From: Albifimbria verrucaria
Taxonomy: Eukaryota > Ascomycota > Sordariomycetes > Hypocreales > Stachybotryaceae
NCBI GenBank assembly: GCA_020081605.1
Contig: JAHREC010000017.1
Location: forward strand, 1-64,000
DNA length: 64,000 nt
Reading direction: 5' to 3'
The first letter of the stretch is position 1; each line of letters opens with the position of its first letter. The notes below the pieces were generated by a model. The model was not told where the DNA came from. It saw only the letters and a list, made by a program, of their open reading frames with translations, and ran no database searches. Shown here one piece after another: positions 1 to 64,000 of this stretch. The position numbers and the translations under genes were made by a program.

Positions 1-105
1 CTAACCCTAACCCTAACCCTAACCCTAACCCTAACCCTAACCCTAACTCCTAACCCTAACCCTAACTCCTAACCCTAACCCTAACCCTAACCCTAACCCT
101 AATTT
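1..105. repeat. Telomere, CCCTAA repeats
   Basis: The window opens with about 17 copies of CCCTAA on the + strand, the C-rich strand of a left telomere (TTAGGG towards the end). Two units are the variant CTCCTAA, around 47-53 and 66-72. The repeat degenerates after about 105 into TTAGGG-like words in both orientations. This is a true chromosome end, not an internal copy, because the window begins inside the array. Confidence 0.97.
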
Positions 106-680
106 CCGTTGGGTTAGGGCTAAGGCTACGGGTAGGGTTACGCGTAGGGTTAAGGCCAAGATTAGGCCTGCAGTTTCACCCTTTCTACTCTCTTCACGCT
201 ACTTTTCCGCTTTTTGCCGTTTAGTAGCCGCCTTTAACTGTCTGTTGTTTGCTTCTCGCCCTTGTAAGAAGTCGTAGGCTTCGGCCTTCTTAAACGACCA
301 GCAACAAGGGACCGCCAGAGGGTAACGAGTGGAGACCGAAAAGCAAAGACGCAAACAGTCGGTTACTTGTAAGCGCGTAGTGGAGACCACCCAGGTAGGA
401 AAGATCAGGTAGCCTTAAGGTTCTAGGCTTCAAACAAGTGGAAACCAGTGACTAGCAAAGTAGTAACCAGCAGAGGCCGAGAGTGCTTAGTAAAGACCCT
501 GAAGCAAAAAGCAGACGGCAGATGGCCAACCACACCTGGCGGACAGTAGCAACTTAGAAAGAGCAAACGGAAAAGAAAGCTAAGCAGGTTGCAGGCGACG
601 ACAACAGACAACCGATCTAGAACAGAAAGGACTGGTGGGAAAAGGTTAACAGGCTAAAGCGGGAGGTAAAGAACAAAGAG
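106..680. other. Subtelomeric noncoding sequence
   Basis: I see no gene here. The first 60 bases hold degenerate telomere words (GGGTTAGGG, GGTAGGGTTA, GTAGGGTTAA). From about 420 onward the + strand is strongly purine-rich (AGCAGAGA-type words), leading into the 12-bp array at 681. Short open frames on the minus strand are low-complexity by-products. Confidence 0.6.
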
Positions 681-810
681 CAGAGAACAGAGCAGAGAAC
701 AGAGCAGAGAACAGAGCAGAGAACAGAGCAGAGAACAGAGCAGAGAACAGAGCAGAGAACAGAGCAGAGAACAGAGCAGAGAACAGAGCAGAGAACAGAG
801 CAGAGAACAG
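681..810. repeat. 12-bp tandem repeat, about 11 copies
   Basis: The unit CAGAGAACAGAG is repeated almost perfectly for about 130 bp. The + strand contains no pyrimidine other than C. The minus strand reads as a Ser-Ala-Leu-Phe repeat only because 12 is a multiple of 3. A shorter related run (CAGACAACAGACAACAGACA) follows near 930-955. The type is a subtelomeric minisatellite; I see no gene associated with it. Confidence 0.9.
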
Positions 811-1170
811 AAGATAGACAAGAAAGAGTAGAAAACAGCGACTAGATAGCGAGAACAAACAGGCACCAACAAGCAACTGGGAGAAGCGCTTAGACAAGCT
901 AGGGCAGCGTGACACTAGGAGACTCAACCGCAGACAACAGACAACAGACAACAGACAGCAAAAAGTAGCTTGTGAAAAACTTCCTACAACTTCCTACAAC
1001 TCCTCCTTCCTCAGTGATTAGAGAACTTAACCCACCTTCTCTTAAACTCTTCGTCTTTTCAGTCTAACAAGAACCTTAGCTAGTAACCCTGGCCCACCTC
1101 GGCCTTCAACCCTGTTCTTTGTACCCTTAACCAAACTTCTTCTGCAGACCCTAGGGCCAAAGATCCTCAA

Positions 1171-1199
1171 GGTCAGGGTTAGGTTAGGGTCAGGGTCAG
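1171..1199. repeat. Degenerate interstitial telomere-like repeat
   Basis: GGTCAGGGTTAGGTTAGGGTCAGGGTC-type words are TTAGGG variants in the G-rich orientation, opposite to the terminal array. They probably mark an old telomere or an inversion in the subtelomere. The flanking sequence 811-1170 and 1200-1900 holds no gene I can support. Confidence 0.6.
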
Positions 1200-2177
1200 A
1201 AATTTACCTACCCTATATGCTTGGTCTGCTCGCTTCTATCAACCTTTTCACTCATAACTAGCACTTACCGATAGCTGTTAGAATACTATTTCACCCTATG
1301 CCTTGTATACCTGCCATTTTAACCAGAGTAACCTTAATAGCTGCTCTTTCCTCACGCTTTAAGGTTGGCGGTTAGCGGTTCGACAACGTAGCGGTTAGCG
1401 CTGGCCATAGGACCATGACTAATCTGCCGATAACCCTGATCCTGCAAATCGGCCACCGGACGTTAAGTTGATCCATCCCACGTTTTCCTGCCTAACGCCA
1501 GCACAGGTTATCCTGCTGTATCCTCCTACGAACCAACAGCCTGTTGGTTATCACCCCCAAAGCCCCTGTTGAGGCTGTGTAACCTAAGCCGCAGGACGTC
1601 AATCCATAGATCGCTATAAATTAATGCATCAGCCCCTTTACCAACTTTCTCATCATGCCGCCCGTTGGCTCCCATCCGAATAGCACCTTCGGCCTAATCA
1701 GCTTAAACATAATGCTCAAGAGTTCACTTCACTATAGAAACCATTAAAATTATATTCTTTTATATATCCATCGTCAATTCATAGAATGGCGTCAAAACAT
1801 GCCCACTCTACAGAGACAAGTGAGTCTTAGTGCCCTAATTGGTCCCATTCGCCTGGGAAGTAGCTGATCAGTACCCTAGACCTTGACGCTCGAACTCAAT
1901 CTGACGAGTGTTTGGGGCTTCCCACCCGGGCTCAAGCTATTCGGTGCTGGAGCTCAATTATATTCATGCAGGGGATGAATATCTGGAAGGCCTATCCTAT
2001 CTACCTAAATTATATGGTCGTGGGCTGGGGCGGCCTGAGTCTTTTGAAGCAGGCCGTCTTTTATTAGGTGCCTTAGGGATTTGTATCTTTGTCGCTGTGC
2101 CTATTATATTTCTATGTCAAAGGTAATAGCTATAGTTATCCTCTCTTCGGCTTATGCTATATTGATTATGAAGATAT
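1200..2177. other. No gene seen
   Basis: There are only short open frames without recognisable motifs. A small palindrome (AACCAACAG/CTGTTGGTT) sits near 1531-1549. A 72-codon frame at 1908-2126 ends in a hydrophobic stretch, but it has no homology I recognise and no supporting context. Confidence 0.4.
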
Positions 2178-3107
2178 TTATCGAGATGGAACCTGGTGCC
2201 CCCATTCATCGCCGACCATACATTGCTCGTGATATTTCAGGTTGAACCCATAAGTAATCCACCCTATGATTGATTCCTGTTCCTTTGAGGGCCCGAACGC
2301 AGCAATAGCTCCTTGGGCCATAATTAAACGATTATAGTAATCCAGTATATTCCACTGAAACCCTTTGTAGTCGCTGTTCTCGCTAGGGATCTCGATAGAA
2401 CAAGCTACTTCATCGTACAACCACCTTAAGTTCTTATAGCTAAACTCCGGCAGATCGTTAATCTCGCTGTTCATCATCGCCTTGGCATCCAGGCCGCCAC
2501 TGTCGAAGTATTGCTGATTATATATCTTCTCAACCCCGTCACGGCTCTGAAGGCGTCTCTCGTTAAGTTTTGTTCGTGGTCCAGGGCCGTAGCCTAATTT
2601 AACACGTCTTTCCATAGTGATTGGATCGATATCCATGATTGCGATATGGAGGTCTTGACTGCCATGTTGAAGTGCAAAGACTGGGTGTTGCTTCTCTTGT
2701 CGCTTCGAGAGTGGGTTAAGCTTTGGTTCGTTCCACATGCCAATATGCCGAACTTCATGGCCAAGTTGCTGCGTTAAAATATCCTCCATTCGACGATGGA
2801 GTTTAACGGATCGCGGGAATTCATTGGGGTTCCTTACATTGGGCCCAAGGTTCCAATCATGCATCTCCACGAGCTCGCCAAGTAATTCGCCTGCCGTTAC
2901 CCTAGCTTTTGTATCAAGGCTTTTGGCAAGGGCGATCGACATCTCGCCATAACCCCTTCTTAGGGCTAGAGCTGCCAGAACCGTGAATACTGCACCCTTA
3001 ATGCATGAGTACCTATTCTGCTCGACATCTTCGGACTTAGCGTATGCCCGACAAGATGTAACGAGTTCCCAAAGTCCAAAGCCCATGCCTGGGGTTCCGG
3101 CCACCAC
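2178..3107 (-). CDS. Hypothetical protein, about 310 aa or slightly longer
   Basis: This is an uninterrupted 309-codon minus-strand frame with normal amino-acid composition, not low complexity. I do not recognise the family. Visible features are a Gly-rich start (GTPGMGFGLWELVTSC), an Ala/Leu-rich helix soon after, and a charged middle containing an LGHEVRH stretch (not a full HExxH motif) and DIDP. The C-terminus is rich in aromatic residues. The frame stays open upstream of the first ATG (a FWNAWPINIE segment precedes it). Another short frame starting at 3286 could supply a hydrophobic N-terminal exon (QLLVCLVKLAF), so the real start is probably upstream through an intron or a missing base I could not resolve. 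The secreted nature suggested by that exon is inference. The neighbouring gene is a small secreted protein on the opposite strand 1 kb away. Confidence 0.55.
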   Translation of the reverse strand: MVAGTPGMGFGLWELVTSCRAYAKSEDVEQNRYSCIKGAVFTVLAALALRRGYGEMSIALAKSLDTKARVTAGELLGELVEMHDWNLGPNVRNPNEFPRSVKLHRRMEDILTQQLGHEVRHIGMWNEPKLNPLSKRQEKQHPVFALQHGSQDLHIAIMDIDPITMERRVKLGYGPGPRTKLNERRLQSRDGVEKIYNQQYFDSGGLDAKAMMNSEINDLPEFSYKNLRWLYDEVACSIEIPSENSDYKGFQWNILDYYNRLIMAQGAIAAFGPSKEQESIIGWITYGFNLKYHEQCMVGDEWGHQVPSR

Positions 3108-3286
3108 TTCAATGTTGATTGGCCATGCATTCCAAAATCGAATCGACTTCGTGGCCGATTCTGAACGGAGAGAGTGGTATTTGACTCCAATATATCTATA
3201 TTACTATATATTAACAGGGTCCTCACGAATGCCAGTTTAACAAGACATACCAATAGCTGCACCCTTACTGTACCTATTTTCGCCAC

Positions 3287-4156
3287 ATTTCCTCTGAGGA
3301 AATGGACTTATATGTAGTGCCATTAGACAGGGGTTGAAGAATAGAAGCAAGAGTATAATCTGGCACAAGGGCCCAGCATAAGATAATAATCGATACTCTC
3401 ATAATGCAATAGTAAGAAAGGCTGGTTAATATTGCAGGATTTCTAGCGTTCTTATATCGTGGAGTCGAATATTATATTATTATATTATAATGGCGGAAAT
3501 ACAGTCCCCTTTTAAGCTATTAATTATCTGTTAGTTTATTGCTAACCTTACTCCATCCAGAACCAAACGCTTATCAGCTTATTCTTTTCCCCTTTTTAGC
3601 ATCTTTGTTGGTGGCTTGTGGCTTCTCCGTCTTGAGTTGGCCGCAGACCCCCATATACAAGTCATGCGGTGAATGATTCGTATGATGATGGGGTCTGGAA
3701 CATATAAATAGTATCCAGAAGCTTGTGGGATATGCGGTTAGAATAAGGTCCGCTGTCAGCGTGTGCGAGAAGCATCGGTTTTATGATACGCAGCTCCGTG
3801 TACGAGATATGATTGCTCCGACATGCCCCCAATTCCTGGGGCTTGTCTGGATCATGAGGCTGAGAAGCGTGGGTTTGTTGGTAAGCATATGTTACAGGAT
3901 TCCAAACAGCGCAAGATACGCTCTAACACCCCTGTAGTAATCAGGGCGCAGCAAGCCACCGAACAAAAACGGCGATTTACAGTCTGGTGTTTTCTAACCA
4001 ACGAACAATTCTCCCATCAGTATTAAGAATTCATAAATAGCAGCCATACTTTATAATATATATTTAAATATGTAAGCTCTACGATTCTGAATATTTCTAT
4101 GAACTTTAAATCTTAATCTTTTCTTTAGGCTACCTATATTCATCTCTTGTGAATAG
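3287..4156. other. No gene seen
   Basis: This is an AT-leaning spacer between the unknown gene at 2.2-3.1 kb and the secreted protein at 4.16 kb. It contains an (ATTAT)-like stretch near 3470-3490. Short + frames at 3725-4026 have no recognisable features. Confidence 0.4.
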
Positions 4157-4651
4157 TTGAAAATCACAAACATGCATCTATCTTTAAAATATATACTTTC
4201 TCTTGCCTTTATCCCGTTGAGTCTCCTAGGCGCTATTGCCACACCGATAACTCAAACTGGCGAAGTCCATGGTCATCTTAACCAGCGCACCCCAGTCTGG
4301 AATTGGCCTCGTTGCACTTTTGCAGAGGAAGGGCAATGTACTCTCTATATGGCAACGGGGAAACCATATCCAACCTTCACACAATATCGCACGTTTGCAC
4401 TTTTCGATCATAAATGCAAACTCACATCCCTTTATTATACAGACATAAAGGAGAAGATTGTCAATCTCAAAGGCCATCTACCAGGTGGCATAAGAATCGC
4501 AGTCGACGATCAAATGCAACCGGAAGGTGCTATATCTTATCGTTTAGTAGATACTCCTCTTGGTAGTGGCTTGGAGTGCCATGATTGGGGGAGTATGTGG
4601 ATGGCATCGGCTGCAGGAGACATTTCCCTGTTAAGCAACATTTTCTATTAG
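4157..4651 (+). CDS. Small secreted protein, candidate effector
   Basis: This is an intact 164-codon frame. The N-terminus has a textbook signal peptide: Lys near the start, a Leu/Ile/Phe-rich core (LSLAFIPLSLLG), and a likely cleavage after an Ala near residues 24-28 (AIATP). The mature part is about 135 residues with four cysteines (two in a CTFAEEGQC segment, then one in HKCKL and one in LECHDW), enough for two disulfides. There is no transmembrane segment after the signal. The second ATG (4172, MHLSLKY) would give an equally good signal peptide. I recognise no family. Size, secretion signal and subtelomeric position fit a secreted effector or antimicrobial-type protein, but this is inference. 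Confidence 0.6.
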   Translation: MKITNMHLSLKYILSLAFIPLSLLGAIATPITQTGEVHGHLNQRTPVWNWPRCTFAEEGQCTLYMATGKPYPTFTQYRTFALFDHKCKLTSLYYTDIKEKIVNLKGHLPGGIRIAVDDQMQPEGAISYRLVDTPLGSGLECHDWGSMWMASAAGDISLLSNIFY

Positions 4652-4903
4652 CTACGATAGCCTGATATACATTGGTTGTGTTTAGTGAAAAAGAAAGCAG
4701 CATTAAGTCGGCCCTAGAGTATATAAACCCAACCTAACCTTAACCCCCAGCCGCTTAAGTGTTTGCTACCTCCCAAGAATGGAAAGTGCTGAAGAAACTT
4801 AACATTAATACAATAAAAAGCGAGCTTAGCTCTTGTCAATTAAACGGCAGGATTACCTAAGCCCCATGCCCCACTGTATATAATCTAGTGGGTGACAGTA
4901 CTA

Positions 4904-5870
4904 TTATATTATTTTTTTCTGGTAAAGCCGATCCATACGGATTCCATGTATAGCCTTGTCTAACTCCTGGGCTGCTGTTGCCGTAGATATTTTAATGCTT
5001 TCTTCGATATCCGCCTTTATAACCGCTTCCTCCTTTTCTAACTTGATCTTCTGCGCTGCGATACCCTTGAGGTCTTCGGAGTCCCTGCAGGAAGCAAATT
5101 TCCACCTCATCATGCAACCTCACCAGGCATCGTTCCCCACTTTGATACAGCGATACTAGAGAAGGAACATAACCATTTTGTCCGAGTAGGGTTAGAAGTC
5201 GATGGCTCTGTTTTAACAGACGCCTCATTTCACCCGCGTCGACTTCCTCACGCTCCGCTGATATTTTTGTATGGTGTTCATTGCCTGTATTAGATCCTCG
5301 AAGTCTTCGTCGCTTATCCATCTGGGGAAACGGTATCGATGCTCTTTCCATAGAACCGCCCACGATTCAAGATTAGCCGACGCTGCGCAATCCCATCCGC
5401 GCTCCTTTAGCGTATCTGCCAACACTGCTTTGGCGTATAAAAAGCATGCTTCTTCCATCATACATCGCACAGTTCCGAAAAACTCATACTGTAAGCGGAA
5501 TGGTAGGAAGGCTCGACCTAGGAAATTTCTTTCATGGCCCACTGGCACTGGCTTTGGTTAGGTCTTCAAACGACGAGCTCTCATATACAGACCCATACCT
5601 TCACCCCGTGCCATCGACGCAGCCATACTCGCTATACGGTCTTCGTTCTGATCGATGCCGTTCGCAGTTCTATCGTCGCTTGCTCCGTGACCCTTCATCG
5701 TGTCCTTTGGGGAGGCTGAGCCCCCTCCTCGCGAGGCGAAACGGGCTCTTCTCGCTCGTGCGTTTCTTCGTAGGACGTATTAGATGCGATTTCCATGTTT
5801 GCTCCTGTTCTGCGAATGTCCTTGCCGCTTCTGCCGCCTTCTGAGCTGCCGTCCTCTTCTTCTTCGCCAT
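4904..5870 (-). CDS. Lysine-rich unknown protein, frame broken
   Basis: The reading starts at 5870 (MAKKKRTAAQKAAEAA) and continues through four collinear open segments in different frames to a stop near 4904. The joined protein would be about 320 aa. It has a basic Ala/Lys-rich N-terminal helix, a middle with RNFLGRAFLPFRLQYEFF and WISDEDFEDLIQAM, and a C-terminal charged coiled-coil-like segment (KIKLEKEEAVIKADIEES). The frame changes near 5690, 5270 and 5110 look like single-base shifts, the same kind seen across this window. One TAA in frame near 5555 (KT-stop-PKP) could be a CAA-to-TAA change. I recognise no family. It lies on the same strand as the RNase H-like gene upstream. It may be intact in the organism or a young pseudogene. 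Confidence 0.45.
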
Positions 5871-6103
5871 TGCTGTAATGGTTCGCTATCCGGTTCTTGG
5901 TGGCGAGGATGATGTTCGCTACTTTCTCGAGGGAGAGGAAAAGAAGGGAGAGAAGGAAGAAGTCGATGCATATGAGACATGCGAAATCGCGGTCCGGAAT
6001 ATATATAAACCACCGGACCACAAACATACAGTGCCCTTGAAGTCAGACTCTACGACAGACCGTCGTGCAAGCTTCGAATACGCTTCCTCAATGCAGCAGA
6101 CAA

Positions 6104-6595
6104 CTAAGATGCCTCTTCTAACGCGCTATTTGTCAACGCGTCTGCTTGCTCATTGTGCTCTCGCGCTACATGCCAAAACAAAACCTCCACACCGACTTTA
6201 CGAAGCGTATCAATCCACTTATCTAATTCCTTGAAAAGGTCCGAGTTACGAACTATTTTCTGCTTTGCTGTCCAATAAACCCTGTCTTTTCATACCCACC
6301 GGTTCGGAACCCAGTCCGTGATCCCGTCTACCACATATGCTGAATCTGCTTTGATCACTACTAGATCCAGCCTCTTACCCCAAACCGTTCTTTTTGTATA
6401 TCGCATGGGCCACTTGAAGCGCAATAATGGCAGCCTGAAGTTCTGCCACCTGATTCGTCGTGCGAACACTCGATAATGACGCTTTATTGTATTCGAGTAT
6501 TCCTCGACAAACACACCTGCAGCCATTCTGGCTGTTGGTGTTCCATTGTACCGGCACACACCATCGACGGCAATGACTATGCAATCTAGATGCAT
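6104..6595 (-). pseudogene. RNase H-like domain gene, broken reading frame
   Basis: The collinear minus-strand segments carry all four RNase H catalytic positions in order. These are Asp in VIAVDGVCRYNG (beta-1), Glu in TNQVAELQAAI, Asp in VIKADSAYVVDGI, and Asp in REHNEQADAL near the C-terminus. The spacing fits a stand-alone type 1-like ribonuclease H fold of about 165 aa, which cleaves RNA in RNA:DNA hybrids. The frame changes twice (near 6490 and 6380), and an in-frame TGA follows NRWV near 6290. The stop could be real decay or a boundary of a very short intron; the two shifts resemble the missing-base errors seen elsewhere. It could be a cellular RNase H paralogue or the RNase H part of a retroelement. 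No reverse transcriptase segment is visible next to it, which favours the former. Confidence 0.65.
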
Positions 6596-6619
6596 TTCCC
6601 ATCTGTGTAAGGGGTTTCA

Positions 6620-7500
6620 CATCACAATTTCAAACGCTGCTTATACCATGCATTTATATATTGAGCTTCAGTGACTAGACCTCAACACCACTTTAACCTT
6701 TGTCCCATCGTTTGGTTTTCCAGAGGCTGCATAAAGGAGGGGAGGGATATGCGGCGTGGTATGGTTTGACCATTCATAAAGCAGTAACCCAATCGTTCGC
6801 CAAGGCGTCAGAAACCCTCGTTTAATCCCGGTTTGGACGATTGAAGCTGCTGCGTGAGGGTGGGGGTTTGCAGGGTTCGTGGCCACCAAGCCAATGAGTG
6901 GTGGCCTATGGGCTGTGAACCAACCTTATTTAAAAGCATTGGTGGGAAGCAAACCCGGGAATTCGGACTGGCGAGGGTCACTACGTGAGTTCCTTTTATT
7001 CTAGCTGGCACAGTCGGACCTTTGTGTGATGTCGGCGTCCTATTGCAGGGCCAACCGCATACACAATCGTTCTTGGTATGGAACCCCGTGGGCACCCTAT
7101 TGGTTGCGACCGCATCGTCCGGGTACTCACCCAGGCACATTTACAGGGTAGCGGGGAGCCAACTGCATAAGAGAACGAAACGATGAGATAACGACCCAAC
7201 AGTAAATTGTCAAATATTCCTAGGACCTCCCGGCTCTTGCATGGGCTCGGTTAGGATTCCTGGATATGGATACCAACAGCATATAGGATCATCGTAGGCG
7301 AGGGCTTTCGGGCTAGTCGAGACAGCCACCTCCCGCTCTTTCCGCTCTTCCAGGCCGGGGTTCAATGGGATAAAGGCACAGTACACTGTTCCGCGTAAAA
7401 CTATAAAGAGGTGGCCGATTTCCCTCCTTCCAATCTCCAGCCCGACTCATCTCCTTAGCCCTCACCTGACCATCCGACCATCCAATCATCCAATCGTCCG
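6620..7500. other. No convincing gene
   Basis: Three overlapping minus-strand frames (6668-7199) of 67-110 codons are Pro/Thr/Cys-rich and carry no motif. Their overlap in different phases argues against coding. The last 100 bases (7400-7510) are CT-rich and probably the 5' leader of the secreted-protein gene at 7515. Confidence 0.4.
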
Positions 7501-7514
7501 CACCCTTTGCCAAC

Positions 7515-8043
7515 ATGCTCTTCCTTCCCCTTATCCTTGGCCTTGCCGCCAGTGTCAACGCAATCGACCTCTACCTCGGCTGGAGGGGCGGCAGCAACTA
7601 CGTTGCTTGCCGTAACATAAACCCCAACGTCTGCTGCTCCACTGCTGCAGGAGGGAGCCCTTCAACAGCCTTGACTTCAGAGAGATCCCCAGGAACTGGA
7701 ACATCCAGTGCCGTGGCCACAGAGGCCCCCAGTGTGGCTCGCTGGCCGAGGTCAAGCAGAGCAACGGCGCTACCGCAGTTAGCCTGTTCAACTCTGACTT
7801 TGGTGGCTCTGGCTATGGCTTCGTCTCTAAGCGCTCCACGGACGATGCTGTTGTTGAGACCGTAAGGCCATCTCTCTTGGTCTTTGGAGACGGGGCTCAA
7901 TATGATCTTTCCGAATTGACTGAATCTTCCTATGATGAAATGGTATGTGCCTCTTACGTCCCATAGGCTTGAACCATAAGTGCTTTTGCTAATGACCATG
8001 GTAGTTAGTACCAGCTTTTCCGCTACCATCCTCCGAGTCATAA
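7515..8043 (+). CDS. Small secreted cysteine-containing protein
   Basis: The N-terminus is a clear signal peptide (MLFLPLILGLAASVNA, cleavage before IDLYLGW). The mature start (IDLYLGW, YVACRNINPNVCC) resembles a family of small secreted fungal proteins beginning IDLY with an early CxxNINPxxCC segment; I recall this from memory only. Near 7650 the frame shifts by one missing base in GGG. In the corrected frame the protein continues with WNIQCRGHRGPQCG and GGSGYGFVSKRS. A good intron is visible at 7943-8004 (GTATGT donor, GCTAAT branch, TAG acceptor), and the protein ends at the TAA at 8041. With the missing base restored, the exons sum to 156 codons. The Cys pattern and secretion suggest an effector-like role, which is inference. 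The single shift is more likely a sequence error than a pseudogene. Confidence 0.7.
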
Positions 8044-8439
8044 CATGGCATCCTCCCTCGCTTAACCCCTCGCTTGACCCCTCGCGCTTCCAAAGAGTCT
8101 ACCTGCTAATGTTCGTATTCTTCGTCTACAGTCTCCGAATCGCAGCTTCGAACGGTTCCTCCGACGATGTTCCCGCCAAATTCGACACATCCAGGATCGA
8201 GTAAAGGTTCGATATGGTGGCTTGAGCGCTTGGAATATATGCCAGCCTGGTCCGACGTTCCTCTTGCGATCACCTTGACTGCGGAGGGTAACAGGTTGCC
8301 TTGCATACTTAGTTAAACATTATAGAACTCTGCTACCTCATTCCCTACAAGTCCCATATCCCTTCCAGTGTGTGACTAAATACAGTAATCTGTGAAGTTG
8401 AAAATCCATAGCCCAATTTTTAAGAACAGCAGCTTTCGT
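8044..8439. other. No gene seen
   Basis: This is the spacer between the secreted protein (+) and the glycosyltransferase (-), whose 3' ends face each other here. It contains a short GCTTAACCCCTCGCTTGACC imperfect direct repeat near 8060-8085. Small frames on both strands lack motifs. Confidence 0.4.
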
Positions 8440-10182
8440 TCAGCTCGGCACCCACACAAGCTCAATAATACCATCAAGTGCCTTCATGGGCCTTTTCTTC
8501 TCTACCATCCATCGCTCATCATCCTTCTTTCGAACATATACCTGTAACACGGACCCGTCCTCCATGACTTGCGAGTCACGAAGCTCCCAAGCAATCTTCT
8601 TACCCGTTTTGAGGAGCGAGGGGCGCTGAGGGCCATACGTGTAGTCGAAGTTCCACACATGCTCCTCGAACAGCGGGCGAAATGTACGCTCCACCTGACT
8701 CAGGTCGAAGTCGATCCCATCGGGGTAGTGCGCAATGCTATAACCGTTGGAGATGATGAAGTTGTCCGCAGTAACGAAGCGCTGAAACGGGCAGTCCTCG
8801 CCGCACGTATAGGATATCTTGGTGGTATTTAGCGGGTTGGCCGAGTGCCACTTGTCGCCTCTCTTGAAATGATGAATGCTGTACGGCTTAAATCCGCCTT
8901 CGTAGAAACCCGATGCGTCTCCTACAAGATCGAGCTGCCAGAGGTCCTTCAGGTGCGTGAGACGTATGTCGGTGTTCTCGTATATGCACTTACGAAGGAG
9001 AATGTCTCCCTGAGGACCCCAGCCGGTGTTGGACTGCTTGATCTTGGCCCTCGTCCGGCAAGCGTCAATGCGACTGGAAACGATACCCGCCAAAGGACGG
9101 CTGAGGAAGACTCCACCGCCTCCAAAAGCTTGGGAGCCGTGCACCTTCACGGCCGTAACGTCCTCGGATAAGGTGCCGATATATAACAGCCTTGTATGAT
9201 CATACTGCTTGAACCGCTCGACGAGGCCATTCATCGCCGTGAAGAAGGTGTCGTCATCGCACAAGACCAGCCACTTCCTGTTCGGGGAGTCTTTGTGGGA
9301 GTAAAGCATAGGCACCAGGTTGAGGTACCGGACAGCCATCTCCTTCTCTATCCGGCTATCCCACCCGCTCACTTCGGAATCGATACCGGCATCGGCAAGT
9401 CGTTGCGCGACCTCCGTAAGCTCCGCATCCGTGACGTCAAGGAGGCGAAGGAGGAGCTTGCCTCCGTTAGACCTGCCTTTGCTGTCGGTTAGCCAGTAGG
9501 CCCACTCTTGGATCATCGAAGGGTCGCTGAGGCGCTTGTATGTGGTGGAAATGGCGAATATGAAGTCGGAGAGATCAGCATCGGCCGGGAAAGGCGACTC
9601 CGGGACGGAAACCTCCAAGGGTTCGCTGCATTTCTCTTCCTGGTCGTGGCCACTCAGCAGATCCACCACCCGGAAGCCTTCGGCGTCATTACCTGATGAC
9701 AGGAGGTTCTGCGGTAGCGAAGTATAAGATTGACGCTCGATGGGCTTGCGCGTGAAGCTGATGTAGCGTCTCAAATACTCGACTTGATCGTCCAGCTTGT
9801 ATCTGTCACTTATCTCACGAAGCCTGTCCGTATCAACATTGCAATTCATAACGTGGCTCGATGACGGCCGTGCGCCATGTGCGCTGGTGTTGATGGGTTT
9901 GGCTTGATCACCGCCCGAAAGTTTCGGCTTGACAGCGGATACATCTTTTAAATCAGATGTTTTTAGAAGCAAGTCTGTGGTATACGGTCTCGTTGATGGT
10001 AAGTTCCAATATGCTATCAAAAGAACGGCAATAAGCACAACAAGCTTGAGAGCTCTTGAGAAGGAGCTCCGTATGCCCCAGGTTGACTGGATTAATGCCT
10101 TCGCTAGGGTGCAGGCTCTCGTGGCTTTCGCCGACCAATACACACTATGCGGGGCCTCTAGGCGGCCGATCCACCCTACCAT
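8440..10182 (-). CDS. Fringe/GT31-like glycosyltransferase, type II membrane
   Basis: This is a single uninterrupted 580-codon frame. Residues about 45-60 form one transmembrane helix (LKLVVLIAVLLIAYW) after a short basic N-terminus, the type II topology of Golgi glycosyltransferases. A Ser/Lys-rich stem follows. The catalytic region from about residue 200 has FIFAISTTYKRL, then WLVLCDDDTFF near residue 308, the metal-binding DxD of fringe-type galactosyl/GlcNAc transferases. After that come GGGGVFLSRPL and NTGWGPQGDILLRKC, both typical of fringe-family proteins. The C-terminal part has paired cysteines (CGEDC). The role would be adding a hexose to glycoprotein or glycolipid chains; the acceptor is unknown. 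One oddity is that the first codons lie inside a repeat (10166-10475), so the native start may have been lost or moved, or an upstream exon may be missing. The next in-frame Met is about 110 codons later and would remove the membrane anchor. Confidence 0.8.
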   Translation of the reverse strand: MVGWIGRLEAPHSVYWSAKATRACTLAKALIQSTWGIRSSFSRALKLVVLIAVLLIAYWNLPSTRPYTTDLLLKTSDLKDVSAVKPKLSGGDQAKPINTSAHGARPSSSHVMNCNVDTDRLREISDRYKLDDQVEYLRRYISFTRKPIERQSYTSLPQNLLSSGNDAEGFRVVDLLSGHDQEEKCSEPLEVSVPESPFPADADLSDFIFAISTTYKRLSDPSMIQEWAYWLTDSKGRSNGGKLLLRLLDVTDAELTEVAQRLADAGIDSEVSGWDSRIEKEMAVRYLNLVPMLYSHKDSPNRKWLVLCDDDTFFTAMNGLVERFKQYDHTRLLYIGTLSEDVTAVKVHGSQAFGGGGVFLSRPLAGIVSSRIDACRTRAKIKQSNTGWGPQGDILLRKCIYENTDIRLTHLKDLWQLDLVGDASGFYEGGFKPYSIHHFKRGDKWHSANPLNTTKISYTCGEDCPFQRFVTADNFIISNGYSIAHYPDGIDFDLSQVERTFRPLFEEHVWNFDYTYGPQRPSLLKTGKKIAWELRDSQVMEDGSVLQVYVRKKDDERWMVEKKRPMKALDGIIELVWVPS

Positions 10183-10475
10183 AGCTAGGTAGGACAGTAA
10201 GCAAATGCGGTTGGGTAAAGAAGGGTGTCGGTATTCAGGGCATACAAGTAATAGAGTTGCCTACCAAAGTAGGTTAAGGGGCTTAAGGTGTCAATTGAAA
10301 CGGCGAGGCCGAGGCATTAATGGCTGTTGGTTATGTAAATTTGTGGCAGAACCAACAGCCAAGCAATTTAATATCCTGGCTGGTGGTGGATCCTCGCTTC
10401 AGCCTGAGCCACTCAGCACGTGGTGGTGCTGTGGGAAGGAAATGCAATGGCTAGATCCCCTGTCCAACATTTAGA
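10166..10475 (+). repeat. Dispersed repeat (solo-LTR-like), unmutated copy
   Basis: The sequence from GATCCACCCTACCATAGC to about CCTGTCCAACA aligns collinearly with 21226-21525 inside the AT-rich block. There nearly every difference is C-to-T or G-to-A, for example GCTAGGTAGGACAGTAAGCA here against GCTAGGTAGAATAATAAGTA there. This copy keeps normal GC content, so it is either recent or escaped RIP. There is no coding capacity. Length of about 300 bp and dispersed copies suit a solo LTR or a short nonautonomous element; I cannot see a target-site duplication. Confidence 0.75.
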
Positions 10476-11178
10476 TGGATGTGAAGTATACTGACAAATA
10501 TTATGTATATAACTTAGGGGAAAAGGATGTCTGTAGCACGCGGCGGAGAATGACCAATGCTGATTGGTCAATTTTATCATGGCTATCCATCACCGACAAA
10601 TCGCCCGAATTTTAATTCTTTCCTAGCTCACTATCCGGTGACATGTTCCTCGTCCTGTCTTACTTGGTGAATCATGCTATTAAGTAACCTTGTTATTTTT
10701 ACTATCGATTTCGTACTGAAAACCACCTTCGAAGGGATATGAGCGACGGATCGTCTAGACCCCGCTTTAGGGGCCCTCCGCCCTCAAGTAGGCTGCCCAT
10801 AAACAAGCCATCAAATGACTTGGATAGGCCTGGAAGCACGAGATATAACCCCATTGTCCTTGACGAGCATAACGATACTGATAATTGTGTGGAGGGTGAA
10901 GATGATACTGGAGGGAAACACACGGCCGTGGCAGGCAACAAGGTCAAACAAGGGTAATGCTGGGAGTTACCTCTGGATACTCAACCAATAAGCAATCCGT
11001 CTCTCATACCGTGTCTCTGGTTGTTAGGAAGATAATGGTTTTGACACACCAAGGATAATAGCAAAACCAAGATGAGGGTGGAGGAAATGACAGTTAAAGG
11101 GATATCGACAATGCTCGTGCAATAAGCAACGGAGGGTTTTGCAATGTATCCAAGAACGCTCTGGATTATATTGTGCAA
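10476..11178. other. No firm gene; one weak ORF
   Basis: A + frame at 10739-10957 (MSDGSSRPRFRGPPP start, 72 codons) is Pro/Ser/Asp-rich and ends near a GTAATG that could be a donor site. It might be the first exon of a small gene, but nothing downstream supports it. The rest appears noncoding and includes the 3' flank of the large minus-strand gene. Confidence 0.3.
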
Positions 11179-14100
11179 TTAATCCTGGATAATCGATCCA
11201 CACCGCTCTACCCATATCTGGTCATTGCTCTTGAACACACATGCAATAAACGATTCGGCGTCTTTGAGAAGGCGCGACAGCTCATTGTGCAATGCATCTA
11301 AGTCTTTAGCAGGAGCTAGCTTTGACTCGCTATTCCGCGGGCTGTCCCGTTGCTTTTCCACTTGAATCCACCCAATCTCGCGAAGTACCCGGTTACTGAC
11401 CCCTTATGCTCTGTAACATCGTGTCTTTGTTAGTCGTATCACATCACTGTCCTATGATTCCTGGACTTACCAATTTTCTTAGTCATTTCCGAAATACGAA
11501 GGATCGTGCCATGATCCTCAGCGCCCCATGGGAAGTCTTTCGGTTGTAGGAACCAAAGCATCCGCGTCACCATATTCGCTGCCAACAGCGATTGTTCTTT
11601 CTGTTTGGTTTTTGGTGCCCCACTAAAACATCGTTCTTTAGGTGCTACTTGGGGTGTGACCGAAGATGAGCTCAGTGTTAAGACCAGCATTAGCATCAGG
11701 TCGCACATTTTGGTGCCAAGGATTCCTTGCAGGGTATTGTAAGCTTGCTGGTAATGTTCTAGAATTTTATGGTCGTCATCATTCTTTCCAAAAAGCTTCC
11801 GTAGCCTCTCAAAGCCTGCCTGGATCAATGGCGGGACATCCTGGAACGGGATATCGCATTGAAAGTTGATCCGTTGTTTCCTTGGTCGTTTCCGCAAGGT
11901 ACTTTCGTGTTTAAAGTCAGCCTCAAGTGCTAATCGCTTTGAGCTGCCGGCCCGAGCCGTGAGCACTTCCGTCGAAAGAACCGAACCCGTTAAGCGCACG
12001 ATCCGCCGATGAGTGAGTCTTTGTCGGTGTCGACCTGGCACCCATTCGACGCCACTCGAATGCATAGCAGCTGCGAGGCCATCTATCCATTGGTCTTTGT
12101 GACGACTTCTGGGCGTGTGTGTTGAATGGCGGCCTTTATCGTCGCAAACCAGGTGGAATGGGCTGGCGCGAAGGCGGCGGCAACCATGCTCTCTGATCCC
12201 TGTAATGCTTCGACTAGTTCCAGTGCAAAGTCTCGCCTGGTTTTGGTTGGTATATCTCGCAAGGAGCCAGAAGCTCCATCCGGCATGACCAAATCCTGGG
12301 GAGGTTCTCTAGTGCCCTGGGCGGGTTCACATGTCAATAAACGAATATCGCCAATATGATCTAGCATGACAGTGAATTTTCATCCTTACCTCCATCGAAA
12401 CGGGTCGTGACAATCTTCCCAAGCTTTCAGTTCTTGACCTGCTCTGATGGAAGGCTCACCTCGACCACTTCGTATACCCCGGTTCAACTTTCTATGAAAC
12501 TGAATGGCCATAAAGTTTGACATCTGAGGGATCCATAGCTCTGCTAGCACTTTTTCTAAGAACCGACTGGCTCCCGATATCCCTTGGATGGACTGACCCC
12601 TAAGCTCGGAGAACCACAGCTGACTGTGGCGGTTTGCCGCTACGAACGTCCCATAGTGAAATGCAAGCGACGCTACATGCATGAGCATCGGACGGCCATC
12701 CTGTAAGAGAGGCCACTGGCCGATGTGTATGACCCCTTCTCCTTCCCTAAAATCAAGCATCGCCGGGTCGATAAAGGGCCATCCTCCGTGTTGTAGACTT
12801 TCCATTGTTCCGAGTGATCTAAATACCCGTGATGGAAGTATACGAGGATCGCCTGTCAGACAAAAGTTTCCCAGCCTGTCCAGGGCAGCTACAGCTTCTG
12901 ACGCTGCGAGCCCCAGACCTCGCGATCCAGCCATGGTAAATCGTCGCTCCATCTCCTCGATGGCTAGCTTAAATGTTCGAGCGAACGCGATAAGAACACC
13001 AGGGAAAACCGGAGGGAGAAACCGCCGCAGAATCCACGAATACGATTGCTTCTCCTTTAAGAAATATCGCTTCATCTGGACAATGGGCTGTAACACGGTA
13101 GAGAAACTCTTCTGTCCCTTTATGAGCCGTTGGACGTGTACGGTAACCACTTGTTCGAAGCGATATGAGAACTCTTCCGCCTCGATGGCTTTCTCGATAA
13201 GCAAGGCTTCTTCTCAAATGGCTTCGACGCACCGGGGTTCTCCGGTGTCAACCGCCCTCGTATCCGATCTAGAAGTCTTGCTTGCTTGGCTCTAACCTTG
13301 GCCGCGGCTTTGGTGTCGACTTCTGGTACCGTCAGTGCTGCCGTTGCTGAGCCTTGACTTGCGAGAAGGGCATCGGCGCGATGGCGGTACACGGACTTTA
13401 GCGCGCAGTATCCTTGAAACTCGCCGAAGGATACAACATCAGCACCCTGGTTCGAAAAACTCATGTTGTCCTCTATAATGGCCAGGAGATTGTTCTTGAG
13501 GAAGGCGGGCGGCTTTGGTGATGAAAAATTGCCATATGCCGAGTGGAAGCCCAGCGGATAAAAGGTATAGTCTCGAGAGCTAGCATATTCCCGAGCCAAA
13601 CAGTTCCTGTCTGCGAGAAGACAAAAGACCTGGTCTTGGTCCTGGTCTTGACCTCCGCCGGTGGTGCAGTGCAAGTTTGTAGCAACGGCATAGGATATAC
13701 TCGTCAAGTGATCTAAATTGTATTTGTGCTCTAACTCCGTACGAAGTTGGAGCAATCCGGGGCTGAAGTGTTCATCTTGCGATTCCAGCGGGCTCCTGGA
13801 TGTTGCGCCATTCGCGGCACCTGCAATCTGCTCATTTGGGCCTTGTACGAAGAGACTTGAGTTATCACGACTGCTTGGCTCAACTGCTTGCTCTTCCTCC
13901 GAATCAACTTCGCTTTCTTCTTCCATATCGCCCTGGTATCTTCGCTCCTCGTCGCTATCCTCATCTTCTTCTTCGTCGTCGTCGTCTTCGTCATCATCAT
14001 CCGGTCGTATGCGAGTTTCCCGCGGGAGATTTTGACTCCTTCGGTCACTTCCATCTCTATGTTGGCGCCGTAGTCGTATGCATGAAAAGCAGGAAGGTTG

Positions 14101-15053
14101 TCGGACCAGAACGTTTCGTGGGCATACATTTCAACGAAACTGGCCCATCCGTCCATGAAAAATTCCTGGAACATGGTCCACTTATTGTACGTTATCTGTT
14201 GAGACGATCTACCGCCCAGCTTCCATGCTGCCTCAATTCCTTCGCCAAGCAGTTCGCCACTCGTGAAGACTGATTTGATATAGGACGCGAGCGCTTCGGC
14301 ATGGTGTTTGACCATGCCGGTCCCATGCTTGGCTGCGTCACGACGTTTGCGATTGCCGTTCCCGGGTCGTGTGGGTGCATAACGATAAACCACTGCTCTC
14401 GCGTCGCGGCCACCGCAACACGAAAAGTTCGGTTTGTCAGGTCGAACGATATATTACTGCCTCGTTTCACGCTGTAAGGTGCTTGCCAATGCTGGAAGGA
14501 AATTGTCACGTTATCGAAGAATCGATCGCTACGCCGACTGATCGGCTGCAATGGGGCTCCTCGATGCAAATGAAGTCGAGGTAGAATATTGATAGTAGTT
14601 GTCTTTGTCGCTGGCGGGTCGCGAGCCGGCTTTTCGGCTACCATAATCCATGGTGAATGGTCGTTGAAGTATCGAGATCGCTTCAGCACCTTTGAATTCA
14701 GGCGCCCTGGTTTTCGCTATGAATTCATCACCTGAGTATATGCGGCATGTCAGTGTTGTCCCTCTAAATTGGTGGACGGCTCTTTTCCTTACATTTGTAG
14801 TGGTAGGTACCTCTTGAGCGATCAATCCTCCATGTGCGTGATTCACGCTCCGCTGTCGCAGATCCATCCTCAGAGCCCACCGCGGACTCCCTTAAATAGT
14901 CATCATCCGCGCTGTCGTGCGATGGGTATGCACTCTGCTCGTGGTCATCATCCTCAAGCTCTGGATTGCCACTACCCGACACAAAACTGGCTCCTCCTGG
15001 TCAAGAGAACCATCGAGTATGACGCTGTTGGTTTCGAGTTCCCGTGTACTCAT
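11179..15053 (-). CDS. Large uncharacterised fungal protein, frame broken
   Basis: A long minus-strand gene runs from MSTRELETNS (15053) to a stop at 11179. Collinear segments in order are: acidic Asp/Glu N-terminus; FDNVTISFQHWQAPYSV; REQWFIVMHP; HHAEALASYIKSVFTSGELLGEG; KWTMFQEFFMDGWASFVE; LPAFHAYDYGANIE; a poly-Asp/Glu tract (about 13,960-14,000); FCLLADRNCLAREYASSRD; LTGDPRILPSR; and a C-terminal helical part ending VERCGSIIQD. The total is about 1,200 aa. From memory this resembles a large multi-copy uncharacterised protein family of Pezizomycotina; I know no function. There are introns (one near 11,401-11,467, GTAAGT donor) and at least five single-base frame changes (near 14,970, 14,040, 13,205 and 11,395 among others), each consistent with one missing base. 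It lies directly downstream of the DGQHR gene on the same strand, and the two may form a unit. Confidence 0.6.
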
Positions 15054-15613
15054 GGTGTTGGGTGGGTATTTGCTTGATGGTGGTATTATTTTAAGGTAAC
15101 TCACAGAGACTGACCCTAACCCAAGACTTGACGACTACGCAAATCTCGCTACGCCCGGGGCGAAAGGTGTCTCCTACGTGTCAAGCATATCGGCTTAGTA
15201 AAGAACGCGACCATAAATGAATGAATAGCATTGGCAGTTCCTTTCCTTTTCTTTTTGGCAAAGCAAAATTTAATTGAACCATGTTGACCTAGCTACACAT
15301 CCGATTCGTCCACCAGCACTTGACGTGGCGTGTTTCCTGCTGCCCGTCCCAATGCAAGCCAGCTATTAGCCTCAATGACGAGATGGAAATCGTGTTCTAC
15401 CACATTGTATAGGGTAAAGGGTCAAATGTATGAAAGGAGGATTAAGACGCAGCTAATCGGCCTCTCCAACCTGACTTCCTCGCCGGCATGGGACTAAACG
15501 GCAGCGGATTTCGGGAGCTACTAGGTTCGCTCTGGCTTGAGCCTACATCCGTTTGCGTTGGTTTTGGCTGCCGTCGACGCGCATCCTTGCCATCATCCGG
15601 GCCGTCCCGCGCT
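15054..15613. other. Intergenic, no gene seen
   Basis: This is the space between the two large minus-strand genes and probably contains the promoter of the 11.2-15.1 kb gene. No motif stands out. A short CCCTAACCC word occurs near 15,113. Confidence 0.4.
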
Positions 15614-17918
15614 CTAAGCGGTTGCCCTTTTCATTCGCCTGACTCTCTCTTTGCTTTTCTGTTTCAGCCACGGATACCTGGTCTGGACCATTTTGCGATT
15701 CTTCTCCACCATCATCTGAGCGAACCTCCTGATCCCCGATGCCCCATGCTCAGAGGGCACATTGGCAGCTACACTCATGGTGCGCACCGTTGGATCATCC
15801 ACTGCTGACTCCCGGGATGCGGCGTCCATCGTCGGTCCCGGCTCATTCGTCTTTGTTTCTGGCTCCGCTTGAGCATGAGGAGATTGTACTCTTTCCCGGT
15901 CGATTCTATAATGACGCGATCCGCATCTGCTAGCTTGTTTTGCGACGGCCCGTTCTGATCGTCACGAAGAGCTTGGCGACATCGATCAGCCACCCATTTT
16001 ACGATGCATCCGTCGATCGCCGCTGCAAGTTGACCAGAGGCTTCCTTGCTGTTCAATGCAGGGTTTTCAGCCACCTCAGGCACGCGTGAAGCTAGGGCAC
16101 ATACAGCACGCGTTACGGCTGAGCATCCCTTGAGGCTATTGGCGGGAGATAAACCCAGGCCATCGCCGCCCTTTGAAGCAACTCCACCATGGACGAAACT
16201 TGGGGCCAAGGGAAGTTTCGACAATATGAAGCAGGTTTTGCCAGAATCTGTCAACAAACCTCTCTGCGTATACGGCGCCGTTGCGGTCGTTCGGGTCCGG
16301 CATGGCCTTCAGATAGCCTTTTGTCACCGGGTGAGTCAATGATTGCTGCCGCCGACGAACAAAATCCAGAATCTCCTGTTCGAGCATGATCGACCGCTTA
16401 TCTGCAAGCCTCATCGCCTTTTCATCCGTGCCGTTCTGTAATCGTTTGATGAAGCCCTTCTCAGCGGGAGCTTGTTTGCTTTGCGCTTGTCCGCGACGAC
16501 TTCCGAGTCGCGATCGATCCACAGAACCACATGGATCATTACCTCCATCATGGTCTGGCATACGTCTTTGGCGTCTCGAGCAGACTGTGAACATCCGGGA
16601 GGCGGAAGCTCGGATTCTCGATGAGAAACTCGTACAATTCCCGATACGCCGCATCGTCCAGTGCAGTGAGAAACCGAGCCGTCCGACGTGCACCAGGCCC
16701 GACTCGATCACCATCCCCTTCCTTCGGGTCGTTGTAGAATAACTTTCGTATCGCGCTCGCTGTCACATTCTTTTCGCCTGCCGCCAATACGTACACCATC
16801 TTTTTCCAGTCCGAACCGCGAACGTATTTGGTAGCATCTCCTGGCAATTCCTTGAGCTTCTTCCCGACGGCATCGGTTATTGTAAAGCAATACTAGAGTC
16901 TCTCAGCCTTGTCCATACTTCGAGCCTGCCGATGTTATCGGGCGGGTATTCATGTAAACACAACTTACTGCATCAAATCTTCTGCTAGCTAATTGCTCCC
17001 ACTTAGATATATTAAAGGTGTCTTTTCCGACCGTGGTACTGCAGTAGCTTGTAATCTTAGACGCCCAGCTCTTGTTGTTCCATAAAGTGCCTAGTCGGCC
17101 GGTGGGAAAATTCGGGTTTCCACCGAGACGCAACAAGTCAAGCATTTGGGCTTCAACTTCGCTTTTCTTCCCATGAAACAAACTCTCGTCTTGCTTGGAC
17201 GCCATGACAAGCTGCATCCAGATCTGACCATGGCTGTCTGGGAGCAACAGGTCGCTGCGGTTGACTCGCAGTTGAAGGTTGAGCTTGGGTGGAAGCGCGT
17301 CTAGTATCTGATTTAATCATCTTGCTTCTTGAGAACCTGACTTGGTTTTGCCCCTGTTATTTTGGGGCGTGGAGGTCGACTTACCTTTGTCGTAAATTAT
17401 GCCGGTCCACCAGAGCTCCGTGTCTGGCAACTTCTTGCGTTTCACTAGCCTTCGCAAAGCTGCCACTCGGTGTTGACCATCCATAATCTCGAGTGGCTCC
17501 TGATTGATGTCCAGCCAACCATCAAGGTCGCGTAATTCTTGTCCGTCATCTTGTGAAGTTGAGTCTTTTGCTGTTGCTCCTTTATGTACTTCTGCATGGC
17601 TTGTGACGTACACGACACCAAGATGTAGTTCTCCTCGCTAGTTCGTGCTAAATTCTGCTCAAACACTTCATCGAGATCAATGACATGTTTGTCATCAACC
17701 TGACGGTTCTCTCCATTTTCCCATTCAGGCGTGAGGGCCTCGAATGGTATCTTGGCCACCATGAGCTGGTAAGGCTTCGCTTGACGTCGGATTGTTTGGG
17801 TTTCATGAAATGCTTGACTGAGTACGCCACCGCCTTTATCACGCTTACTCCTCGCGCCTTCTTTTGTTGTTATCTTTTCCCCATGAACTTCGGACGAATT
17901 GGCTTTTCTCTTCGTCAT
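15614..17918 (-). CDS. ParB/sulfiredoxin-like DGQHR-domain protein, frame broken
   Basis: The start is MTKRKANSSEV at 17918, with a basic N-terminus. The next segment has KPYQLMVAKIPFEALTPEW and DLDEVFEQNLARTSEENYI, then LEIMDGQHRVAALRRL. DGQHR followed by a hydrophobic Ala/Leu helix is the signature of the ParB/Srx (sulfiredoxin-like) fold, used by DGQHR/DndB-type proteins and ParB CTPases. Downstream segments include LPDSHGQIWMQLVMAS, FNISKWEQLASRRFDA, a DVHSLLE stretch and a basic Ser-rich C-terminus ending at 15614. The length is about 700 aa. The substrate is unknown; the fold binds or hydrolyses nucleotides or nicks DNA in its known members. Frames change near 17,530 (just before the DGQHR motif) and at several later places, with introns (for example at about 17,380). 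I read most changes as missing bases, not decay. It is co-oriented with the large unknown gene downstream. Confidence 0.6.
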
Positions 17919-18513
17919 TTCTGATGTCCTTTGCGCTCACAGGCTCAGTGTCAATGATGCTGAAGTTATATGATGAGTGTATAGGGTAGGGTGGTGTCGG
18001 GTAACAACTCGGGGAAGAGTTTCGGCGACAGGATGCATAAAAATGGAAAATAGAGTACTCTGCATGACCTTGGCCCTGGTTACAAAGCCGCAGGGTGTCT
18101 GAGGGCGCCACCAGCATATACCTTGTTCATGCGAATGTGGCTGAATAGGCATCAAGCTAATGTCTCTCCCCGTTGCAAGCCCTGCTGAAAAAGGCGCGAC
18201 TGTACTGCTGACGCGCGTTTTAAATACGAAACAAAAGGGGGAGAAAAGAAAAAGCAAAGTGAAAACAACAAACACGGTCATAAATAGAAGACATTAAGTA
18301 CAAAGAGGCGAAGGCTGCTCTTCACTCCACTTCTGTTTATTTCATCTTTAGGCACACAAGAATAGTCCACCAAGTGACTTCCTCCAGGCGAGATCCTCGA
18401 CAAATGCTTTAATATTAATATTAAGTGCGAATCCAGGAAACTTGCACTGATGGAAACTGCGGGTACGATTTCGTCGCTATTCATAGTGTGTTCGGGACCT
18501 TGCCATCGGAAAG
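17919..18513. other. No gene; probable promoter region
   Basis: This is the upstream region of the DGQHR gene. Minus-strand frames at 17937-18281 and 18278-18484 are hydrophobic or mixed, overlap in different phases and show no domain. I treat them as noncoding leader sequence. Confidence 0.35.
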
Positions 18514-18708
18514 ACTAACTACCATATTTCGCTCCCTGGGGCGAAACTGATTCATTTACTATGGTTCCGAACCAGGACATCTGACATGCAATAAATAAAT
18601 CGGTTTGGCAGGGTGAAACACATACGACTGTTTGTAGGAATTGGTTGGAGTTTGGTAGAAGGGCCCGTATGTCAGCTCTCACTCCCGGGGTGAAATATGG
18701 TAGTTAGT
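18514..18708. mobile_element. MITE-like element with terminal inverted repeats
   Basis: The left arm ACTAACTACCATATTTCGCT (18514 onward) is matched in inverted orientation by GTGAAATATGGTAGTTAGT ending at 18708. The arms extend into CCCTGGGGCGAAA and ACTCCCGGGGTGAAA. The element is about 195 bp, has no coding capacity and fits a miniature inverted-repeat element. A further half-arm (TTTTCGCTCCCTGGGGCCAAAA) occurs at about 18769-18788. I see no clear target-site duplication, so the exact ends are uncertain. Confidence 0.6.
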
Positions 18709-18821
18709 TCCACCATCAGTGGCACTCAGTTGTTGCATGTCGTTCTATTAGAGTAGACCCCACTTATTTTCGCTCCCTGGGGCCAAAATTCACCTGATGC
18801 ATTACGGCCCGCCCCTACGCC

Positions 18822-18905
18822 CCATTATTATTATTATTATTATTATTAGTAGTAGTAGTAGTAGTTGTCGTAATTTAGTAGTAGTGGCAGACACATTCAC
18901 GTATG

Positions 18906-18970
<65 letters not shown>
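18822..18970. repeat. Microsatellites ATT, AGT and AC
   Basis: Three runs follow one another: (ATT)n to about 18848, (AGT)n to about 18864, then after 40 bp (ACACAT)n passing into (AC)n to 18970. They mark the left edge of the AT-rich block. Open frames through them (His-Thr repeats) are artefacts. Confidence 0.9.
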
Positions 18971-18974
<4 letters not shown>

Positions 18975-21225
18975 TTAACCCTATACCCAAGCACGGAATA
19001 CTCCTCTACAATATTTTATAAATTATAAATAAAATAATTAAGTAAAGTGATTATTAATTATATAAATTGCTTATAATTTAAGTATATTAGAAACTATTAA
19101 ACTTATATTATACTATATAAATAAAGGATTTAAACCTAAATTCTATAAGGAGTTATTACTAAGGATAGGATATAAGAAAGGAATAATTAAAGTAGATAAA
19201 ATAAAGGAGCTATATAATATATTTTATAAAGAAATTTTATTTATATAAATAAAAATAAAGGAATTTTATAATAAGAAAAAATTAAAAGGATTAATTTTTA
19301 AAAGGAAGATATAGTTTATATATATTATATAAATATTAAAACTATAAAATCTAATAATAAATTAAATTATAAAAAACTAGGATTATTCTTAGTATTATAA
19401 AAAATCTTAGATATTAATTATAAAATTAAACTTCTAGATAAAATAAGGATATATAATATCTTTTATATTATACTTTTAGAAAAAGTATTAAATAGAGAAT
19501 TAGCTAAAGAAAGTATTAAAGTTTTTTAGTTAAACTAGAATATAAAATTAAGAAAATTCTAGAATATAAAGTTAATAATAAAAGCGAAGAAAAATATTTT
19601 ATTAAATAAAAGGGGTATAATAAAAATAAAAATACCTAGGAATTCCTAGAAAACTTATTTAATATTAAAATTAAGCTAAAGGAATTTTAGAATTATTTAA
19701 AAGGCTAAAATCTATAAATTTCTTTAAACTAAGTAAAGGTTAATTAATTATATTAAAATAAACTAAGGTTTATATATTAATAACTACCTTAGAAATCTTC
19801 TTAATAAAAGCCTCTTATTTAATAGATATAATTATAATACTTTCCTTAGACTTAAGGAGATAATATTAATAATATAACTATACTAACTTTATAATAGCCT
19901 TATTTAAAAAAGCCTGCTTCTAAAGAAGATTAAACTTAGCCTTCTCCTCCTCCTACTTTAAATATTTATTCTTCTTAATTATATAAAATACTATAAAAAA
20001 TTAACAATAGAATAATTAAAGAAAAAGATAAAGATAATCTATAGGAAAGGAGGGGAATATTATTAAAATTATAAAGATAACTTAAATAAATATAGGTTTA
20101 ATACTTCTAACCTTCTTTTATTATCTTATACTTTACCTTTTATTCTTATAATAAGTATATAATATAATAAGAAAATTAAATTACTTAATAGCTAAATAAA
20201 GTTTCTAATAATAGGCAGCGGAACCTAATAAAGTATAATTAATTATAATATTAATATAATATAGAAAAAGAAGGAAGCAGGTTAACCTATAAAGGTAAGT
20301 AGGCAATAAGTAACCTTATATAAGGACTATAGCCTTAAGGATTTAACTATAAAAAAGGATTATTATATTATAATCTTAGCTAATACTATAATTAAAATAA
20401 TAAAATAATAATAGGCTAATCTGGTTATTAAGGACCCTATAATAGGATTAATATTAAAGATCTATTAATATTTATTAGAATAATTATTAATAGGAGATAA
20501 ATAGTATTAAAAGGGTTTATTATTATCTATAGAAGATTAATAAAAAAAATAGCCCTAAGTATATTTAATATAAAGCTAGATAATTAGAATAATATTATAA
20601 AAGAAAAAAGGGAGCTATATACTAAAAAATAAAGCTAGTATTCTTAGAGGATAACTAAGGCTAGCCTATAGTATATTAACCCTAGTAATAAATTAATATA
20701 AAATATACTAACCTAGCTTATAGGCTAATAAGGGATAGGCTAGAATATAAGATAGGTTAATATATAAAATATATTAGCCTCTTAGGAGAATAATATAAGA
20801 TATAGGATAGTATAGAGTAACTGGAAATAAATTATTAAGGTTAGAATAATCTATATAGAATAATAGCTATTATAGATTATTAAGTTATTATATAATAATA
20901 ATCTATATAGCTTACCTACTTACTATAAGTAAATAAATAATAATAATTATTTATTTATTATAAATAAGTAAATCTCTTAGTATATAGATAGGAGTCTCTC
21001 TTATTATTAAAAGTAAAGATTATTAGCTATTAATAATATATAATCATTAAGCTACCCTAGATCTAAGTTTCTAAAGGTAATTTATTTAATTAATAATAAC
21101 TATATAATTATTGCTTTAGAATAATAATAAGCTTTATTATTTATTTAAGGATAATAACCTGATTTTATTTATTCTATATCTTTTATAAAGGTATAGAATA
21201 ACCTGGATTATTATATAATCTACCC

Positions 21226-21525
21226 TACTATAGCTAGGTAGAATAATAAGTAAATATAGTTAGATAAAGAAGGGGTTAGTATTTAGGGTATATAAATAAG
21301 AAAGTTATTTACTAAGGTACTAGAAATAGGGTAAAAGGGGATAAAGTGATGTTAATTAGAATAGTAATACTGAGGTATTAATAGCTATTAATTATATAAA
21401 TTATAATAGAATTAATAGCTAAGTAAATTTAATACCCTAGGTATATAATAGAGACTTAATATTAACTATAGCTATTTAGCTATTCTTAGTAGTATAAGAA
21501 AGAAATATAAATAATTAAACTCCTC
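21226..21525 (+). repeat. RIP-mutated copy of the 10.2 kb repeat
   Basis: This sequence is collinear with 10166-10475 in the same orientation. The shared words CTACCCTAC, ATAGCTAGGTAG, GATAAAGAAGGGG/GGTAAAGAAGGGTG, GAGGTATTAATAGCTATT and TAATACCCTAG fix the alignment, and the differences are overwhelmingly C-to-T and G-to-A. It gives direct evidence that the block was repeated DNA and that point mutation, not neutral drift, produced the AT bias. Confidence 0.75.
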
Positions 21526-23469
21526 TATATAGGTTTCTTTCCTATAATAAAATCCTTAGGAATTTCTAACTTAATAACTCTATCTTACTATAATAAACCC
21601 TGAATAAAGATAGCTAATCTTAGTTACTAGTGAGAAGGGTACTATCTATCTATACTATACTATCTTATAATAATTAATTAAAACTAGTAACCTAGCTATA
21701 GGGGGGACTGACTAGAATAAAATATTACTCAGTATAGCCTACTATAAAAAGGGCTTAATCGATAATAGATAAAATAATATAAATAGGCTAAGCTATAATA
21801 GTTAATATTAGTAGCCTACTATATAGAGCCTTTATTATAAATTCTCTCTGATATATATATACTAATAGAATCAAGCTAGAATATATTTAAATAAAGGATT
21901 TAATAATAATAATAAATACTAAATAGTAAATAGGATATAGAATAAGGCTAAGGCTAGCTATAGATATAATTCCTAAGAATAATTTTATTAGCTTTATAAA
22001 GAGTATAACTCTATAATATTTCTATATATTACTCTTTATACTTTATAATAGATTAGTATTCTAGGAAGGCTAGTATATAATTAAGTATAATCTATATACT
22101 ATCCTATATTATTTTTATTCTATAATATTATTTAAATAAAATTTTCCTAACCTTAAATATCTAGCCCTATCCTTCGAAGGTAAATCCACTTAATATTAAT
22201 TTTATTTATTAAACTATTCTGATAGTCTAAGTAATATATATAAATCTATAATTATACCTTCTAGGAATAAAGAGAGCTTTTATAATATTATATCCTTAAG
22301 CTTATTAGTAATACTAGGATAATAAAATCTTTTAAGCTTACTTTTTATAACCTAAATAATTTATAGAATTATTTATTTAAAGATATTTTTAATAATTTTT
22401 AGAATTTATTATTAATAATTTAGGTTAATATAATAAATAGGGAAATATATACTTATTTTTCTTTATATTTAGTTCTTATAAATTCCCTTATTTTATTATA
22501 TTTCTTATTAAGTATATTATTATTTTTTTAACTCTAAACTTCTAATATATCTTTAACCCTATAATATTAAGTATATTATTATAAGATTTTTAGTTTAATA
22601 AGAATTATTCTTATTTAGGTATTTAATTCTCTGAGGCTAGACTATATAGAGTTAAAGACCCTAGGTTAATAGAGTATATAATAGTATATAACCCTAAAGA
22701 GTATACCTATTAAAGATTAATAGGTTTCTATAAGAAGGAGAAGGGTTAGTATAAAGTAGTATCCTATTAACTATACTAAGGGCTATCCCTAGGGGTATAT
22801 TTAGAGGTATTTCTAAGGCCTAGTAGATATTATTAAGAGTTAATTTGCCTTTATAGAAAATAGCCTTATTTAATAATGATATTATAGTAGCTATAGAGAA
22901 TCTAGCTTAAAGATAATAGCGATATAACCTATAGATCTATAATTAAAAATATATTATAGGTAACTCAGAGAAATCTAATTGAATTAGAATATAGAAGGCT
23001 ACTATTTAAGCTTAAAAATAGATTTTTATAATTTATTTAAGCTAAGCTATTACCTTTATGCTTTTATAGATATTTATATTAATACCTTCCTACTTAGGTT
23101 TATATTTAATTATATAAATAGCTTTCTATCTAGCTTTATATAAGGCTCTAAGCCTAGCTTAATATCTAGCTTTACTCCTACTTATCTATAGAATATTAAT
23201 CTCTTTAGTTACTATAGTTAAAGTAATAATAAAGCTTAGCTAGAGGAGTCTTTATAGTAGGTAAATTACTTAGATATTAAAATAATCTATAAGAAATATA
23301 TAGCTTAACCTAGTGAGTAGGCTATATAGCTTAATATTTATTATAGATAGTATAGATTAAGGAGGCTTAGGTTAATACTATCTATATTAAATATATTAAT
23401 ATAAAGAATACTTAGTTTTAAGTAATAAAGGGATTTGCTTAATTAGGTAGGCTATATAATTAAATAATA

Positions 23470-23645
23470 CTTTTAGCTTCATGCCTAGCCCTATATCTAA
23501 TATTATATCTAGCTTTAGCCTTAGCCTTATTACCTAGAATTAATACTATACCTAGCTTTATACTCAGCCTTAAGCCTAGCCTTAAGCCTAGCTTTATACT
23601 TAGATTTAAGCTTAGCTTTATACCTAGAATTAATTCGATAGATAA
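23470..23645. repeat. Degenerate CCTAGC/CTTAAG repeat inside AT block
   Basis: Words CCTAGCTTTATAC, CCTTAAGCCTAG, TTTAAGCTTAGC and ACCTAGAATTAAT recur several times within about 175 bp, including a near-duplicate of CCTAGCTTTATACTCAGCC and CCTAGCTTTATACTTAGAT. A second weaker cluster lies at 23,100-23,180. This is probably the remains of a short-period tandem repeat of the mutated element. Confidence 0.55.
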
Positions 23646-26600
23646 TATATATATTTAATATAAGATATATAACTTATATTATATAAATCTATAGACTATT
23701 TTCTTCCTCCCTGCCTTAGAATATTTTATATTCTAATACTATAGATTAAGGCTTTAAATAATAAATAATAAAGGTTTAATAGAATATATTTTTAATAATA
23801 TAATTAATTAATAATTTATTATTTTCTATATTCTATTACTAATCCTGCTGCTAGCCTGGATATAATATTAGCTATAAAGCAAAGATATAAAATACTTATA
23901 ATTAATATAAAATTAAAGGAATACTAGCTTAGAGTTAGGTATACCACCGCTATACTATAATAGAACTATATATTAATTTTAATAGGCTACTAATATATCC
24001 TATCCTTATTAACCCTAACTAGTTATTAATATTAAGCTAAGTATAGCTATAGTGTTTTTTTAGAGTATATAATCTGATTATTTATTATAATTATTAATAA
24101 TAATTATATATTTTATATATATATTACTATATATATTTAAATATTACCCTTATCCTCTTTTACTTTAATCTTATTTAAGAAACCCCTGCTCTAGAGGGCG
24201 CTTTTATATCTTCAATTATTAATAATAAAGAATAATTATAACTATAAATAAAAATACTTTATTCTTATATAATATAAACCCTTTTATTAAACTTAATTAA
24301 ACTATATTACCTTTAGGTTCGAATAGTATAATAATCTTTATTCCTACTATAAATTATAGCTATAATCCTCAGAGAAATTATAAGGGTTTTTATAAAGTGA
24401 ATATATTATATAATATATAGATTTAAGATATATAATCGAATAATAATATAAGACTCTAATATCTAAGCCCCAGGGGTTTATTAATATTACTACCTCTAAT
24501 AAATAATCTATATTACTTTTAGGAATATTAGTCTATTAATTATTTATTTAATTATAATTAAGATTAATAATCTTAGGGTTTCTAAGAATAAGCAAGCTAA
24601 TAAAGTCTATTAAGAAAGTTTATATAAGCTAAAATCTTTTATTAAGCAGGTATATAATAAATATATAAATATAAGATTATTTACTAAGCTATAAGTCTGC
24701 TAGATTAAGCACCTATAGTAATAGCTATTTCTAGTTTATATAATATTTAATCTATAGCTAATTCTATTCTCTTAGACTTATATAGAATCTATTAATACTT
24801 TATTTATTTCTATTCTTATTATTCTATAAGCTATAATAAATAATAATTAATTAAAATTAATAACCTAATCAGGGCCTTATATAGGAGATTTACACTAGAT
24901 TAAGGAAAATATACTTTTATTTAATAATAAATTAATATCTTTTAACCTATACTCTATCTATACTTCTGAATACTATTATAATAAACTTATCTAGATACTT
25001 TTATAGCTAGTTTAATTATAATTAATTTTAATAAAGATAATCTTCTAATTGAAGTTAATAATCCTCTAGGTATAAACTAAGCCTCTAGGTCTCTATATCC
25101 ACCTACCTTAATAGGCTTAGTATCCGATTTATAGTATAGAATTTCTTTAATATAGCTAGTTAATATAATTAATTAATAATATATAGGCTTATTTTCTTAA
25201 TCTTTATATTTATTTTCTTTATTATTTTCTTCTTTAGCAGGATATTATTTCTATAATACTTATTAAATAAATTAAGCTCTAGGAACTATAATATTCAAGT
25301 TATAAAAGCTATAATAATATAACTTAATTCCTTCTTTCTCCCTACTACTTCGAATTATATTTTTTTATTATAACTTAAGGTATAGTAGATAATACTGCTA
25401 TAGTTAATATAAGTATTAATATAAGGTTACAGCATTAATCCCCTTCCTAATTAATATAAGGAGGCGATAGTATACTATCTAATAATAATTTACTATTATT
25501 AATACTCCCTCCTATTTATAAGTTTTATATTGCTTATTAAAGCTATCTAGGATAAGCTTAGATATTTTCTAAAATAGTATATAGCAACTAAAATTAATAA
25601 TTTCTTATTATATTCTCTTAAATATCTACTCCTTTATCTTTATTTATATATTAGCCTTTATAATAAGTCTCTTTAGGCTATTAAATATTACTATAATTAA
25701 TTATTTTATCTTTACTATTCTAATAAGTTATACTACCTACCTACTTATAATATAGCTACTATATAATCTCAGTGCCTATACTATATTAATAGAAGCTATT
25801 ACTATAGTTAGAGTATTCACCTAGCTATCTCTACTAATATTACTAGATTTAATATACTTAATAGTATTTTAAATAATAATAAATTATATTGCTTATTTAC
25901 TTATAATTACCTAGCTTACTATAGTATCTATAATTTTATATACCTTAAATATTTTTATTATAAAATTATACTATACCTTATTTAAGGTATAGATAATACT
26001 TAGGATACTATTCTTTATATTATAAAATAGCTTATTATAGTATTTATTAAATTATTAATTATTATAGGTAGGTAAATAATATTAAGCTATTAATTATATA
26101 TACTTTAGATTAAAGGGTTCTTTATTCTCTTCCTAAGCTTCTAGTAACTTATCTATATACTTAGCCTACTATATATTAATAATCTTACTGCTATATACAC
26201 TATAGTTTAGTATATAATAAATATTTAAGGCTATAAATATTATTATCTATAGTATCTATATTTTATAAAATATATTCTTAAGGAAGTATATAATAATTTA
26301 TAAATTATATATACCTTAGCTCTCTATTTAACTAAACTATATTTAATTATATTAATTAACTATAATAATAATATTATAATAATAACCTAAAGCTATTATA
26401 TATAGAAGGATCGGTTGCTTCTGCCTACTATACTTATATAGCTATATTATTAAGTTTATTCTATCTACTCCTCTTAAAAGTTAAGTATAATAGATAAGAT
26501 AAATAGCTAACCTCCTATTAAAAGGCTATTTATTATTAATAAAGGCTTAAGTATAGTCTTAGGTAGAACTTAGGGATTATTAATAAAGTAATAACTTCTT

Positions 26601-28800
26601 AGCTAATTAAGTATAACTATACTCTTATAGATTACTAGGTTAAGACCTTTATCTCCCTAGCTAGAACCGCTATTCTATTTTATATATAGCTATATTAAAG
26701 ACTTTTATAAATATATAAAGAACCCTAGAAAAAACTAAAAGGCTAAAGTATTATAGAATTATAGTATACTTAGCAGGCTTTTTAGATATAATTATATAAT
26801 CTAAAAGATAAGTTCTAGGATTATAAAAAAATTCTATTGCTTAATAATTAATTATACTATTTAAATAATAATAACCTACTCTATCTAGAACGCTATTTAC
26901 TCTTATAATATAATAGCCTTTATATAAGCTCTTTTTATATATATAGTATAGAGGCTTCTAGTTACTTAGGGGTTCGCTTATTATATAAATTATAAAGTAA
27001 TTATATATTTTTATTCTATATATACACTAGGCTATAGCCCACTTTTAATAATAATAAGGCTAAGGTAGCTATTATTATACCCTTCATAGTTAAAAGGTTA
27101 TCTCTTCTATACTAAAAAGCCTATTTTAAGCTGCTTAAATAACCCTAGGAGCTTCTGAATAAAATAATATTATAGCTATTATTTTAAAGGCTTATATTAT
27201 TATATAGAACTATAAGAAGGTCGCTAAGAAACTCCAGTAGCCTCTTAAAGAAGAAGTTTCTATAATAAGAATAAAATACTAAAGGGTAGAATATAGTTTC
27301 CTATAGGTTACTATATACTATAGCTACCTAGGACCTATTAGCGAGTAGGTATAGAGCTTTTCTTTTATTATCTATATCTTTTACTCCTATTTATATTATT
27401 AAGGATCTATTAAAATAATAAATATTAATTACTATAGTATAAAATACCTATAGAATATTCTTAAGTTTATACTTTCTTTTTAGTTTCTATTAAAGTATAT
27501 TAAGCTTATTAGAATATAAGCTTTTTATATATCCTTAGTCTTTAGAGGCTTAACCTATAAACTCTTTTCTTCCTTATTATTTAATTCCTTACTAAGTTAA
27601 TGCTTACTTAATAATATTAATCTTACCTTAAATATATTTTTATTAATATCCTTCCTTTGTTTTTTTATAAATAATAAAATATTTTTTATATTATCCTTAA
27701 TTATATTATTATTATTTTCTTTTTATTATCTATACTTTTTATTTTATTATTATTATTATTCTTACTCTTACTCTTACTTTTATATTTATTTACTTAGAGT
27801 ATAGTTATATAAAGAAAAGCTTTTATTACCTTATTAATCTATATTAATATATTAATATTATAATTATAAATATAGAAGGCTAGCTAATAATTAGCCTAAA
27901 ATTAATTATAGATATATATATCTAAGAAAATATTCTATTATACTATAAATAGCTCCTAAAATATTATTTATTTCTTAAATATAATATTTTATAATTAATA
28001 ATCTTTTAATATTTAATATAGTTTAACTCCTCTTTAAGCAGTATACTATCAAGGAAAAGTTCCTTAATATACTTTAATAGAGCCTTAGTATAGTCTTTTT
28101 ATAGTATACTCTAATAACTATCTAGTATTAAGCCTAGCTAACCCCTTATATATAATATAGATAATTTAAGTATTTCCTATTAAATAGGATATATAATTAA
28201 GAATTATATCTTATAAAAGGCCCCAGTAGCTAGGCAAAATATATAGTTTATAAGCTTAAATAGGAGGCTATTAATAATATATATTAAGCTATATAGGGCT
28301 ACCTAATACTATAGGGTAAAGGTAATATTATTAAAGAAGGAGCTCTAGCTTATAATAGCCTATAGAGGATTATTAATAATACTAACTATATTTAAGTAAA
28401 AAATCAAATAATATTTATCTATAATACTTATAGGCTTAAACCTAGCTAATTATTATCTATAATCTATTATATATTTATACTAAAGTATATCTAGCGCTTA
28501 AATAATATTAAAATCTTTAGCTATTATCTATACTATAAAATCTTTTCACTATAAGGTTTATAAGCCTCTATATTATATACTCAGGTTAGGTATATATATA
28601 TTTCAGCCTATTAACCCCTAATCTATATAGTATTTTAAGCTCTATTATATAAATACTCATAGAACTATTCTCTCCTATACTTACTATATCTATATAAAAC
28701 CTATTATTTAATTTATCTTCTATAGGCATTATTATATTAACCTTACTAATTAAATTACTATCTTTAGGCTTATAACTAGCCTCTATTAATAAAAAAATTA

Positions 28801-29269
28801 CTACTTAAACCGAGAAAGCGCTGCTAAGGCCACCAAATCAGGCGGAAAGTGCCGCCATTTTAGCAGGCTCCAGCAGTGTGGGCTATCTGGCAGTAGAGGT
28901 CGTGGGCAGGTACTAAATACTTCTCTGAGCTGCCTGGGCATCTACTCAAGGGGCACCCTTGCGCTAGAGGACCCATATTTCCAGGGACTGGCGTGAGCTA
29001 GGACATTTTTCACCTTCTAGCTTTTTGCCTCGTGTTTCCCACTATCCATAATGTATTCATCCACCGTCCAGAAGTGGCCGATGGGGGTTAGACTGGTTGG
29101 AATGGTCTCCACCATTGAATGGCCCAAATGGCCGTTATCCCATGTAACCGGCCGCTCCCTCTCTGTTTCCCGACTGATGTATCCTCACACTCTCGTTTCG
29201 CTCGAAAGAGCCATACATCTCAATCATCGCGCTTGATCATCATTTCGGAGCTTAAATATTCGTTATACA
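28801..29269. other. Promoter-side flank of DUF3435 gene
   Basis: Base composition returns to normal abruptly at about 28,805. There is no supported gene; a 61-codon + frame at 29051-29236 has no motif. The region would hold the promoter of the recombinase-like gene starting at 29270. If that gene is a captain of a large mobile element, the element's 5' end should be in this interval or at the AT boundary. Confidence 0.4.
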
Positions 29270-31946
29270 ATGTCTCACGTAATTACATCCTCATATACCC
29301 GACGGACTACAACGGCCTTCATTCAGGAAAGCAACGCCGCCTTCCTTCAACGCTTTGTAGCACAAGAGGCAAATAATCGAGCTGCCAAGCAGAAGCCGAC
29401 ACTCTCGGTTGAACAACATGCCTCTCATCGGGCGCAGTTGAGCAAAGTCCGCTTCATTAAGCCAAAATACTCCCACGAAACGGAGATCAATGTCAGCGGG
29501 ATCTTTAGGAAATGGAAGCGGTAAGTACATATATCTTACGGGCTATGCGAAGCAACTCGCCTGTTTCTGACATCCAGAGGGCTGATATATTCGGACAACC
29601 TAATAGATATTGTGAGGATCTGCATGTTGGCGATTGGGAGTTGACCATCAAGAGTTTGAAGCGCGAGACGACACAGGACTTCTTCCTCTACATTTGTGAA
29701 AATTCGAAGATTAAATCATGGGCCACTGGCGAAGAGTACATCAGACAATTCCAGCAACTATATACCACCGTCACTGGTCAGTACATGGATCGGAATGATG
29801 CCAAGGAGGTATACAAGGTGTGTAGATGCTTCGAGTCCTGCATAAGGCGTATAACCCATTTGGCCTCTAGGTAGCTGATATCACATAGTATTACCGATGT
29901 GTTCTTATCCCTCGGTTTGGTCATCGCCCTCCAAACATGGACGGAAAACCGGTGCTGAACGTGGATAACTTGCTTGTTATCTTGACTTTTAACATTGCAT
30001 ACGATCTCAGTATTTTCCTGGCGAACGCCATCGCATACAGCTCACTTGCTGCTACCAAATCCTTTGCTATACTGGAGCACGACCAGCTGAGCTTGTGGAC
30101 GGCGAACGGAAGAAGCCAAAGGATGGATCGACTGAGGAGCTTTTTGGTCGAAAGGTCGTCGAGGCTCCTCCACCTGCGTCAGACGGTGGCGAAGATAAAT
30201 GCGAAGACAGAACCGAGAATCAAGAGTTGGCTCTTGACAAAGACTCACAGCTTGTCGAAAGTCTACTGTCTCAGGAAACCGTGGCACGTGGGAGACCGAA
30301 GGCTCTCTGTTACGAGGACATTCTGATGATGATTGTGCGGCACCCCGTAACTGGGCGTTGTCTCCCAGCGATGGCTATCAAGTTTATTCATCACAAGGAG
30401 CAGACAACAAGCCAAAGCCGTATTTTTCTCTCTCTTGACGCTGAAGTCTAATGACTAACTTGAATCTGAAAGGACTATTTTCTTTTTCACTCCGACGAGG
30501 AAAATTATCTTCTGCGCCCTATCGACAATGCTCTCTCTCGCTCTGCACGATAAAGCGTTTGATGCGCCGAGCTTGACAGATGCATCAGCAATATTCAGCA
30601 AGCAACCACCACGCTTCCAGCAATGCATTCCTCTTCGATGGAAGCAATCTATGTTGAAAATCCCCGTTTTTCGTCGGTATCGAGGGCGACGCTCTCGGGA
30701 GTTGAGGCTATGTTATACTCTAAGCTCAGGGATGATATGGGTCAGCAAAGCCTTGATTCAGGACACGAAAAGAAATGGACTCCCAAATTTGCAAGACGAG
30801 GCGCCTCGAACGCTGCTAATGGTATGCTCAGCACTCAGATCATCTACATCCGACAAAAAGCTCGTTTCCGAGGTTTATAATGACATGCTGACATGTCGTG
30901 GTGTAGGCGATGCACCAGACCCTGTGCGTGACCAAATGATGCGTCACGACCCTCAGTTTGCCACGTTTCATCACGCATATCTGAACGAGATTGCCAACTT
31001 CGATATGCAAAATGCTTTCCTGGAGGAAGAGAAGGAATGTCAGCTTTTCCGACTCTTTGCTCATGTTAGTCTCACACGCGATCCTCGAGCGACAGCGGAT
31101 ATGGTTCCTGAGGAGGTATGGGCTAACCTCGCACCTGACCCTGAGATTGTCGGGCTTGAGGAGGAGCGAGCCCGGCTCAAGCAGGGCCACTATCGAATTG
31201 AAGGTCACGAGTACGAGGAAAGGATCCGGCAGCTGACTAATGAGATTCGCACCAAACGTGCGCAGCGTGACAAGCAGGTCGTCAAGGACTACCGCGAGTA
31301 TTACTTCTACCACCGTCCTACCTGGGACATTGAAAGACAGGCGCGTGGCGAGGAAGAGGAAGAATATATTGAGCCTACAATCAATGTTTCCATTCCAGAG
31401 CGGGTAAAATTGGCGGAGATTCTTTGCCATCAAACTGACAGCCTTTCCGAGGATTTCATCCTGCGACAGAGAATTGAGGCTATCAACCTGATGGTCGCGC
31501 TCTGTGATAAGAGAGAGACAGTAAGGCGCGATCGGACTCAACACAAAATCACGGCTAGCGCAGCCATTGAGACTCAGCTAGCAGAGCTGGACATGGGTCT
31601 TGTCGTTGACCCTTTCCCTCTTCTTATGCATGGGGCCCAATGCCCGGATTGTATCGGTGATGAGCGACTTTCGCTGCAGGAGCGCTCTTTCATGTATTGT
31701 CGGCCTACCGTCATGAATGACCATTTTGACCGCCAGCATCTAATAAGGCGCGAGCAGGCCGAGCAAAATGGGGAAAAGATTCGGTGCGAGCATCCCAAAT
31801 GTCGTAATCTCAAACTTGAAAGTCTAGATGCGTTCCGTTGCCACGTGTTGAAAGTCCACGGTGTGGTCTTGCGGTCATCGGAGCAAATTGAGCAAAGACG
31901 TCAGCGGAAGGCAAGATATCGGCAAATGGTTAAAAGCAGGTGCTAG
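29270..31946 (+). CDS. DUF3435 tyrosine-recombinase-like protein with C2H2 finger
   Basis: There are five exons with clean introns at 29521-29579, 29818-29888, 30420-30472 and 30822-30906 (GTAAGT, GTGTGT, GTATTT and GTATGC donors). Three single-base losses (near 30,012 in TTTT, 30,397 in GG, 30,676 in GG) break the frame. Restoring them gives exons summing to exactly 804 codons. The catalytic part matches DUF3435 (FluG-domain) proteins: KPVLNVDNLLVIL; box I Arg in YTGARPAELV; LCYEDILMMIVR; box II in KFARRGASNA; then VRDQMMRHDPQFATFHHAYL with the His and the likely Tyr nucleophile. The C-terminal half is a charged coiled coil, then a zinc finger (CEHPKCRNLK...CHVLKVHG). DUF3435 is the family of Starship captain recombinases, but many members with C-terminal zinc fingers are not proven captains. 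The likely role is DNA cleavage and rejoining. Confidence 0.85.
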
Positions 31947-32270
31947 CACGGTTTCCAATGTAATACAGTCATGTGTGTCCAATCTCAACGCTATGATGTT
32001 CAGCATTCGATTCTTTCTGACCACAAAGTGATGGTGAGGCGATTCTCTTTGATGGCGCTCCACTATTGATTAGGAAGCTGATTTACCCCGCTGGGCTATA
32101 AAGACCCTGTACCTCTCTATGAAAGTTTGGGCAACCTCAACAGAAACCCTCCCGTGAACTTCACCCTCAACCCTCATGGCCCAACGACTCATCCAGCGTG
32201 GTCACCGTCAACCTCCCGGCCGCTGTCTCAAAGGACCTACAACTATAAAATTCAAATCTTATCAATGCAC

Positions 32271-33010
32271 GATGTCTTCCTTGCCCAACGAGATTATTGC
32301 CGCTATTTTGGGATCGCTCCCAGTTCTGTATAGCCTTAGCTCGGCTTTGCACGTCTGCCCCAGATGGTACAACATCCATGCCGCTAGCCACGGTCAGATG
32401 TCGCGTCTTCTTTTCACAAGAATTTGCATGCGTGTGCAATATCACTAATTTGGGGAGGTTTTTGGAACTTCATTGTCGCCACCAACGAGCCATTCATGCA
32501 TCGACTTCATGTGAGCACATGATCGTGGAGGCATGGTCCTTGTACATGAACCGGCAATTAGAAGCAATACTTTTTCCAATTTGGATGGCTTTGGCTAAAA
32601 CATGGGACCGGGTGGTTGAGATAGCCCTGCTCCCTTGGTCATCCCCACCTCGGCATGCTGCGGGGAATTCAATCCAGTGGTAACCAAAATTACTCATTGT
32701 CGATGAGCGGCTTCTCAAACTGACGACAGAGGAAACAGAGCGACGCTCAATCTTAAGTGGGTTTGGAGCATTAACCTCAGTCGGTCATTCTTGGAGACCA
32801 AGATTTATGGAGGTTCTAGTCAAGAAGAAGCACATAATTATCCAAACTCAGAGGAGCAGTTTAGGCAAATGGCCTTGTTTTTTATTCAACTATCCTCGAC
32901 TGCCATTTGAGACTGTTGAAAATCTCCCAACTACAGAGGTATCGGAGCTTGACAGCCAGTATTGGGACGAATTTGGTCGGTTCAGAGGGTGGAACGATGA
33001 GGCATCATGA
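32271..33010 (+). pseudogene. F-box protein, decayed or frame-broken
   Basis: The start MSSLPNEIIAAILGSLPVLYSL followed by SALHVCPRWYN is an F-box: Leu-Pro at the start, the hydrophobic helix, and the conserved Cys-Arg-Trp end. F-box proteins bind Skp1 and recruit substrates to SCF ubiquitin ligases. The reading then changes frame (near 32,440 to a frame with ALAKTWDRVVEIALLPW, and again near 32,690) and ends with YWDEFGRFRGWNDEAS at 33010. The total would be about 245 aa. I cannot decide between missing bases and true decay; some frame changes may be introns. It has no leucine-rich or WD substrate domain that I can see. Confidence 0.5.
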
Positions 33011-33112
33011 TGTAGAATTCGCCTAGGTTCGTAGGCGCAATTAGTAACTATTAATTACATAGATAGTCAACATCTAATAATGACATGAATAGTTTAAACA
33101 ATTATTGTTAAT

Positions 33113-33640
33113 CTATTGAAGATGAGTCAATGTATTGTAGTTAGGCAACTCGTATGATGAGTGATGGACCTTAAAGAAAGCAATCATATCCTTTTCAACT
33201 GAAGAGTCAGCTAATGCAAGCAAATTTGTTGAACAAGATTTGGACTCAGGATTTTCTGGTATTGGTGGCCCAGTTGAGCTTAACAAATCACCTCCAAAAT
33301 ACCAAACAACTGCTGAGATGGTGTGAAACCTCTTGTGCATTCCATTTTTATCGAGCTTATTCCCAATCCGGATCCTCCTCTAGTGAAAAGTTTCCCAGCT
33401 GATAGCTTATGGTATTCAAACTCGTCAATGTCTTCTAGTATCGACATGTATCCAGCAAAATATATGGTCAAAGAGTGTGTATTATTGGCTGGAGTATGTT
33501 GGCTTTGCAGCTCATCCACTTACCGCCTTCCATTTCCGGCAATTATTTTGAGCTCCAGAGAGCTTACCGCCTTCTATATGCGGTTAAATTTATCTGAGCC
33601 AAATGCTCCGCACAGTGTCCGACTTTTAGACTGAAATGCG
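33113..33640 (-). CDS. Unknown protein, multi-exon or frame-broken
   Basis: Two collinear minus-strand segments join well. The first has YFAGYMSILEDIDEFEYHK, LFTRGGSGLGISSIKMECT. The second has ISAVVWYFGGDLLSSTG and EKDMIAFFKVHHSSYELPN, ending at 33113. GTAAG donor-like sites occur near 33,525 and 33,575, so upstream exons are likely. I do not recognise the family. Confidence 0.35.
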
Positions 33641-33649
33641 AGGAGTCAA

Positions 33650-35990
33650 CACTCCAATTCGTTCGAGTAATAAGCTAGCGAATTACAACGGGGTTTGCTG
33701 CGAGAGGCTCACTCTGCAAAGATTTCACGGCAGTCCCTCTGCTCAATACGACACCATTATACATATTCACAAGTCAAGAGGTTTGAGAAAAACGGTATAC
33801 CAGGCATGACCAACTCCTTGGAAGGCTTTAGAGACGGTGCCTTTCTATGTATCTACAGCGAGGGTTGTACCAATGATTCGTCTGGCTAGGTTTCGTCTGG
33901 CTATGTCCTAGCCCGCCGTTCTTCAGTAGCCTCTCAGATCGGAACTGAGAAGATATGCACATGTAGGTTTACAAACAAGCATCTATTGATTACTAATTTG
34001 AACTGGGCAGTCTACATTCCAGCGGATGGAGCTACTACGAAGCACATATATCCTATCAGGTTCTTCTAGCGTTTTCTCACAAAAGTTTATTATCATCACC
34101 CTGGCTTAGAACTTTATCCTAACGGATGAGAGCATATCGGGCTATACTGGTCAACCAATAGTCGCTTGTCTATGCGTCTCTTCTAGTGTACACAACATCT
34201 GACCTATCAAGTTTTCGTTATGAGCCATCCTCGTAAGCCAAACCCCTACGTTAATTTTCCCTTGGGTGACCGCCTAGATTAAAAATCTAGCCAATGCCAT
34301 GTTGGCTTGTTTGTAGAGTTACTTGCACACTATTGGCTGTAGCAATTGCGAGCGTCTACCTATTAAGGCTCCGCCGATCAGTTGCTAGTCCATTCATGCT
34401 TCACTTTAGTTTCCTCTGTCCGCTTCTAGCACCTTTGTACCTGAACAAGCACCTGTTACTTTGCTAACATCTAGCGTATCCACCGACCATCTCTGACTCA
34501 ACAGTACTTCCACTTTATATTACCGTATACTATTTTAGCGTAACAAGATTCTATTCGTCCATCTGCTTGCCAAGGGCCCATCCCTAGAAGCTACACCCGA
34601 ATATTGACACCCGTCTGCGTCTCAACTCCTCGTACCCGTTGTTCAATGCATAGCGTCTCGTCTCTTTAGTGACACACCGGCCAATGGTTGACAGGCCATT
34701 GCCACGTCTGTTTCGAGCATCCTATCCACTTCGGGACGCCCTTCTACTTCTGCACGTCTCATCCGCTTCTAGACGCGCTGTTCTGGTAACTCGTAGCTTG
34801 TCTGATTCTGGTATCATCGTTTCTCGACGTCTTGTCCAATTTCTGAAGTCTTGTCGATTTGTTGACAACCCTGTGCGTCTTGATACCTTATCCACTTTTG
34901 AACCTCGCATCAACTCTTAGACCTTCTACTTCTGGATGCCCGCTTCGGGATACCTCTTCCACTTCTGGCTCTTCAAATTCAGACGTACTCCAATAACTCA
35001 TCGACTCATTGACATCTGGCCGCCGTGTCTACCTATTGACGGTCGCTTACCGTGCTGGAATGAGCATCTAGGCTTATGTACCGGTACGGTACTGTAGTAT
35101 GTCTTGCAATTGTTGATAATGGTAAGATACTTCCACCAAGGTCTAATGCCTTGTACAGTATCTGACAATGGTTATGGTCATAGCAAAGCCTTGGCTGCTG
35201 ACTGGTCCCAGAAGAATATACAAATTATCCTGTGAGGCATGCTCCGAGAGAGAGAATCCAAACACAGCCGTTCTAAAATTGCTTGCTGAGGTATTCAAAA
35301 CGGCAGATCCCCAGCTATCCTTCGTCTTAAGGTTGGGTGCTAAAGTGGAGCATATCCGTTCACTTCGCTATATTTGCTGAACTGCACCATGCTTTCATTT
35401 CACGCGTGTGCCAAGGAACAGCGGATATGGCCGTGATTAGGTTAATTCAATTCATTAATTATTTAACAGAGTACAGTAGGGTTCAAGTCCACCGTCCGCT
35501 AGCCTAGACTTTAACTCTTTCTAAACTGGTCCATTTTTGTCCCGTGTGGCCCGGGCACAGTGTGTGGCTTGCCCCGGAGGTCTCTTATGTCTCCACTTCT
35601 AACAGCCGGCTTTTCGTACCCCGGGGATGAAAGATAATATTATGACTAAGCGTAAGCAGATTTTTGCTTTAAAGGAGTACAGCTAATATTTCAAGTAACA
35701 TTGCCATCGAGATCCCTTACTCCGAACGCAGCAAGTGCAGGGTTCTAATAATGGTTCTATATGTTTTCCAAAATATCCCTCAATCTCACCAGTCACGAAA
35801 CATGAATTTTGTGGCTAAAGGCTTAGCTTGGCTTATCAGAATATTCTAGAATATGAGATTAATGCATATAATCAGGAGCTCTGCTATGACCCTCCGAAGC
35901 AGAGTGATTATACAAAAAGATATATGGACATATTTTGATTTAACCAATGGAAGAAGTTGGTGTTTTATATATTCACTACATAGTACTGTA
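33650..35990. other. Noncoding; degenerate short-period repeat at 34.3-35.05 kb
   Basis: I can support no gene. From about 34,300 to 35,050 the + strand is pyrimidine-rich and contains many imperfect copies of words such as CCACTTCTGGA, CTTCTGCACGTCT, TTTCTCGACGTCTTG and ATCCACTTTTGAAC at roughly 20-bp spacing. This is a very degenerate tandem array. Around 35,420-35,500 a tRNA-like acceptor stem and B-box-like GGTTCAAGTCC occur, but the other arms do not fold. Confidence 0.4.
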
Positions 35991-35992
35991 GT

Positions 35993-38900
35993 TTAAGTTA
36001 GCTTATCCGCGTATATACAGATTAAAGTGACTCTTCCGGATTGAGAACCAGTTGCTACTCTGGATTCTGAGATAGCGAAACTGTTTCGGGAGGTTGGCCG
36101 GATATTCACTGGTAACCATAGCATCTTGTCCCCGTCCCATGTAATCCAACAGTCATCATCATCCAGCCCGCATCCTGATAGCATAGGATTATTAATATCT
36201 ACAGGTACATGGGGTGATAGGCGCGACAAGCGAGTGTTCTCTATCATCAGAATCCCAGCAATTGTAGATAGGTTGGAGCCGTCTGGAGTAAATGACAGCT
36301 GAGACGGTCCAGTATTGAAGATTTGTAGGCATTGGCCGGTCGCGGCATCCCAGACCCGGATGGTTTTATCATAAGAGACCGATGCAAGACGCTGGCCATC
36401 CGGCGAGAATACCACCGAGGTTACCACACTGCTATGGCCCTCCAGCGTCTGCAGGCATTGGCCAGTTGTAGCATCCCAGACCCGAACGGTCTCATCACGG
36501 GAGGCTGATGCAAGATATCGGCCATCCGGCGAGAATACCACCGAGAGTACCGAGTGGCTATGGCCCTCCAGTGTCTGGAGGTATTGGCCGGTCACGACAT
36601 CCCAGACCCGAACGGTGTTATCATCCGAGGCCGATGCAAGATATCGGCTATCTGGCGAGAATACCACCGAGTCTACCGAGTCGCTATGGCCTTTCAGCGT
36701 CTGCAGACATCGGCCAGTTGTAGCATCCCAGACCCGAACGGTCTTATCATACGATGCCGATGCAAGATACTGGCCATCCGGCGAGAATACCACTGAGTCT
36801 ACCGAGCTGCTATGGCCCTCCAGCGTCTGCAGGCATTGGCCAGTTGCAGCATCCCAGACCCGAACGGTCCCATCATCCGAGGCCGATGCAAGACGCTGGC
36901 CATCCGGCGAGAATACCACCGAGTCTACCGAGTCGCTATGGCCCTCCAGCGTCTGTAGGCATGAATCCCAGTTCTGGTCCAGAGTCCCAAGGATAGATAA
37001 CCAAGCCCATTGACTCTTTAGGAACACATTTCGTACAGGGCTTTTGAGTGGTAAGACAGCGATAAGAGCGTAGATTTGAAGTGGGTAAGAAGCAATAGTT
37101 GACATATAGGTAAGGCTAAACCGGATAGCATCATCGAGTAGTATTATTGCTTCTTCGCTGCTCTGAGGCTTATACAGTAATGAGTATCTTTTACTGTTCA
37201 AATAGGATAGGCAGAACGCACCTGTGAAACAGAACGCAATGTTCGCAGAATTCCAAGGCTCTCTGATGCCTGCCCTAATAGACTCAGTGCTTCGATCCAA
37301 TATAGTAGGTGGCTGGAGAGGAAGAGGTAAAGTTCATTATCCGAGATAACCATGCCTCCTTTTTTAGGTGATCAACCCAGTAAAGACAGGCATACTCAAG
37401 CTCTGGCTGGATATGGTTAGTCACTGTTTGCTGATCTATATCGGATCGAGCGATTCCCGGTCTTCGCAAATCGCATATGTCCCTTCGAAGGCTTTCCTTC
37501 ATTACGCGGAGGCAATGGACCACTATATCTTGATGTATCTGTCTCTCATCTATCCCAAGCGGCGTTTCCCCATGTTTCAGGGTCGACTAGAAAATCCCGG
37601 AAAGATAGATGGAGCAAGCGTATCGGACCCGTTGACGAAGAGGGAACATGCAGGACGGAATGGAGCATATCCAGCCTGACATCAATAATCTCCTGAGAAA
37701 CATTTAGTAATTTCGCAAGAGCCGAGCTTGAAAGAGGACTCTCAAGGGTAACAATGGTGCCGACAACCTTTCGAAACTGTTGAATGATCTCAGTTCTCTT
37801 TTGCTTCGGCTGAACGTCAATAATCTGTCGATTCAAGATTGGCAGGTACGTTGCGCTAAGACCAGAGCTTCCGCTCTTTCCCTTGTGCGCTATAATCTCG
37901 TCAAGCAGCTCGTTGGGGCGCCGTACCTACGATCGGCGACAAAACGACAGGCAGTTGCGGCAGAGATAAATAGGGGATCGCAATGTCCATCAACGCCTTG
38001 ATTGTCCGCTGATTTGGCCAGTCTGGAGGTAATCTCCGTGTCTCGCCTACCGTACGGTTATAATCATCCCGTATCGACTGGAAGTTTTGTTCCAAAAATA
38101 ACGAGATATCATGCTCGATGATTTCAGATTTGATTTCGTGAAGAATGAAATCTTGGTAGGTGTCCTTCGCATCGTTGAATTCCAGGCGGATTGGTAACTC
38201 TGGCCTGCTCGTCATAAAGACTTTTACCCCGGGGATTTTTGGAGGGTGCATACGCGCAAAGAGATTGAGGATACTTCTGATCTTGTCATCGCCCTCACAT
38301 TCATCTAGCGCATCCACAATGATGACGAGTGGACCCGACAAGGTGATCTTCGACAAGGGCTCAAAGACCAGCTTCTTGAACTGCTCCTGGATAGCTGAGC
38401 TCGATATCGTTGAGTCTCTTTCAAGTACCTCCATAAGCATCGGCGCTACCCTTGGATGTTTATCAGCGAGCTGGCGGGCTATTGTCGTCATGAACTTCGT
38501 GGCATTTCCTCGATCAGCCTCTCCTCTCTTGAAGAAGAAGCTGGCACCGAGGCGGTTTGTCTCAGATAGCGAGCGAGCGATGGTCCGCGATATGGTTGAC
38601 TTCCCGTCCCAGCCATGCCATTCAACCAAAAGAGTGCCTTAGCGCTAGGATCGTGAATCCATGCCGATATCTGGTCGAGGAGCTCCACCCGCGTATTTTC
38701 AAGGCAAATCGGATTCGATCCTTCGTCATGCGAGTTAAACGAGGCACCTTTAGCGACAGGAAGCCGGTCAAGCATAATAGCTTGATCAGTGCTCAAGGAA
38801 ATGGCACTGTCGACCGTTTCTGTTAGCTCGAAACGTGAGTTTGATGAGGAGAATTATGTTCTACAGATGGTCTTGCCGTAACGCCAGGGAAAGTGTCTGC

Positions 38901-39307
38901 GTGTAGCTTGCAATGTCTTGGACATCCTTGTCCACCTCTTGGTTGCTGAGAGGCCATCGTAAGGCCGTGAGCCCGAGGCGGGCTTTGATCTTGTGCCGTG
39001 TTCCTCCAGGACGAAGCTTCTGTTCGAGTCCTTCAAGCTTCTTCTCCAACGTTTGAAGTTTATGTGAGCTGTCTACGAGCCCAACCTCCAGCTTCTGTGA
39101 ACTCTTTAGCCTCGCGGAATGAGGACCGCTAAGCAGGCCTTTGATGTCTTCTGCAATCGCATGGAGATTGTTGGCCTCCTGCAGAAGTCGCCGCACGTCA
39201 TTTTCGGCATTTTTAACGTCTTTGATGTATTGGGAGCATATCGAAGCGATCTTGGCCGATAAGTCGACGACGGCGATGACGCTAGCCGCGGCGCCGAGCC
39301 CTTCCAT
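35993..39307 (-). CDS. NLR (STAND) receptor: SesA-like, NACHT, WD40
   Basis: The start is MEGLGAAASVIAVVDLSAK at 39307, an N-terminal helical domain of the SesA/NACHT-N type found on fungal NLRs, followed by a Leu/Lys/Glu coiled segment. The NACHT part has ALFWLNGMAG then GKSTISRTIARSL (Walker A), LVIIVDALDECEGDD (Walker B with the NLR-type DALDEC), VFMTSRPE (sensor) and the usual winged-helix part (LESPLSSSALAKLL, RLLHLSFRDFLVDPET). The C-terminus holds five WD40 repeats (36332-36961). One intron is likely near 38,830-38,875. About six single-base frame changes occur, including one inside Walker A (a G lost from GGGG), one near 37,970 and one near 37,560; all fit missing bases. The usual role is ligand-triggered assembly leading to incompatibility, xenorecognition or regulated cell death. 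Confidence 0.88.
36332..36961 (-). repeat. Five 126-bp WD40-encoding repeats, near identical
   Basis: Five units of exactly 126 bp (42 codons) begin at CLQTLEGHS and end at VRVWDAATGQ. They differ at only a few codons: positions after GHS (DS, SS, DS, HS, SV), after SPDG (QR, QY, RY, QR), and after SAS (DDG, YDK, DDN, RDE, YDK). High identity with changes clustered at the same sites is the pattern of internally conserved repeats in fungal NLRs, kept alike by unequal exchange. The variable sites map to the surface of the propeller. A sixth, diverged unit (CLQIFNTGPSQLSF) closes the array; a seven-blade propeller would need more repeats. Confidence 0.9.
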
Positions 39308-39497
39308 GACGGAATGTCCTGGTAGGTTTGAGGCTGGCCCTTGCTTAAGCCGGAGACTGAGGAGGTCTAGCTTTGGCGGGGTAAGCTAGGCAACAGCGAG
39401 GAATGGATTGATCCACTAGGCGGCGGTAGCTTTTCATGATTGGTGCGACAGCTTGACAGACCGTTAGATGCATCCCAGGCAACCATGCTGCAGTCGT

Positions 39498-40130
39498 TCA
39501 TGCGAGTCTCGCATGCAAGCCATCCTTGCATGCATCTGTCAAAGGCTTTAGAATGAAATTCGCAGGCGATACGTCCACGTGGTAGGTCCTGCGGAGGAAG
39601 GCAACCATGTCACGACGTCGCATATAAGGCTCCTTATCCAAACGCTTCCGCATCAAGGGAGTTATCTTGGGGTCGGGGCCAGTACGGTTCGAGGGAGTTT
39701 GTCGTAGTTCTAAGTTATATCGTTCTACGGTCGTTCGGATTCTACGGACGCTGCGTTCGGTGCAGGGGATCGTTTGGGCAATGTCTTTGATGGGAATATC
39801 ATTAAAAAGCAGAGCATAAACCTTATCACGCTTCTCGAGGGTCAATCGTGGGGCTATTAGGAAGCAAAGCACTTTTGACTTAATACCGAAGGGTATATTA
39901 TAGGAGGCACCAATAGCCGCCTGTCCACTTTCTGATGAGTGACTACTGTTTGTGTCTGAGGCACCGATTTTGCTGTTAATGCTCCACTGTTCTGGGTACC
40001 TATAGGGTCGAGCTAGGCACTGTGCCTGCGCCACGCGGGACCAAAAATGGACTATTTTAGAAATAGGGGCAGCAATTTGAACCCTTGATCTCTTTAAGCG
40101 ATAGAAAGTTAATGGTAGGATATGCAGCAC
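39498..40130 (-). pseudogene. Tc1/mariner-type transposase N-terminal relic
   Basis: Within this 210-codon frame, the segment LTLEKRDKVYALLFNDIPIK followed by IAQTIPCTERSVRRI is a helix-turn-helix. Next comes RTGPDPKITPLMRKRLDKEP and RRRDMVAFLRRTYHVDVS, the second helix-turn-helix of Tc1/mariner (Fot/Tan-like) transposases. The frame ends soon after this point, with no DDE catalytic domain, so it is a truncated copy. The upstream frame at 40057-40389 is of unknown nature. It lies 190 bp upstream of the NLR start codon and may have delivered promoter sequence or been trapped there. Confidence 0.55.
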
Positions 40131-40389
40131 GAAGAGATCTAAATGTTTGCGGATGGAATCCGCAAATGAGGCGTAGCTGGTCTAATCCCGGATTGAAACG
40201 GAGCTCTGGCATGCCCGAGGCACGTTCTGGCACAAAGGGCTTGTCTGCTTCTGCCCATGCCTTGACCCAAGCGGTCCACGCCTCCCAGCATGGCGGGTTT
40301 TGGGACTGGAGTGATGTGACAGGTTGGGTGCCCGTGAGAAATAAAATAATTCTAGGCGGTCTTGCAAAGTACCAAATGATTTGCCTCAA

Positions 40390-41048
40390 TTCCGGAGGGA
40401 GGTCTGCAAATTATGCCATTGTGAGGACTGAGGTTTTACTAAACGAAGATGGGCTTCTCTAGAGTGAGGGTCATGGACCAACCATTAAATAACCCTGGCT
40501 GGCCACAGCAAAGACCCAGCCTACAGAGAGTCAGTGATGGGATTGGTTAACCACCATGCGCAGAGGCACACTAATCCATATTTATTCAAGCCTTTCCTTA
40601 TCCACTCCTGGCTAGACTTCAGCTAGACCCATCCGAGCCTGATTGGATTATGACGATGTCCTTGAAGCCACCAATAATGATGATCCATTTTGGACTTCGG
40701 CGACATCAATATTAATTATCTCATTGGTTCAGGGGAAAGCCTTATGTACTGGAAATTGATTGATGACGGACACCACTGTGGGCCTTTCGCCCGAGCGGTT
40801 GAGGTCGTAAGAATCGTTTCCTCGAGTGCTGTTCGGATCTATTTTGGACTTTCTTCTATCCAAAAATGCTGGCCTCCCATGTAAGCGAGGATAATGACTG
40901 TGGGCCTGTGCATTTACAGATACGAAGCTCAGAAAACATGGCTACGATTTCTGTGTGTCGGTCTGATAATTGGACGCAGCGTCAGCGGGCCTCGCGTCTC
41001 GCTGTAATCTGTTAGAGCATCACCACGCATATATAAAACCAATAGATC
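40390..41048. other. No gene seen
   Basis: There are only short frames. The sequence has an ordinary composition and no repeat that I recognise. Confidence 0.35.
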
Positions 41049-41101
41049 AAAAAAAAAAAAAAAAAAAAAAAGAAAGAAAGAAAGAAAGAAAGAAAAAAAA
41101 G
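41049..41101. repeat. Poly(A) run followed by (AAAG)n
   Basis: This is a run of about 23 A followed by six or seven AAAG units and a further A run. A poly(A)-to-(AAAG) tail could mark the 3' end of a LINE- or SINE-like insertion, but I see no recognisable element in front of it. Confidence 0.7.
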
Positions 41102-41206
41102 CCAACTTCGTAAGAGAGAAAGGCCACAGTTCATTGACATATGACGAGAGCTAGGAGTGATGGCGATGCCAGAATATATACATGGGCCAACGTAAATATG
41201 GAAAGA

Positions 41207-43057
41207 TCATAATATCAAAACATTGACATCGTGTAATCTGCATGTCTTAAGACAGCACTTCCAGCACGCATCGATACACGCCACTATCGAGTTGCCTTCT
41301 TCGAATGACAACAGAAAGACGCGGGTTAGATCGGACGCATCAGAAATAATCATATCCACACAATTTAACCGAGATCTCCTATGAATTTCCCATGGTATGG
41401 TGTATAGTTGCATGAATTTGTCTTCCACGTTTGGTTTTATTTTGAAGTTGGCGTGATACTCTTCTACAATAAGAATGCTAGATAGTAAAGAGATAACTGC
41501 TACTGGATTCTATTTCTATCTTATGCCTTGGTATTTTATTATATACATTACTATATGTCCCTGTTCTGTATATATAAGATGCTAAGGAGTCCGAAGAGAA
41601 TCGTGTATTTAGAATCTGTTATCGATCTGCTGGGGTTCAGATCCAGCTCGGCATACCAACTCAACCAGTTTTCCCTTATCCTTGCTTAAAGATACCATAT
41701 TGAACACATAGTATTAAGTAGTTATGCTTCGAGATTTGTAATGAATTCAGAACAGGGGATATATAACCTGATCTAGTTTCGAAGTGAGAGTCTTTATTCT
41801 TTTATTATCATACCCTTCAAGGCTCTGCGCCCAATACTATAGATCCATTATATTGACCTGATTGTCTATCTCCACGATCTTTGACTGATTTTTTATGACG
41901 TATCATGTATCATGCTACTGGATTCTGAGATAAGACAGCCTGTTTCTGGAGGTGATAACTTACACAGGTTCAAGGTCCTCAAAAAGTAAAGCGGCAAGTA
42001 TATCAGTAACCAAATATACAATACGTGAATAAAAACTACTTCGCAAGCAATCCGCCTGCCTTTGGATAGGTTCAAGGGAAGTGAAGCAATTGTTGCACCG
42101 GCAAGCCTCGTCCAAACTGTTTAAATGTGTCGCTATGATAGAGAGATCGCTCAGCTGTTGGTGACTTGTCAATTTTGAAAAGCAGATTGGTTCAGCCACT
42201 TAAAGAAATTGATTATAGGTTTTCTCTATCGTTGACCAATTCGGCAAAGGATTAGGACTAAAAGTGGCATTATCAACTGGAGGAGATAATCGTTCCATAA
42301 CGCTTTTCAGGCTCAACTATACATAGTGACCACATTTCAATGATAAGATCCAGGGTAATACGTAGCTGAGAGCCTCCGTGAGAATATATCTTATACGATA
42401 GTTGTACTCAGAATCCTTCGGCTGCTGAAAGTCAAGCTTATATAATAACCATCTACTATATTTCTTGAGTTCGATTAAAACCGGTAAATGGTTTCACCTA
42501 TCAGCTTTTAGGCAAATTTGGTATTGTTGATTACCGCTTGCTTAAAACTTGATTCAGCATTGTTCTCGGTGATGATCACATGGATCTATCAATCAATCCG
42601 TAGACTTGCCGTTTTAGAATCTTCTTTCAGGTAGACTGTGACTGGACCGCCACAGAACCATTCGGTGAATGCGGGTATCCGTGATGTAAAAGATGGTGAT
42701 TCAATCGAGATACATTTGTCAAGAGTACCTATGGCCCAAGCATATCCATTCCTGAGATTTTCAAACAGAACCAGGATATCTCTAGCAGTAAGAACGCTCA
42801 AAAGCTCTCCATGTTCCTCCAGTATATTCGAGCTTCCGGGTACCGAAGGCTCACGAGAACGCACGACCTTCATCATTAGGGTCCGGTATTCATCAACCAA
42901 ATTTCTGAATGTGTCTATCTGGCATCTAGCTTTAAGAACATGCAGGATATCTTGAATAGATTAGATGGAAAGTCCGACGACATCTTTGAACGAGAGGTGT
43001 TCGAATAGCGCGTCCAAAATTTGTGCTGCTGCAACCGGTCTAACCATTGCGAGTAGC
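41207..43057 (-). pseudogene. Decayed uncharacterised gene with nonsense codons
   Basis: Collinear minus-strand segments suggest one gene. It starts MVRPVAAAQILDALFEHLSF at 43057, is stopped by TAA after VVGLSI, and continues ILHVLKARCQIDTFRNLVDEY, LTARDILVLFENLRNGYAWA and IPAFTEWFCGG to 42589. After a gap come MERLSPPVDNATF, a TAA, CFSKLTSHQQLSDLSIIATHL, CRCNNCFTSL and IVYLVTDILAALLFEDLEPV, and possibly 41207-41428. The stops are TAA, as expected for CAA-to-TAA changes by RIP. I do not recognise the family. It is probably a true pseudogene, in contrast to the frame-only breaks elsewhere. Confidence 0.4.
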
Positions 43058-46000
43058 TGGAGTGTAAGGGCCAGGATATGCAGCCCCGCTGGTCTGAGCA
43101 AGTAGAATTGTGGAATCAGGTGAGCTATGTTGCGTTCCGCCCGAGCACGACAGCGCCGAGATCACAATCCATTCAGGTTAAAATAGATACACCCAAGAAG
43201 AGGCTCGTATATGCTGTCTTGGTGCATTGCAGAGATTGGAGGTCCCTAGTACTTCCTGTCCTCTTTTATTCGTTGAATTTTGTGAGAACAGCAACTCAGA
43301 ATGAATGTGTCAGGTTATTGGACCCTCTATGGGTGCCGTTACGATTTGTTCACGAAGCCAAAGTAAATTATAGGCGTTTACTTCGTCATGCAGAGGCTGT
43401 GATTCCTGTCAGACCGGCCGGTGTTGGCCCAAGTCTCGGATCAACTGTATGGAGGAATTACATCACAGCTTTCACATATCCTATTCGAACGCAAGCTGAA
43501 CGCCGACATTTCTCCGCCACAGTGGAACGCTTTCCCACAGCTATAGAACAAAAAGAAAGGAATCATAGCTTCGTCGTGGAACTGGAGGCTCGCGTTTGTC
43601 TGGAGCAAAGATATGTCGTGAGAACCGGTTACCGCTCGGACGGCACAATGGTAACAAGCGAACTTACAATCGCAATTGTTTGACGCCGATGGCCTATCAA
43701 TCTGGCATAAGCTATGGGAGTGGTGCACCATAGACAAACTCGATACCTAGCCGCGTGTGAACTCATCTATGAGCGCGGCAAGGGTTTTCCAACATGCGAT
43801 ATAATTCATAATCGTCACTTCACCAGTACATGAGTTAGTGAAACAGAGAATGACTTGGATGAAGCAGTTTCACGTCGCCGCGAAGGCCGCGAAAGCAGTA
43901 CACTAGGACTTATACAGATGATATTTCCACATCAAATCAAACACAAATGTTTGGGTAACAAACTGGGTGGGCCATCCGGGCAAAGACGAAATATCGGGTT
44001 TGTGATACAACAAGCCACTATAACTGCAGCCACATCTTACGTCATGCGGAGTACTTGTTCTGGCACAGCATCCGGTATTTGTATAGACGAACTCAGTATG
44101 TGTTTATACAATTATTTAAAATAAGTCTCTGCAATTTATTTGAGTCTTTCTAAAGTTATTAACCCAGCCGTATAAGCTTATGCTTTGGCAAGAGTCAAAT
44201 GTATTAAGGCCTTCTCGCCATCGTATGATTTCGAAAACTTGCTGGAAAATCTTACTCTAGACTGGATAAAGGTGACCTCAGTCCTGGCCCGTCCATTATA
44301 GGGTCCTAGGCACGATAGCCATTACCAACTCTAGGATTTTGAACTCTCCAGACTTTACTCTGCTATTGTATACAGAATGACAGAACGAAACGATGAGAGG
44401 TCTAAACATGCCTTGTTTAATTTTCACTGTTTTCGTTGCCACTGAATAAAACCCATTGTTTGCGACTTGTTATTTTGTTCACCGTAGCTCGTTGCCGGAA
44501 CCGAAGCCAGATACTGAGTTATGGAAACGTGAACGATATAGACCTTCAATTATTAAAAGAAAGATAGGAATGATGTAACTGGCGCTCCAGAATACATTCT
44601 ACAGTCCTCTAGAGACTATTATTCCTTTTCTCAGTAGGCAGTACGGTAGTAATGCAAACTTCTCCCTGACAACGACTAATTCCATTGCAGACGAATTAAT
44701 TACATGAGTGTAAATTTCACCCTCATCATATTGACACCAAAACACAGACGTACGTAGGCAGTTTAGTTAATAAGTTCTGAATACGAAGGCAATAGGTCCG
44801 CTATTATTATTTTGCGCTTGAAGATCCCCGGCGGTGGTGCCTGGGGCTTCAGAAGATCCTTGAGATACAATCAGAGTGTCCTGTAGATTAGTATTCTTTT
44901 TCCGCGTGATACGAAAAAGGCCGGTGCTTTGTGGTACCTTCATATTGTTGGCTTGAATGAGGTGGAAGTCTTCTTCAGGGGGTTGACGATGATGTTACGA
45001 CAGGGCCATGTGGCTCATCCAAAGAATTCACCTTGCCGCTGCTCTCAGCCTGATCAGTATTTTTTGCTGCAACAGCCTTTTTATAATTGAGTATGTCTCG
45101 AAGTATCTCACGATCGCCGCCAAGAATAATAATTGAGCCACGATGTATGGTTGTATTCCATGCATTTATCTTGCGAGTGCTGAAGATAATTACATCTTCA
45201 TGAATAACGGATGAGGATAGATCATCCATTTCGAGAAAAAACGTGTACCAAAGGCTTATCTTTGGTGTCCTCCGAGGTAAGGAAGTATGCACTTAAGTAT
45301 TTGTGTAGAGATGTTGACTAAACAGGATTTTGTTTTAGTTTAAACCTTTCTTGCCGGTCTAACTGTGTTAATCCAAGGTACATGTGAGGTCTAGACTCGA
45401 CTACACGGCATCGCTGTCTGACTGCCTCATGTTCCTCTCGCCGGGCTCCAGTCGTAAACCTTACCCCTGAGAATGTCAATCACTGCGACTGGACGTTGAA
45501 TTCATCTAACTTTTAATCGATGCTGATGGATGAGAAATGCATGAATTTGGTAATTTCATAGTACAAGTGGTGAGTATTTGTGTCCGACCTCTCGACCTTG
45601 GATTTCTTCTTGTAAATCAACCGGATTTTAGCTCACATGTTAACAGAACTGTCCTAGCCTAAGGGAATGCTTGGTCAAGAGGGCCGTCTGATTCTGAGTA
45701 AAATTATTCACCGCAAGAGTAGAATTTATAGTTAAGAGAGGGAGGCGAAATTCAGAGGTATTTTAAACTACAATGTGGCCATATTCAGCTTACTTTCATG
45801 TAGCAGAGTAGAACTCATGAGCTCTCTCCAACCAGAAACGAGCCTAAATGTTGAAAGCACCATTATTCCAAGGATATGATATTTATTTATCTTGAGGATT
45901 TGGGGCCAATCACTTGATACAAGTTGGCCAGATTGGACCCACTACTCGAAGCCCCTCTACACAGGATTCACTCCAGTCATATGACTTTAAGTTTGCTGGT

Positions 46001-46796
46001 GGGACCACGAGACATAGCTTAGGCCCTGTCATACGATGCAAATGGGTGGAGGGTCTCTAGTGTCCATCTGATATCTCTCAACGTAGTGTCGAGCCTACAC
46101 GATTGAGGACGATGGCGTCTGCTGCGAATTAGGTATGCTACAGTTTTACACTGATTAGCTTGACGTTCTGACTGGCAACTTCCCTTCACTCTAACCACTC
46201 TTCACTGTTGAAGCGCCGATGACCTGATGACCGTGGCCTAGTCTAGTATGGTGACAAGCGAAGGGAAGGAAGGGTGGATTTCAATTGGTCTTTCGACGCC
46301 TTTCAATTCCTTTCGACGCACGGCTATTCTCTTTGATCAAGCCATATCCTCTGTTTGCCATATTATATATGTATTTAAGATTTTCTCTTAATGTTTTGTT
46401 TATACGCCCTTAAATATATATATATATATATATTCCATAATCTCCTAAGGATCCATGATCACGGTTGCTACTCATTCAGTGGGCGAGTTTACGCACAAGG
46501 CCTGTCAAGCACGGTTTCACTTTGCAGAACTGAACAGGTGAGCGAGCGACACTTATTAACAAGCATTTGTCGAGAGTAATGTGAGGATTACCTAGACTAG
46601 CTAGGCGATTCAAGAATTAAGGCTTTAGTAGATATCGTAGACCCATTTTTTATCTGTGCTGTAATGGCCTGCCTCCGGATGATCGTGATGTTGAGTTTTC
46701 AGATTCGGCAGGTTTTTGGAAGCCATGAAGGTGTTTGGAATGCTGAATATTGTCACAAACCCTGGCCTATCGACTCTTGAGCCTAGCAATGCAGCA
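43058..46796. other. No convincing gene
   Basis: A 201-codon + frame at 43078-43683 and a 105-codon minus frame at 44975-45292 have plausible composition but no motif, no intron support and no partner segments. The rest (43.7-44.9 and 45.3-46.8 kb) has only short frames. An (AT)n run lies at 46,414-46,431. Confidence 0.35.
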
Positions 46797-48160
46797 TCAA
46801 AGACGATTGCGACGACAACGATTACATGCCTGAATTCGACACTGCCTGCACTCAAAAATGTATTCAGGAAGCCAGTGATAGCACTCTTCACACTGGTGTC
46901 GGCCCTGACGATATACCCATCGTCTATGACTACACTCGTGATTCTCAAGCAGATTCTGCATTTCTTGTTGTCGCATTTGTTCTCGCTGTTGGCCAGTCAA
47001 GTTCATGGCCTGCGGATTTCGTTCTAGGAGAACTTGGGCACGCGCCACTAGCCTGTCCTCGTGGAAGTGGTCACATGTACATGTTTTCCACTCCGCACCA
47101 CACTCATAACAGAATTCGGCTTGACATCTGCAGGCTGAGGCATCGAAGTTAGTATCTAAGTAAGCTGAAGGAAGTTGTTGAGAATTAGAGGGTACTTACT
47201 CATATGGTTACAACCATGGCTTAACTCTACAAAGCGATGACAGGAATATCATTGTTGCCAACCTTCCTGCTTAGCAAAGTCTGCAAATTGTTCCAATTCT
47301 TCATTTTGCGGGCATTCTCTGCCCTGATGTGTAGCGGCCTTGCAAATGATGCAGGTTGCCTCCCGGCAATTTGGGCATACCGCTTTATCGGAGACGATGA
47401 ATTGTTCAGGTATGAAAGTCGAGCAGGCTGGCACATGGCAATAAGTTCGGTTGATTGTAGCCAGTTCAGCCTCTCTGGCTTTGTATCTACCGGTGAGCAC
47501 TGGGCCAAGCATAAATTCTGTGCTGCGCAATGATATGGGTTGCCGACAACAGCGCGGTGGAAAGAGAGACTCATCGGTCAAGCAGTCTGTATAAAGTCGA
47601 ACGATGCAATCCTTGCAGTAGGAATGTGTACAGGTTAACTCAATCAATAAACTTTCTCCGAAGTACTCCGTACAGGTATCGCACTGCCGGGTCTTAGACT
47701 GTCGCGAAGCAGCCCATTGCGAAGTTTCTCCTGGCTCATCACGAACGTTCAAAGTCAGCATTTTCTCAAAAAGCTCATTGTCCACGTGTGGCAAAGTGCT
47801 CTGTATGGAATTAGCTCTTGACCGATCCTGTTGGACGGTAGATTCGCCAGTATGTTCGTCTTGCACACATTGCGCGGCATATCTATCGTTGCGTGCCTGT
47901 TGCTCGTGGAGCTCCAGTGCCAAGATGGTATCGCCGTCGTCGCGGACGGCAGTGGCCATACTCCTGCACATGACTGCATCTGTAGCAGTTTGTTTCGCTC
48001 GTTTGAGTTCGCTCTCATAGATATTTGTCGCAACAAGTGAATCTGGAGGTTCCCTGATACGATGTTTATCTTTGCTAGAAGAGTTGATATCCTCGATATC
48101 CTTAAGTTGGAGATCGATGATGAGACGTAAAGTTTCTTCGTCGATACTGGAATCGTCCAT
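46797..48160 (-). CDS. RBR (RING-IBR-RING) E3 ubiquitin ligase, stop in RING2
   Basis: The start MDDSSIDEETLRLIIDLQLKD is typical of fungal RBR proteins; an ATG 21 bp upstream is possible. RING1 is CDTCTEYFGE...CTHSYCKDC...PPRCC. The IBR part has YCHVPACSTFIP and CPNCREATCIICKAATH. RING2 continues with ELSHGCNHM, then after an intron at 47135-47199 (GTAAGT donor, TCAG acceptor) TCRCQAEFCYECGAEWKTC. A Cys-rich, Arg-rich tail (HQCEECYHWLPEYIFECRQC) follows to 46797. The exons sum to 433 codons without any shift. The one defect is a TGA at 47249-47251 exactly where the first RING2 cysteine is expected (WQQ-stop-YSCH). If real, the product ends after the IBR at about residue 303 and loses RING2, which contains the catalytic Cys. 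RBR enzymes pass ubiquitin from E2 via that Cys. Confidence 0.82.
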
Positions 48161-48726
48161 GGTAGCAGTAGGATAGATCAAAACAATATTCCTATTGAGA
48201 GTAAAGGTAAAATGTCAGTAATCTTGGAAAGTGGGCGTCAATGTGACGTTGGTTGCTGAAGCAAGGCTCTTGGGGCGAAGAAGCCCGCGATTGGCTGCCC
48301 TTGCATCATTTCGTTCCGTGTCTCGGAGCCGAAGGTTTCCACACCCGATTTCGGCCAGTTAAGCAGTCAAGGCCTTGTGTAGTTCAAACATTCCTTTCAC
48401 ATCAGCCCATCAGCCCATCTGCAGATATGAACAGAAGTGAAAGTCGAGCGTATCGAACATGCTTGATCACATGCTACAAAACACTTGGAACTAAGCCAAA
48501 CCTTACCAACTTCATCTCTTACATGTTATTGCTATCAATGAGTCGTTTCGTGTGGAATGAAATGTAAACTTTATTCCGGATGCGTCACTCATGTGGTTTG
48601 TTGAGTCTAACCTGAGACGTAAATCACAATTGAGTAACAGATATATATATACTGTCCTCTCTTCCTCCTGGAGCCAACCGCTCAATTTAGATCTTCAACT
48701 TTAGTCCGTTATTATACTATCTTCAA
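48161..48726. promoter_or_regulatory. Divergent promoter region, RBR and BTB genes
   Basis: These 566 bp separate the start codons of the RBR ligase (-) and the BTB/T1 protein (+). The last 60 bp before the BTB start are CT-rich (CTCTCTTCCTCCTGG), as in many fungal promoters and leaders. A + frame at 48253-48567 has no motif and I treat it as noncoding. Confidence 0.4.
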
Positions 48727-49350
48727 ATGTCTGAAGCTAGCAATCGTGTCACACTTCGAGTTGGCGAACGCCTATTCTATACCACGAAAGATACTCTCAC
48801 TGGCGAAAGTACATGCTTCAAAGCGCGATTTTCTAAATGGAACGATGCCGATGACGATGGAAGCTATTTTATCGATGGAGATCCCGTTTTATTCCAGACA
48901 ATTCTCCAGTACCTCCGTTCTGGTATTCTGCCCTTATTCTTTGAGCCTGTAACGCAAACACACGATTTGGCAAAATACGCAGCGATACTCGGTGAGGCAC
49001 GCTATTTTGGGATCAATAAACTGGAGGCATGGATTCTCGACAAGCATTATCTTCAGGTTGTCCACACACATACCAGTTTCCAGATCCTTGATGAACCCGC
49101 GTTGAAGACAATCCCAGAACATAAGTCCAAAACTGCCCTCTCCACAACGAAAGTGGACTTTTACCCTACATCTGGTACTAGGAAAACATTGGTATGTCCC
49201 CAACAAATTTTGGATCGTTGGGGGCATCATCGATGCAGTGACTACTGTCTAGAAGGAAAGGGATCATTAGCTTGTACTTTTGAGGATGAAGCCTACTTCA
49301 AAGTTCTTGCTATCGAACGTACCGCTACGTTTAATCCGGAGATGCTCTAA
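48727..49350 (+). CDS. BTB/T1 (KCTD-like) domain protein
   Basis: This is an intact 207-codon frame with no shift. Residues 7-100 form a T1-type BTB domain: VTLRVGERLFYTTKDTL, FKARFSKW, DGSYFIDGDPVLFQTILQYL, RSGILPLFF, and LGEARYFGINKLEAWI. This order (VxLxVGGxxFxT-like start, FIDRDPxxFxxIL-like core, EAxYFGIxxLE end) matches KCTD/T1 proteins, which commonly serve as CUL3 adaptors that bring substrates for ubiquitination. The C-terminal half has no domain I recognise, with CSDYCLEGKGSLAC as a Cys cluster. It is divergent from the RBR ligase. Confidence 0.8.
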   Translation: MSEASNRVTLRVGERLFYTTKDTLTGESTCFKARFSKWNDADDDGSYFIDGDPVLFQTILQYLRSGILPLFFEPVTQTHDLAKYAAILGEARYFGINKLEAWILDKHYLQVVHTHTSFQILDEPALKTIPEHKSKTALSTTKVDFYPTSGTRKTLVCPQQILDRWGHHRCSDYCLEGKGSLACTFEDEAYFKVLAIERTATFNPEML

Positions 49351-51785
49351 TATTTAGCCATAAATAGTCTTATAATTCTTCTTTTATACTACACCGCATA
49401 ATTTGGATGTTGACTGGGAGTCTCATAAATAGAAACTTGATTCAAAAGACTCGAGACGAAATGATAAATCAAGCACTAGAGTGGGCTCTTACCATACTTC
49501 AAGGGTCTCTCAATGCTGGCATGTTGATATAACTTGGTATTGCTATCTTCAAAGTTTGAATCATGTCTAACAATGCTCTACTTTCCTTGCTTTTACTTTA
49601 TGGATAAGAAAATTAGGCGACCCTACGGATGAGATATGCTTTTCCTTCATCGGGACGGGGGTTGGTGGTGAATGAATCGCTGTAGGCGTGGTGAGATCTT
49701 TCGCTGACAGGTTGATTGTTGATTTCGTGCTGCAGGGACTGCCCCTAATTCTCAGTCGCAACCTCATCGCCTGCTTTGATTTTGGTCTCCCAAATAATGT
49801 TAATAGAATCCTAGGAACTAGCAGGCTAGCATGCCTCAATGAGGTAAGATTCTCCATCCACCAAGGCACCGTTTTTTATTCGTCCAGTGCTATAAACGGA
49901 AAGGTATGTAGGCAACGGTTTTTATATGCGCATATTTATTTGGAAGATATTTTCCGCTCTATGTTTCTGATCACTTAGCTCTGTGGGCCGCTTTGCTAGA
50001 TCTAAAATGTCGTTTCCTCCGTGACCCTGCAAAGTGGAAACATCTTACAGTCAATTAAAGCTAGAAGCACATACATAAAATTCTATTGTGGCTCTGCACA
50101 CTTCCATTTACATGCGATAGGTGATATTTTCTGAATTTGATGACTTCTTACAGTGTAAATAGAAGATATTTCTGGAAGGTTAAGTCCAATACATAGAGAG
50201 GCACGTTAGATTACACATACTATGTCAAGAGCAGTCTTGATTATAGAATACTATAATCAATAACTTAATTAATCGGAATTCTATAAATCATATTGAAACC
50301 AATAAGCCCAGTTTCAGCTCTAGAAGTCGATTCTTTAGGAAAATGCTCAAAGCAGTCGCTAATATAAAGGATAATGACTAATAACTGATATACTCAAGCA
50401 AGATACGGGTTCTACTGAGATATTATGAATCTATAAAAGAGTACTATAATAAAGAGGTTCGATTCTTATAGCTACTATATTCTATTACAAGAGATATACA
50501 GGGTGTAGGGAGGCTTATATATCCTCAAAGCGGGTAAAAAGCACTACGATATCGTAACTATCGAAGACTAAGAGAAGATAGAAGCCAGCAAGCTATATTT
50601 ATATTAATATACAGTACTTAGTATAGAATAATAATCATAAGATAATAATGAGAAAAATTATATTGGAGGAATCGGAACTATAGTTCTAGTTTATACTGAT
50701 ACTAAGACTAAGCGCAGTTCGAGCCAAAGACAGTTAGGCGCTTAATTGACCGGATAAGGGCTAGGCACTGTCGAAATTGGGACAGCAGCACATCACCATG
50801 GGGCTTTCTTAATTTACAGCAGCAATAATTAACCTTCATTGCAGGGTCGTAGTAGAGTACAATCCAGTCTACATTACACTAGTAAGCTATCATCCTTAGG
50901 GTTTCAGTTTTAGCAATCTCAAGAGATCTACAGTTATTCTAGGACTAGCCACTTACCTTTTTAGAGCAGATTTAAACTCTGGTTTCCCGAGAATATACAT
51001 AAATAATAGCAATAATAGAGGATATAGTTCGGTTTCCTCAGCGGAATAAAGAATCAAATTTTTAACCCGTCTCATGAGCAAGAGCATGAGACGCAACCCT
51101 AACTTACTACGTAGTAAATGCCCGGTGGAGCCACTTCCGTATTGCCATCGCCAGAAGCTTAAGGTGCAACCACTTCGGATAGAATCCCGAGTAAGCCGCC
51201 TGTCGAACTTTCAACCCACATGCGCTAAAGCTTTTATCAACAGAGGCACAGTAAGGCGAGGAACCCTTTTTCGGACAATAATGCAGGGCTATAGCGTGTG
51301 ATTAGTCGCTTATAATGGGGCTTGGTTAATGCTTAACCTATTTAATTCACAGAGTTTTACTTCATAAATTGTATACTATTCCTCCAGCCACTTTAATAAC
51401 CTAAATCTGGAATGACACATACGCAGTTGGTTCCCCTACTTGCAATATTACAACTCTTATCTCTTGATATGGCTGGGATACTCAATTGAGTAAAGCCGCA
51501 ACTATAAGGGTAAGAGCCAGTGGGCCCTTCCTCCCACGCTGTCCCGTCTTCGAGGTCCCGAGATGGAGACAATGACTATATACTACGCACAAATAGTGAC
51601 AAAATGCCGCTCCGGGACTTGCAGTACTCAACAGGTTTATTTCCTCGAGGGTGCTAGGAATGAATAGCCCGTTCTTCTAACAGTAAGGCGTACGGCATTC
51701 CGTGTCTGATGATAGAATAGGTAAGGCTAATGTATGCCCCAGGTTAAGTACAGGGAATGAAACACCATGTTCTATAAGTGTAGGG
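49351..51785. other. No gene; moderately AT-rich, probably old repeats
   Basis: Only short frames occur. From about 50,150 to 51,060 the sequence is AT-rich with many TATA/TAATA words, weaker than the 19-29 kb block but suggesting partly mutated repeats. A 75-codon + frame at 51074-51301 has no motif. Confidence 0.35.
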
Positions 51786-52424
51786 TTAGGTGTATAGCCG
51801 TTTCCAAGTATCTAAAGTTGAAATTGACGATCGCGTATCAGGATGATCCAGCCCAAGTTTCAGAGCACAGAATTGGACGCAATTTTCCATCAGATCGATG
51901 GCTTCGCGTATTTTCCTCGTGGAACACCAAGTGTAGGCTAAGTTATTCATACAAGTCAGTGTATCAGGATAGTCTGGTCCAAGCTTGGTCTTGATTGTTT
52001 CAATTACCAGTACAAAGAATCTCTCTGCTTGCTTAAACCAGCCTAGATCCCAATATATGGATACGAGATTAGCTGTACTTTTTAGCGTATCGGGATAGTC
52101 TACTCCATGCTTTATCTTACAAGCGTCTATTACCTCCATCTGAAGCGTCGCTGCTTCCTCCCATCGACCTTGATTTCTGTGTATTGATGCGAGATTGGCC
52201 ATGCTCATCAAAGTATCAAGGTGATCTGCTCCAAGCGTGGTCTTCCAAGTCTTCACCACTTGTGTATCAAGTCTCTCTGCCTCCTCCCATCGGCCTTGGT
52301 TCACATATGTTGATACTAGATTGACCATGCTCGTCAACGTTAGGGTTAGGGTTAGACAGGGATATCCATCTCCATTAGGACCAGCCAAGCCTGGATGTTC
52401 CCTGGTTTGCCCAAATAAAGACAT
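51786..52424 (-). pseudogene. Kinesin-light-chain-type TPR fragment
   Basis: The frame encodes four 42-residue TPR units with the signature YxNQGRWEEAExL...LGxDHPDTLxSMxNLAxxY: NQGRWEEAERL, NQGRWEEAATLQ, DLGWFKQAERFF, STRKIREAIDLM. Each is followed by an LGxDxxDTLxxxxNLA-like linker. Such repeats are the ligand-sensing C-terminus of many fungal STAND proteins (Pfn/NB-ARC-TPR), but no NTPase domain lies upstream here. The upstream side breaks exactly at an interstitial telomere repeat that is read as LTLTLTLT. The fragment ends in a natural-looking stop at 51786. I read it as a severed end of an NLR gene. Confidence 0.7.
52339..52355. repeat. Interstitial telomere repeat (TTAGGG)
   Basis: GTTAGGGTTAGGGTTAG lies inside the TPR fragment, with G-rich orientation on the + strand, opposite to the window's own telomere. 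On the left it joins the TPR coding sequence at GACGAGCATGG-side DNA (minus reading ACGTTGACGAGC), and on the right an unrelated CCATCTCCATTAGG sequence. This is typical of a break once healed by telomere addition or filled with telomere sequence. Confidence 0.85.
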
Positions 52425-53164
52425 AAATTCGACGTGTCGGAGTTGTGTCCATACTGCTTTCTTCCATCACACTAGCAAACATTTCAACTGCGTCTTTCAT
52501 TGCATTTGATCTTCTTCCATGCTTAGTTGGCACCGAAGCTGACGGCCGAGAGTAAGTGGTTTTAGTCCAGTCAATCAATCATGGCTTAGCGAACATGCGC
52601 CGTCAGCCTCGCTGCCGCAAGCCGTCCGAGCCACCCCAGTGTACAGACCTTCTGCAGCTAAAACAGTCCTGATGAACATACCTTCATGCAGCCCTATGGG
52701 CATTGCCATTGCAAGACATCAGGGGCTTGAGCCGGCAGTACATTTAGTCAATATGAACGCTCTTTCAGCGACGAACGGGACCAGTTGGAATGATGTTACC
52801 AAATTCTACGATGGAACGTCATCATTGGGTGAGAAAGGCAAGTACAGTATGCAAATGTAAAACTGTTGTGACAAGCCCCGATGGAATTGCTTTAGCGGAC
52901 ACAACTATCCATAAACAACAGGAAGATTTTACCTCATATCCAGAAGAATAAGGTCGCGTACAGTATATTGATAAATCACTGTGCGAATCTGTAATAACAA
53001 CTAGTGCGTCAGAGGAGAGAGGATTAGTTTATCCGGCAGACTATTTTGGGTGAGTATGGTTTGTAAATGCCCCCAAATGAAGGTGCACCCTAGAGCCTCA
53101 GGAGCGAGAAGAAAACTGGGATACCGAAGACAAAAGTGACGGCTCCATCGAAAGGCAGAAGCTG
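52425..53164. other. No gene seen
   Basis: Short frames occur on both strands, including minus 52375-52578 and plus 52639-52860, without motifs. Sequence composition is normal. Confidence 0.35.
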
Positions 53165-53729
53165 TCATCTAGACTCTACATTTGGTGTACAGTAATCTTT
53201 GCAGGTTCGATCGGATTTGTCGCTTTCGCTCCTGGTGATCCAGCCTCCAAGACCACGACCGTAAACCGTCAATAGCTCTTTATAAACCGAGTCGTAGTTC
53301 AATCCCATGAACAATTTCAATGAGTGGCCCTATGCCTCCTGAAATGAACTTGTGTCTTTCGATCCTTTCCAACTTAGACTGAATCCTATCCGCTGCCTCT
53401 TTCAATTGTTGGGGAATTCTTCTGAACTAAAATTCAAGTTAGCCAGTAGAGGATCAGAGAAAATCATGTCCACTTCTTGACCAAGCGTGGTCTTCTTATG
53501 GCTATTGGAATCCCAGTTGCCTAATCATGCCCGGACATATCTCCAGATAACTTCGTCATCACGAATCCCACGATGTTGTTGTCCAGTCGCGCTGGAAGTG
53601 GGATAGCTTGCCACTAAGATGAATAGTTTTGACATCACCGAACTCTAAAAATTGAATCATCATTATTAGTGGCTGCAATAACATAGCCATAAGCCAGTCA
53701 GGCTCGGAAGGCGCCTGAGGTTCACTCAT
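53165..53729 (-). CDS. Unknown protein, frame-broken
   Basis: Reading the minus strand from an ATG at 53729 gives MSEPQAPSEPDWLMAMLLQP and GKLSHFQRD. Collinear segments in other frames follow: LDNNIVGFVMTKLSGDM, SNSHKKTTLGQEVDMIFSDP, LLANLNFSSEEFPN, AADRIQSKLERIERHKFISG, YDSVYKELLTVYGRGLGGW, and an end at 53165. All segments have coding-like amphipathic composition, so I think they are one gene of about 185 aa broken by missing bases (and perhaps a short intron). I do not recognise it. It lies 750 bp upstream of the 3CxxC zinc-finger gene and is divergent from it. Confidence 0.4.
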
Positions 53730-54478
53730 CACTAGCCCTCTCTAGACTAGTCGGGCCTACTTGCTTGGGCGCTGCACATAGGTCGTTCCCAGCAATTGTA
53801 ATATGGGTTTTCTATTGCTGTTTTGGCACATTAATTTGCTATCTAACGGATAGTCCTACACCTACCAAATTGTACTGGTGGCATCCCCAGCTCCCTGAAA
53901 AAGTGAACAGCATAATTTTGCTCATTTTTACTTCCGAAAAGAGCAGAAATATCAATCTTACTTTCCATTCTTAGAGAGATGGAGACAGAGGGGCTTTTAC
54001 CGGCCTTGTTGAGCAGTTGTTGACCATACGAGACATCTGGTCCATCTCCAGAAATTGTACAAATCCTGTCATATGAAAAGTCTTTACGCGAGTAGCAGTA
54101 CTCATTCTCTATTATTCCGTGTAGTATGTACTTGAGAATCTATCTTTACCTCGCCGAACCTCGCTTCTCGCCACGCCTGACAAGAAGCTCACCTGACGAA
54201 AGCCCTGAAGCAGTTTCTAGTTCATGACATGACCGTCCTCAAATAAGCCAAATCTCAAGAACTCCCTTGCGTAGAATCTATCACCTTCTGTCTCAGTGCG
54301 GCTGATGCCGTGGCATGTTGTGACTGGTGGTTGAAAGAGGTGTGGTAGGCCTCCAGCATATCTTATGTGACATTGCCGCAAAACTCGGTCGATCGTGAAC
54401 TCTGCATTATTTCCACCCATGAAAACTTGGAAATTGACACTCCACCTCCTTTTGAGCATCCATTACCTTTTGGCGGAG
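53730..54478. other. No gene; intergenic
   Basis: This is the region between the divergent unknown gene (53165-53729, minus) and the 3CxxC zinc-finger gene (+). A minus frame at 54217-54459 and a + frame at 53765-53974 lack motifs. It probably contains the promoters of both flanking genes. Confidence 0.35.
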
Positions 54479-54997
54479 ATGTCGTTCACAAAGAGCGGCG
54501 TCAAAAACAATGGCAAGGCCGCAAGTAAGCGAAAGCAGGCCAAACGCTGGTCCCTGCACCCAGCCCTCCACGCCGACGTATCAGCTTTGCTGGAAGAGGA
54601 CAGTCTCGAATACAGCTTCTACAACGAAGACGATGAGAATAATTGTATTCGAGAGTACGATACAAACATCACCGGCCGGTTCGTCTGTCGAAATAACAAT
54701 TGCACATCTAATGGATGGGCCAGCAAGCGAATTGCAATCACGATTCGGAAGTACGACAATAACAGCTACAACGCCAGGGTCTATTACCAGAGATGCCAGG
54801 GTTGCGACACACTTGGCAAGCCCATTCTCGACAAGTCATACGCCGAGAGAGTCGCATATCGCCTTAAGAAATGGTCCGGCGTTGTGACGGAGCCTCCTCC
54901 CTACACGAACAAAAACAGCCAAACGCCTCATGAGGAGGACCTTTGCGAGGGCTGCAAGGCCGGGCATTGCGTTCGAGGAAGTACATGGGTTTATTAA
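54479..54997 (+). CDS. 3CxxC-type zinc-finger protein (RTP-like domain)
   Basis: This is an intact 172-codon frame starting MSFTKSGVKNNG; an ATG 84 bp upstream in frame would add a hydrophobic stretch, but I prefer this start because the charged N-terminus leads directly into the domain. The zf-3CxxC domain spans about residues 60-165: GRFVCRNNNC (first pair), GWASKRIAITI, ARVYYQRCQGC (second pair), YAERVAYRLKKW, then CEGCKAGHC near the end (third pair plus the final Cys). That order is diagnostic for zf-3CxxC, shared by vertebrate receptor-transporting proteins (RTP1-4). RTP4 is interferon-induced and binds viral and host RNA. The fungal members are uncharacterised. There is no C-terminal membrane anchor, unlike the RTPs. 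Its 3' end faces the kinase gene 218 bp away. Confidence 0.85.
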   Translation: MSFTKSGVKNNGKAASKRKQAKRWSLHPALHADVSALLEEDSLEYSFYNEDDENNCIREYDTNITGRFVCRNNNCTSNGWASKRIAITIRKYDNNSYNARVYYQRCQGCDTLGKPILDKSYAERVAYRLKKWSGVVTEPPPYTNKNSQTPHEEDLCEGCKAGHCVRGSTWVY

Positions 54998-55214
54998 GAC
55001 ACGGCGCGGACGGTAGAAAAGAGGTTTATCACCAGTCAAAGTAGCCGTGCAGTCGATCTGAAGCTATGGAATACATACTAAGATTTGTCACTCCCAAATC
55101 CTGGTGTTGCAATGGATGGCCGGTTTACTTGGACATATGCATGTTGCGGAAAACTGAGAAATGTGTTTGCATCCTAGTCCGACAAATGAACCCGGTGATG
55201 ATAGGTTAGGTACC

Positions 55215-56046
55215 CTAGACGAGAAACTGTGCTCTGGTTCTTTTCTCGGCCATAATTTGCCGCCATATTTCACTCTCGTTAAGCCTCTTGCTCAGAATCT
55301 GAATGTTGTCTTCCCTTGTTCCATTTGCGTCAATCTTGTCGGGTCAGCGTTTCTCGAGCTTGAGATGGGACATTGGGCCTTACCTGCATCAGAATGCCGC
55401 GCTGTCGGTATATGTTCTCGACAGGAACAGTCTCCTGCGCATACTCTGCGAAGCGCATCTCAAATTTATCCTCGCTATCGTTCGCATCTCGTGCTCGGCT
55501 TAAATACCGCGCTTTGGCATTGTCCTTTGTAACATCAAATGAGAGCACTATGTCGGGCTGCAGGTCAGGTAGCCTTTCGCCGGCCCTGTCCAGAGCAAGT
55601 GTTTTTTGTCATGGAAAGGCCATTCTTCAGAGGCCTCTAGTTGCTCTACACACCGTGGAAATCCATCGAGTATAATCCCGCTCGCTTCTGGTTCTGGGCG
55701 GCCTGCAGTCTCCAAGATGGCCTGGCATAGAAAAGGGTTCAGGGCCTCAGCGCTGAGAAAACCTTGGTTCTCTAGCTTGTCCTGTATTTCGGCTGCGAGT
55801 GGTGTCGAGCGATTCTCCCGCACCCAGGCACGAAGGTAGTCTCCGACGGAATAATGAGTGAGATTGTGCGTGTGTGCCAGATGTGTTGAGAGCGTTCCTT
55901 TGCCCGCACCGGGCGCTCCTGTAAATGATTAGAACAGTGCGAATGGTGCAGTTAAGTGGTGCCACAATCAGTTTGGAAGAATTACCCAGTACAAAAACTA
56001 TGGCCAAGCTGCGATGAGATTTGTCGGAGCTGCTTGTGGTCTCCAT
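55215..56046 (-). CDS. Adenylate-kinase-family NMP kinase, UMP/CMP kinase-like
   Basis: Start METTSSSDKSH at 56046. Exons are 56046-55986, 55918-55384 and 55334-55215; introns are 55919-55985 (GTAATT...TTTACAG) and 55335-55383 (GTAAGG...ACAAG). The P-loop FVLGAPGAGKGTLSTHLA is formed across intron 1. Next is HYSVGDYLRAWVRE (NMP-binding start), SGIILDGFPRCVEQL (the LDGFPR motif), QPDIVLSFDVTKDNAKARYL, a lid with RFAEYAQETVPVENIYRQRG, and an IDANGT end. One base is missing in an A run near 55,608; with it the exons make 239 codons. UMP/CMP kinases turn NMP + ATP into NDP + ADP. The kinase shares a 229-bp upstream region with viperin and would supply CDP/UDP towards CTP/UTP, viperin's substrates. 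Human CMPK2 is of a different (thymidylate-kinase) fold family, so similarity is functional. Confidence 0.88.
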
Positions 56047-56275
56047 GGTCGGAGGATCATATGTAAAGGCGAAGGTGGGCCATCAATCTGCAGCTGGAAA
56101 GGCCTTACTTTGTCTCAGGGCAGGCACGACATGCTGGAGGCCTTCCAATGATTCGTCATCAGTCAGCGCAAACACGAGCATCTCTTCTCAAGCTCCGAGG
56201 TTGGGGCGCGCTTTCAGTTTCCCTCTTCTTCTTTCTACGTGTGAATCCATGGGAATCATTTATTTTAATAGTAGT
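56047..56275. promoter_or_regulatory. Bidirectional promoter, kinase and viperin
   Basis: Only 229 bp separate the two start codons, so both genes must use this stretch and are likely co-regulated. The last 60 bp before the viperin start are CT-rich then AT-rich (TTTCCCTCTTCTTCTTTC, then TTTATTTTAATAG). A TGACTGATGAC word lies on the minus strand near 56,160 and resembles a bZIP half-site, but this is weak evidence. Confidence 0.55.
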
Positions 56276-57285
56276 ATGCATTATTTGTCGATCTTGATCA
56301 TTGCTGCACTCGGTGCAGGGCTTCTTTACCTCTGTACCAGTATGAGAAGCCGCTTCTACCAGCCCCCACGCCGGCGCCGGATGCTCCGGTATCCGTCAAC
56401 TACTTCCCCTCTCGCAAATGCAACTACACCTGCGGCTTTTGTTTTCACACAGAGACATCTTCCTATGTTCTTCCGATCGATGAAGCGAAGCGAGGTCTCC
56501 GGTTGCTAAAGGATGCCGGTATGCGCAAGTTGAATATTGCGGGAGGAGAACCATTCCTCTACCCTCACCTTCTTACTCAGCTATTGCAATATTGCAAAGA
56601 TGATCTGAGAGTCGAAAGCATCAGCATTGTGAGCAACGGCAGCAAGGTTAAGGAGACTTGGATGCAAAACAACTGCCAGTGGTTAGACATTCTTGCCGTG
56701 TCGTGTGACTCGTTCAACCAGAAGACGAACAAAAGGATCGGACGTGGTTCCGATGGAGGGAATGTGGCTCGGCTGTTCCAAATTGCAGAGTGGTGCCGAA
56801 AATACGGCATCAAGTTTAAGCTGAACACTGTCGTGAACGCGCACAATTGGAACGAAGACATGGTTTCCAACATCGAGAAGTTGGCACCGTTTCGATGGAA
56901 AGTCTTCCAGTGTCTTCTTGTGGCTGGCGAAAACGAAGATGAATCGAGGCTGCGAGACGCACGAAATTTCCTCGTAACCACTTATCAATGGCACGTATTC
57001 TGCGACAAGCACAGGCACCTCTCGTGCTATGTACCAGAGGATAACACCTCCATGGCAAGCAGTTACCTGCTTCTGGACGAGTACATGTGTTTTCTGGATA
57101 AAGGCGAGGGTATAATGACCAAAAGCGAGTCTATCCTGAAAGTTGGCGTCAAAGAAGCAATGAAACAGGTCGTGTGGGATAGAAAATCATTTATTGAAAG
57201 AGGTGGTATCTACGATTGGAGTAGAGAGGACATGCTGCAGCAGGGTGGTTGCCAGAACGACGGCAGCAAAAATCTCGATTGGTGA
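56276..57285 (+). CDS. Viperin-like radical SAM enzyme (RSAD2 homologue)
   Basis: Start MHYLSILIIAALGAGLLYL, a membrane-anchor helix in place of the amphipathic helix of animal viperin; an ATG 27 bp upstream is possible. One base is missing from a C run at 56,362-56,367; with it the gene has 337 codons, near the usual 330-360. Motifs in order: VNYFPSRKCNYTCGFCFH (CxxxCxxC cluster binding [4Fe-4S] and SAM), LNIAGGEPFLYP (GGE SAM site), SIVSNGSKV, NTVVNAHNWNEDM, RWKVFQCLLVAGEN, NTSMASSYLLLDEYMCF, and a C-terminal RGGIYDWS. All are characteristic of viperins. Viperins convert CTP or UTP into 3'-deoxy-3',4'-didehydro nucleotides that terminate viral RNA synthesis. Which nucleotide this one prefers cannot be told; the neighbouring kinase suggests a pyrimidine. 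No other break is seen. Confidence 0.93.
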
Positions 57286-58152
57286 TTGCACTAAACAATT
57301 TCTGGATGCAGATTCAGTGGACCAAATTAGCAAATATACAGAGATTGGGGTAGCTGAGGCTGCTTGATTATCGACGTTGTCACTCGCGTATCTTGTTGTT
57401 TTGGTGTTCATACTATTTTCCGGTGTAGCTCACAATCGATGGACGACTGACGTGTTACACTGTGTTTAAACGAGGACCTGAGCCTCCAGTGTAAAGATCC
57501 TGCTAGTCTGTCGGCGGCGGCCTGGTTGAAGTGACCTCTTTTGATCGTGGGTTTATTCCACGGACCAAATATGCTTCCACCCTGAGTCTCAATTCCGACA
57601 GCACAGTTGCAGGTCCATCAACTCGATATACCCTGAGCAAGAATAAGCTCGTCAATACAGGTCACTCAACCTCCACAGGGAGTTAGTTAGCAGTTCAAAC
57701 AAAAGGTAGTTGGTGGTTTGGTTATGAGAATTACCAGCATCGTATCGGAGCAGAAAATACTTCTGGAATCGCACAGTCGAACTGTCGGTTAACTATGCGT
57801 CGTTCTAAATAGGCAGAGTCACACATCGCTATGGGACGTTCTCACTGCACAGTGATAGATTTCCACTCTCGTGGTACATTCGAATTATAATGTACTTTAG
57901 ATTACACTTTCTCAAGAGGTCTTCCATCGCTTGGGACTGGTCATTTGAGATTTTCAGGTCTAGAATTTTTGATCAGGTCGGATGAACAATCAGATTCACG
58001 GGGAATATGTGTAAGTGGTGCCATTTCATTAGAGTATGCATAGCATTCAGTAACCCTAAACCAAACAAGGGCAGATCACTTTCTATTCGTCTGAGACTCG
58101 CTTTAAACAGTACCCGCCCTAGGAACAAAAACCTTCAAATGAACTGTAACTC
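57286..58152. other. No gene seen
   Basis: This spacer between the viperin gene and the Ser/Thr-rich protein has short frames only and contains no repeat I recognise. Confidence 0.4.
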
Positions 58153-58658
58153 TCAATAAAGATACATCGATGAAAGGAAAAGCAACAAAATGACTGCCAG
58201 CAGTGGTCGAGTGACCTGCGCCGACGAGCTTACCGGTGGTAGACTTGTGTGTGATGGCGGTGCTGGTTGCCAGTGAAAGCTAGTAATGGATGACGTCGTT
58301 GATGGCAGTCGTCCGCTAGTTTCAGGTATAATGGAAGTTCGACGAGTCGACGTGTTCACTGATGTAGATGATACCTCGATTCCTTCGGCCGTAGCGATCG
58401 AATGATAATATTGTAAAACGTCAGTCGTTACGTCTGGTTCTGGCGCGCTTTGAGCTGTGGCGATTTGGCTTTGAATTGATTCGGTTGTGCTCCGTACATC
58501 TTGGTAAGGACAATGAAGCCGGGTTGCCAACTCTCTAAGTCTGCGTTAGTGCCTGCCGGGATCTCGCTTGTGGGTACAACGTTAACATACGTGGGAATAT
58601 GGCCATCGCTGATGTGATTCCACAATTGACACAGGATGCCAACATCGCTCGTAGCCAT
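58153..58658 (-). CDS. Ser/Thr-rich protein with hydrophobic C-terminus, frame-broken
   Basis: The first segment (MATSDVGILCQLWNHISDGH, then VNVVPTSEIPAGTNAD) joins a second frame (LRELATRLHCPYQDV) near 58,540. It passes through a Ser/Thr/Pro-rich linker (STSVNTSTRRTS, STTSSITSFHW) and ends in SSSAQVTRPLLAVILLLFLS. That hydrophobic tail directly after small residues resembles a GPI-anchor signal. No signal peptide is visible at the N-terminus, so an upstream exon may be missing. The family is not recognised. It is divergent from the LysM gene 400 bp away, and both could act at the cell surface. Confidence 0.5.
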
Positions 58659-59065
58659 ATTTGACAGTTTCACTTGACAGTCAAGCTGTTCGTTAGGCGG
58701 TGGGTGGGTGTGAAGTTATATACATGCGTGGCAAATCGGCGTCATGACCAAGTGAAGAAGAGTCTCTTTCACTTGTGAACTTGTCTTTAAGGACCAACTG
58801 CTCCCTTTTTCGTCTTTAGCTGGCAGACTCGAGCTCTTGGGCCATTGGGCCATTGAGCCCTTGAGCTCTGGTGCTCTATCTTGGATCTCCACTAATGCTG
58901 TGACAGTTGGAGACTTCTAGCTGTCTTTCGTCACCCGTAATTCATTTATGGACGTCGCATACAATGCTTCTATTCGGTTTGCTATATAATTAGAAGCCTT
59001 CCTGCATTTGATTCACTGGGTCGCCTGAGACACAGCCAACGTGACATCCAACATAATTTACCGTC

Positions 59066-60092
59066 ATGGCTACACTCACTTTAGCTATTTATCACCAAAT
59101 GTTGCTCATTGCCTTTGCCGCACTCATCCCAAAATCAAATGCTTGCTTACCTGGTGCGGATGCCTTCTGGATTGTGAGGGAAAACGAGTATACTGCGCAG
59201 GCAGCGCAACATCTGGGCGTCGCGGTGGAGGTAATCGCACAGAAGAACAGTGCAATGCAGCCGGATCTCGTCCTACCCGGCGAAACATATGTCGTTCCTT
59301 ACACATCATGTCTTCAACCTCCAGCCACATGGAGCGTGACTGAAGTTGCAAGTGGTGAAACCTCAAGTTGCATGGCTTTCCTCGGGTTGTCAGAGCACAC
59401 AACCGTCACGCACGAGGCTTCTGAACACGGGACGCCTATAATACCTACCCATGTAGTATCAACAATAACAAACACGAACCAGAAACCCCATCTCTCTTCA
59501 AAGCCAGCCGGGAATATCCAAAGTGATGATGACACAACCTCTCAGACCACAGAGACAGAAAAGACTCATCAATCTCCTGTCCCTACAATTGCCCCTCCTA
59601 AAACCACCGGCACAGCTCCCGCACTGACCGAAGTCCCCGAAATGGAAGACCCGACTACTTTGATGGTCACGTTATCACCCACCCCCTGGTTACCACGGTT
59701 GAGGTCACAAAGACAGTGCCATCCACGGAAGAAGAGCCACAAATCATCTTCAACAACGGTGAGCGGTATTGTTATAATGGCCAGGAAGCCCTTAGCGGCA
59801 CGGACGAAGCGGCTTACATCGCCACTTCCAAAGCGTTTTGCGAACTTTCAAGAAACCCACTAAACAACGCAGATAATCGTAGTTTTGTCAGGGTCATGGA
59901 GACAGAGAGCAAGGCGTATCCTTATGCACTTTTTCGCTGTTCTGGAATAATCTCGACTCGGCATGCTCCCAGTCCGGCGCATCAGAGGCGGATACCGGAA
60001 TTTGCTCCAACATAATGCTGGACAACTTCAAGCAATGTAAGTTCGTCAGAGTTCCATGTCAAACTCACTCGCCGCTAAATGCAGCTCCTTAA
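59066..60092 (+). CDS. Secreted LysM-domain protein
   Basis: The N-terminus MATLTLAIYHQMLLIAFAAL and cleavage near SNA/CLPG form a signal peptide. One LysM domain follows: FWIVRENEYTAQAAQHLGVA, then VEVIAQKNSAM and LVLPGETYVVPYTSC, matching the LysM pattern (xxVxxGDTxxxIAxxxGV...N..L.PGQ.L.VP). A long Ser/Thr/Pro linker comes next. The C-terminal Cys domain has RYCYNGQEALSGTDEAAY, AFCELSRNP, DSACSQSGASEADTGICSN. Missing bases near 59,685 (C run) and 59,935 (T run), with an intron at 60037-60084, bring the total to exactly 327 codons. LysM proteins bind chitin or peptidoglycan. Secreted ones often mask fungal chitin from hosts or bacteria; no claim about this one. Confidence 0.8.
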
Positions 60093-60717
60093 GGTAATAA
60101 CGGGGGCAAAGGTGGCGTCATACAAATAAATTGCATTATATATGCATACCGACCCATTGATGTATAATACTTGGCGTAGTTCATGTTGAGTGATGGTCAA
60201 TAACACAAGACGCAAAGAATGAGGAATAAAACAGTCATTAGCCAATTTTTAACGTACTTCAGAAATAGAGTCCCTGTCAAATATGCTTAAATGCCTTTTC
60301 GGTGGGTACAGAATATCAAGGCGGAACCCTTGACAAGAGTGGCCAAAGAGGGAAGAATTGTCGAGGGCACGGTTAGTGATAATAGTGCAATCCATGGACG
60401 AATCGCTATATCAAATAGTTTGGATGGAGCTTCAGTTGATTAACCATGATTCGCTTGGGACCGCAATAATGCCCGGGAAGTTGATGGTCTAACAACGACA
60501 GTCGGCTCGCATGCAGCAACCACGTTCTTTGCATCATGAACCACCACAATGTTGGTTGGAAAGAAGTGGCTGCTAGCACGATACTATAATCCTCAAACGA
60601 TTCAATTTCAAATATAGCAATTGGCTATCCCAAAAGGCGGAGTATGAGACTCAAGAACGTCAACGTGTGCTTCCTACGTTTTTGTAGGGATCAAGCACCT
60701 TAACTTAGTTACATCAT
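60093..60717. other. No gene seen
   Basis: This lies between the 3' ends of the LysM gene (+) and the BAH-PHD gene (-). Short frames only; the sequence has normal composition and no recognised element. Confidence 0.4.
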
Positions 60718-62057
60718 CTATGTTATCATAAGGCCACAACAAATGCATTCAACATTCTCTTTCCATGTCGATTCGCCACCTGATATGCCGGGTCTTAGGT
60801 CCTTGATATCCCATGACAGACTCCCGTTGACTTTCTGCAGTGCCACTTCAAACAGGCTTTCGTAAAAGACCCTGGACACCTTTTTCTTCCTGCTCGCTTC
60901 TTTCCATGATTTCACTTCAGGTTGTGACCTAGAGCTAGCCTCACTCTCGCAGACATCGATTGTGAGTGATGTATTTTCCTTTCCATACCTAATGCGTTTT
61001 GAAAGCGACGTGGTTGATTCCTCACCCTTCTCCTTTTCAATCCCTTTCCTTCCTTAAGATGTGGCTTGTCTTGTCCGAGTCGGCGAAATGTTTGGGTCAA
61101 CATGTCGATTCGTAAACACTCTTCGTGCAGCCATACACCGCAATCCGGGTTCGTGCAACAAATTAACATTTTGTCAGGGTTTTCTGGTGTTTCGCATTTG
61201 CAGACAGTTCCAACAGTCTAGGATATGTTTAGGTTCGCTTCTACCAATCGAACCTCTCGGTAAGGCCATAACTCACAGACAGTTCTGATGTACGGTAGTC
61301 GATTGCCTGCCGCCAGTAAAGGGCCTCAAGTTCAACTTCTTTTGTTTCGATCCATTGTTCCACAACGGCAGACTTGACGACAGTGTGGATGTTAACGATG
61401 TCCACTACAAGACTTCAGTAACTTGTGTGCATGAACGGGCAACTATGATAACTAACTGTGATTAGATGCGACTAATTCATTTTTCCCGTGATAAGGTTGG
61501 CGACCTTCTACGCGTTTCTTACCATCAAGCGTTCCCTTGGGTAGCTCGTCTGGCGAATACATCCAGATGACGCGCGCGTAGACATGGTCTGCATCTGCGG
61601 CCCGGATTTCGGCAATATACGCAACATAGCCATCTTCGACTCTGAGAAAGTCTGCCTCGTCATTGTTTGAGCTTGCTGACACGTTTGAAATGTTTATAGT
61701 CGCATCATTTGCGATATAAACGAAGCCTCCGCAATTAAACCTGATACCTTGTACTAAGAAGCAACATGAGGAATGTCCCTAAGTGGGCGGAAATAACATC
61801 ATCCCATGACACGTACAGACAAAACTTTTATATCTCATCATTCCGAGCCACTGCGCCCTTGGCTCAACTGTGTATTGGACATCCATGGTCTCATGAGTGT
61901 GGAAATTGCCAATCGGGTAGAAAACAGATCGCTGGACTAGGGGTTCGAGGCCATTGCTGGTCTCATCTAAAGTGATCAGTTCAAATGGACAGTCGTTTTC
62001 CTCCATGTTGAGATGCGACAGTTTCGAGTTGAAGGTCATGTCTTGCGCAACATGCAA
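60718..62057 (-). CDS. BAH-PHD chromatin reader (EPR-1/BP1-like)
   Basis: The first exon (start possibly MHVAQDMTFN at 62057 or MEENDCPFEL at 62006) ends near YKSFV. The BAH domain follows: GFVYIANDA, YVAYIAEIRAADADHVYARV, IWMYSPDELPKG, GRQPYHGKNELVASNH, then after an intron (GTTAGT...TTGTAG, about 61,397-61,456) MDIVNIHTVV and LEALYWRQAIDYRTSELS. A second intron leads to a PHD-type finger: VCKCETPENPDKMLICC, NPDCGVWLHEECL. The tail is basic and Ser-rich, with a missing base near 61,050, and ends WKENVECICCGLMIT. BAH-PHD proteins of this type (EPR-1 in Neurospora, BP1 in Fusarium) read H3K27me3 and repress subtelomeric accessory genes. Being itself subtelomeric, this is probably a paralogue, not the core copy; that is inference. 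Confidence 0.8.
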
Positions 62058-62689
62058 TAGTGGATTAAGCCACTACATAGCGTTATCCTTAGGCATGATA
62101 TTGTAGTCCAAAACGCACTGTCGCTGCCTAATTTATGACCAGTCACGCGGCAAGGCCAATGCCCTAATCAAGTGGTTATTGGGCAAGTCAGATCGCTCAA
62201 ATCTCCTACAGCGGCTCAGCGGGTCATGCGATTGCAGTGCTGTAGACTGGCTTTTGCAATTTTAATTTTTTCCCTTCAGTTCTTTCCCACCAAGTTTCCT
62301 TCTTCTACATGATGGCTAGTGCGCAAGCTGACAGTATGCCACTGTCATAATGTGTTTGGTAATTTAGGTGCAGCCTGGACGGCATACAATAGTAGAATAG
62401 TGCAGTTTTTACCATTGGCAGACCCACTAGACGCACTGTAGACACCTAAACTCAGGTGCAACCCCATAAGTAAAGCAATCGTGTTTGATGCAATTTAGCC
62501 ATCCCTGTATACATAGTACAGTAGTGTACTGCATATCTTCAATGGCTTTCATTTCCAGGGATACAACGATCCCAGCGAGTACGCAGTAAGTCCTCTTTAC
62601 TTGGCGCTGTGCACGTCATCTTGACATGATACAACAGGGCCAAGAGGATCCAAAATGAGGACAAACGTGAAGATGCTCTTTCATGGCAT
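62058..62689. other. No gene; shared upstream region
   Basis: The starts of the BAH-PHD gene (-) and the CDC25-like gene (+) face away from each other across this 632 bp. The minus frame at 62539-62760 overlaps the CDC25 start and lacks motifs. Confidence 0.4.
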
Positions 62690-63358
62690 TTGCAATGCTT
62701 CCCCAGCACGAAATTATCCCTATCAGGGCATATGCCACCTAGAGGGGCAGAGACTTCCACCTCGTTTGGTTTCTACGCAGCAGCGGACGGCCGAAACGAA
62801 CCCACATCCCTGATTCCGAGCTGGATACCAGACGATGTTGATGACTTAATACCTCGCATATCCTGCTGTACATTACTCGATATCATCCATGGGAAATACG
62901 ACGACACTTTTGAGCACCGAATACTGGTTGATTGTCGGTTTGGATACGAGTATGAAGGCGGTCATATCAATGGGGCGGTTCGTCACGCAGACAAATATGC
63001 GCTCGCGACACAACTGCTCCGACACTCAATAAGCAAACGAATTCTACTTGTGTTGTACTGCGAATTTTCTAAATATCGATCCCCACTAATGGCAAGTCAC
63101 ATTCGGTCCGAGGACCGAAAATTCAACAAGGAGAACTGGCCCAGGCTCAGCCTTCCACATACATACATCCTTGACGGCGGCTACGACAGGTTTTATACCA
63201 CAAACCCTGATGAATGTATTCCAAAAAGCTATACAGAGATGAAGGACATCAACTATAAAGACATATGCGAGCGTGAGTTGAACCAACTGAGGTTACAAAG
63301 GACTCCAAAAAGAGCAAAGAATCGAACGGCCCATGGCGCGGCCGAGGCTAGAAAATAA
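62690..63358 (+). CDS. CDC25-type dual-specificity phosphatase, short form
   Basis: This is an intact 222-codon frame whose bulk is a CDC25 rhodanese-like catalytic domain: RISCCTLLDIIHGKYDD, ILVDCRFGYEYEGGHINGAV, LYCEFSKYRSP, HIRSEDRKFNKENWPRL, THTYILDGGYDRF (approximately), CIPKSYTEM. The active-site Cx5R loop (CEFSKYR) is complete, as is the DCRxxYEYxGGHI segment. CDC25 enzymes remove inhibitory phosphates from Thr/Tyr of CDK1. Full fungal CDC25 (Mih1/NimT) has a long regulatory N-terminus of hundreds of residues. Here the catalytic domain starts about 50 residues in, so regulation would be lost. The C-terminus ends in a basic stretch (TPKRAKNRT). Probably an accessory paralogue; whether active is unknown. 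Confidence 0.82.
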   Translation: MQCFPSTKLSLSGHMPPRGAETSTSFGFYAAADGRNEPTSLIPSWIPDDVDDLIPRISCCTLLDIIHGKYDDTFEHRILVDCRFGYEYEGGHINGAVRHADKYALATQLLRHSISKRILLVLYCEFSKYRSPLMASHIRSEDRKFNKENWPRLSLPHTYILDGGYDRFYTTNPDECIPKSYTEMKDINYKDICERELNQLRLQRTPKRAKNRTAHGAAEARK

Positions 63359-64000
63359 CATGCCTACTACTTTTCGTTCGTTGGGCTAAAATCGCGTATT
63401 GAGAAGTGGTTTGTCGGGTTTCTAGTCAACAGATCACACACACTACAATGCCCACAAAGCTCATAATGAATATTTTACCTTAGAAACAGTTAGTACATTT
63501 CCGGTATCGATATCTAAATCCAGTCCCCAGCCGAAGGGTTTTCCTACATTAAACTGCGCTTGTGTCATGAAGCCGTCGAAGTGCATGCACTCGACTGGCT
63601 TCTCTGAGCCTTTTGCACATGCAACGTTGTCTGGGAGGTGTTTGAGGACACGGCTGACTCATCGCACCCTGGGAGAAACACTAACATCCGTCACTGTGTG
63701 GCGAGCCACACTGCGTAGCGAGCCAAAATGCAGGTACTTGGTCTTTAACTGCATATTGACTTCGCCCACGGCGATGCACTTGCTTAAAACCGCCGGAAAT
63801 ATATTATCCAATCACTCCTGTATCTCCTAGATATTTTAAACCCAGAAATTATGCTAACGCTGAAGCGTAATTGTATGGTAGAAATGGAGCCTTTATTCTA
63901 TAGCATCCAGCAACAACAATACAAAATCATCACCATAATGCTTCAGTTACTATAAGGAAGCATGACGTTTATATATAAGCCCTAGATCATATAATTATCA
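63359..64000. other. No gene seen
   Basis: A + frame at 63567-63830 is unsupported. The final bases are AT-rich. A gene could start beyond the window. Confidence 0.35.

Follow-up and report, generated by a model that had tools for sequence, protein, structure and literature searches.

The window analyzed here is a stretch of 64,000 bp that corresponds to bases 1–64,000 of contig C14 in a fungal assembly of 48.4 Mb. It contains a viperin gene (56,276–57,285, + strand) and an NMP kinase gene (56,046–55,215, − strand) that lie back to back (Table 1). The contig begins with telomere-like CCCTAA repeats (window 1–102), and the pair sits in a subtelomeric position about 55 kb from this end. Among the matches listed, the closest relatives of both genes come from Paramyrothecium foliicola, with identities of 96% for the viperin and 89% for the kinase. 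Re-measuring the distance between the two start codons (56,046 on the − strand, 56,276 on the + strand) gave 229 bp, the same value as in the original prediction. The region between them contains short repeats only and could be a shared promoter by which the pair would be co-regulated. The divergent orientation was observed in the present genome only. The gene pair as originally described is present with both genes, their motifs, and their spacing; what had been overlooked is that each gene contains one frame break.

Table 1. Coordinates of the viperin–kinase pair in the window
Feature	Position	Strand	Remarks
Kinase, last exon (IDANGTRED...AQFLV, stop)	55,215–55,334	−	agrees with end of P. foliicola ortholog P0121
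Kinase, middle exon	55,384–55,918	−	holds Walker A, the NMP-binding part, DGFPR, and the lid; frame broken once near 55.6 kb
Kinase, exon 1 (METTSSSDKSHRSLAIVFVLG)	55,986–56,046	−	ATG at 56,046; agrees with start of P0121
Intergenic region	56,047–56,275		229 bp between the divergent ATGs; putative common promoter
Viperin, N-terminal hydrophobic membrane-anchor segment	56,276–56,362	+	from three-frame translation; frame differs from that of the radical-SAM domain in the present assembly
Viperin, radical-SAM domain and C-terminus	56,363–57,285	+	Radical_SAM, NF038283, CNYTCGFC; boundary to anchor approximate

The anchor segment of the viperin begins with MHYLSILIIAALGAGLLYLC, and its frame contains a second ATG at 56,249 as an alternative to the start at 56,276. 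By eye, a hydrophobic N-terminal stretch is likewise found in the relatives P0003, P0004, and P0017. The radical-SAM motifs are encoded at 56,419–56,442 (CNYTCGFC) and within 56,539–56,553 (GGE), and both CxxxCxxC and GGE are invariant among 18 aligned fungal relatives. With a Radical_SAM match of E 3.7e-18 and a score of 240.8 bits against the NCBIfam model for viperin family antiviral radical SAM proteins (NF038283, cut-off 180), the predicted viperin homologue with intact motifs was indeed found. The score against the narrower NCBIfam "exception" model for viperin (TIGR04278) was 385.2 bits and thus below the cut-off of 450. The top relatives of solved structure are viperins and viperin-like enzymes, with E values down to 7.6e-108. 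The 48.4 Mb genome contains one match to viperin.

The kinase gene consists of three exons separated by introns at 55,985–55,919 and 55,383–55,335 (− strand), and its end at 55,215 follows from the length of the last exon, which comprises 39 residues and the stop codon. The protein is 89% identical to the P. foliicola ortholog P0121, which matches the adenylate kinase (ADK) family PF00406 with E 1.1e-19 and 71.5 bits (gathering score 26.8). In a search of its own genome, the window exon itself gave an ADK match at 55,623–55,922 with E 1.1e-12, above the Pfam cut-off, so that the predicted family assignment holds for both proteins. The family profile scored 187.6 and 109.1 bits on two open stretches of the window kinase, and the thymidylate-kinase family PF02223 was absent among the matches of P0121 at E 0.01. 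Residues K27, R50, R109, R162, R164, and R176 are invariant across 24 kinase sequences, which indicates on the level of the alignment that this clade keeps its main catalytic residues. P0121 reaches neither the UMP-CMP kinase subfamily (TIGR01359: 74.9 bits, cut-off 207.6) nor the adenylate kinase subfamily (TIGR01351: 101.9 bits, cut-off 168). In a single-sequence search adenylate kinases rank first, and the best full-length matches of the family profile are yeast uridylate kinase (8.6e-24) and human UMP-CMP kinase (1.9e-23). Compared to yeast uridylate kinase and eukaryotic UMP-CMP kinase, the fungal partner kinase is 22–24% identical, has a lid that is three residues shorter, and carries an insert after DGFPR. 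It forms a clade of its own, away from the housekeeping kinases of the same genome, including the URA6-like kinase with which the original prediction had suggested comparing it.

Frame breaks in the two genes

The viperin frame is broken once, near 56.36 kb, between the anchor segment and the radical-SAM domain, and the kinase frame is broken once, near 55.6 kb. The P. foliicola orthologs P0001 (viperin) and P0121 (kinase) are both intact, and P0001 runs uninterrupted from MRGRFYQP into the radical-SAM domain. Three housekeeping NMP kinases in the same assembly are also frame-broken, one URA6-like on C36 and two ADK-like on C10 and C4, and by eye these breaks sit at or near the DGFPR motif. 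Because housekeeping genes are affected as well and the proteins of the nearest relative are intact, assembly error is a better explanation than decay, and the breaks most likely stem from indel errors of the assembly. That both genes are decaying pseudogenes in this strain would fit with one break per gene, with the subtelomeric position, and with disrupted-looking genes nearby. Against these points stand the three broken housekeeping kinases, the intact orthologs, and a radical-SAM domain that is 96% identical to that of P0001 and free of internal stops, and we consider decay very unlikely.

An intron was also considered as the cause of the viperin break, since many of the listed GT/GC-AG splices join the frames on paper. 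The splices that we examined drop the anchor, have weak sites, or begin far upstream, and P0001 reads through this position; an intron is therefore not the likeliest explanation. The broken housekeeping loci (L001, L002/L007, and L003/L006) are a warning for any pseudogene claim in the present assembly.

Linkage of viperin and kinase in other fungi

Linkage was scored when a viperin row and a kinase row fell on contigs of exactly equal size in bp; within each list, no contig size occurs twice. The samples comprised the best 120 of 2,189 viperin matches and the best 120 of 170 kinase matches, that is, nearest relatives only. By this criterion, 42 of the 120 viperin rows match the contig size of a kinase row. 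Eight of the common contigs are small (4,076–15,186 bp), which sets an upper bound on the distance between the two genes. As judged by eye among the matches listed, all 14 viperin/kinase pairs with the same locus-tag prefix are numbered consecutively, for example SLS62_000362/363, FPOA_11788/787, and TWF506_009224/223. Among the matches listed, 37 species are named for both proteins, and 30 of these have an equal-size contig; the other seven are Daldinia loculata, Fusarium proliferatum, F. oxysporum, Pyrenophora tritici-repentis, P. teres, Colletotrichum cereale, and C. scovillei, for which different strains or clusters may stand behind the rows. For 32 of the 69 viperin species names, no kinase occurs among the best 120 of 170 kinase matches, where one name is shown per cluster.

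Arthrobotrys conoides contains two pairs on two contigs with viperins that are 90% and kinases that are 78% identical to each other, as if the pair had been duplicated as a unit. Across the 42 linked pairs, the pairwise distances of the two proteins correlate with r 0.66, compared to 0.31 for the top of 2,000 permutations, a comparison that is uncorrected for species kinship. One viperin (P0022) and one kinase (P0230) are both filed under Quercus suber, probably because of fungal contamination of the plant assembly.

The neighboring 3CxxC zinc-ribbon gene (PF13695; 54,479–54,997, + strand), the sole match to this family in the genome, served as a control. Vertebrate RTP proteins carry the 3CxxC domain, and RTP4 is an interferon-induced antiviral protein. 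Since the domain is the same, we considered this gene as a third member of the unit. None of the best 120 of 484 3CxxC matches falls on a contig of the size of a listed viperin contig, and this candidate was rejected.

The original prediction had asked whether the pairing exceeds chance, and among the matches listed it does: linkage recurs in many genera and the 3CxxC control gave 0 of 120. For the idea that viperin and kinase are neighbors by mere coincidence, which we found no point to support, the recurrent linkage in other genera and the negative control leave almost no room. Together with the separation of the kinase from the housekeeping UMP kinase, the recurrent linkage argues, as far as testable, against the chance pairing for which the original prediction had allowed.

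Relation to known viperin–kinase systems and proposed function

The linkage of viperins to nucleotide kinases is in general already known, and the general idea is not new. In vertebrates, RSAD2 (viperin) likewise lies beside the nucleotide kinase CMPK2, and excerpts of one paper describe the cooperation of the two, state that viperin needs CMPK2 for its activity, and report that 15% of bacterial viperin genes adjoin a CMPK2-like kinase (PMC11249213). Among the matches listed, the fungal pair shares adjacency and conserved linkage with modules of this type and differs in the kinase, which belongs to PF00406 instead of PF02223. Prokaryotic viperins with kinases (PADLOC pVip, pVip-kinase) combine the same two functions in adjacent or fused genes. 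CMPK2 is a member of the thymidylate-kinase family; the ADK and thymidylate-kinase families are separate Pfam families that have the P-loop NMP-kinase fold in common. The earlier description of the fungal kinase as coming from a different fold family than CMPK2 was therefore overstated.

At least four of 13 prokaryotic viperin loci contain an adjacent kinase, and the four that were scanned all belong to PF02223. The profile of the fungal kinase gave no match better than E 0.001 to these 13 loci. In PADLOC, the P. foliicola viperin scored best with the model "Viperins not associated with kinases" (224.6 bits), compared to 205.4 and 187.0 bits with the "associated" and "fusion" models. These PADLOC scores, and the assignment of the prokaryotic neighbors to PF02223 and of the fungal kinase to PF00406, support the predicted separate assembly of the module and suggest that the fungal partner kinase was probably recruited from another family, separately from the prokaryotic pairings.

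Solved fungal-like viperin-like enzymes (PDB 7n7i, 6b4c, 9dfn, and others) are also radical-SAM viperins (E 1e-104 or better), and unlike the window pair, the records of these chains hold no kinase partner. Fungal viperins are mentioned by Culbertson and Levin in 2023, in excerpts that contain neither "nucleotide kinase" nor "CMPK2" (PMC10732462). Among the papers listed by our literature search, none dealt with a fungal viperin–kinase pair. The abstract of Shomar et al. 2024 reportedly describes eukaryotic viperins with nucleotide-kinase partnerships kept by genetic linkage, and the fungal case may be covered there.

We think it fairly probable that the two genes form a conserved fungal unit in which a membrane-anchored viperin is served by a dedicated NMP kinase that supplies the NTP for a ddh-nucleotide, presumably against mycoviruses. 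The kinase would convert UMP or CMP to UDP or CDP, and this output would keep the NTP used by viperin in supply. By radical-SAM chemistry, viperin would then convert the NTP to a 3′-deoxy-3′,4′-didehydro (ddh) nucleotide, which would end viral RNA chains, presumably those of mycoviruses. If this is true, fungi drew the supply kinase for viperin from a different kinase family than animals and prokaryotes did, and independently of both; such a pairing would speak for local substrate supply as a genuine requirement of viperin immunity. For mycovirology, the pair would be a candidate nucleotide-based defense that consists of two small enzymes.

The same linkage evidence also fits a kinase that acts downstream of viperin by re-phosphorylating ddh-nucleoside monophosphates or salvaging ddh-nucleotides, which would preserve or restore the antiviral triphosphate. 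The kinase is distinct from both named subfamilies, and the short lid and the insert after DGFPR might suit a changed substrate. The precedent in the excerpts of PMC11249213 consists of supply kinases, and a downstream role is rather unlikely. We find it more doubtful still that the protein is a local adenylate kinase which handles ATP, ADP, and AMP in the antiviral state and not pyrimidines. Adenylate kinases do come first in the single-sequence search and by subfamily score (101.9 bits versus 74.9 bits for UMP-CMP kinase), but the full-length matches of the family profile put the uridylate kinase of yeast and the UMP-CMP kinase of humans at the top, and the genome already has ADK-like genes of its own.

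A more far-reaching version of the supply reading, which we put forward tentatively and with more doubt than trust, is that a filamentous-fungal lineage built its viperin–ADK-family unit independently of animals and prokaryotes and retuned the substrate pocket of viperin, in which case a ddh-nucleotide other than ddhCTP is possible. This version starts from the motif just before the first cysteine, which is NYFPS in the window viperin and also in 40 of the 42 linked viperins (two were unreadable by pattern). Among the 78 unlinked rows 13 were unreadable, and the other 65 comprise 55 NYFPS, two NYFPC, two NYFFS, and six NYH. All NYH viperins among the fungal matches listed are these six unlinked ones. 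In the 13 prokaryotic viperins, the motif is N(Y/F/W)H, and the five solved chains shown contain NYH in four cases and NYF in one. NYFPS was not established as a predictor of linkage: the comparison of NYFPS and NYH by linkage gave a Fisher p of 0.079 (four NYFPC/NYFFS rows excluded), a value confounded by kinship. The PDB entries 9dfn/9dfu and 9dfw/9dgw/7n7i are near-identical chains in which either the NYH/NYF position or two loop segments are exchanged, apparently to study substrate choice. If the supply reading is right, fungi would also provide naturally occurring viperins in which the motif beside the cluster is altered.

Neighborhood of the pair

A TPR-repeat reading frame lies at 51,789–52,466 (− strand), about 2.7 kb from the end of the kinase gene, and contains an interstitial CCCTAA copy at 52,340–52,351. 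Excerpts of PMC12988326 mention a viperin system of archaea that includes a TPR protein. Searches of viral contigs returned no locus with the viperin profile and two ADK-like loci with the kinase profile, which was uninformative.

A DUF3435 (PF11917) gene is located at 30,459–31,946 (+ strand), and further DUF3435 matches occur on C18, C19, C20, and C21. The DUF3435 family includes the captain recombinases of Starship elements. On account of this gene and the proximity to the telomere, we considered that the pair may be cargo of a mobile element; a search of 28–64 kb for repeats of at least 30 nt returned only repeats inside a WD40 gene. NLR-like parts at 35,996–38,638 (− strand) include a stretch of NPHP3_N/NACHT type and WD40 repeats whose unit measures 126 bp. 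Finally, positions 18,001–29,000 of the window form a block of approximately 20% GC, compared to 40–53% around it.
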